The translations under genes were made by a program, and so were the position numbers. The notes under the pieces were generated by a model. The model did not search any database. It had not been told where the DNA came from and saw only the letters and a program-made list of their open reading frames with translations. A stretch of 38,966 bases of DNA from Aphanocapsa feldmannii 277cV (lineage in GTDB: Bacteria; Cyanobacteriota; Cyanobacteriia; PCC-6307; Cyanobiaceae): NCBI GenBank assembly GCA_004768415.1, contig SRMO01000028.1:36050-75015 (forward strand), read 5' to 3'. Shown piece by piece: positions 1-38,966 of this stretch (the stretch's first letter is position 1; every line of letters begins with the position of its first letter).

Positions 1-685
1 GCAAGCCGTGGTTACGGGCGATCTCCACGGCCCGCGGGTGCAGTACGGCGGCCCCCAGGCTGGCCAGTTCAAGCATTTCATCGCAGCTGACCATCTCCAT
101 CAGCCGAGCCTCCGGCACCCTGCGTGGATCGGTGGTGAACACCCCCTCCACATCGGTGTAGATCTCGCAGAGATCGGCCCCCAGTGCCACTGCGAGCGCC
201 ACGGCCGAGGTGTCGGAGCCGCCACGGCCCAGGGTGGTGATCTCGGGAGTGCCTTCCATTCCCACACTCATGCCCTGAAAGCCGGCCACCACCACCACCT
301 GTCCCGCCTCCAGACGAGAGCGCAGGCGATCGGTGCGGATCTCGAGGATGCGGGCGCGGCCATGGGCCGATTCGGTGACGATGCCCACCTGGTGCCCGGT
401 CATCGAGACGGCCGCCACGCCACAGGCCTGCAGCGCCATGCTCAACAGGGCAATGCTCACCTGCTCGCCACTGGCCAGCAGCATGTCCATCTCCCGCCGG
501 GGCGGATCCGGGCTGATGGCGTTGGCCAGGCCGGTGAGTTCGTCGGTGGTCTGGCCCATGGCCGAGACCACGGCGACGACAGCGTTGCCGGCCTCGCGGC
601 TTCGCTGGATCCGCCGGGCCACGGCCTGGATCCGCTCCACGCAGCCCACGGAGGTACCACCGAATTTCTGCACCAGAAGCGCCAT
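1..685 (-). CDS. lysC: Aspartate kinase, N-terminal part (runs off the left edge)
   Basis: Aspartate kinase phosphorylates aspartate in the cytoplasm, the first step towards lysine, threonine and methionine. Reading leftwards from the ATG at 685, the protein begins MALLVQKFGGTSVG, the nucleotide-binding start of the amino-acid kinase fold. It continues with SGEQVSIALL and GRGGSDTSAVALA, both typical of this enzyme. About 228 residues are visible; the rest of the kinase domain and the C-terminal regulatory ACT domains lie outside the window. The start is well fixed because the conserved KFGGTS motif begins only seven residues in. holA lies upstream on the same strand with a gap of about 160 bases, so the two may be co-transcribed. 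The family call is secure from the motifs; feedback sensitivity cannot be judged here. Confidence 0.95.
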   Translation of the reverse strand, partial: MALLVQKFGGTSVGCVERIQAVARRIQRSREAGNAVVAVVSAMGQTTDELTGLANAISPDPPRREMDMLLASGEQVSIALLSMALQACGVAAVSMTGHQVGIVTESAHGRARILEIRTDRLRSRLEAGQVVVVAGFQGMSVGMEGTPEITTLGRGGSDTSAVALAVALGADLCEIYTDVEGVFTTDPRRVPEARLMEMVSCDEMLELASLGAAVLHPRAVEIARNHGL

Positions 686-849
686 GGTCCACCGACCGCC
701 AGCAGACGATTATCCGCTCCCACAGCTTGCTGTGTGCTGTGCCCACAGCTGCTGTTCCAGGCAGCCATTGCCGCGGCTCCGCCAGCAGAACGGCGTTGGC
801 CCCATCACTGATGCAGGTGCCACCACTCATGACCAGCGGCCCGGGGCGC

Positions 850-1824
850 TCATGGCAGGTGGCCCGCCAGAGGCAGCAACGCGTCCCGGAAAGCATCCCG
901 AGGTGGTCTGCCCAGCTTGAGGGCCCGCTCCAGGTCCAGCAACTGGCGCAGAAGGGCAAGGAACAGCTGGGGACTGCGGCCCCGGGTCTGCTTGCGCAGC
1001 ACGTACACCCGCCTGGGGTTACCGATGCCGGCGGCAGCGGCAATGGCCTTCGCATCCCGCTCGCCGCTCTGGTCGAGCAGCACCACCCAGAGCCAGCCGC
1101 GGATCTGTGAGGTCAGTCCCGCCAGGATCCTCAGGGGTGGTTCGTTGGCCGCCAGCAGTTCGTCCAGCAGCTGCAGCGCCCTGGGAATCTCCCCCGCTGC
1201 AAGGGCATCGCCCACCTGCAGGCTCGTCTGACTGGAGGTGCTCACCAGCAGGGCCACGGCCTGGGCATCGATGGGCTGATCCCCGCAGTAGAGGCTGAGT
1301 TTCTCCAGCTCCTGGACGAGGCGACCGCTGTCGCTCCCCACCGCATCGGCCAGGGCCTGCTCGCCGGGATCATCGATGCGCAGCCCCGCGGCCTGCACCA
1401 CCCGATGAACCATCTGCCGCTGGCCACCGCTGTCCCACACCGCCGGCCGCTGAAAGCTCTCCACATGGGCCCGCTGCTTCAGCAACCTGGTGCTCTTCAG
1501 GCGGGCATCGGGCTTGTTGCTGCTGGTCAGCAGCAGGTGGCAGTTATCGGGGATCTGATCCAGGCTCCGCTCCAGCGCTTCCACCAGTGCGGCGGGACAC
1601 TGGCTGCAGAAGGGACTGTTCAGCACCTGCAGCAAGCGACCGCCAGCACCGAAGGGAGCCATGCGCACATCGGTGAGAGCCGCCCTCGCCGCCATGCTGT
1701 CACTGCCATCGACCCGGCTGAGGTTGAAGCTCTGCCAGGCCGGATCCACCACCTGCCGCTGCAGGGCCTCCACCGCCTGCTCCAGCGCAAGGCCATCGTC
1801 GCCCCAGTAGAGATGGACAGGCAT
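850..1824 (-). CDS. holA: DNA polymerase III, delta subunit
   Basis: The 324-residue product is the delta subunit of the clamp loader, which opens the beta sliding clamp during replication. It begins MPVHLYWGDDGLALEQAV, the usual start of cyanobacterial HolA, where the degenerate P-loop region reads YWGDD. The middle holds a lysine/arginine-rich stretch with SSNKPDARLKSTRLL. The C-terminal collar region has LRILAGLTSQIRGWL and ALLRQLLDLERALK, both characteristic of the family. Length fits the family. The start codon ATG at 1824 overlaps, on the opposite strand, an in-frame ATG of the divergent cobH reading frame, so there is almost no space between the two genes. lysC follows on the same strand. 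Confidence 0.92.
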   Translation of the reverse strand: MPVHLYWGDDGLALEQAVEALQRQVVDPAWQSFNLSRVDGSDSMAARAALTDVRMAPFGAGGRLLQVLNSPFCSQCPAALVEALERSLDQIPDNCHLLLTSSNKPDARLKSTRLLKQRAHVESFQRPAVWDSGGQRQMVHRVVQAAGLRIDDPGEQALADAVGSDSGRLVQELEKLSLYCGDQPIDAQAVALLVSTSSQTSLQVGDALAAGEIPRALQLLDELLAANEPPLRILAGLTSQIRGWLWVVLLDQSGERDAKAIAAAAGIGNPRRVYVLRKQTRGRSPQLFLALLRQLLDLERALKLGRPPRDAFRDALLPLAGHLP

Positions 1825-1834
1825 GGGATGCGGC

Positions 1835-1842
1835 AGGGAAGG
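1835..1842 (+). promoter_or_regulatory. Ribosome-binding site deciding the cobH start
   Basis: The purine run AGGGAAGG ends four bases before the GTG at 1847. It supports this GTG rather than the in-frame ATG at 1823, which would overlap the holA start codon. Protein alignment also fits, since the conserved HPIFTES motif begins six residues after the GTG. Confidence 0.5.
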
Positions 1843-1846
1843 CGGT

Positions 1847-2473
1847 GTGACGCAGCAGCAGGATCATCCGATCTTTACGGAGAGCATGGGTCTGATCCAG
1901 GCCCGTCTGGGCCACACCGGCCTGGCCCCCCTGCAGCAGGCGGTGCTCGAACGGCTGATCCACAGCAGCGGCGACTTCGCACTGCGTTCACTGTTGCGCT
2001 GTCGGGAGCAGGACTGCCGCGCCGGGCTGCGGGCCATGGCAGCGGGCACAGCGATCCTCACCGACACCGCCATGGCGGCGGCGGCCGTCGCCCCCATGGC
2101 CCGCCGCAGCTTCGGGAATCCCGTGGTCTGCGCCCTGGATTCTGTGCCTGCCCAGCCGGACCCCCCGGCCACCAGAGCTGCCGAGGGGATGGCGGTGGCG
2201 CTGCGGGCCCATGCCCGGCCCGTGGTGTTGATCGGCAGTGCTCCCACGGCTCTGATGCGCCTGCTGGCCCTGGTGGAACAGGGGCATCCTGCCCCGGCCC
2301 TGGTGGTGGGGATGCCCGTGGGGTTTGTCGGTGTGCTGCAGGCCAAGGCGGCACTGGCCCGCAGTGGCCTGCCCCAGGTGCGCCTGGAGGGCAGCAGAGG
2401 CGGCGCCGCCCTGGTGGCTGCTGTCGCCAATGCCCTGCTGCGGCAGGGCTGGCTGGAGCGGCCCCGGCCCTGA
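1847..2473 (+). CDS. cobH: Precorrin-8X / cobalt-precorrin-8 methylmutase
   Basis: CobH/CbiC moves the C-11 methyl group to C-12 to form hydrogenobyrinate or cobyrinate in cobalamin (vitamin B12) synthesis. The product of about 208 residues has the usual N-terminal HPIFTES motif, the substrate-histidine region SSGDFAL, and the glycine-rich PVVLIGSAPTAL and VGMPVGFVGVLQAK segments that mark this family. Length matches. I chose GTG 1847 because of the purine run just before it; the in-frame ATG at 1823 is the alternative. It is divergent from holA and convergent with mutS, so it is probably its own transcription unit. The symbol cbiC applies if the pathway is the anaerobic one, which this window does not show. 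Confidence 0.9.
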   Translation: MTQQQDHPIFTESMGLIQARLGHTGLAPLQQAVLERLIHSSGDFALRSLLRCREQDCRAGLRAMAAGTAILTDTAMAAAAVAPMARRSFGNPVVCALDSVPAQPDPPATRAAEGMAVALRAHARPVVLIGSAPTALMRLLALVEQGHPAPALVVGMPVGFVGVLQAKAALARSGLPQVRLEGSRGGAALVAAVANALLRQGWLERPRP

Positions 2474-2546
2474 GCCATGCCGTTGCCATGGCCCCTGGCT
2501 TGTCACCTGTCGTGGCGATGGTGATGCCCCGGGGGTCGGCCGTGCC

Positions 2547-5468
2547 TCAGGCGACCCGATCTGCCGCGGTCGGCTTGGCAGCCTTCTTGCCTTTGCCCCT
2601 CTGGCGCAGGCTGCGGGGTGATGGGTCCGCCGGGCTTCCCACGGCTTCGGGCCCCACCGCCTCGGGCTCCCCATCCACGGCAATGCGACTGTTGGCTTCA
2701 ATGCGTCCCAGCACCTGGCGTGCCCGCAGCACCACGTCCGACGGCAGACCCGCCAGGCGGGCAGCTTCGATGCCATAGCTGCGATCGGCGCCGCCGGCCC
2801 TCACCCGGTGCATGAACACCAGGCGATCCTCCTGCTCCAGCACGGTCACCTGGAAGTTGGCGACGTTGGAGAGCTGCGTTGCCAGCTCGTTGAGCTCGTG
2901 ATAGTGGGTCGCGAAGACAGTGCGGGCCCGGATCCGCTCGGCCAGGTCCTCCGCCACGGCCCAGGCGATCGAGAGCCCATCGAAGGTGGCGGTGCCGCGG
3001 CCGATCTCATCGAGCAGCACGAGCGAATTGCTGCTGGCGTGGTGCAGGATGTTGGCCGTCTCGGTCATCTCGACCATGAAGGTGGACTGGCCGGCGGCCA
3101 GGTCATCCACGGCACCCACCCGCGTGAAGATGCGGTCACAGAGTGACAGCTGCGCCCGCTCGGCCGGTACGTAGCTGCCGATCTGGCTGAGCAGCTGCAG
3201 CAGACCGGTCTGTCGCAGGTAGCAGCTCTTGCCGCTGGCATTCGGCCCTGTCAGCACCATCAGGTCCGGCCGGCCGGCCTCCCCCAGGTGCAGGTCATTG
3301 GCGCTGAACTGTCCGCCCACCAGGGTCTGCTCCACCACGGGATGACGCCCGGCGACGATCTCCATGGCCCGCCCCTCCAGCAAGGTGGGCCTGCAGTAGT
3401 GCTGGGTGGCGGCCAGCTCCGCCAGCCCCACCAGCACATCCAGTCGTGCCACGCGCACCGCGGCGCGCCGGATCGCTTCCGCCGCCAGGCCCACCTCCTC
3501 CCGCAGACGGCAGAACAGCTCGTATTCCAGCTGGGCCGTGCGGCGCCGCAGGCTGAGGATGCGACCCTCCCGCTCCTTCAGTTCCGGGGTGACGAAACGC
3601 TCCTCGTTGGCAAGGGTCTGGCGACGGATGTAGTGATCAGGCACCTGGCCTGCCTTCGCCTTGCTGACGCTGAGGAAGTAGCCGAAGCTGCGATGGAGGC
3701 AGAGCTTCAGGTTGGAGATCCCCGTGGCCTGGCGCTCCCGCTGTTCCAGGTCGCGCAGCCACACTTCGTCCCCATCGATCCTGTCACGCAGATCGTCGAG
3801 GGTTTCATCCACACCATCGAGGATCAGCCCCCCTTCGCTGAGGCTGAGGGGCGGTGTGGGCGTGAGGGTTTCCCGCAGGCGTCGGGTCAGTGACAGCAGA
3901 TCCGGTTCCACGCAGCGCAGGGCGGCCAGATGGGGACTGATGCTGTCCGCCAGGTGGCCCGCCAGGCGGGGCAGACGCTCCAGACCATCGGCCAGGGCCA
4001 CCAGGTCCCGGGCGCTGGCCGTACCTGCGCCAGCCCTGCCGGCCAGGCGTTCCAGATCCCCCATGGGCCGCAGCAGGCGGCGCAGGCACAGCCGCAACTC
4101 GCTGTTGCCCAGCAGTTCGGCGATGCTGTCCTGGCGTTGTTCGATCGCTTCACGCTCCAGCAGCGGTTGCTGCAGCCAGCGCCGCAGGCTGCGCCCACCC
4201 ATGGCCGTCACCGTGCGATCGATGGCCCAGAGCAGGGAGCCCTGCAGCAGGCCATCCCGCTGGGTCTGGGTCAGTTCGAGGTTCCTTGCCGTCTGATGGT
4301 CCAGCACGAGGTACTGGCTGCGCTGGTAGGTGGTGGGCATGGCCAGGGGCACGGTGGTGCCCGGCCGGGTGCTGTCGAGATAGGACAGCAGCCCACCACA
4401 GGCGCCCAGGGCCAGGGGCAGGCTGCCCAGGCCGAGGCCATCCACACTGGCCAGCTGGAAACGATCCAGCAGGCGGGCCAGCGCTGCGGCTGCTGTGAAG
4501 GGCGTGCATCCACTGGCGGTGAGGGCGATTCCTGCCGGACACCAACCCGGTCGCCGTGCCTCGCTCCCACCGCCTGCCTCGGCACCTGCGGCCCACACCA
4601 GCTCCGCCACACCGAGGCGCAGGAGTTCCTGCTGCAGCTCGGCACTGTCGGGCAGCTGAGTGGCCTGAAACTCACCCGTGGAGATATCGGCAATGGCCAG
4701 GCCCCAGCAGGGGGTCCTGGCGTCGTCGTCGCCCACCACCGCGGCCAGCCAGTTGTTGCGACGGGCCGTGAGCATGGCCTCCTCGATCACCGTGCCGGGG
4801 GTGATCACCCGGGTGACCTCGCGCCTGATCAGCCCTCCCTGCTGGCTGGGGGAGGCTTCCAGCTGGTCACAGAGGGCGATGCCGTGGCCCCTGGCCACAA
4901 GCAGGCCGCAGTAGCGCTCGGCAGCGTGATGGGGAATGCCGGCCATGGGCACCCGGCCGATGCCGCGGCCTGCTTCCTTGCCGGTGAGCGCGAGTTCCAG
5001 CTCCCGGGATGCTGTGATGGCGTCTTCGAAGAAGCATTCGAAGAAGTCGCCGAGCCTGTAGAGCAGCAGGCGGCCGGGATGTTGCCGCTTCAGCTCCACG
5101 TAGTGACGCATCACCGGCGCCAGGGCGAGGGGATTCACCTGGCTGTGGTGGGTCCAGCGCAGATTGTCGAGGGGGTCCTCCGGGCCTGCAGTCCCTTGCA
5201 AACCGCCGGCATCACCGCGGTCTGCCTGACCGCTGTCGGCGGGGTCGTCGTGGGAGCCAGGCACCTGACAGTTGAGTCGCTCCCCCCGCTCCCGGGCCTG
5301 TCGTCGCCGCCCCGGCACTGCCGGGGTGTCCCGTCCGGACGATCGACGCCTGCCGGCTGCCGCCGCTGGTGGTGCCGCCGCAAAGAGCGTCCTCTGGCCA
5401 TCCTCCTCGATCGCCTCCACGGGAATAAGAGGCAGTTGGTCCGGCGGGGAATCAGGGATGGCCGGCAC
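2547..5468 (-). CDS. mutS: DNA mismatch repair protein MutS
   Basis: MutS recognises mispaired bases and recruits repair proteins. The roughly 973-residue product has the mismatch-binding Phe-x-Glu motif in GDFFE (about 140-144), the core and lever domains, the Walker A motif GPNASGKS (about 741-748), Walker [11 protein letters not shown] (Asp near 820) and the ATHYHE motif near 850. GPNASGKS replaces the common GPNMGGKS. No ATG exists near the conserved start; the open frame continues far upstream through psbZ on the other strand, which is not credible. GTG 5468 is chosen because GAAGGA lies just upstream. About 105 residues rich in Pro, Arg, Gly and Asp come before the first conserved block [19 protein letters not shown], giving a long, probably disordered N-terminal tail. 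It is divergent from psbZ and convergent with cobH. It ends in a basic KGKKAAK tail. Confidence 0.93.
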
Positions 5469-5472
5469 CGAT

Positions 5473-5478
5473 TCCTTC
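5473..5478 (-). promoter_or_regulatory. Ribosome-binding site of mutS
   Basis: On the minus strand the sequence reads GAAGGA, four bases before the GTG at 5468. It is the only purine-rich site near the conserved N-terminus and decides the non-ATG start. Confidence 0.45.
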
Positions 5479-5570
5479 AAGGCTGTTGCGGATCGTAGGG
5501 AGGCTTCACGGTGCGCTCGATTGCCGTGGGACAATCTCTGCAACTCTTCAGGCCATGAGCGGCACAGCCC

Positions 5571-5759
5571 ATGCAACTGCTCAACACCCTCACCGTTCTG
5601 CTCCTCGTGGTGGTGAGCTTCGCCCTGGTGATCGCCGTTCCCGTGCTCTACGCCGGCACGCAGGACTCCGCAAGGGCGAACCGGCTGATTCTGCTGGGCA
5701 GTGGTGTGTGGGTGGCACTTGTGCTGCTCAACTGGGGGATGAGCGTCTTCGTGGTCTGA
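5571..5759 (+). CDS. psbZ: Photosystem II protein PsbZ
   Basis: The 62-residue membrane protein PsbZ (Ycf9) sits at the edge of the photosystem II core in the thylakoid membrane and helps stabilise it. The sequence begins [20 protein letters not shown], forming the first transmembrane helix, has the conserved loop [16 protein letters not shown], and ends in a second helix with NWGMSVFVV. The length is exactly that of the family. It starts at ATG 5571. ribH follows after seven bases, so the two are very likely one transcript. The 100 bases before the gene also hold the divergent mutS start, and a promoter there is expected, although I see no clear consensus. Confidence 0.97.
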
Positions 5760-5766
5760 AAAGTCC

Positions 5767-6246
5767 TTGACCATCTTCGAAGGTCGTTTCTCGGAGCTTG
5801 CAGCGGTCCGCATCGGCGTCGTTGTAGCCCGCTTCAACGACATGGTGACCTCCCGTCTGTTACTGGGTTGCCTGGACTGCCTGTCCCGCCACGGCATCGA
5901 CACGGCCGACGCCAGCTCCCAGCTGGATGTGGCCTGGGTTCCAGGCTGTTTCGAGATCCCCCTGGTGGCCCAGCGTCTGGCTGCGAGCCAACGCTACGAC
6001 GTGGTGATTGCCCTCGGCGCGGTGATCCGCGGCGACACCCCCCACTTCGATGTGGTGGTAGCCGAGGTGTCCAAAGGCGTGGCCGCTGTCGGCCGCGAGA
6101 GCGGTGTGCCGGTGATCTTCGGGGTGCTGACCACCGACACCCTGCAGCAGGCCCTCGAGCGGGCGGGCATCAAGAGCAACCTCGGCTGGAGCTACGGTCT
6201 GGAGGCCCTGGAGATGGCCAGCCTGATGCAGGGCCTGCCCGGCTAG
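5767..6246 (+). CDS. ribH: 6,7-dimethyl-8-ribityllumazine synthase
   Basis: RibH condenses 5-amino-6-ribitylaminouracil with dihydroxybutanone phosphate, the second-last step of riboflavin synthesis, in an icosahedral or pentameric cytoplasmic shell. The 159-residue protein has [10 protein letters not shown] at the N-terminus, the substrate loop VPGCFEIPL, and [12 protein letters not shown] with the catalytic histidine. [16 protein letters not shown] and [15 protein letters not shown] close the fold. The start is a TTG at 5767, seven bases after the psbZ stop, and no closer ATG precedes the conserved region. Tight spacing to psbZ suggests one operon. The gene is complete, although the region immediately downstream is rearranged. 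Confidence 0.96.
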
Positions 6247-6318
6247 GGAGGCTCCGGAAACCACACGGCTTCATGCTCCGCTCAGGCCCCGGCAAGGGTG
6301 CTGCGCTTTGCTGGGTGT

Positions 6319-6468
6319 CCGTGCGAGCGCAGTCTTCGCTGGGATGATCCCACCATCGGGATGGCATGGCCTCGGGAACGCATTGAAGGCGCCCGTCTCC
6401 TGCTCTCCGGGAAAGACGCCATGGCGCCTCGGCTGGGGGATCTCAGCGAGGAGGCGCTGTTCCGATGA
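6319..6468 (+). pseudogene. rfbC: 3' remnant of rfbC (dTDP-4-dehydrorhamnose 3,5-epimerase)
   Basis: In the frame ending with TGA 6466-6468 the translation reads PCERSLRWDDPTIGMAWP, then LLLSGKDAMAPRLGDL and EEALFR. This matches the C-terminal end of RfbC, which typically has a WDDP..GIAWP block followed by LSAKD. Only about 49 residues remain of a protein normally near 185. No homology is evident before about 6319, and ribH ends at 6246, so the N-terminal three quarters of the gene is gone. The stop codon overlaps the ATG of the following rfbD remnant (ATGA), which preserves the ancestral rfbC-rfbD coupling. It is presumably non-functional. Identification is by recalled family motifs. Confidence 0.75.
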
Positions 6469-6774
6469 AGGTGCTACTCACCGGCGCATCAGGTCAACTG
6501 GGTCGGATCCTCAGCCGTGCCGTGCCGGACGGGGTCGAGCTGATCCCCTGGTCCCGCACGAGCTCGACCTCTCGGACGATCAGGCTGGCAGCCCGAGCAG
6601 ACCGTGGAGCCTCTGGGCGTGTATGGGGGCCAGCAAAGCCGCCGGGGAACGGATGGCCTTTGCCCTGCCAGGGGTGCGGGTGTTGCGGACCAGCTGGATC
6701 CATGGGCCCGTGGGCAGGAACTTCTGCCGGGCCATGCTGCGGCTGCACGGGGCCAGGATGGCAGCAGGCGAACC
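6465..6774 (+). pseudogene. rfbD: Broken rfbD copy 1 (dTDP-4-dehydrorhamnose reductase)
   Basis: RfbD makes the last reduction in dTDP-L-rhamnose synthesis. This copy keeps the true N-terminus, MKVLLTGASGQLGRILSRAV, with the NAD(P)-binding glycine motif. Compared with the second copy at 11411-12266, it has lost one A in the SRNELD codons, which shifts the frame. It then lacks about 207 bases, joined at a short TGGCRGC match near 6586. After the junction, the other frame again encodes the family sequence EPLGVYG.SKAAGE and VLRTSWIHGPV. Similarity to copy 2 stops at about 6774, just before the transposase scar. The gene cannot make a working reductase. Confidence 0.85.
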
Positions 6775-6796
6775 ACACCAACAGGGACGAAGCCTG

Positions 6797-6898
6797 CCAG
6801 TGGGATCAGCATTCATGGGTTGGTACAATCACCACGGCTGCCACAGCGGCATCAGGCTCCTCAAGCCCCAGCAGCGTCACAGAGGCGCTGCTGTTTAC
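6797..6898 (+). mobile_element. Scar of an IS3-family transposase (C-terminal end)
   Basis: In the frame read from 6812 the translation is FMGWYNHHGCHSGIRLLKP followed by QQRHRGAA. This closely follows the C-terminal end of the integrase core of IS3-type OrfB transposases, which typically reads F..WYN...RHSGI..VTP..RH.G. No other part of a transposase and no terminal repeats are visible. It sits exactly between the end of rfbD copy 1 and the AT-rich glycosyltransferase, so it probably records the event that brought the two together. Confidence 0.6.
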
Positions 6899-7068
6899 GT
6901 CTGCTTCCAGACTACCAGATCAATCCCACATATCAGACAAACCAGAACAAGCTCACTTGATGCAGCCAAACAGTTGCCATCTTTGCTGTCAGCCATCATG
7001 GTAGCCTTGACATTGATGCACCAGCCCCTACCATCCTGGCAAATCAAGGTCAGCAAGTCTCTACTGCA

Positions 7069-10000
7069 ATGACATCGCCTTTGCCATTAGCCCTCTTCAA
7101 CGGCAGCTGCATGGGGCCACGACCGACAAGAATCGGTGTTACAGCACGGGAGTTGGCGGCCCATTTACTATCAGCGGAGATTCCCCTTTTGGATCCTTGC
7201 GGTGGGTCGGGTCCCTATAACATTGCTATTCCTTCTGATCTGTGTCCAGAGTACGGTACCCGTGGACATTTGAATCGTCTTCTTTGGACGCAGAAGAAAC
7301 TTCCTGGCATTCTGAGGCAATGGGGCCATCCATTGCTATTTTCACCATTGCCGGAAGCCCCCTTGCTGGATAATGTGCGCAGTGTTGTGCTAGCTCATGA
7401 TCTGATTCCCCAGCACTTCCCGCGTAGTAGACACTTGAGAGCTTATCATATCAATTATGTCCCCAAGGTGCTGCACAATTCAAAAATTGTACTATGCGAC
7501 TCGGTTGCAACAGCTAAAGAAATTCACCAGCATCTCAACATTCCGCTCTCCAAGATTATTCCGATTAAGCTAGGATTTAATCCACTTAATATTCATCCAC
7601 TTTCTCTAGAACGTCATCATGAATTGCTTGTTTTAGGTAGCCATGGCCATCACAAAAATCTTATAGGATTACTCTATGCTTTTGCACAGGTTCGCGACCA
7701 ATCATTGATGTTACGCTTTATCGGCCCAGAACATGATCTCTTAACTCAACCCTTAAAAGATCTTGCCTGTGAACTTGGTATTGGATCCCGATGTATCTTT
7801 CAAGGTTGGGTTGATGATGTAGAGAAGCTCAGGTGTATCAATCAAGCTCGAGCTTTGATTTTGCCAAGCTTATGGGAGGGCTTTGGCTTGCCGGCATTGG
7901 AAGCTATGGCTTGTGGAACGCCTGTGTTGGCAAGTACGGCAGGAGGCATTCCTGAAGTTGTAGGAAACGCAGCACTGCTCTTCAATCCCCAGCGCATTGA
8001 GGCTATCACTGGAGCCATTGACGATTTTCTCAGCGACTCCCAGTTGGAGCGGCAGTTGCAACAAGCTGGTCCACAGCAGGCCCGGAAATTCCATTGGGCT
8101 GAATCAGCAGATCAAGTTTTCGAAGTGCTCAAGTATGTGGATGCTGCACATCCATATGGATTAACACCCACAACAGTTAAACGGATATTTCAGTACTACC
8201 TGAAACGCGACTTGACAACTGTCCATATATCGACTAAACATATATTTTTAATCTTCAAGAATGTTTCCTGGATTATTCTAGGTACATATCTTGCCCTGCA
8301 TGGATGGCTGATGCGTTTGGTAAAAAAAATAAAGTTATCATGCAATTCTCTTGTTATTTCGAAGCAAATAGTGCTCAAGTATGTGGATGCTGCACATCCA
8401 TATGGATTAACACCCACAACAGTTAAACGGATATTTCAGTACTACCTGAAACGCGACTTGACAACTGTCCATATATCGACTAAACATATATTTTTAATCT
8501 TCAAGAATGTTTCCTGGATTATTCTAGGTACATATCTTGCCCTGCATGGATGGCTGATGCGTTTGGTAAAAAAAATAAAGTTATCATGCAATTCTCTTGT
8601 TATTTTGAAGCAAATATTGAAAAAATTGTTTAAGCCCTACTTAAAGCAATATTTAATAATTTCTCGTGTCCTGGCCAAATATAGATTTCTGATTCTCAAG
8701 AATGCCACCTGGATCATTCTAGGTAAATGGCTAGTGCGTTTGGCAAAAAAAACAAAATTATTACACAACTCTCTTGTTATTTTAAAGCAAATATTGAAAA
8801 AATTGTTTAAGCTCTACTTAAAGCAATATTTGATAGTTTCTCGTGATCTGGCCAAATATAAATTTTTAATCCTCAAGAGTATCGCCTGGATCATTCTAAA
8901 TGTAAAGCTAATGCGTGGCATGAGAGTATCTGATTCTGCCATCACAAATCGGAGGAGCCAAACCATGAAACTTTGGCTGGATGGCCAATGTTTGCAAACG
9001 CAACGGTGCCGTGTCGAGTCTGGTTTTCGTATCATAGCTTTCCTCAAGAGACTTGTGGAGGTGGATAAGCAAATCGATTTATATGTTTCGCTGAATGCGC
9101 AAAATCCACATGAGGCTGTGAAGGCTCTTCATTATCTTGCACAACACCTTCCCATGGCTAATGTACAGATCTGGGAGGGTGCAGTCGAAAAAACAATGAT
9201 AAGGAGTGGCTCACGCAAAATTCCCAATCATAGCCTCAGCAGGCTTTCTCTCGCGCATCACATCAACTGTCTTGCACCAGATCTTGCACTTTTTTCTAAT
9301 TCTTTTGAAGAAGAATATGGTTATGCTCCATGGCTTCAATCACAATGGAAAATTTTCCCAGAGGTTTCTAAATTATCCTGTGTTACTGTAGGAATTTTTT
9401 GTAAGCCAAGTTTATTTAATTCTGTTAAAATACAAGAGAATATTATAAAAAATCCTGATTTACTATTTTCTACTTCAAAGAAACTTAGTATATTTGATGT
9501 TGTTGTTATTGAAGCAGATCAAAAGTCAAGTGAGTATGTAAGAATAAACAAATTTATAAATTTATTAATTTCAAAAAATATAAATTTGAATTTTATTCAT
9601 GATAAATCCACTATTATAAATATATTTAAGATATTTTGCGTAAATAAATTTGACAATCAGCCTAATTTAAAATTAAATCAAATACAAATCAATTTACTTA
9701 ATCTATCAGAAAAATCTTTAGTTGATCATTTTCCTCACTTGTATGTAGATAATATAAGTATACCTAAAATGCTGCCATTATCAGAGCCAGACAAATCAAA
9801 AATGCCTCGATTCTTATTTGATGCTACATTTACTTTAATACATAATTATAATTGCAATACCGGAATTCAACGAGTCATAAGAAGATTATCTGAGCAATTA
9901 AGTAGCTTAAATAGTTCCATAGAAGAAAAAGTTATTGTTTTTGATCATAAAAATTTAAAATTCAAGGAAATTATTAATAATAAATATTCTTCAAAAAATA

Positions 10001-11397
10001 TTGATCTTTTCTCTCAAAACTCAAATGACATTATGATTATGCTAGATTCTAACTGGGAGATTTTACAATCAATGAAATCTGAGCTGCAGAGATTTGTCCT
10101 ACATGGAAATCAACTTATAGGTGGTCTACATGACATGATTCCGTTGCACTCTTCAGGTTTTATAGCAGCTTCACATTTACCAGAATCATTTGCAACTTAC
10201 TTCAAATTTATACTACTTCACTCTACTGCTATTATGTGTGTTTCTCGTGCCATTGCAGATGAGCTATACATCCTTTTAACTGGTATTAACTTTCCATATT
10301 CAATCAAAATTGGTTTCTGGAAGCTAGGTGCAGACATGCTTGACATTTCAAAGTCTGATCATATTGATATACAATCGAAAAAATGTAAACGTCTTATGTT
10401 TATCAGTGTTGGCACAATTGACATTCGTAAAGGTCATTCCATCATTTTAGAAGCTTTTGAAAAACTCTGGAATGAGGACTGGGATGTTGAGCTCAAACTT
10501 GTAGGTAGATACGGTGGGCGGAATGATCACTTTATTAATAAGCTCAAACGACACCCTGAACTTGGTTGCCGTCTACATTGGTACGAGCGTCTTGGTGATA
10601 ACGATTTGGCAAAGCTTTATGCTAACGCAGATGCATTAATCCTAGCATCTTACAGTGAAGGTTTTGGCTTGCCTATTGCTGAAGCTGGATATTATGGAAA
10701 GCCTGTAATCGTGAGTGATCTTCCTGTTTTCCGAGAAGTTTCTATGGCTGCACCACAAGCGTTTTTCTTTGCGCCTGGTTCTGCCCAAGAATTAGCAGCC
10801 CAAATCCGAAGATTCAGCCATGAATCTCACAATGGCCTGGCCACAACAGCTACGCCAGTAGCCTGGCCAAGTTGGTCTGAAAGTATGGATCAACTTAAAT
10901 CTGTTATTTTAGAAGACAAGTACTACAAGATTTACCAACCAAAGGATAGCGAAGATTCTTTTCAGACAGAAAGCATCGGTAAAATCTATACACAATCATA
11001 TTTGTGTGAAGCATCTCAGAAATACTATCTTGAACTTTTCCGAAAACCTCAGAGAAGCCAATGCAAAAACTACTTAGATATTATTCTTTTTGTAAAGAAT
11101 TTATCAGATCAAATTTATTCAAGCAATAAAGATTTAAACTATAAGCTAGGTGTAAGATTGGGTGCGCAATCTGTTATTAAGAACAGTAGAGAAACTGGAT
11201 ATGCACCAATCTTTGTAGATATTCCTTTTGTACTCTTGCCTGATCATCAACATATTATGTGCATCAGTTACCCCTACAAATGGTGGCGTAATGGTGTCAC
11301 TTTTGTAGATTTAGATCTACTCCAAATGCTGCCGGATGGTTGCAATTGGTGGGGACAGAGTCCCTTGCGCATTTCCTTGTCACCCCAAGGCACGTAA
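7069..11397 (+). CDS. Double glycosyltransferase (two GT4-like modules joined by tandem repeats)
   Basis: This single open frame encodes 1442 residues and probably adds sugars to a surface polysaccharide; the donor and acceptor are unknown. Module 1 (about 1-350) starts LALFNGSCMGPRPTRIGV and ends with a GT-B/GT4 signature: EGFGLPALE with Glu270 and Glu278, then ACGTPVLAS. Residues 353-615 are four tandem repeats of a Lys-flanked hydrophobic segment, described separately. Residues 633 on begin MKLWLDGQCLQTQRCRVESG, like the start of a separate cyanobacterial glycosyltransferase. A further domain starts near 912 (FLFDATFTLIHNYN.NTGIQR) and holds a second signature EGFGLPIAE (Glu1197, Glu1205). 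The last 200 residues are unassigned and end at the junction with rfbD copy 2, so the C-terminus may be truncated. Base composition is strikingly AT-rich, with lines as low as 5 G/C in 60 near 9541, against about 49 in 60 in cobH. It is clearly foreign. The start ATG 7069 lacks a good ribosome-binding site. Confidence 0.8.
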   Translation: MTSPLPLALFNGSCMGPRPTRIGVTARELAAHLLSAEIPLLDPCGGSGPYNIAIPSDLCPEYGTRGHLNRLLWTQKKLPGILRQWGHPLLFSPLPEAPLLDNVRSVVLAHDLIPQHFPRSRHLRAYHINYVPKVLHNSKIVLCDSVATAKEIHQHLNIPLSKIIPIKLGFNPLNIHPLSLERHHELLVLGSHGHHKNLIGLLYAFAQVRDQSLMLRFIGPEHDLLTQPLKDLACELGIGSRCIFQGWVDDVEKLRCINQARALILPSLWEGFGLPALEAMACGTPVLASTAGGIPEVVGNAALLFNPQRIEAITGAIDDFLSDSQLERQLQQAGPQQARKFHWAESADQVFEVLKYVDAAHPYGLTPTTVKRIFQYYLKRDLTTVHISTKHIFLIFKNVSWIILGTYLALHGWLMRLVKKIKLSCNSLVISKQIVLKYVDAAHPYGLTPTTVKRIFQYYLKRDLTTVHISTKHIFLIFKNVSWIILGTYLALHGWLMRLVKKIKLSCNSLVILKQILKKLFKPYLKQYLIISRVLAKYRFLILKNATWIILGKWLVRLAKKTKLLHNSLVILKQILKKLFKLYLKQYLIVSRDLAKYKFLILKSIAWIILNVKLMRGMRVSDSAITNRRSQTMKLWLDGQCLQTQRCRVESGFRIIAFLKRLVEVDKQIDLYVSLNAQNPHEAVKALHYLAQHLPMANVQIWEGAVEKTMIRSGSRKIPNHSLSRLSLAHHINCLAPDLALFSNSFEEEYGYAPWLQSQWKIFPEVSKLSCVTVGIFCKPSLFNSVKIQENIIKNPDLLFSTSKKLSIFDVVVIEADQKSSEYVRINKFINLLISKNINLNFIHDKSTIINIFKIFCVNKFDNQPNLKLNQIQINLLNLSEKSLVDHFPHLYVDNISIPKMLPLSEPDKSKMPRFLFDATFTLIHNYNCNTGIQRVIRRLSEQLSSLNSSIEEKVIVFDHKNLKFKEIINNKYSSKNIDLFSQNSNDIMIMLDSNWEILQSMKSELQRFVLHGNQLIGGLHDMIPLHSSGFIAASHLPESFATYFKFILLHSTAIMCVSRAIADELYILLTGINFPYSIKIGFWKLGADMLDISKSDHIDIQSKKCKRLMFISVGTIDIRKGHSIILEAFEKLWNEDWDVELKLVGRYGGRNDHFINKLKRHPELGCRLHWYERLGDNDLAKLYANADALILASYSEGFGLPIAEAGYYGKPVIVSDLPVFREVSMAAPQAFFFAPGSAQELAAQIRRFSHESHNGLATTATPVAWPSWSESMDQLKSVILEDKYYKIYQPKDSEDSFQTESIGKIYTQSYLCEASQKYYLELFRKPQRSQCKNYLDIILFVKNLSDQIYSSNKDLNYKLGVRLGAQSVIKNSRETGYAPIFVDIPFVLLPDHQHIMCISYPYKWWRNGVTFVDLDLLQMLPDGCNWWGQSPLRISLSPQGT
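8125..8616 (+). repeat. Near-perfect 246-bp tandem duplication inside the glycosyltransferase
   Basis: The unit 8125-8370 is repeated at 8371-8616. The only difference I see is TTTCGAAG versus TTTTGAAG near the end, which changes Ser to Leu. The period is 82 codons, so the frame is kept. Each unit runs from VLKYVDAAHPYGLTPTTVKR to LVISKQI or LVILKQI. The near identity indicates a very recent duplication or an assembly artefact. Confidence 0.95.
8617..8913 (+). repeat. Two diverged copies of the linker repeat (177-bp period)
   Basis: Copy 3 starts at 8617 and copy 4 at 8794, both with LKKLFK.YLKQYLI.SR.LAKY. They align with the latter part of the 82-residue units: the block FLIFKNVSWIILG matches FLILKNATWIILG and FLILKSIAWIILN. 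Copy 4 fades out near 8913. The hydrophobic core flanked by lysines suggests an amphipathic or membrane-associated helix. The linker was therefore built by successive duplication. Confidence 0.85.
8951..8957 (+). promoter_or_regulatory. Strong internal ribosome-binding site before an in-frame ATG (8965)
   Basis: GGAGGAG lies seven bases before ATG 8965, inside the long frame. It is the best Shine-Dalgarno match in this locus, and it precedes MKLWLDGQCLQ, a typical glycosyltransferase N-terminus. The second half may therefore also be translated as a separate protein of about 810 residues, or was a separate gene before fusion. Confidence 0.6.
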
Positions 11398-11410
11398 TCC
11401 TCTCTTATCT

Positions 11411-12266
11411 TGGGTCGAGAAATCAGCCGTGCCGTGCCGGACGGGGCCGAGCTGATCCCCTGCTCCCGCAACGAGCTCGACCTCTCGGACGCTCAGGCCT
11501 GTGGCAGCGCCGTTCAGCGCCACCACCCCGACTGGGTGCTCAATGCTGCCGCCTATACAGGGGTGGACAGGGCGGAAGCCGAACCTGAGCTGGCGATGGC
11601 GGTCAACGCCGCAGGCCCCGCCGCCCTCGCCGCCGCCCTGGCGCAAACCGGTGGCCGGCTGCTGCAGATCAGCACCGATTTCGTCTTCAGCGGTCGGCAG
11701 GGTCCCCCTGGCGGCCCGAGCAGACCGTGGAGCCTCTGGGCGTGTACGGGGCCAGTAAGGCCGCCGGGGAATGGGCGGCCCTTGCCCTGCCAGGGGCGCG
11801 GGTGTTGCGGACCAGCTGGCTCCATGGGCCCGTGGCCAGGAACTTCTGCCGGACCATGCTGCGGCTGCACGGGGCCAGGTCTGCAGCAGGCGAACCGCTG
11901 CCGGTGGTGGCGGATCAGGTGAGCTGCCCGACCGCAACCCACACCCTGGCCCGGGCCTGCTGGCGTGCCATCGGGGTGGGGGCGGACCCCGATGGGCCTC
12001 GGATCCTGCACTGGAGTGATGACGGCGTGGCCAGCTGGTACGACTTTGCGCTGGCGATCGGCGAACTTGGCAGCGCCGCTGGCTTGATTGTCGCTGCCGC
12101 GGAGGTGTACCCGATCCCGACATCTCGATACCCCACTGCCGCCCGGCGACCATCCTTCTCCCTGCTGGACTGTGCCACCAGTCGGCAGGCCCTGGGCCTG
12201 AGGGGGGTCCACTGGCGCAACGCCCTGGCGGCGGTGCTCAGTGAGATCGCTGGCGGGTCTGGATAG
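11411..12266 (+). pseudogene. rfbD: Broken rfbD copy 2 (5' truncated, frameshifted)
   Basis: This copy resumes at TGGGTCG (11411), equal to 6499 in copy 1, and so lacks the start codon and the first eleven codons with the NAD(P)-binding motif. The first frame reads LIPCSRNELDLSDAQ, NAAAYTGVDRAE and ISTDFVFSGRQG. Near 11700 a single-base change shifts the frame; the rest continues as EPLGVYGASKAAGEWA, SWLHGPVARNF, then PTATHTLARACW and ends at TAG 12264-12266. The YGASK catalytic motif and the STDFVF motif are intact but sit in different frames. Together with copy 1 it looks like one rfbD split and partly duplicated around the inserted glycosyltransferase gene. Confidence 0.85.
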
Positions 12267-12278
12267 TGCTGTCAGGGC

Positions 12279-12318
12279 GACTCCGGACAACCTGCGAAAG
12301 CCGCAGATCAGCCATTGC
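12279..12318 (+). repeat. Dispersed repeat, possible insertion-element end
   Basis: Two short motifs occur here and elsewhere in the window. GACTCCGGACAACC at 12279-12292 is found again at 27951-27964. AAAGCCGCAGATCAGCCATTGC, cut here into AAAGCCGCAGATC and AGCCATTGC, at 12297-12318 recurs at 33828-33849 with one mismatch. It lies exactly between the end of rfbD copy 2 and the DUF2290-like remnant. Confidence 0.5.
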
Positions 12319-12566
12319 GCCGCAGTCGTGTCATAGAAGTTCCGAACGATGAAGTCGACGAAGCAGTTGGGCATCAGCGGTGCCGAGACCGGTATACGGC
12401 ACAGTTTGTGCTGGCCGAGAGTCAGGTGTGAGCGCGGATGCGTCACTGGCCGAGGCTGGCCAGGGCGGGCATCGTAGTCGTAACGCAGCGGCCAGGGGAT
12501 CACATTCCTTGCGACCACGTCTCCATGCAACTCATCCTCGAGATAGGTCTCGGGTGCGTTCTGAAT
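12306..12566 (-). pseudogene. Remnant of a DUF2290-like gene
   Basis: Reading leftwards from about 12566 the translation contains VIPWPLRYDYDARPGQ, HPRSHLTLGQHKLCRIPVSA and FVDFIVRNFYDT. This resembles the conserved C-terminal block of DUF2290 proteins, in which a HP.SHLTLG...CRIPV segment precedes F..FI.RNFY. The N-terminal part is missing: a stop codon lies shortly upstream and the sequence there belongs to the opposite-strand ATPase. The C-terminal end fades into the dispersed repeat. The open frame continues antisense to rfbD copy 2 down to 11553, but that part is a shadow. Function of the family is unknown to me; the assignment rests on recalled motifs. Confidence 0.5.
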
Positions 12567-12762
12567 TCTGATCAACCGTGATCTCAACGGCCGGGTACGG
12601 CTCATTCTGGATGCTCAACACGAAGAAGCCTGGGAAGAGTTCTGGGTAAGCAACACCCCTGTGCATGAGCTGGACAGGCAACAGCCTGGGCATCCGCTAC
12701 CACAGCTGGCGAAATCCATCGATGACCGCCTGAAACCCCACACATGGCCAGCCGAGTAGCTG
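12565..12762 (+). pseudogene. In-frame 5' piece of the KGGVGR ATPase, ended by TAG
   Basis: The frame open from 12565 encodes LINRDLNGRVRLILDAQHEE, then AWEEFWVSNTPVHELDRQQ, and stops at TAG 12757-12759. It is in exactly the same frame as the ATPase gene starting at 12763, two codons later. There is no ATG, and a TGA at 12562 closes the frame upstream. The composition is like a normal coding region. As I recall, KGGVGR-type ATPases carry an N-terminal extension of this kind. It is therefore probably the original N-terminus, cut off by the junction at about 12565 and by the stop codon. Confidence 0.5.
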
Positions 12763-13929
12763 TTGCTGTTCGAAGACGACATCAAGCAACTGATCGAGTC
12801 ATCCGTCACGTTTCCCCTCTGCGATCAGAATGACAACCCGATCCCAGGGGTCCGTGTCGTTGATCGGCTGGCCACCGAGTCCACATGGTCGAGCATCATC
12901 AAGCCTTCTGAACCCATTCCCCGGGTGGTCTTCTATTCGATCAAGGGGGGTGTCGGTCGCTCCACAGCCCTGGCCGCCTGCGCCCTGGCCCTGGCTGAAG
13001 CGGACCAACAGGTGCTGCTGCTGGATCTGGATCTGGAATCCCCAGGCCTTTCAACATCCCTGCTGCCGGAGGATCGCCAACCTGCTTTCGGCATCACCGA
13101 CTGGTTGGTGGAAGACCTTGTCGGCAATGGCGACAGCATCATCGAGGACCTACAGGCGGAAAGCCCCCTTCCCCGGCGGGGCCAGATCCTGGTGGTGCCG
13201 GCCCATGGCAGGAGACTCGGCGAATACATCAGCAAACTGGGTCGGGTGTGGATGCCCAGCGTTCCGGAGAATGGCCCACGCCGGATCTGGTCCGAGCGTC
13301 TCGCCCGCCTGCTTGGCAAGCTCGAGGAGCTGCACAGGCCCGACATCGTGCTGATCGACTCCCGCGCCGGCATCGACGAGATGGCTTCTGCTTGCCTCAC
13401 CGATCTGGGCGCCTCGCGAATCTATCTGTTTGCACAGGACAGCGTCCAGACCTGGTCCGGCTATCGACTGCTGTTCCAGCACTGGCGGCAGAACGACGTT
13501 GCTCTGGAGATGCGGGAACGGCTGCAACTGGTGGCAGCCATGCTGCCCAGCTGGGATGGCAAGTTCGATAAGGCTGCCACTGACCTGTGGGAGCAGGCCT
13601 ACAACCTCTTCCTCGAAACCCTGTATGACGAGCAGCCAGCGGAAATCGATCAAGCCCATGATCAAGACGACCGCGGCGTCTCCCTCGAAAGCCGGAACCA
13701 GGCCGATGGGTCTTCGGAGGATTGCAGCAACTTCAGCTTTGATCTGAACGATCAGGAGGCCCCTCACCATGCCTGCCTGATTCCCTGGAACCAGAGCTTC
13801 GCTGGCATTGCGTCTCACTACAGACGTCTGGATGGCATCCCGTCAGGACTGCTTGAGTCGGTGTATGGCGAATTAATCAAAAATCTCTTGATCAACGATC
13901 TCCACAGCAAGCTGGGCCCACCCTCATGA
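12763..13929 (+). CDS. KGGVGR-variant MinD/ParA-like ATPase
   Basis: The 388-residue product is a cytoplasmic P-loop ATPase of the MinD/ParA (SIMIBI) class. The deviant Walker A motif is YSIKGGVGRSTALAA (Lys61 to Thr68), with Arg in place of the usual Lys/Gly-Lys. It is followed by VLLLDLDLESPGLST (A-prime box, near 84-98) and DIVLIDSRAGIDEMA (Walker B region, near 190-205). No ParB, septum-site or flagellar partner lies nearby. Instead, its stop overlaps the ATG of the next gene (ATGA, 13926-13929), so the two are translationally coupled. The start is unclear: TTG 12763 is simply the first possible codon after the in-frame TAG at 12757, and the gene may be 5'-damaged. Function is unknown; ATPases with this motif occur in accessory islands. 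Compared with the core genes, composition is slightly less GC-rich. Confidence 0.75.
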   Translation: MLFEDDIKQLIESSVTFPLCDQNDNPIPGVRVVDRLATESTWSSIIKPSEPIPRVVFYSIKGGVGRSTALAACALALAEADQQVLLLDLDLESPGLSTSLLPEDRQPAFGITDWLVEDLVGNGDSIIEDLQAESPLPRRGQILVVPAHGRRLGEYISKLGRVWMPSVPENGPRRIWSERLARLLGKLEELHRPDIVLIDSRAGIDEMASACLTDLGASRIYLFAQDSVQTWSGYRLLFQHWRQNDVALEMRERLQLVAAMLPSWDGKFDKAATDLWEQAYNLFLETLYDEQPAEIDQAHDQDDRGVSLESRNQADGSSEDCSNFSFDLNDQEAPHHACLIPWNQSFAGIASHYRRLDGIPSGLLESVYGELIKNLLINDLHSKLGPPS

Positions 13930-15503
13930 GCGCGACGCCCTGCACCCCCCGGCAGCTTCGCGAGGCCATCGTGGCCACGCTGCCAGCCGACCCGGCGGCA
14001 GAACATGGTCAGCAGGGTCCGGAAAGGCAAAGCCAGCTCTATCTGCCGTCCTCCCATACCAGGGCGCTGCGGTTGGAAAGCAGCCTGGTGATCGGCGGCC
14101 GCGGTGTTGGCAAATCTGTCTGGAGCGAGGCACTGCAAGGCAATGTGCAGGAGAGTGGCGTGCTGCCGCCAGGTTTCTTCCCCGCCTACAGCCTCTCTGT
14201 TCAGCCTGGCTGTGGCATCTCGCCGAAACGCAACATCTATCCCGACCCTGATACGTTCGACGCTTTGCTCGCCCGATCATTCCCTGCCTTTGCAATTTGG
14301 CGGGGGGTGCTTTGCAGGGCGCTGGCCCAGGTCGCCGGCCAGGATTGCCTTCCCAAGGACAGCTGGGAATCAACGGTGGGCTGGGTACAGACGTCCCCTG
14401 AAGATGTGGCCAGGCTCATCGAAGACAGCGACCGGATCCTGCAGCAACGGGGTCAAGGCCTGTTACTGGTCTTCGATGCCCTGGATCGGGTCAGCAGCTC
14501 AGGCCGATGGAGCGTTGTCGACAAGGCGATCGGTGATCTGATGCGACTGGTGCTGCAGCTCAAGGGAAGCCGACGCATCCACGCCAAGGTGTTCCTGCGT
14601 ACCGACCAGTATGAGCGGGGCAACTTTGCCGGCATCCCCGATTTTTCCAAGCTTCAGTCCACCCGCGTCGAGCTGATCTGGTCGGCCAGCGACCTCCATG
14701 GCCTGCTCTGGCAAACCCTCACCAATGGTGGCCCCGGTGCCGCCCGGGATCAGTTCCGCTCCTGGTGTGATGATTTATCCAGACAGGGAAATACCTGGTC
14801 TGATTTACCCAGACAGGGAAACCTGCTGTTTGATCCACCCGCCATGTCCTCAGGCTCCGGAGCCGGGCGCTGGCCCATTCCTCAGGAGCTACAACGGAAT
14901 CAAAGGGTCCAGCGCCGGATCTTCCAGGAGCTGGCCGGCCCATGGATGGGGAAGGATCGCCGCCGCGGCGTTCCCTATGTGTGGATCGTCAATCATCTCG
15001 CTGATGGCCAGGGACAGACGACGCCGCGATCGTTTCTGGCTGCGCTTCGCCATGCCGCCGAGGATTCGCTGGAGCGCTACTGCGACCATCCCCTGGCCCT
15101 CCACTACGACAGCCTCAAGCGGGGCGTGCAGGCTGCTTCCCAGATCCGTATCGATGAACTCGCTGAGGACCATGCCTGGATGCGGGACGTCATGCGTCCC
15201 CTTGCGGGCATCATGGTTCCCTGTTCGAAGGATGATGTCCTGGCGCGATGGCGGAATGAATGGGGTGCCTTGCAGAGTGATGGCAGCTCCCAGCCCTCTG
15301 AAGTCAGCCGCTTGGTGGAGTCTCTGCCTGAGTCTCTTGCCAGGGATGATTGGCCTGGAGTGCTGAAGTATCTCGAGCAGCTGGGGTTGATCACCTGGTT
15401 GCGCGATGGCCGGCTCAACATGCCTGATCTCTTTCGGGTCGGCTTCCGTCTGGGCCGACGCGGCGGCATCAAGCCCGCCCTGCGTCATTCCCGCTCGGCA
15501 TGA
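13926..15503 (+). CDS. P-loop ATPase partner protein, function unknown
   Basis: The 525-residue protein has a Walker A motif GGRGVGKSVW (57-64) and a Walker B-like strand GLLLVFDALDR (about 177-187). A sensor-like AKVFLRTDQYE follows near 220. This order resembles STAND/AAA+ regulatory ATPases. Between about 283 and 302 there is a duplicated ten-residue unit, DLSRQGNTWS and DLPRQGNLLF. The C-terminal third, with PGVLKYLEQLGLITWLRDG, looks like a winged-helix domain. It has no signal peptide or membrane segment. It overlaps the upstream KGGVGR ATPase by four bases, and its 3' end overlaps the convergent coaE by 19 bases. The pair looks like one functional unit. A role in stress response or defence is possible, but nothing in the sequence proves it. 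Confidence 0.75.
   Translation: MSATPCTPRQLREAIVATLPADPAAEHGQQGPERQSQLYLPSSHTRALRLESSLVIGGRGVGKSVWSEALQGNVQESGVLPPGFFPAYSLSVQPGCGISPKRNIYPDPDTFDALLARSFPAFAIWRGVLCRALAQVAGQDCLPKDSWESTVGWVQTSPEDVARLIEDSDRILQQRGQGLLLVFDALDRVSSSGRWSVVDKAIGDLMRLVLQLKGSRRIHAKVFLRTDQYERGNFAGIPDFSKLQSTRVELIWSASDLHGLLWQTLTNGGPGAARDQFRSWCDDLSRQGNTWSDLPRQGNLLFDPPAMSSGSGAGRWPIPQELQRNQRVQRRIFQELAGPWMGKDRRRGVPYVWIVNHLADGQGQTTPRSFLAALRHAAEDSLERYCDHPLALHYDSLKRGVQAASQIRIDELAEDHAWMRDVMRPLAGIMVPCSKDDVLARWRNEWGALQSDGSSQPSEVSRLVESLPESLARDDWPGVLKYLEQLGLITWLRDGRLNMPDLFRVGFRLGRRGGIKPALRHSRSA
14772..14831 (+). repeat. 30-bp tandem duplication in the ATPase gene
   Basis: 14772-14801 and 14802-14831 are related 30-base units, sharing GATTTA.CCAGACAGGGAAA. 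They add ten residues without breaking the frame, and a third partial start (GATCCACCC) follows. Confidence 0.8.
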
Positions 15504-16189
15504 GCAGCACATGCCACCCCGTGGACAGTGCCCGGAGGCCGAGCGAGCCTTGCTGCCGTGGCAGCCGCTGGCGAGATTGCCTCCACGGCCTTGTCCACCT
15601 GCCGCTCCAGGGCCTCGCGATCACCACTGTTGTCCAGGATGCGATCCGCCAGGGGACGCTTGCGGCTGCTGGGCCACTGGGCCGCGATCCTGGCCCGGGC
15701 CTCCTCCCCGCTGATGGCACTGCGTTGTCGCAGGCGCTGCAGCTGTGACACCTCCGGTAGATCCAGCAGCCAGATCTCACTGCAGAGTGCTTCCAGCCCA
15801 GCTTCGAACAGCAGCGGGATCGCCAGCACCACCGTGGGGGCGTGGGCCAGGTGTGCCAACGCCTGATCGAAGCCCTGCCGCACCAGGGGGTGAATCCGGG
15901 CTTCCAACCAAGCTCTGGCCTCGACATCGCTGAACACGATGCGCCCCAGGGCCTTCCGGTCGAGCTGCCCCCCGGCGTCTTCGATCCGGGTTCCGAAGTG
16001 CTGCAGTACGAGGGGGGTGAGGGGACTGTCCGGCGCCAGGGCGGCCCGGGCCATGACGTCGGCATCCAGCACCGGAAAACCGTGCCGCCTGGACAGCAAT
16101 GCCGTCACGGTGCTCTTGCCGCTGGCGATCCCCCCGCTGACCCCGATGCGCCGCTGCGGCCCTGGCCAGCGAGATCTGCCCTCTGTCAC
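15485..16189 (-). CDS. coaE: Dephospho-CoA kinase
   Basis: CoaE phosphorylates dephospho-CoA to coenzyme A, the final step of CoA synthesis. The 234-residue product has the P-loop GVSGGIASGKST (about 16-27), the family motif VLDADVMAR, and DRKALGRIVFSD and RIHPLVR in the CoA-binding part. It continues with LAIPLLFEAGLE and ends with SSRKRPLADRILDNSGD, all normal for the family. The C-terminal tail of about 30 residues beyond the usual end overlaps the convergent ATPase gene by 19 bases. The start at 16189 is divergent from argJ, separated by only about 25 bases, so the promoters must overlap the coding ends. Confidence 0.93.
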   Translation of the reverse strand: MTEGRSRWPGPQRRIGVSGGIASGKSTVTALLSRRHGFPVLDADVMARAALAPDSPLTPLVLQHFGTRIEDAGGQLDRKALGRIVFSDVEARAWLEARIHPLVRQGFDQALAHLAHAPTVVLAIPLLFEAGLEALCSEIWLLDLPEVSQLQRLRQRSAISGEEARARIAAQWPSSRKRPLADRILDNSGDREALERQVDKAVEAISPAAATAARLARPPGTVHGVACAAHAERE

Positions 16190-16213
16190 GGCTCGGCTGT
16201 GCGTCTGGCCTCA

Positions 16214-17473
16214 GTGTCCGATGCTGAGAAGCCTCTGGCGTTCCCAGCCGTGACCTGGCAGCCCATTCCCGGTGGTATCGCTGCGCCTCGGGGATTCCGT
16301 GCCGCGGGGGTGGCGGCTGGTCTGAAACCCTCCGGTCTGCCGGACCTGGCCCTGCTGCTTGCTCCCGAGCAGGCCAGCTGCGCCGGCAGCTTCACCACCA
16401 ATCTCGTGCGGGCCGCCTGCGTGGATCTCTGTGCCCAGCGTCTGCAGCAGTGCGGGGGACGCGCCCGGGCGGTGATCATCAATGCCGGCCAGGCCAATGC
16501 CTGCCTGGGAGAGCGGGAACTGAGCGACAGCCTGCGCATCACCGCGGCCGTGGCTGCGGAGCTGGGCCTGGCGGAGGAAGCGGTGCAGATCTGCTCCACC
16601 GGCGTGATCGGCCAGCCCATTCCCATGGACACCCTGCTGGCCGGCCTCGGGCCACTGCTGGCATCGCTCTCCCGACAGGGAGGTGCAGCTGCGGCGCAGG
16701 CCATCCTCACCACCGACCTGGTGGCCAAGGACATTGCTCTGGAAGCGGATCTCGCCGGTCGGACCGTGCGCATCGGCGGCATGGCCAAGGGGTCGGGCAT
16801 GATCCACCCCGCCATGGCCACCATGCTGGCCGTCCTCAGCTGTGATGCCGGCGTGGAGCCCAGGCTCTGGCAGGCCATCGTCGATCGTGCCGTGGAGCGC
16901 TCCTTCAATGCCGTCAGCGTGGATGGCGACACCAGCACCAACGACACCTGCCTGGCCTTCGCCGCCGGCCCGCCACTGGCCGCTGAGCAGCTGGCCGCGT
17001 TGGAAGAGGGCGTGATGGCGGTCTGCACGCACCTCGCCAGGGCCATCGCCCGGGATGGGGAAGGCGCCACCTGTCTGCTGGAGGTTGCCGTGGAAGGGGC
17101 GGCCAGTGCTGCCGACGCCCGCAGCATCGCCCGCACCGTCTGCGCCTCCTCGCTGGTGAAGACGGCCATCCACGGCCGTGACCCCAACTGGGGCCGCATC
17201 GTCGCCGCCGTGGGTCGGGCCGGTGTGCCCCTGGATGCCCATGCCATCGCGCTGTGGCTGGGTGACACACAACTGATGGCCGCCGGTCGGCCCCTGAGCT
17301 TTGATCGCCAGGCTGTGTCGGCCTATCTCGAGGCCCGGGCCGCAGGGGCCTATCTCCGCGACGACAGCGTCGCGATCCGGATTGCCGTGGGTGATGGATC
17401 CGGGGCAGGACTGGCCTGGGGCTGTGACCTGTCTGATCAATACATACGTATCAACGCCGATTACACCACATAG
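16214..17473 (+). CDS. argJ: Bifunctional ornithine acetyltransferase / N-acetylglutamate synthase
   Basis: ArgJ moves the acetyl group from N-acetylornithine to glutamate and so recycles it in arginine synthesis. The roughly 419-residue precursor cleaves itself at the Thr in KGSGMIHPAMATMLAVLS (Thr203), which becomes the nucleophile of the beta chain. GGIAAPRGFRAAGV, NAGQANACLG and TGVIGQPIPM are typical of the alpha chain. DTSTNDTC and GRDPNWGRI follow in the beta chain. GTG 16214 is chosen, giving MSDAEKPLAFPAVTW; GTG 16199 is equally possible. The open frame reaches back to 15842 only as a shadow of coaE. It is convergent with the protease gene downstream. Standing alone rather than in an arginine operon is normal in cyanobacteria. 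Confidence 0.95.
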   Translation: MSDAEKPLAFPAVTWQPIPGGIAAPRGFRAAGVAAGLKPSGLPDLALLLAPEQASCAGSFTTNLVRAACVDLCAQRLQQCGGRARAVIINAGQANACLGERELSDSLRITAAVAAELGLAEEAVQICSTGVIGQPIPMDTLLAGLGPLLASLSRQGGAAAAQAILTTDLVAKDIALEADLAGRTVRIGGMAKGSGMIHPAMATMLAVLSCDAGVEPRLWQAIVDRAVERSFNAVSVDGDTSTNDTCLAFAAGPPLAAEQLAALEEGVMAVCTHLARAIARDGEGATCLLEVAVEGAASAADARSIARTVCASSLVKTAIHGRDPNWGRIVAAVGRAGVPLDAHAIALWLGDTQLMAAGRPLSFDRQAVSAYLEARAAGAYLRDDSVAIRIAVGDGSGAGLAWGCDLSDQYIRINADYTT

Positions 17474-17526
17474 CGGATGTTCTCGGCGACATGGGCGCAG
17501 GCTGCTGCCCCCTTGCGCCCGACGCC

Positions 17527-17553
17527 CCCGGTGCCCTGGCCCCCGTCACCGGG
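17527..17553. terminator. Possible bidirectional terminator between argJ and the protease gene
   Basis: CCCGGTG (17527-17533) pairs with CACCGGG (17547-17553) around a 13-base loop. It lies in the 72-base gap between convergent genes and touches the protease stop codon. There is no T-run, so the call is weak. Confidence 0.3.
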
Positions 17554-18868
17554 AGCGAGACCCCAGCTCCTGCATGTCTGTCGGTACCACCTCGAGGGTG
17601 ATGGTCTTGCCCTGGCGCACCAGGGTCAGCTCCAGGGCCGCCCCCACGCCGGCACGATCCACTGCCTCCACCATGGCGGAGGGGTCGGTGATCTCCCCGT
17701 CCCCGGCCTCGATGATCACGTCACCCTTGCGCAGACCCGCTGCCGCTGCGGGACTGTCGGGCATCACCTGGACCACCAGAACTCCTGATCGCTCCGGCAG
17801 GTTGCCATAGCCATTGGGATCTTCCCTGTCCTTCCTGGCCAGCTCCGCCGTATGGACCTGGATCCGCACCCCGATCATGGCGTGGCTCACCTTGCCGGAG
17901 GCCACCAGCTGCCGGGCGATGGCCTCTGCGCGGTTGATCGGAATGGCGAAGCCCAGGCCGGCACCGGGGCCGCTGCGCACCAGGGTGTTGATCCCCACCA
18001 CTTCCCCCGCCGCATTGAGCAGGGGCCCCCCGGAATTGCCGGGATTGATGGCGGCGTCGGTCTGGATCAGGTCCAGCCGCTTGCCGGTGATGCCAAGGTC
18101 CCCTCCGTCACGGTCGATGCTGCTGATGATGCCCAGCGTCACGGTGTTGTTCAGACCGTAGGGATTGCCGACGGTGATGGCCCAGTCGCCCACCTTGACG
18201 GCATCGGAGTCACCCAGCGTGACGACCGGCATGGATCCATCGGTATCCAGCTGCAGCACGGCAAGATCCGTGATGGCATCGCGACCCAGCACCTTGGCGC
18301 CGAGACGTCGGCCATCGGTGAGGGTGACGCTGGCATCGTCGCTGCCCTGCACCACATGGGCATTGGTGAGCACCAGACCTTCAGCATCGAAGATCACACC
18401 GGTGCCCTGTCCCCGCCGTACCCGCGGGGGAAAGGGGGCTTCACCGCGGCCGCGCGGGAAGAACTCACGGAAGAAAGGATGGTTGCGGAACAGTTCGGGC
18501 ATGTCCTGCATCCCCTCCTCATCCACCGTGCGCTCCACATCGATGCGCACCGTGGCAGGACCGGCACGGCGCACGGCCTGTGCCACAAAGGACTCCCGGG
18601 CCACGGTGGGCTGCGGCTGCGGCTCGGTCCTGGGCTCCTGTGCCACGGTGGGCTGCGGTGGCTCGGGCATGACCTCGGGCCTGGGCTCCTGTGCCACGGC
18701 GGGCTGCGGTGGCTCGGGCATGACCTCGGGCCTGGGCTCCTGTGCCGCGGCGGGCAGAAGGGCCCGCAGCTGGCTGAGCTGCTGATGTTGCCCCAGGCCA
18801 TAGCCGAGGCCAGCGGCCGCCAGGATCAGGGCCGTAGCGGTGATCAGGGGCTCAAGACGACGATTCAT
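17546..18868 (-). CDS. HtrA/Deg-family serine protease with PDZ domain
   Basis: Deg proteases degrade misfolded proteins outside the cytoplasm, in the periplasm or thylakoid lumen. From ATG 18868 the product has about 440 residues: an N-terminal hydrophobic anchor (LITATALILAAAGLGYGLG), then a Pro/Glu-rich tail with tandem repeats. The trypsin-like domain has His171 in LTNAHVV, Asp201 in DAITDLAVLQ and Ser279 in NPGNSGGPLL. A single PDZ domain with SGVLVVQVMPDSPAAAAG follows. The order fits the cyanobacterial HhoA/HhoB/HtrA trio, but I cannot say which paralogue. GTG 18883 is an alternative start. It is divergent from the LuxR-type gene. Confidence 0.93.
   Translation of the reverse strand: MNRRLEPLITATALILAAAGLGYGLGQHQQLSQLRALLPAAAQEPRPEVMPEPPQPAVAQEPRPEVMPEPPQPTVAQEPRTEPQPQPTVARESFVAQAVRRAGPATVRIDVERTVDEEGMQDMPELFRNHPFFREFFPRGRGEAPFPPRVRRGQGTGVIFDAEGLVLTNAHVVQGSDDASVTLTDGRRLGAKVLGRDAITDLAVLQLDTDGSMPVVTLGDSDAVKVGDWAITVGNPYGLNNTVTLGIISSIDRDGGDLGITGKRLDLIQTDAAINPGNSGGPLLNAAGEVVGINTLVRSGPGAGLGFAIPINRAEAIARQLVASGKVSHAMIGVRIQVHTAELARKDREDPNGYGNLPERSGVLVVQVMPDSPAAAAGLRKGDVIIEAGDGEITDPSAMVEAVDRAGVGAALELTLVRQGKTITLEVVPTDMQELGSRSR
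18634..18735 (-). repeat. 51-bp tandem repeat in the protease linker
   Basis: Two almost identical 51-base units (18634-18684, 18685-18735) encode AQEPRPEVMPEPPQP plus two residues, and a partial third unit follows at 18736. They form a Pro/Glu-rich spacer between the membrane anchor and the catalytic domain. Copy number may vary between strains. Confidence 0.9.
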
Positions 18869-19054
18869 CCCGATGTGAGACACGGACTGACGTCAGGCTG
18901 CCGGACAATTGTGCCTGAAGTGCAACGGGTCACATCTGCTCACCAACACAGTCGTCGACAGGGCCCTGCTGCTGTTGTGAAGAGAATCCAAGGCCCTCCG
19001 GGGCCTGGACAGGGCCTTTGCACAATGCGGGACACATGAGATTCACCCTGCAGT

Positions 19055-19738
19055 GTGGACAACTCCTCTCTCTTGCTCGGGATCCAGGCACTGGAGGGCA
19101 AGGAGCTGCTGGATGGCAGACGGGTGTTGCTCTGCTTTGGCAGCCGCAGTCTGCTGTCCCTGTTCAGGAGCAGCGCCATCGGCAGCAGTGTTGTCGCCAC
19201 TGCCAGTGATCAGGCCTCTGCTCTGGCGCTGCTGCAGAGTCAGCGGGCCGACCTGCTGATCTGCACCGATGGTCTGACCGAAGGCAGCGGCATCAGCCTG
19301 CTGGAACAGGCCCATGGTCGCTTCACCGGCCTGCTCAGCCTGCTGATCGCGGAACAGGAGCACCCCGACCAGCTCCACCGGGCCATTCAGGCTGGCTGCC
19401 ATGGCATCTGTGTGGGATCCCGTGTCGGCCAGGGAACGTTGCTGCAGGCTCTGTGTGTGGTCTGCGATGGGGGCACCTACATCGACGCCCGTGTCTCGGA
19501 GGTGCTGCGCCAGAGGGAGGACCCTGCCCATGGGCGTCACCATCAACGGCTGACCACCCGTGAACTGCAGGTGCTGGAGCAGGTGGTGAACGGCCACTCC
19601 AATGCACAGATCGGCATACGGCTCCATCTCAGCACGGACACCGTGAAGAGCTACCTGAAGACCATCTACCAGAAACTCGAAGCGCGGGATCGCACCCACG
19701 CCGCCGTGATCGCTCTGCGCAACGGCCTGGTGCCCTGA
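19055..19738 (+). CDS. LuxR-family response regulator
   Basis: The 227-residue protein is a two-domain transcription regulator. The N-terminal part (about 22-140) follows the receiver fold: RRVLLCFGSRSLL, then ADLLICTDGL with Asp71 at the phosphorylation position, and a distal AGCHGICVGS. It lacks the usual acidic pair after the first strand and the conserved lysine, so normal phosphorylation is doubtful. The C-terminal part is a clear LuxR helix-turn-helix: LTTRELQVLEQVVNGHSNAQ, then LHLSTDTVKSYLKTIYQKL. It starts at GTG 19055. It is divergent from the protease gene, with about 170 bases between, which contain a small hairpin (AAGGCCC 18990, GGGCCTT 19012). Its target genes are unknown; control of the neighbouring protease is only a guess. 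Confidence 0.85.
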   Translation: MDNSSLLLGIQALEGKELLDGRRVLLCFGSRSLLSLFRSSAIGSSVVATASDQASALALLQSQRADLLICTDGLTEGSGISLLEQAHGRFTGLLSLLIAEQEHPDQLHRAIQAGCHGICVGSRVGQGTLLQALCVVCDGGTYIDARVSEVLRQREDPAHGRHHQRLTTRELQVLEQVVNGHSNAQIGIRLHLSTDTVKSYLKTIYQKLEARDRTHAAVIALRNGLVP

Positions 19739-19828
19739 TGGCAGGGGAGGCGGTTCGCCCTCAGGGGGCAGATCGGCGAATCTTCATTGCTCCTGGCCAC
19801 GTTGAATGGACATGACGCCGAGGCTGCC

Positions 19829-20065
19829 ATGAGGATCGACAGACCTTTGCCGGGGCCTGATGGCTTCGGTTTCGATTTCGATCAGGTCTGGCAGGCCTAC
19901 GACCGGGAACACCCCGGCCATGGCCTCAGTGCCGAGCTGCAGAAGCGGGCTGTGCTGGAGCTGCTGGCCGAGCATCCATGGCTCCGGGAGAACGGCCACC
20001 AGGCCAGCCGGCTGGCCGATTTCCGCATCCGGCTGCTGCTGCGCCGAGGCGCCATCCCGGAGTGA
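19829..20065 (+). CDS. Conserved hypothetical small protein
   Basis: The product of 78 residues from ATG 19829 begins MRIDRPLPGPDGFGFDFDQV and contains WQAYDREHPGHGLSAELQKR and LLAEHPWLREN. It has no signal peptide, no membrane segment and no motif I recognise. The Trp/Tyr-rich acidic N-terminal half and Leu/Arg-rich C-terminal half suggest a small helical protein. The frame can also start at 19787. It ends one base before the end of the convergent folB. The coding composition and tidy fit between neighbours support it as a real gene. Confidence 0.6.
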   Translation: MRIDRPLPGPDGFGFDFDQVWQAYDREHPGHGLSAELQKRAVLELLAEHPWLRENGHQASRLADFRIRLLLRRGAIPE

Positions 20066-20066
20066 C

Positions 20067-20447
20067 TCAGCGCCAGCGTTCCACAGCCACCGTGCCAGCG
20101 AAACCGGGCAAGGGTGCCTGGCACTTGAGCACCAGCACCCGCATCGGCAGGGGTCCGTAGAGCTCCGTCAGCAGATCCAGCACCACCTCGGCGAAGCGCT
20201 CGATGGTGTGGCAGGAAAAGGTCTGCACCAGGACCTGCAGGCGGCTGATCGCCAGCCCATAGTCGGCGGTCTGGGTGATGTCGTCCTCTGCCGCCGCGCT
20301 GCCCAGCTCGCGCCAGAGCGAATACTCCAGCTCGAACCACTGGCCCAGCTCCCGCTCCGGGGGCAGCACACCAATGCGGGCCCACAGCCTCAGCCCCTTC
20401 ACATGCACTGCGTCGCCGCCATGGCGGCGCGGGTCATAGCCGCTCAT
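20067..20447 (-). CDS. folB: Dihydroneopterin aldolase
   Basis: FolB cleaves dihydroneopterin to 6-hydroxymethyl-dihydropterin in folate synthesis. The 126-residue protein has [19 protein letters not shown], the usual first strand with GVLP.ER, then [11 protein letters not shown] and the acid-base region [17 protein letters not shown]. Length fits the family. Its ATG at 20447 overlaps the proA stop by four bases (ATGA), so it is translated after proA. It is convergent with the small unknown gene, with one base between. Confidence 0.9.
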
Positions 20448-21751
20448 GCCAGGGGCAGCTGCCGATGGATGAAGCCGATCCTGCCGCTGGTCACAGCCTC
20501 GACGGTCTGGCCGTCCCCCCGCAGGCGATAGCGATAGGTCACCAGTCCTTCCAGTCCCACAGGGCCCCGTGGGGGCAGGGTCTGGGTGCTGATGCCCACC
20601 TCCGCGCCAAAGCCGTAGCGGAAGCCATCGGCGAAGCGGCTGGAACAGTTGTGATAGACGCCGGCGCTGTCCACCGAGGCCAGGAAGCGCTCCCCGGCGG
20701 CAGTGTCACTGCTGCAGATCACATCGGTATGGCGGGAGCCATAGCGGCGGATATGGGCCAGGGCTTCGTCCATGTCAGCCACCAGCTTCACCGCCAGGAT
20801 GCGATCGGCGTATTCCGCCCCCCAGTCGTCTTCGCTGGCGGCCCTGGCCACACCGAGGGCACAGGCGGCGGCATCACCGCGCAGCTCCACCCCCTTGTCC
20901 GCAAAGACGGGCAGGGCGGCAGCGAGGAACGCCCGGGCGCTGTCGCGGTGCAGCAGCAGGGTCTCGATGGCGTTGCAGGCGGCCGGATAGTCGGTCTTGC
21001 TGTCGATGGCGATCTCGACGGCTTCAGCCACGTTCACCCTGGCATCCACGTAGAGGTGGCAGATACCGTCCGCATGGCCGAGGACAGGGATGCGGGTGTT
21101 GTCCTGAATGAATCGCACGAAGCTGTTGGACCCCCTGGGAATGATCAGATCCACGAGCCCGTCCAGCCGCAGCATGGCGAGGCTCTCCTCCCGACCGGTC
21201 AGCAGCACCAGGCAATCGTCCGCCACGGCCGTGCCGGCCAGGCCATCCCGCAGGGCGTCGATGATTGCACGGCAGCTGCGGGTGGCTTCCCGGCCACCCT
21301 TGAGCATGGCGCCGTTGCCGGAGCGGATGGCCAGGGAGGCGATCTGGATCACGGCATCCGGGCGCGCCTCGAAAATGACGCCCAGCACGCCGAGGGGCAC
21401 GCTGACCCGCTCCAGCCGCAGTGCCTCGGCCAGCTCCACGTGCAGCAGCCGTTGACCGACGGGATCAGGCAGGGCTGCCACCTGCCGGACGGCGGCGATG
21501 GCCCCCTCCAGCTTCCCGGCATCCAGCCTGAGCCGCGCCAGCAGGGCCTGACCGAGCCCATCAGCGGCGGCCGCGTCCATATCCGCCTGGTTGGCCGCCA
21601 GAATCCTGTCGCGCTGGCGTTCCAGGCCAGCCGCCATGGCCTCCACCGCCGCCGCCCGGTCGCCGTCGGCCAGCAGCGCGAGCCTGGCGGCAGCCTGGCG
21701 CAGGGCCTGAGCCCGCTGCAGCAGGTCGGCTGTAGGTTCGGTCACGGCCAT
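20444..21751 (-). CDS. proA: Gamma-glutamyl phosphate reductase
   Basis: ProA reduces glutamyl-5-phosphate to glutamate semialdehyde, the second step of proline synthesis. The 435-residue product has the aldehyde dehydrogenase-like fold with [46 protein letters not shown] and the catalytic cysteine in [15 protein letters not shown] (Cys259). [20 protein letters not shown] and [15 protein letters not shown] near the C-terminus are diagnostic. ATG 21751 is preferred over GTG 21757. It is the first gene of a proA-folB pair with overlapping ends. About 120 bases separate it from the end of the large tamB-like gene on the same strand. Confidence 0.96.
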
Positions 21752-21873
21752 CGGCACTGCAGCAAGCCAGCAGGGCTTCCATCATCCCTTGCGCACATTC
21801 AGGCCCGCTGCCCATCGCTCCAGGGGCCACCGCCGGGCAGCGAGGCAGCCGGCACCATGGCCCGGCGGTGGAT

Positions 21874-24800
21874 TCAGAAGCGGAAGAACACCTCCAGCGA
21901 GGCCTTCCAGTTGCTCTCGCTGTCCATCACCGCCTGGATGCTGTAGGACCGGTCGAGCTGCCAGCCCAGGCTGAATTCCAGCGGGATCTCCCTGTGGTTG
22001 GGTGCAGCCAGCAGCGAGAGGTTGAGGCTGTCGCCGATGTCGATCCCCAGCTCTGTGCCCAGCACCAGCTCAGGGGAAAGACGACGCCTCTCCTCAGCGG
22101 CGGACACGTCCAGCTGGGGAACCATATAGGCGGGGTAGATGGAAAAGGTGAAGGGGCTGTCAGGCCTGGTGACGAAGGAGTTGATCCAGGGGTCCACCAG
22201 GGTCTGCCCCAGGGCCGTGACCACCGAGGAGGTTGCCTGTCCGGCCAGCACCTCTGCCACCGCACTGCCACCGATCAGCCCGATCAGTTCACGCTCGGGC
22301 AGGGGCGGCGTGCTGGTCAGGGCGATGCTCTCCAGCAGGCGGTCGGCCTGACCGCTGACGATGAGGCGGATCCTGACGAGGTTCAGCCGCTCGGAGAACG
22401 ACAGTGACGAGGCATCGAAACCATCCCGTTCGCTCTCCAGGGGCTGGTTATCAGGTGATGGGGTTCCACCGAGGCTGGTGGCCAGGCGGGCCTGCAGTGC
22501 CAGATCCAGATAGGGAATCGGCCCAAGGCTGGGGATGAAGACCGCCACGTTGGGGCTGTCGCGATCCAGGCTGAAACTGGTCGTGAACAGGGTCAGGCGA
22601 CCGCTCAGCAGCTTCACGACACCATTGATGGACAGGTCCCTGTCCAGGGGGCCGTTCATCAGCAGGTTGCCCCCGATCGCAAAGTCGGCCAGGGGAAGGC
22701 TCTGCAGGCGCATCCCGGGGCCCAGCTCCAGCCGCAGATCGCGGAAGCGGATGGCCCCCTTGTCGGGCAGGACCGCCTCGAACCGTTCAGCCCACGCCTG
22801 GTTCGGATTCGGGGCGTTGAGCACCAGCGGAGCATCGAACATCCAGTCCGCCCCGGCAAACTGCGTCTGGTCCGGCCCGCTGGCGCCGCTGTCAGCACCA
22901 CTGCCGTTGCCGCCACCCGCCCCGGGGGCCAGCGCACCCTCGCTCAACTGCAGAGAACCACCGAACACCGGACTGGTCAGGCTCCCCCCGACGCTGAGGG
23001 CACCGCTGACGCTCAGCTCTGCCTGGGGCCACGCCATGCGGTTGCCTGAAAACCGGACTGTCAGCGGTTGGCTGGCGTCCACCACGGGCTGGAACAACCC
23101 CACATAACCGTCAGCGGAGATGAGCCCATCGCCCACGTCCGCTTCAAGCCGGTCGAGGTAGAGACTGTCGAAGTCGAACAGTGCGGTGATGTCGAGATCC
23201 CGCACCGGCTGCCCCAGCACCGCCAGGGTTCCATCGGTGAGGCGAAGATAGCCGTTGGCAATGGGTTGGCGCAGGCTGCCGCGCAACAGCAGGAAGACCC
23301 TGGCTGATCCCCCCTGCCAGACCAGGGCCGGGCCGCCGAGTCCCAGCAGAAAGCCAAGGCCCTCGTCTCTGCTGGACAGGCGCAGATTGAGGTCCTCGGC
23401 AGCTGCATCGAGGCTCAGGCCGCCGCGCAATTCCAGCAGCTCCTCCACCTCCCCACCCAGCAGGGCGATGTCCAGGCTCAGCCGCCGCCCCTCCAGGCTG
23501 ATCCGACCTTCCTGCAGACTGAGTGGCCGGCCAGCCAGCTCGGCATCCACCATGTCCAGGCTGAGCGAGGCGGAGACCCCGCCGGGGCCACCCAGGCGGT
23601 AGCGTCCGCGGCCCTGCAGCGAACCAGAGACGGGCAGGCCGCCTGGGGCCAGCAGGGTCGCCAGGGCAAGGGGAACGGTGTCGAATCCGAAGCTGCCCTC
23701 GCCTGCACCGACAAACGGCCCCTCGAAGCGCAATGTCCAGGGGGTGACCTCCAGGGCGCGGTCCAGCCCCTCAGTGGCCAGCCAGAACCGGCCGCTGAGA
23801 TCAGCCGATCCCTGCAGGGCCCCGACGGGTCCGGCCAGGCGGAGGCTGCCGTCGACGCGACCTCGCAGGGCGTCCAGCAGAGCGTCAACCCCCTTCCCCT
23901 GCCCCAGCGCCCGGTCGAGTCCAGTCAGTCTTGCCCTCGCCCTTGCCCTCGCCTGGTTCAGCTGCGCGCCCAGTGGCAGGTCCAGGGAACGGATCTGCAG
24001 GGCGCTCCCATCCACGGGCAGCAGCTCCCCGGCACTCCCTTGCCCGGGCTGAGGGAGCGCCAGCAGCGTCTCCAGCAACAGCACGGCGGTCACAATGGTC
24101 TGGGCCGGAACCGCTTCCAGCCGTACTTCCAGATCCACGGCATCACGGCTGCTCTGACGCGTGCGCAGAGCAACCTTGCCGTCACCGGCCCCCAGGACGC
24201 TGAGCAGCTCGAAGCCGCCTGGCTGCAGGCTGCCCCGCAGCTGGAGCGTGGTAAAGCCCAGAGGTCCCAGGCGCGGACGCGTCACCTGTGTGTCCAGGGC
24301 CAGACGGCGACGTCCCGGATCCAGGCTGCCCCGTCCAGTCAGCAGACCACTGAGGGGCCGGAAGGGACCGGCGTTTCTCCAGGCCAGTTGCAGCGGCCGC
24401 AGGGGTAGGTCCTGGGCGGACCAGAGGTAGCGACCGGGGCTGGCGGGATCGGTGTCGACCGTGAGATGCCCGCCCGCCCGCTGCAGTTCCATGGCACGGA
24501 GCCCGAAACCCCTGTCCAGTTCCACCAGCAGCCCGTCGCTCCCCCGGGACAGGCTGAGCCGGTGGGCGTCAGGGCCACTGGCCAGGGTCCCCAGCCAGCG
24601 CTCGGGCCAGGCGAGGCGCCCCAGGCGGAGCGAGTTCAGTGCCACATCGGCCTTGAAGCGCGGTGCGGCCAGGGTTCCCCGGATCTCTCCCACGTAGTCG
24701 AAATGGCCCCCCAGCATCTGACCCGTGGCCAGCCCCAGCAGGTCGAGGGGCAGCCGGCGGGCGTCCAGATCGAGCTGCAATCCAGCAGCTCGGAGCGGTG

Positions 24801-26895
24801 AGCCGGCGGGCCAGTCCAGTCGTCCCCTGACGGCAACGTCCGGGGCGCGGAAGTCCACCAGCTCCAGCCCGGAACCATCCAGCTGCAGCTGCGCGCGGGT
24901 GGGCCCGAGCAGGCTGCCATAGCCCATCTCGAGGCCCTCGGGCCAGCGCAGATCCAGATGGTTGTGTGCAAGCGTGATGCCTCCGCCGAGCCAGCGGCCC
25001 TCCCCGCTGTGCCTGGGCTGGTCGTAGTGCCCAGCGGCGCTGACGTGGAGCTCGGTGGGGGCCCGCAGGCGTGGATGCAGCAGGGAGAAGAACGGCCCCA
25101 GCTCCACCCCGTCGAGATCCATATCCAGCGTCCAGCGTTTCTGCGCTGCTTCACCATCCATGCTGATGGCGGTGCCGGCGGCCATGGGAAGGCTGCCCCG
25201 CAGTGTGCCCCCACGACCGTGCCAGGCCAGGGTCAACGAACCCGGGTCTGCAGCGGTGCCGACACGCAGGTCGAGCGTGGGGCGCCGCAACGGTCCCCTC
25301 AGGTGCCCCTGGGCGCGGTAGACCACGCCGTCGGAATAGGGCGTGGCTTCACGGGGGGTCAGCCAGTCGGCAGGGGCGAGGCTGAACTGCGCCAGCACGA
25401 AATCCGACTGCCGTCCCAGGGTGCCCCCCGCCCGGATCCGGGTGTCACCCGCAGCCAGAACAAACCGCTCGATGTGCAGCTCCTCCCCCAGCTCCGCATC
25501 CAGCTGCAGATCGCTGTCCGGCAGCTCCTTCTCCTGGGGCCCGTAACCCCAGGTGGGAAACCGGTCGTTGCGCCGCCAGTTGCGCAGCGAGGACCGCAGG
25601 GACAGCTTGCGACCGGAGCCCTGCAGTCCGTCGAGGCTGAGGCTGCCGTTCCACTGTCCGGCGATGATCCCCGCGCGGCGACTGGGCAGGGCGCCATCCC
25701 AGTGGAGGTCCAGGCTGCCCCGACCATCCATGCGCAGGGCGCCATCGAGCACACCCTGGAGCGCCCCCAGGCGGTAGCTGGTCTGCTGCAGCTCGAGGGT
25801 CTGGCCCCGACAGTGCAGCTCCAGGCGGTCCAGCTCCAATGCCTCCAGTTTCGTTGACAGGGAGACTGGCCTCAGACCCAGCTGATCCAGCGGCAGCACA
25901 TAGGGATTCAGGCCGAGGAAGGCCAGGGGCAGGACAAGGCGCTCGGCAGCGGGCGCCAGGGCCAGCCGCTGGGGGCTGAGAGGAATCCCGGCGGCAGGGG
26001 TGGCGCTGGAGAGGATGGTGGCGCTGCCTTCACAGCGGCGCTGCAGAGGGCCGCCAAGACTGAAGCGGAGATCCGACTGCAACCGTCCCGGCAGCGGCTG
26101 ACCGCCGGCAGTGAGGCCGAAAGCGGCAAACTGCGCCAGGTTCAGGCCTTCGGTGCCGAGCGTCAGCTGCCAGGGGCGATCCGCGAGGGAGCCCCGGGAG
26201 TGGAAGGAGACCTGCTCACCTCCGCTCAGGGCCAGTGCTCCCCAGCCCTCCCAGCGGTTGGGGCGGCTGAGGTAGTCGAGTCGGCCACGGAGGGTCAACA
26301 ACAGGTCCGGCGGGTCCAGATCGCTGTGCCCCCTGGCCCAGACCGACAGCTGCGCCCCCTGGCCAGGGTGGAGTCGGATGCGCAGGGGTGGTGGCCCGGC
26401 CCTGGCGGACTGCTGGCCGGAACGCCTTTGGCCAGCGCCACCAGCAACCCAGAACGCCCCGCTGCTGTTCTGGCGCAACTGCATGGTCGCGCCGTGCAGA
26501 TGCAGGTCCACCACCCAGCGGCGCTGCAGCAGGCTGGCGAGCAGGTCCACACCGGCGCTGAGGGCGGCGACGTCGACACTGCTGTCATCCCTGGCACCAC
26601 GCAGCAGGCGGCTGGGCCCCAGGCGTACCCCCCGCCAGCCGAGGCCGCGGTAGTCGCCGAGCTGCAGGGGGTGGCCGAGGCTGCGGGAGACGAGCTGTTC
26701 GAGCCGCAGCCCCAGGACGTCACTGTTGCGGTCGAGGCTCTGATCCAGCGCCACAAGAGCCACGGGAACAGAGAGTCCCAGCAGTGCCCCGAGAACGATC
26801 AGGCCGCGGCCGAGGCGACACTGCAGGCGGTATCCGAGGCGACGCTGCTGGAGCGGTGGTGAGGATGCAGAGGGCCCATCTGTCTGGTGAGCCAC
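21874..26895 (-). CDS. TamB-like translocation/assembly protein (DUF490 domain)
   Basis: The product of about 1673 residues is a TamB/YtfN-type protein, which in other Gram-negative bacteria is anchored in the inner membrane, spans the periplasm as a long beta-rich groove, and helps outer-membrane barrels or lipids reach the outer membrane. An N-terminal anchor (LIVLGALLGLSVPVALVAL) follows a basic segment. The body is a long series of short amphipathic beta repeats. The C-terminal DUF490-like region has IGGNLLMNGPLDRDLSINGV and LRLIVSGQADRLLESIAL-type blocks, and the last residues are EVFFRF. GTG 26895 is chosen so that the gene does not overlap the divergent DUF2518 gene; GTG 26961 is in frame but would overlap it. 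No tamA/omp85 gene is adjacent. Confidence 0.87.
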   Translation of the reverse strand: MAHQTDGPSASSPPLQQRRLGYRLQCRLGRGLIVLGALLGLSVPVALVALDQSLDRNSDVLGLRLEQLVSRSLGHPLQLGDYRGLGWRGVRLGPSRLLRGARDDSSVDVAALSAGVDLLASLLQRRWVVDLHLHGATMQLRQNSSGAFWVAGGAGQRRSGQQSARAGPPPLRIRLHPGQGAQLSVWARGHSDLDPPDLLLTLRGRLDYLSRPNRWEGWGALALSGGEQVSFHSRGSLADRPWQLTLGTEGLNLAQFAAFGLTAGGQPLPGRLQSDLRFSLGGPLQRRCEGSATILSSATPAAGIPLSPQRLALAPAAERLVLPLAFLGLNPYVLPLDQLGLRPVSLSTKLEALELDRLELHCRGQTLELQQTSYRLGALQGVLDGALRMDGRGSLDLHWDGALPSRRAGIIAGQWNGSLSLDGLQGSGRKLSLRSSLRNWRRNDRFPTWGYGPQEKELPDSDLQLDAELGEELHIERFVLAAGDTRIRAGGTLGRQSDFVLAQFSLAPADWLTPREATPYSDGVVYRAQGHLRGPLRRPTLDLRVGTAADPGSLTLAWHGRGGTLRGSLPMAAGTAISMDGEAAQKRWTLDMDLDGVELGPFFSLLHPRLRAPTELHVSAAGHYDQPRHSGEGRWLGGGITLAHNHLDLRWPEGLEMGYGSLLGPTRAQLQLDGSGLELVDFRAPDVAVRGRLDWPAGSPLRAAGLQLDLDARRLPLDLLGLATGQMLGGHFDYVGEIRGTLAAPRFKADVALNSLRLGRLAWPERWLGTLASGPDAHRLSLSRGSDGLLVELDRGFGLRAMELQRAGGHLTVDTDPASPGRYLWSAQDLPLRPLQLAWRNAGPFRPLSGLLTGRGSLDPGRRRLALDTQVTRPRLGPLGFTTLQLRGSLQPGGFELLSVLGAGDGKVALRTRQSSRDAVDLEVRLEAVPAQTIVTAVLLLETLLALPQPGQGSAGELLPVDGSALQIRSLDLPLGAQLNQARARARARLTGLDRALGQGKGVDALLDALRGRVDGSLRLAGPVGALQGSADLSGRFWLATEGLDRALEVTPWTLRFEGPFVGAGEGSFGFDTVPLALATLLAPGGLPVSGSLQGRGRYRLGGPGGVSASLSLDMVDAELAGRPLSLQEGRISLEGRRLSLDIALLGGEVEELLELRGGLSLDAAAEDLNLRLSSRDEGLGFLLGLGGPALVWQGGSARVFLLLRGSLRQPIANGYLRLTDGTLAVLGQPVRDLDITALFDFDSLYLDRLEADVGDGLISADGYVGLFQPVVDASQPLTVRFSGNRMAWPQAELSVSGALSVGGSLTSPVFGGSLQLSEGALAPGAGGGNGSGADSGASGPDQTQFAGADWMFDAPLVLNAPNPNQAWAERFEAVLPDKGAIRFRDLRLELGPGMRLQSLPLADFAIGGNLLMNGPLDRDLSINGVVKLLSGRLTLFTTSFSLDRDSPNVAVFIPSLGPIPYLDLALQARLATSLGGTPSPDNQPLESERDGFDASSLSFSERLNLVRIRLIVSGQADRLLESIALTSTPPLPERELIGLIGGSAVAEVLAGQATSSVVTALGQTLVDPWINSFVTRPDSPFTFSIYPAYMVPQLDVSAAEERRRLSPELVLGTELGIDIGDSLNLSLLAAPNHREIPLEFSLGWQLDRSYSIQAVMDSESNWKASLEVFFRF

Positions 26896-26945
26896 GCTGC
26901 CCAACCCCGCAGCACCGAATATAGGCGTCAGTTCCAGGCTGATCC

Positions 26946-27419
26946 ATGGTGTCCGACCCACTGCTGCTGAAGGCGGGCACCTGGCTCGGCATCGCTGCGG
27001 CGATGGTCCTGCTGCTGACGCTGGTCGCCTTCCGCGCGGGCTGGGGCGTTCGCTTCCGTCTGGTGGGGGTGAGCAGCTTCACCGCACTGCTGGCCATCTC
27101 CTGCCTGGCCTTTGCCATCAGCTACGAACCGCCGGTGCAGGTGGAGGGTGCCCTGTCGATTCCGGTGGTCTTCGACAATGGCCGGGACCTGATCGTGGCC
27201 TCCAGCCCCGACCCGATCCCGGCCGATGCTGTCGAACCGAGCCTGCGGCGGCTGGCGCTGGTCCAGGCCCGGCGGCGGTGGGATTCGCAGGGTGTGCTCA
27301 CGGTGCGACTGCGCAGCATCCGCAGTGATGGGGAGGGCGTGAGCCGGCCGGTGGTGCTGGCAACGGCGACGATCCCCGCCGGAGCCGGCCCGGACGCGAT
27401 CCGGATCGAGCCCGGCTGA
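26946..27419 (+). CDS. DUF2518 / Ycf51-like membrane protein
   Basis: The 157-residue protein starts MVSDPLLLKAGTWLGIAAAM and has two transmembrane helices (about 9-27 and 37-54) joined by a short loop with RAGWGVRFRLVGVSSF. A soluble C-terminal domain follows, with SYEPPVQVEGALSIPVVFDN. This arrangement matches the cyanobacterial and plastid family DUF2518, which I recall as Ycf51. No function is known to me. It is divergent from the tamB-like gene, with about 50 bases between, and is followed after nine bases by the DUF4332 gene, suggesting one transcript. Confidence 0.8.
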   Translation: MVSDPLLLKAGTWLGIAAAMVLLLTLVAFRAGWGVRFRLVGVSSFTALLAISCLAFAISYEPPVQVEGALSIPVVFDNGRDLIVASSPDPIPADAVEPSLRRLALVQARRRWDSQGVLTVRLRSIRSDGEGVSRPVVLATATIPAGAGPDAIRIEPG

Positions 27420-27428
27420 GCTGAACCG

Positions 27429-27812
27429 ATGCTCCCCGATGTGCCCAGGCATCTACGCCAGGAAGCACGGGCCCTGGAGGCCTGCGGCATCGATAGCTGG
27501 GCTGCGCTCTCCAGGCTGGATGACGGGGCACTCGCCAGGGCGGTTCGACTGCACGGCGCCGATCTCAGGCGCCTGCGGCGCCTGCGCGGGCAGGCCCTGT
27601 TGATGCAGGGCACGGGGCTTGCGGTCCATGAGGCGGCAGCGTTGCTGTATGCGGGCATCGCCGATGTGAAGGGGTTGGCGACCAGCCAGCCGGAGCAGCT
27701 GCACCGCCACATTGGCCGTCTGACCAGGGCGCTGGGGGGCCGTGCCATCCCCTGTCCAAGCCTGGCCACCGTGCAGCGCTGGGTGGTCGCCGCAAGGCGC
27801 TGCAGGGGCTGA
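27429..27812 (+). CDS. DUF4332 helix-hairpin-helix protein
   Basis: The 127-residue protein is probably of the DUF4332 family. It has two short helical units of the helix-hairpin-helix type: LEACGIDSWAALSRLDDGAL in the first half, and LLYAGIADVKGLATSQPEQL in the second. The latter resembles the DUF4332 pattern in which a LL..GI..V..LA segment comes before a Leu-rich helix. It is basic and Arg-rich, consistent with nucleic-acid contact, though that is inference. It follows the DUF2518 gene by nine bases, so it is probably co-transcribed. Confidence 0.7.
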   Translation: MLPDVPRHLRQEARALEACGIDSWAALSRLDDGALARAVRLHGADLRRLRRLRGQALLMQGTGLAVHEAAALLYAGIADVKGLATSQPEQLHRHIGRLTRALGGRAIPCPSLATVQRWVVAARRCRG

Positions 27813-28179
27813 AAGGGGGCTGGGGCGAGGAGTCAGGGGCAGTGAAGCCTCTGGAAAACGTCTCATCAGCCTGTCTTCTCTCGTCAAGATCCATTGCGCT
27901 GCCAGGGCCGACCTGTGACTTGCGCCCCTTCCCCGGAGCGTCCCTGGGGAGACTCCGGACAACCCCTGATTTCGGCTTTGCACTTGCCGAGATCCACTGC
28001 GGTGCAATGGCCAATCCGCGGCTGTCGCCGGCTTCCCGGACGTTCCTCAGCCGGGTGGCCCGGAGTGCCTCCGACCACGGCAGGGAGGTTGACACCGTAA
28101 AAGCCGACCACATCGACTGTGGCAAACCGCTTGAATGGTTGTAGTCGTCAGCGCATCGGAGCAGGAGCTCCCGGAAGCC
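27813..28179. other. Gene-poor stretch with a repeat-like segment
   Basis: No convincing gene lies here. 27951-27964 (GACTCCGGACAACC) repeats 12279-12292, and the following GATTTCGGCTTTGC is partly similar, in reverse, to the GCGAAAGCCGCAGATC part of that site. Open frames on both strands read through without recognisable motifs. It is probably a decayed insertion element. Confidence 0.4.
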
Positions 28180-28509
28180 ATGGCATACACGACCTCACTG
28201 CGGCGACAACCGAACGGTGGACCCTGGCTGCTCAGTCTGTGTCTGGCGGGAGCCCTGAGTCTGAGCCTTGTGCCGTCGCTGATCAGCGCTGTCGAGGCCA
28301 GGCCGTCGGTCCTGCTCGACACGATCAAGGATGACCCCGGCACAGCGGAGGTCCTCTGCGCTGACTTCAACGCCCTGAACGAGAAGGGGGTGCGTGTCCA
28401 TGAACGGGAAAGTCTGGAGATCACTGCTCGAAGGCATCAACTCAGTCAGCTGGATGCAGAAATCCTGACCACCTATGTGGTGGGTCTCTACTGCCCGAAC
28501 GTGCGCTGA
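28180..28509 (+). CDS. Small secreted protein, function unknown
   Basis: The 109-residue product from ATG 28180 has a signal peptide: a basic start (MAYTTSLRRQPNGG), a hydrophobic core (LLSLCLAGALSLSLVPSL) and a likely cleavage after AVEARP or nearby. The mature part contains DTIKDDPGTAEVLCADFNAL and ends YVVGLYCPNVR, with two cysteines that could form a disulfide. A GGAAG run before the ATG supports the start; the frame also opens at 28135. I do not recognise the family. It lies alone upstream of glgB, separated by 200 bases in which I see no gene. Confidence 0.6.
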   Translation: MAYTTSLRRQPNGGPWLLSLCLAGALSLSLVPSLISAVEARPSVLLDTIKDDPGTAEVLCADFNALNEKGVRVHERESLEITARRHQLSQLDAEILTTYVVGLYCPNVR

Positions 28510-28710
28510 GCTCACGTTGCGGCATGGTGCCGTTCGCCCGCCGGCGCCTGGTGTCGACCTGCTGCAGAACCTGCAGGGAGCTGCCCTGCCGCTGCCGCTG
28601 ATCGCCTCGGCGGCGAATGCAGCGAGCGGAGTCCGCAGCGGAGCCTGGGCCTCGAAGAGGGTGTTGGGCGGGAAACAGCGTTAAGCTCCCGCCTCGGATC
28701 AGGGAATGTT

Positions 28711-31035
28711 GTGCTGGTGAACACGCTGGACTGGATGCAGCAAGACGCCGGGCGTCTGGAGGGTTGCAGCCACAGCGACCCCTTTGCCATCCTCGGCCCC
28801 CAGCTTCTGGAGGAGAGTCGCTGGGTGGTGCGGGCCTGGTTCCCCGACGCCGACAGGGTGGTCCTGCAGGTGGGTGGTCGCCGCCTGCCGATGGCGACAC
28901 CCCATCACCGCTGGCTCTTCGAGGCGGAGCTGGACCACGACCCCGGCAACAGCTACACCTACCTGCTGGAGCGCGGCGGCAGCAGCAGCACCGAGCAGGA
29001 TCCCTACCGCTTTCGCGATGACTGGATGGGCGAGTTGGATCGCCATCTCTTCGCCAACGGCAACCACCATCACATCTGGAAGAAGATGGGGAGCCACCTG
29101 CGCACGATCGACGGGGTGGCAGGGGTTCAATTCTGCCTCTGGGCCCCCAATGCCCGCAGCGTTTCAGTGCTCTGCGACCGCAACGGCTGGGATGGCCGCA
29201 TGCACCCCATGCAGGCCCGTCTCGGCGGCATCTGGGAACTGTTCATCCCTGCAGTCGCTGTGGACGACCACTACAAGTACGAGGTTCATACGCAGCAGGG
29301 TCACTGCTACGAGAAACAGGATCCCTATGGCTTCGCCTGTGAGATCCGTCCGCTGGTGGGTTCGGTGGTCTCCGCCCTCGGCACCTACGACTGGAAGGAC
29401 GCCGAATGGTTGCGCAAGCGCGATTCGGTCAATCCCCTGGAGCAGCCCATCTCGGTCTACGAGATGCACCTTGGTAGCTGGATGCATGCCGATGCCAGCG
29501 AGCCCTATGTGGAACCCGACGGCAGCGTCCGCCCTGCGGTGCCCGCCTGCGACATGAAACCCGGAACCCGCCTGCTCACCTACCCCGAACTTGCCGATCG
29601 GGTCATCCCCTATGTCAAGGCACGTGGTTTCACCCATATCGAGCTGCTACCGATCACCGAACATCCCTTCGAGGGCTCTTGGGGTTATCAGGTAACTGGC
29701 TGGTATGCACCCACCAGTCGCTTCGGCAAACCCGATGAATTCCGGGCCTTTGTGGACCGTTGCCACGCCGAGGGGATTGGCGTGCTGCTCGACTGGGTAC
29801 CCGGCCACTTCCCCAAGGACGCCCACGGCCTTGCCTACTTCGACGGTGACTTTCTCTATGAACATGCCGATCCACGCATCGGTGAACACAAGGAATGGGG
29901 CACCCTGATTTTTAACTATAGCCGCAATGAGGTGAGAAATTTTCTGGTCTCAAATGTTTTGTTCTGGATCGAGGAATTTCATCTGGACGGCATCCGCGTC
30001 GATGCCGTTGCCGCCATGCTCTATCGTGACTATCTTCGCCCCGAAGGCGAGTGGATACCAAATCAAGATGGTGGTAGAGAAAACACCGAAGCAGTTCAAT
30101 TTCTCCAGCAGATGAACTCGCTGTTGTTCAGCCATTTTCCCGGCGTTCTATCAATCGCAGAAGAATCAACGGAATGGCCTATGGTGACCAAGCCAACTGA
30201 CATGGGTGGGCTTGGATTCAATCTGAAGTGGAACATGGGCTGGATGCACGACAACTTGGATTATTTTGAAATGGATCCATGGTTTCGTCAACATCATCAG
30301 AATAATCTCACGTTTTCACTGATGTATTTCTACAGCGAAAACTTTATGCTAGCGCTCAGTCATGACGAAGTTGTTCACATGAAGAGCAGCATACTGCATA
30401 AGATGCCTGGGACCGACTGGCAGAAGTTTGCCAATGTGCGTGCCTTGCTTGGCTACATGTGGACCCATCCGGGCAAGAAAACAATCTTCATGGGGATGGA
30501 ATTTGGCCAACGGGGTGAATGGAACGTCTGGGATGATCTGGAATGGGACAAGTTGCAGCATGACGAGCATCGCAAGCTGCTTGCCTACGTCGATGATCTG
30601 AATGTCTTCTACAAGTCTCATCCTGCCCTCTGGCGCGATGACTATTCCACCTATGGCTTCCAGTGGATCGACTGCAACGACAACAGCAACAGCGTGCTGA
30701 GCTTCTTCCGTCGCGAGCGGGCCAGCGGCCAGTGGCTGGTCGTGGTCTGCAACTTCACACCCCAGTGCCTGGCCAACTACCGCATCGGCGTCCCCCTGCA
30801 GGGTTGGTATGGGGAGCTGCTCAACTCCGACGCCAGCCGATACGGCGGCAGCAACGCCGGCAACATGGGCGGCCGCTTCAGCGACCCGGTCGAGATGCAT
30901 GGACAACCCCACTCCGTCGATCTCTGCCTGCCGCCGCTGAGCACACTGGTGCTGTGCCACGATCCCGGCAGATTGCGGCCCGGATGTTTCAGCGCCAGCA
31001 CTGAAGCTGTGGACCAGCCTTCAGGCGTCCTGTGA
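28711..31035 (+). CDS. glgB: 1,4-alpha-glucan branching enzyme
   Basis: GlgB makes the alpha-1,6 branches of glycogen. The 774-residue protein has an N-terminal module before a CBM48 domain with [17 protein letters not shown], then a GH13 catalytic barrel. Key residues are Asp431 in [15 protein letters not shown] (nucleophile), the Glu pair at about 484-485 in [10 protein letters not shown], and Asp552 in [31 protein letters not shown] is the usual first conserved region. The start is GTG 28711 ([12 protein letters not shown]), with AGGGA about six bases before it; GTG 28717 is possible. Between about 29900 and 30420 the composition drops to about 24 G/C in 60, against about 41 in 60 earlier in the gene, while the protein stays conserved. 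Confidence 0.96.
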
Positions 31036-31142
31036 AGCGGGTCGCCACCGGGCAGGGGTTGCTCACGTAGGTTTGGCCGGATCCAGATGGGCGAGTTTCT
31101 CCAGGCCATCCGGGTTGTTCTCCGAGACCGTCCGAGGCTGCG

Positions 31143-32198
31143 ATGGCCGATTCTCTGCCCCTTCTGCTGCGTGCTGCCAAGGGCGAGCGGGTGGAGCGTC
31201 CACCCGTCTGGATGATGCGCCAGGCGGGGCGCTACATGAAGGTCTACCGGGATCTGCGGGATCGCCATCCCAGCTTCCGGGAGCGTTCCGAAAACCCCGA
31301 GCTCTCCTTCGAGATCTCGATGCAGCCCTACCACGCCTTCAAACCCGATGGCGTGATCCTCTTTTCCGACATTCTCACCCCCCTGCCCGGCATGGGGATC
31401 AACTTCGACATCGTCGAGAGCAAGGGCCCGGTGATCCATGACCCGGTCCGCAGTGCTGAACAGATCGATGCCCTGATCGACCTGAACCCGGGGGAATCCA
31501 TGACCTTCGTGGGTCAGGTCCTTGCAGCACTGCGTCAGGCCGTGGGCAACGAAGCCGCCGTGCTGGGCTTTGTCGGTGCCCCCTGGACCCTGGCTGCCTA
31601 CGTCGTAGAGGGCATGAGCAGCAGGAACTACGCCGTGATCAAGGCGATGGCCTTCCGCGAGCCAGCCCTGCTGCACAGACTGCTGAGCCACTTCGCCCGC
31701 AGCATCGCCAGCTACGTCTGCTATCAGATCGACAGCGGCGCCCAGGTGGTGCAGCTGTTCGACTCCTGGGCCGGCCAGCTCAGCCCCCAGGACTATGACA
31801 GCTTTGCCGCGCCCTACCAGAAGATGGTGGTGGAGCAGGTGAAGGCCAGCCATCCCGACACTCCCCTCATCCTCTACATCTCCGGATCCGCCGGTGTGCT
31901 GGAGCGGATGGGCGACACGGGTGTGGACATCGTCAGCCTCGACTGGACCGTCGACATGGCCGACGGCATCTCCCGCCTGCCCGGGCATGTGGGGGTGCAG
32001 GGCAATGTCGATCCCGGTCTGCTGTTCGGCGCCCCCGAGGCCATCCGGGCCCGTGTTGCCGACTGCGTGCACAAGGCCAGCGGCCGCAGCCACATCCTCA
32101 ATCTGGGTCACGGCATTCTGCCCGGCACGCCGGAAGACAACGCCCGCGTGTTCTTCGAAGCGGGCAAGCTGGCCGGTGCCCAGGTGCTGGCAGCCTGA
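31143..32198 (+). CDS. hemE: Uroporphyrinogen decarboxylase
   Basis: HemE removes four carboxyl groups from uroporphyrinogen III to give coproporphyrinogen III on the way to haem and chlorophyll. The 351-residue product has the signature [14 protein letters not shown] near the N-terminus and [13 protein letters not shown] with the catalytic Asp. [16 protein letters not shown] and [12 protein letters not shown] follow, and [13 protein letters not shown] is close to the C-terminus. All are diagnostic, and length fits. ATG 31143 is the start. It follows glgB after about 107 bases and precedes the epimerase gene by 54 bases, so hemE and the epimerase may be co-transcribed. Confidence 0.97.
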
Positions 32199-32252
32199 GG
32201 CCCTGGCCGTCAGGCTGAAGCACAGCAGCCCCCCCCGAGAGCTCTTCAGCCC

Positions 32253-33260
32253 TTGCCCCAGCGCATCCTGATCACCGGCGCCAGCGGTTGCGTTGGCCAA
32301 TACATCAGTGGCTGGCTGTTGCGCCATTCCGATGCCCAGCTGGTTCTGCTGCTGCGCGACCCGGCCAGGCTCACGGCGGTCAGCCCCGCTGATCCGCGCA
32401 TCTCACTGCTGGTGGGCGATCTGCGGGAGGTTGACCAGTTCGCCGCCGAACTGGCCCAGGTGGACCGCGTGGTGCATACGGCCACCGCCTGGGGGGATCC
32501 CGGCCGGGCCCACGCTGTGAACCTGGTGGCGGTGAAGGCCATGCTGGCGCTGCTGGACCCCCGGCGGCTGCAACAGGTCATTTATTTCTCCACCGCCAGC
32601 GTGCTGGATCGGCAGCTGGAGCTGCTGCCGGAAGCCGAGCGGTATGGCACGGAGTACATCCGCACCAAGGTGGCCTGCCTCAGACAGCTGATGCAGCATC
32701 CCCTGCGGGACCGGATCGTGGCGGTGTTCCCCACACTGGTGTTCGGGGGACGTCTGGATGGCCGGGATCCCCATCCCGCGAGCTACCTGACGGCGGGCCT
32801 GCGGCAAGCCATACGCTGGCTCTGGTTGGCCCGCTTCCTGCGACTGAAGGGCAGTTTCCACTTCATCCACGCCGCTGACATCGCTGCCATCTGCGGGCAT
32901 CTGGCCACACATCCCCATCAACCGGGGCCGCAGCGCTGGGGCCATATGCAACGGTTGGTGATGGCCCAGGACAGTCTCTCCCTGGACCAGGCCATCGCGA
33001 TCCTCTGCCGCTACCGCCACATGGTCCATCCCTGGGGCCTGCAGCTCACGGACCGGCTGCTGCAACTGCTGATCCGGCTGTTCCGCATCCAGTTGACCCC
33101 CTGGGATCGGTTCAGCCTGGGCTTGCGGCACTTCATCCATGCGCCCATCACCCGACCGGAATGCTTCGGACTCGACTCCCGGGCCCCCAGCCTGGAGAAG
33201 GCCCTGGAGGCAGCTGGCATCCCCCGGCGGGGCAGGCTGCCCGCTGGCAGCAGTGGTTGA
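32253..33260 (+). CDS. NAD-dependent epimerase/dehydratase family protein
   Basis: The 335-residue protein is an extended short-chain dehydrogenase. The Rossmann motif is ILITGASGCVGQYISGWLL at the very N-terminus, followed by LVGDLREVDQF and VVHTATAWGDPGRAHAVNLV. A catalytic-type region has YFSTASVLD and YGTEYIRTKVACL. The Tyr/Lys pair in EYIRTK fits the active site. The substrate is unknown: nucleotide sugars, or a lipid or pigment intermediate, are possible. It starts at TTG 32253. Its close position after hemE suggests co-transcription but not necessarily a pathway link. Confidence 0.83.
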   Translation: MPQRILITGASGCVGQYISGWLLRHSDAQLVLLLRDPARLTAVSPADPRISLLVGDLREVDQFAAELAQVDRVVHTATAWGDPGRAHAVNLVAVKAMLALLDPRRLQQVIYFSTASVLDRQLELLPEAERYGTEYIRTKVACLRQLMQHPLRDRIVAVFPTLVFGGRLDGRDPHPASYLTAGLRQAIRWLWLARFLRLKGSFHFIHAADIAAICGHLATHPHQPGPQRWGHMQRLVMAQDSLSLDQAIAILCRYRHMVHPWGLQLTDRLLQLLIRLFRIQLTPWDRFSLGLRHFIHAPITRPECFGLDSRAPSLEKALEAAGIPRRGRLPAGSSG

Positions 33261-33376
33261 GCTGAGCAGGTCGGATCCTCTGCCTGCTGTCACGGGGAGC
33301 CGTGGGAACAGAGGTAACGATGCTGCTCGGAAACCGAGCCTGGCCCGATAGAGTCGCTTCATTCCTCATCATTGCA

Positions 33377-33745
33377 ATGCGTCAGCGTTTCCTCCGCCTG
33401 CTGAGCTTCTGTTCAGCGGCCATTCTGAGCCTCGCCATGTTGCTCGGTTTCAGTGCTCCCGCCACCGCCGCCACCGTTGAAGTGAAAATGGGCACGGATG
33501 GGGGCCTGCTGGCCTTTGAGCCCGAGACCATCACCATCGATGCGGGCGATGCCGTCAAGTTCGTCAACAACAAGCTGGGCCCCCACAATGCTGTGGTCGA
33601 TGGCCATAGCGAGCTCAGCCACACCGACCTGGCCTTTGCCCCCGGGGAATCCTGGGAGCAATCGTTCTCGGAAGCCGGCACCTACGAGGTCTACTGTGAG
33701 CCCCACCGTGGCGCCGGTATGGTTGGCACCATCATCGTGAAGTGA
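33377..33745 (+). CDS. petE: Plastocyanin
   Basis: Plastocyanin is the copper carrier between cytochrome b6f and photosystem I in the thylakoid lumen. The 122-residue precursor has a signal peptide [20 protein letters not shown] through APATAA, then the mature protein beginning [11 protein letters not shown]. The copper ligands are His70 (GPHNAVVDG), Cys107 and His110 ([10 protein letters not shown]) and Met115. Length and motifs are typical. ATG 33377 is chosen because it opens the signal peptide; the frame itself extends to 33302 without homology. A strong hairpin follows at 33770. petJ lies downstream on the same strand after about 230 bases. Confidence 0.97.
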
Positions 33746-33769
33746 TCGTCGACTGAGCATGACGGACCA

Positions 33770-33803
33770 TCAGCAGCAGCCACCATGAGTGGGCTGCTGC
33801 TGA
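33770..33803 (+). terminator. Hairpin terminator after petE
   Basis: TCAGCAGCAGCC (33770-33781) pairs perfectly with GGCTGCTGCTGA (33792-33803) around a ten-base loop. It begins 25 bases after the petE stop. There is no T-run behind it, so it may be a processing or stability element rather than an intrinsic terminator. Confidence 0.65.
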
Positions 33804-33827
33804 CGAATCTCTGGATCAATCTGGCCA

Positions 33828-33849
33828 AAAGCCGGAGATCAGCCATTGC
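33828..33849 (+). repeat. Copy of the dispersed repeat of 12297-12318
   Basis: The 22 bases from AAAGCCGGAGATC to AGCCATTGC match 12297-12318 with one mismatch. It lies in the petE-petJ gap. Confidence 0.5.
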
Positions 33850-33974
33850 CTCCCATGGCTGTTGCAGCAGTGCCTTTGATTCTGGTATCCGCCTTGATTT
33901 CCCTTCGTTACCAGAGCGGCTCAGGTTGCATCCCCATCGATAACATTGTGGATGTGTGCTTCGGCAAGATCAAG

Positions 33975-34325
33975 ATGAAGAGACTCATCACCATCTCTCT
34001 GTTGTTCATCGCTTTGATGCTCGGCTGCGTCAGTCCCGCTTTTGCAGCCGATCTTGACCATGGTGGAAAGATATTCTCCGCCAACTGCGCTGCCTGCCAT
34101 CTGGGTGGAAACAACGTTGTTGATTCCGCCAAAGGACTCAGGAAGGAAGCCTTGGTCTCTTTCCTGTCGTCTTATGAGGAAGACCATGAGGCGGCCATTG
34201 CGGCACAGGTGACCAGTGGCAAAAATGCCATGCCCTCCTTTGCTGAAAAGCTGAGCAGAGAGGACATTGTCGACGTGGCAGCTTACGTCGAATCCATGGC
34301 TAACAAGGGCTGGAGTGCATCATAG
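33975..34325 (+). CDS. petJ: Cytochrome c6 (c553)
   Basis: Cytochrome c6 carries electrons from cytochrome b6f to photosystem I or to terminal oxidase and can replace plastocyanin when copper is scarce. The 116-residue precursor has a signal peptide (MKRLITISLLFIALMLGC, cleavage after AFA), and then ADLDHGGKIFSANCAACH with the haem motif CAACH (38-42). The axial methionine is in GKNAMPSF (Met86), and the final helix reads DIVDVAAYVESMANKGW. ATG 33975 starts the signal peptide. It lies downstream of petE and is followed by a strong hairpin at 34392. Confidence 0.95.
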   Translation: MKRLITISLLFIALMLGCVSPAFAADLDHGGKIFSANCAACHLGGNNVVDSAKGLRKEALVSFLSSYEEDHEAAIAAQVTSGKNAMPSFAEKLSREDIVDVAAYVESMANKGWSAS

Positions 34326-34391
34326 CAACAGCCACCACAACTGAGCTCACTGGCTGGAGCTAGCCCCAGGCACCTGGCCAGCAGAGACGTT

Positions 34392-34430
34392 CCAAAGCCA
34401 CCTTAAGCCTTGGGTTTAAGGTGGCTTTGG
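34392..34430. terminator. Strong hairpin between petJ and the convergent secreted-protein gene
   Basis: CCAAAGCCACCTTAA (34392-34406) pairs perfectly over 15 bases with TTAAGGTGGCTTTGG (34416-34430) around a nine-base loop. It sits between two convergent genes and is probably a bidirectional terminator. No clear T-run follows on the plus strand. Confidence 0.75.
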
Positions 34431-34478
34431 TAATAGGACGTCCCTGCAGTCACACCAACTACGGCAAAGAATGCGGGG

Positions 34479-35699
34479 TCAGAGGAAGCGGAACACGATC
34501 GGACAGTTGACGACGAAACCGACTGAACCGTATTCACCGCCGTCCCGGCCGGTAATCCAGCCGTCCTCGACCAGTCCGAGAATCTGGAATTCCTCTGTGA
34601 CGCGGGTACGGACCCCTTGATCGACAGCAGCTTGCGTCCAAACGCCAAGATTGATATCCCAAAGTGGGCTGTAATCGGTCGCGATGGTAGGGATCCCACC
34701 AAGAACATTGAGCGGTGTTCGTTTGTCGGACAGGGCGCTGTTCAAGCCTTGGCGATGGGGATTGTCGCGGCCGGTCGGACCATTGACCATCACAAATATC
34801 CGCTCCACTGGCGAAAACAGGCTGTCGTCAGCGCCTAGATGGATGCTTTCGAGGCCGGGTGCGAAGGTGGCTCCTTCCAAAGCAGCCGGCGCTGGGTGGT
34901 TGGCTTCAGTGGAGAGATACAACACTGGGCGGGCAAAGCTGAAACCTGCCGTCAGCTCGAGTGTCACGTTGCCTTCGCGTGGACAGATCGAAACCACCTT
35001 GTCATGCATGATCGCGTGGTCCGCAGCGCCATCACAGAAACGGTTCAAGGTGGCAGCGTCAACGTCATAGGCAATCATCGGTGCGTTGTAGATATGGCCT
35101 CCGGCATTCTCGATCTTGACAAGGGGGCTATAGAAGTTATCACCCACCGATCCCGGCTGCAATGATTTCGGCGGGAAGAAGTTCGGAGCATCGCCGGGCA
35201 CAACGCTGCGCTCCGGCGAGAAATCAACAGTGCCGGCTTCGAAAACGAGAGTGAGCCCTTCTGCCAGGGTACCGCGGCGTACAGCTCGTCCGACGTCTGC
35301 ATAGGTGAGCTTAGGGGCGTAGTTCAGGCCCAGTGCTTCAGCATTGCCGCGATCATCGGTGTCAAGGACGACATACCAGACAGTCTCGCCAGATGCCATC
35401 TGCCCAGCATAGAGAGGCAGTGTGACGGTGCCTGCCTCGAGATCGACCGCACCGGCTTTCAAGAGCTTATGTGGGCCGATCAATTCCTTCTGAACCTCCG
35501 ATGGAGCTGGTCCGAAGTAAGTGAGAGGAATATCCGCTCCGATGGATGGAGGTGCGGGCGCCACGTCACCGTCATCGTCGAAGGGTGCCTGTTGGGCATA
35601 GGTGCCGCTACCCAGGCTCGAGACAAGGGCGATCGCGGCCACAAGGCGAGTCGCCTGCACGGTGGTTCGAGACATGACTGTTGCAAGCATGTTGGTCAC
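34479..35699 (-). CDS. Secreted protein of unknown function
   Basis: The product of up to 406 residues has a signal peptide (VAAIALVSSLGSGTYA, cleavage before QQAPFDDDGD). It is followed by APPSIGADIPLTYFGPAPSE and a beta-rich body with VTLPLYAGQMASGETVWYVV. Other visible segments are SPLVKIENAGGHIYNAPMIA, EGNVTLELTAGFSFARPVLY and VGFVVNCPIVFRF at the end. It contains several cysteines but no catalytic motif or lipobox. I do not recognise the family; it looks like an exported or surface-bound protein. GTG 35699, ATG 35690 and ATG 35675 are all possible starts. It is less GC-rich than the core genes, suggesting acquisition by transfer. It is convergent with petJ. Confidence 0.65.
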   Translation of the reverse strand: MTNMLATVMSRTTVQATRLVAAIALVSSLGSGTYAQQAPFDDDGDVAPAPPSIGADIPLTYFGPAPSEVQKELIGPHKLLKAGAVDLEAGTVTLPLYAGQMASGETVWYVVLDTDDRGNAEALGLNYAPKLTYADVGRAVRRGTLAEGLTLVFEAGTVDFSPERSVVPGDAPNFFPPKSLQPGSVGDNFYSPLVKIENAGGHIYNAPMIAYDVDAATLNRFCDGAADHAIMHDKVVSICPREGNVTLELTAGFSFARPVLYLSTEANHPAPAALEGATFAPGLESIHLGADDSLFSPVERIFVMVNGPTGRDNPHRQGLNSALSDKRTPLNVLGGIPTIATDYSPLWDINLGVWTQAAVDQGVRTRVTEEFQILGLVEDGWITGRDGGEYGSVGFVVNCPIVFRFL

Positions 35700-35737
35700 C
35701 GAAAAACAGCGATGCTTGACATGGTAACGCGTTTAGT

Positions 35738-35763
35738 CCATGGCAGACCTGTAATCTGTCAAC
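35738..35763 (-). promoter_or_regulatory. Possible promoter of the secreted-protein gene
   Basis: On the minus strand a perfect TTGACA (35763-35758) lies about 60 bases before the possible start codons. A weak ACTAAA-like -10 element follows after about 19 bases. The area is unusually AT-rich. Confidence 0.3.
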
Positions 35764-35881
35764 ATATCTATTGATCAATGGATTTCGGTGAGGAAACCCG
35801 GAGAGCAAGGGGATTGCCCAGAGCTTCCACAAGCACTTGTTCTGCCATCTGCTCTATGCCCTGGAACACCACGGAAGGGGC

Positions 35882-37552
35882 TCAGCCGGCGTCGGTCACG
35901 GCACCGAGGCTGCTGCAGCTCACCAGGCGCGCGTACTTGGCCAGCACGCCACGCTCATGCCTGGGAGCGGGGGCAACCCAGGCCGCCCGCCGTCTGGCCA
36001 GGGTCTGCTCGTCGACGTCGAGTCGAAGCAGGCGGTCATGGGCATCGATGGTGATGGAGTCGCCGTCTTCCACCAGGGCAATGGTGCCACCGATGGCAGC
36101 TTCAGGTGCCACATGGCCCACGACCATGCCGTAGGTGCCGCCGCTGAAGCGTCCATCGGTGATCAGACCGACACTGTCGCCAAGGCCGGCACCGATGATC
36201 GCCGCAGTGGGGGCAAGCATTTCGCGCATACCAGGCCCCCCTCTGGGCCCTTCATAGCGGACCACAACCACATCACCTGCCACGATGGAGCCGTCGAGGA
36301 TGGCCTCGAGGCATGTCTCCTCGCTGTCGAAGACTCTGGCGGGGCCGGTGATCAGGGGATTCTTCACGCCGCTCAGCTTCGCGACGCTGCCGCGCTCCGC
36401 CAGGTTGCCCTTCAGTACGGCCAGGTGGCCGCTGCTGTAGAGCGGCCGATCAATGCCACGGATGACGGCCTGGCCGGCAGGGGGTGTGGCGGGGACATCG
36501 GCCAGCACGTCCGCAATGGTCTGGCCTGTCACCGTGCCGCACTGCCCGTGGAGCAGCCCCGCATCCAGCAGCAGTTTCATCACCTGGGGAATACCGCCGG
36601 CCTTGTGGAGATCGACGGTGACGAAGCGACCGCTGGGCTTGAGGTCGCAGAGCACGGGGGTTCTGGCCCGGATCGCCTCGAAGTCGTCAAGGCCGAGGGG
36701 GACTCCGGCGGTATTGCTGGCCGCCAGCAGATGAAGCACGGCATTGGTGGAGCCGCCGATAGCCATGATCACGCTGATGGCGTTCTCGAACGCCTCCCGG
36801 GTCAACAGATCCAGGGGACGGATGTCCAGCTCGATGGCCCGGATCAGGGCTTCGGCCGAAGCAGCAGCACTGTCGCTCGTCTCGAAGTCCTCGGCGGCCA
36901 TGGTGGAGGAGTGGGGCAGACTGAGGCCCATCACCTCGAAGGCAGCCGACATGGTGTTGGCGGTGAACATGCCACCACAGCTGCCAGCACCGGGGCAGGC
37001 TTTCCGCTCTACGGCAGCGAGCCGGGCATCGTCGATCTTGCCGGCCGCATACTGGCCGACGGCTTCGAATGCGCTGACGACAGTCAGATCTTCACCGTCG
37101 AGATGGCCGGGCTTGATCGTGCCGCCGTAGACGAACACTGAGGGGATGTTCATGCGAACCATGGCCAACATGGCTCCGGGCATGTTCTTGTCACAGCCGC
37201 CGATGGCCAGCAGGCCATCCATGCTCTGGGCGTTGCAGGCCGTCTCGATGCTATCGGCAATCACCTCTCGAGACACCAGGGAGTAGTGCATGCCGTCAGT
37301 GCCCATGGAAATGCCATCGCTGACGGTGATGGTTCCGAACATCTGGGGCATGGCACCGGCCATGCGCAGGCTGTCTTCGGCGCGGCGGGCCAGGTCGTTG
37401 AGTCCGAGGTTGCAGGGGGTGATGGTGCTGTAGCCGTTCGCCAACCCCACAATCGGCTTGTTGAAGTCTCCATCACCAAAGCCCACGGCGCGGAGCATGG
37501 CCCGGTTCGGCATGCGTTGGACACCTTGTGTGATCGTGGCTGAGCGACGCAT
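35882..37552 (-). CDS. ilvD: Dihydroxy-acid dehydratase
   Basis: IlvD dehydrates 2,3-dihydroxy acids to 2-keto acids in valine, leucine and isoleucine synthesis and carries an iron-sulfur cluster. The 556-residue product begins [20 protein letters not shown]. It has the likely cluster cysteines at Cys47 (YSTITPCN), Cys120 ([12 protein letters not shown]) and Cys192 ([15 protein letters not shown]). [17 protein letters not shown] and [20 protein letters not shown] near the C-terminus are diagnostic. The length is normal. It starts at ATG 37552. The upstream autotransporter gene on the same strand is 160 bases away. It is a core gene between two accessory-looking neighbours. Confidence 0.97.
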
Positions 37553-37650
37553 GGGCTGAAGCCGGAAGGGGGGACACGGAGACGCCTCAGGCGGAAGCGT
37601 CCTGGGGTTGGAGACTACCCCCAGGGCCGATCAGCAAGACATTCAAGCCC

Positions 37651-37670
37651 CTGGAAAGCTCTGGAAAGCT
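37651..37670. repeat. 10-bp direct repeat in the gap before ilvD
   Basis: CTGGAAAGCT occurs twice in tandem (37651-37660, 37661-37670). It lies between the autotransporter stop and the ilvD start. It could be a regulator site or chance. Confidence 0.35.
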
Positions 37671-37712
37671 GGCCAATGAACCTTGTCAGCTGCTTTCAAC
37701 CGAGGAGTGAAT

Positions 37713-38966
37713 TCAGAAGCGGAACTCCGCCCATGCACCTGTGATCACATGTGTCCTCTCAAAGCCATCCTGCACTGCCGCCATCCCTACGCTATAGGTC
37801 GAGTCCGATCGAGGATGATAGTTCATGCTTGCGCCTACCCGATTGAATTGGAGGAGATCAGCCTGATCGATGGTCATGATGTCGGCATAGTCGATGCGAC
37901 CATTGTGGTCGATGCTTCGGGCTGCGCCAATACGAGCATCACTTGAGTAGACAGGATGCTCCAGCGACAAACGGGCATTCAACGTCGTTTTGTGATTCAG
38001 CCTGATCGAGATGTCAAGCTCCCCCGTCGCGAGGAGGGCATTGTCCAATCCGACCAGTGCCTCCTCGTTCGGAGCGAAATGGCTGAGCCGGTTCTCCACT
38101 ACGAGCCTCAGCGTGTCGCTGCCAAAGAGAGTGCGGCTGAAGCCAAGATCGATGCTGTCGCCGGACACTGCGAAGGGGCCGGTGCCCTCGATACCGAAGG
38201 GCCTCGTCAGGTCGGAAGCGAAGGCTGCGCCGAGGGCATAGTTCGCCTGGGCACCGACGAAGGAAACCGCCAGGACGGAGCGCGGATTCCAGCCCATGAT
38301 GCCAAGGCCGGAACCGTCCACATCCTCGGGATTCCGGACCACGCTCCCATGGACTGTTCCGGCTTCCGATCTGTATCCAAGAGACATGCCCACTGCCTCC
38401 CGGTCCATGCGGAAATTGCCGTGGGGCAGCGGAATGCCCGCCAGACCTGCCAACCCTTCGCTGAGCCCAGCTCCCCGGCCGGCGCCAAGGAGCCAGGAGC
38501 TGCTCGTCATGCCACTGACATGGAAATCCTGCCCGATGATTGACAGCACAGACTCCTGACCTTCGCCTGCCGAGATGCGCTTTGGCGTGATGAGCTCGAG
38601 ATCCTGGATCGACAGTTCGCCGGCACCGGCATTGATATACCGACTGATGGGGACAAAGAAGGGGGCGCGCTGATAGCGATCGAGAACGAGGATTGTCTCG
38701 TCGTACAGGTGTCTCGACACCGCACCTTCCGGCAGCAAGAGCCAGGCACCTTGCGTTATAGCAACAGAACCATCGTCATATCCGCCAAGCGGGAACAAGG
38801 TGCCGCCGATTGGCCGCGAGGCGGCTTCCAGGTCAAGCAGTCCCTGTCCATAGACAGAGCTGTCGGCATAAATGCCGGTTTTATTTGCAGTGAAGAGGAT
38901 GCGGTCCCGCACGTCCTGGAATCCCAGGTTCGGGAACATGCTCTTCAGGCCCGCCAGGGCACCGCT
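37713..38966 (-). CDS. C-terminal part of an S8-type serine protease autotransporter (runs off the right edge)
   Basis: About 418 residues are visible; the gene continues beyond 38966. The beginning, with SMFPNLGFQDVRDRILFTAN, YADSSVYGQGLLDLEAASRP, looks like the last part of a subtilase domain, where the G.G.LDLEAA pattern is common in S8 autotransporters. The rest alternates short hydrophobic strands with Gly/Ser turns, for example GMSLGYRSEAGTVHGSVV and SVGMAAVQDGFERTHVI. It ends AWAEFRF, with a terminal Phe typical of outer-membrane barrels. It probably cleaves itself or other proteins at the cell surface. The protease triad itself is outside the window. Composition differs from the core genes and the type is commoner in proteobacteria, so transfer is likely. 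Confidence 0.7.
   Translation of the reverse strand, partial: SGALAGLKSMFPNLGFQDVRDRILFTANKTGIYADSSVYGQGLLDLEAASRPIGGTLFPLGGYDDGSVAITQGAWLLLPEGAVSRHLYDETILVLDRYQRAPFFVPISRYINAGAGELSIQDLELITPKRISAGEGQESVLSIIGQDFHVSGMTSSSWLLGAGRGAGLSEGLAGLAGIPLPHGNFRMDREAVGMSLGYRSEAGTVHGSVVRNPEDVDGSGLGIMGWNPRSVLAVSFVGAQANYALGAAFASDLTRPFGIEGTGPFAVSGDSIDLGFSRTLFGSDTLRLVVENRLSHFAPNEEALVGLDNALLATGELDISIRLNHKTTLNARLSLEHPVYSSDARIGAARSIDHNGRIDYADIMTIDQADLLQFNRVGASMNYHPRSDSTYSVGMAAVQDGFERTHVITGAWAEFRF

Follow-up and report, generated by a model that had tools for sequence, protein, structure and literature searches.

A lineage-restricted, recently expanding repeat linker between two GT4 glycosyltransferase domains of Aphanocapsa feldmannii 277cV

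What is the purpose, if any, of a long lysine-rich repeat placed between two glycosyltransferase domains? The question is raised by one reading frame of Aphanocapsa feldmannii 277cV, found in a window of 38,966 nucleotides (the whole stretch analyzed; contig SRMO01000028.1, positions 36,050 to 75,015, with coordinates below counted from its first letter). The window comes from a 2.55-Mb genome in 100 contigs, the sole genome sampled for its genus. A preliminary description had pointed out four tandem, Lys-flanked hydrophobic repeats at 8125–8913 and suggested that they form a series of amphipathic helices that could lay the enzyme on the membrane or act as a ruler between active sites.

Repeat array and its two flanking enzymes

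The reading frame carries two stretches matching Glycos_transf_1 (PF00534; Pfam, E = 2e-62, 210 bits against a curated cut-off of 26.4). The features of the locus are as follows.

6499–6774, forward strand: upstream remnant of rmlD (dTDP-4-dehydrorhamnose reductase), internally deleted, ~91% identical to the downstream copy
7069–11397, forward strand: open reading frame of 1442 amino acids, two GT4 domains flanking the repeat linker
7069–8148, forward strand: GT1, a GT-B/GT4 domain, residues 1–360 (Pfam, 28 homologues, AlphaFold, Foldseek)
8125–8370, forward strand: repeat copy R1, 82 residues (353–434)
8371–8616, forward strand: repeat copy R2, 82 residues (435–516)
8617–8793, forward strand: repeat copy R3, 59 residues (517–575)
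8794–8916, forward strand: truncated repeat copy R4, residues 576–616, without the RL.KK.KL half
8951–8956, forward strand: GGAGGA, Shine-Dalgarno-like site 8 nt upstream of ATG 8965
8965–11397, forward strand: GT2 part, with its probable original start at ATG 8965 (residue 633)
11411–12266, forward strand: downstream rmlD copy, lacking its start and divided between two frames

PF04321 matched the rest of the genome only weakly, and no intact rmlD was found. Elsewhere in the window, a MutS frame on the reverse strand (2547–5903) has ~260 residues ahead of its first MutS domain, probably because mechanical ORF calling assigned it a start that is not the native one. A frame weakly matching ParA/MinD-like ATPases (12763–13929) is directly followed by a weak AAA_16 frame (13926–15503). 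A GC-rich 51-bp tandem repeat (18623–18755; 2.6 copies, 96% matches) lies inside frame 17852–19039, which has no Pfam match. No Rfam families were found in the region.

The array corresponds to residues 353–615, and its position, its four copies, and the periods of 59 residues in older copies and 82 in newer ones were all reproduced; both flanking enzymes are GT4. Repeat finders detected direct duplications of 246 nt (8124–8369/8370–8615) and 177 nt (8550–8726/8727–8903). R1 and R2 differ at 1 nt in 246 (99.6% identity), the copies in the 177-nt pair share 86% of their nucleotides (blastn E = 3.9e-49), and R2 and R3 share 58% of their amino acids when the insert is left out. The relationship between young and old copies is genuine: the R1 tail matches the R3 tail (84% over 67 nt; blastn E = 8.8e-11). 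Compared with the 59-residue unit, the longer one has an extra 6-residue insert and additional N-terminal sequence, part of which is the GT1 tail. R1 opens with ~8 residues that still belong to the C-terminus of the first glycosyltransferase domain (VLKYVDA), so the end of that domain was carried into the new copy when the unit was recently duplicated. The elements FLI.KN.WIILG and RL.KK.KL, described as shared by older and newer copies, are present in R1 to R3. The first reads FLIFKNVSWIILG in R1/R2 and FLILKNATWIILG in R3; in R4 it is reduced to FLILKSIAWIILN, and this copy lacks the second element and diverges past residue ~616.

GT1 retains the EX7E motif (residues 270–278), and its model has a GT-B fold matching the GT4 enzymes MshA, BshA, PimA, and WaaG (Foldseek). 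Its homologues in relatives are free-standing cyanobacterial GT4 enzymes that are 36 to 54% identical across the whole domain and also conserve EX7E; unlike the frame studied here, all 28 that were aligned lack both the linker and GT2. All 28 terminate at most a few residues from query residue 360, and in the AlphaFold model, built with the homologue alignment, pLDDT is mostly >90 up to residue 360 and ~35 to 69 beyond. The repeat thus extends an enzyme that was already complete. No GT2-like fusion partner was seen directly downstream in the neighborhoods of GT1 homologues. Two positions conserved in ≥90% of relatives are changed in GT1: G21R in the PTGIG loop (7129–7131) and R191S in LGRHDPHKN (7639–7641). 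Judging from the sequence, these substitutions may reduce catalysis or reduce or alter donor binding.

The GT4 domain of GT2 spans approximately residues 926 to 1260, followed by a tail without a homologue. In 390 class genomes, no convincing relative turned up for residues 633–925 (8965–9840), which may represent a GT-B N-terminal domain that has diverged strongly. Short matches to this part (E ~1e-4 to 6e-3) contain stops and do not fix the GT2 start. ATG 8965 is in frame and follows GGAGGA by 8 nt, and the ~8917–8964 stretch ahead of it falls outside the repeat and has leader-like codons; GT2 thus seems once to have been a separate gene starting at this ATG. Because no stop separates the GT1 and GT2 parts, a fusion and a separate GT2 are both possible products. 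The earlier statement that the repeats join two glycosyltransferases thus holds for the continuous frame, with the qualification that translation of GT2 could plausibly begin at its own start codon.

Growth and coding character of the linker

The linker has no described relative, as the preliminary description had supposed. No profile match above cut-off was obtained with Pfam, NCBIfam, PHROGs, or PDB sequences, and viral contigs and plasmids gave no match either. A protein search of 300 family genomes returned no relatives, and a linker profile run against 390 class-level and 399 order-level cyanobacterial genomes (overlapping samples) recovered only its own genome. No similar basic linker was found in other multi-glycosyltransferase reading frames of relatives. 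Three sets of marginal hits were set aside: class-level profile matches (E 0.004 to 0.1), mostly with stops inside or in short frames, which we attribute to chance; a sub-threshold 19-residue match to an ISL3 helix-turn-helix (Pfam); and a PHROG transposase match (E = 0.005), the latter two being too short and weak.

Three age layers can be distinguished in the array. The R1/R2 pair has 1 change in 246 nt, the two 177-nt copies are 86% identical, and identity falls to 71% between the R1/R2 unit and the R3/R4 unit. The frame was kept in every duplication, and all unit lengths are multiples of 3. The sequence is that of a linker that grew through nested in-frame tandem duplications. The 8-mer TTTCGAAG is common to the ends of R1 and GT1, and the sole R1/R2 difference falls inside it; the shared 8-mer hints at microhomology at the duplication joint. 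The second 246-nt copy may be an assembly artefact, against which stands the single base by which the two copies differ.

All alternative frames of the linker are rich in stops. None of 3000 dinucleotide shuffles of a 200-codon linker stretch was free of stops (mean 13.5), a comparison that somewhat overstates the case since the copies are not independent. The dN/dS ratio is ~0.29 for R2 versus R3 and 0.43 for the 177-nt duplicates, and amino acid identity exceeds that expected from random substitution (P = 0.02 and 0.05, respectively). Taken together, these values argue with moderate force that the linker is translated and mildly constrained and point only weakly to selection on it. Its codon-position GC content is 0.37/0.29/0.39, without the GC1 excess present in both glycosyltransferase parts.

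The linker is strongly basic: it has 52 K/R and 6 D/E, a net charge of +46 in 282 residues, while the GT1 and GT2 parts are near neutral. AlphaFold predicts, with low confidence, helices at residues 367–381, 389–441, 449–463, 471–502, 507–537, 539–562, 566–596, and 598–617, corresponding to two helices, A and B, per repeat unit. Structure prediction thus gave a helical linker, and the low-confidence model had no match among PDB folds. Helix A (e.g., LLHNSLVILKQILKKLFKLYLKQYLIVSRDL) has a hydrophobic moment of 0.44 to 0.56 and a charge of +4 to +5 (P = 0.05 to 0.16 against shuffles), and helix B (e.g., KYRFLILKNATWIILGKWLVRLAKK) is hydrophobic without a clear face (P = 0.15 to 0.98). The proposed series of amphipathic helices is therefore borne out as far as predicted helicity goes and, marginally, for helix A; helix B is not amphipathic. 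Overall, a lineage-restricted, recently expanding, basic, and hydrophobic linker is real.

Possible roles of the linker

Being basic, hydrophobic, and predicted to be helical, the linker is suited to membrane association, and the reading that we tentatively favor starts from this property. GT1 would originally have been a free-standing GT4 gene. It would have lost its stop codon and acquired a C-terminal tail, helical and rich in lysine, that came to be read in one frame with GT2, a second GT4 gene. At least three nested tandem duplications, all in frame and of widely differing ages, would then have expanded the tail into a linker of ~270 residues made of helix pairs, cationic amphipathic A and hydrophobic B. 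Such a linker would most likely lie along, or dip into, the surface of the cytoplasmic (or thylakoid) membrane through lysine-phosphate contacts and buried hydrophobic faces, binding monotopically as other membrane-associated GT-B enzymes do. It would hold GT1, and GT2 where the fusion is translated, close to lipid-linked acceptors and so could co-localize two reactions.

The kept frame, the lack of stops, dN/dS below 0.5, the charge of +46, the row of helices predicted after residue 360, the hydrophobic moment and positive charge of helix A, and the hydrophobicity of helix B support this reading. The low pLDDT, marginal amphipathicity, lack of a homologue for a conservation test, weak evidence of selection, the G21R/R191S changes in GT1, and possible translation of GT2 from its own ATG weigh against it. 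The suggestion that the helices lay the enzyme on the membrane is thus plausible in its basic, hydrophobic, and helical aspects, and weaker where amphipathicity is concerned.

Two characterized enzymes provide a precedent. PglH of Campylobacter jejuni, a GT4 enzyme, is attached to the membrane by a basic amphipathic "ruler helix" (PMC5792488). Both PglH and the frame studied here are GT-B/GT4, and the GT1 model matches PglH entry 6eji (Foldseek); in PglH, however, there is one helix, within the N-terminal domain, whereas here an array of repeats follows the C-terminal domain, and no sequence similarity was found between the PglH helix and the linker helices. In MG517 of Mycoplasma genitalium, a C-terminal positively charged amphipathic helix adheres to the membrane (PMC6506492). 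MG517 and the linker have in common a C-terminal region unrelated to other glycosyltransferases and carrying a cationic helix, whose amphipathicity is marginal in helix A of the linker, but MG517 has a single helix (residues 316–338), without a tandem repeat or fusion to a second glycosyltransferase.

A serious rival, which we nevertheless regard as unlikely, is a fusion born of rearrangement and now drifting. Neighboring genes would have been brought into one frame in a decaying AT-rich island, slippage or unequal crossing-over would have expanded an AT-rich repeat, and the Lys, Ile, Leu, and Phe would be compositional, coming from AT-rich codons; the linker would then be lineage-specific junk with no function. 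The setting agrees with this: the glycosyltransferase island has 22 to 53% GC within a window of 62% GC (surroundings ~60 to 70%) and is bracketed by two rmlD remnants, of which the downstream one is disrupted across two frames. The orphan status of the repeat, the almost unmutated duplication, the loss of conserved residues in GT1, and the missing GC1 excess point the same way. Against it, copies only 71 to 86% identical in DNA still keep the frame and the residue pattern, with zero stops and dN/dS <0.5, and the charge of the linker is one-sided, yet the equally AT-rich GT2 part is balanced.

Two separate proteins are rather less probable still. In that case GT2 would be translated from ATG 8965, and the repeat would be a C-terminal tail tethering GT1 alone, with no spacing of active sites. 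The GGAGGA at 8 nt, the leader-like codons outside the repeat, and the free-standing nature of GT1 relatives speak for such an arrangement. On the other hand, in the absence of an intervening stop, ribosomes on the tail must run into GT2 unless terminated otherwise, SD-like sites precede other in-frame start codons too, and homologues of the GT2 N-terminus that would corroborate the start were not found.

We consider it improbable that the linker founds a new class of tandem-repeat membrane scaffold, in which helix-pair units arising in one lineage and multiplying by in-frame duplication of whole units would, by their copy number, tune the spacing of the glycosyltransferases or the firmness of attachment and hence the surface glycan. 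The sequence is novel; its functional kind probably is not.

Equally hard to credit, or slightly more so, is a polytopic membrane anchor with the B segments as transmembrane helices. The best 19-residue window in a Wimley-White octanol scan is helix B of R1/R2 (−10.2 kcal/mol), and the sums for R3 and R4 are also negative; the scan over-calls, though, since it gives −8.4 inside the GT2 glycosyltransferase domain. Lysines flank both sides of the B segments and occur within them. Each duplication adds a B segment and so would move GT2 to the opposite side of the membrane, out of reach of the sugar nucleotides in the cytosol, and for this reason attachment in the plane of the membrane is preferred.

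Very unlikely, finally, is a molecular ruler whose length sets glycan chain length as the coiled coil of WbdD does: the position between two glycosyltransferase modules and the variation in length by whole units would suit it, but acidic residues are too scarce for ordinary coiled-coil salt bridges, no homologue provides a conserved length, the array was lengthened recently, and the predicted helices are broken and of low confidence. In WbdD-type rulers, a coiled coil separates a terminating enzyme from the polymerase (PMC11231755), and neither Pfam nor NCBIfam finds a terminator (methyltransferase or kinase) domain in the reading frame. Judged from its 52 basic and 6 acidic residues and the missing terminator, the linker is very probably not a coiled-coil chain-length ruler, and the earlier suggestion of a ruler between active sites finds no support. 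The WbdA/WbdD O-antigen system resembles the locus in having two glycosyltransferase modules in one chain and a helical spacer; the spacer there belongs to the partner protein, as does a membrane amphipathic helix (PMC11231755). The two differ in that the spacer described here is basic and hydrophobic and has no coiled-coil signature.

If the linker is not functional, the locus is a warning that AT-rich in-frame intergenic repeats can mimic linker domains. If the linker is a membrane scaffold, it would be a new protein segment caught mid-construction, with the end of a domain joined to the repeat unit, three growth steps of unlike age, and two enzymes on one chain, and any tuning of glycan synthesis by repeat number could be tested cleanly in it.
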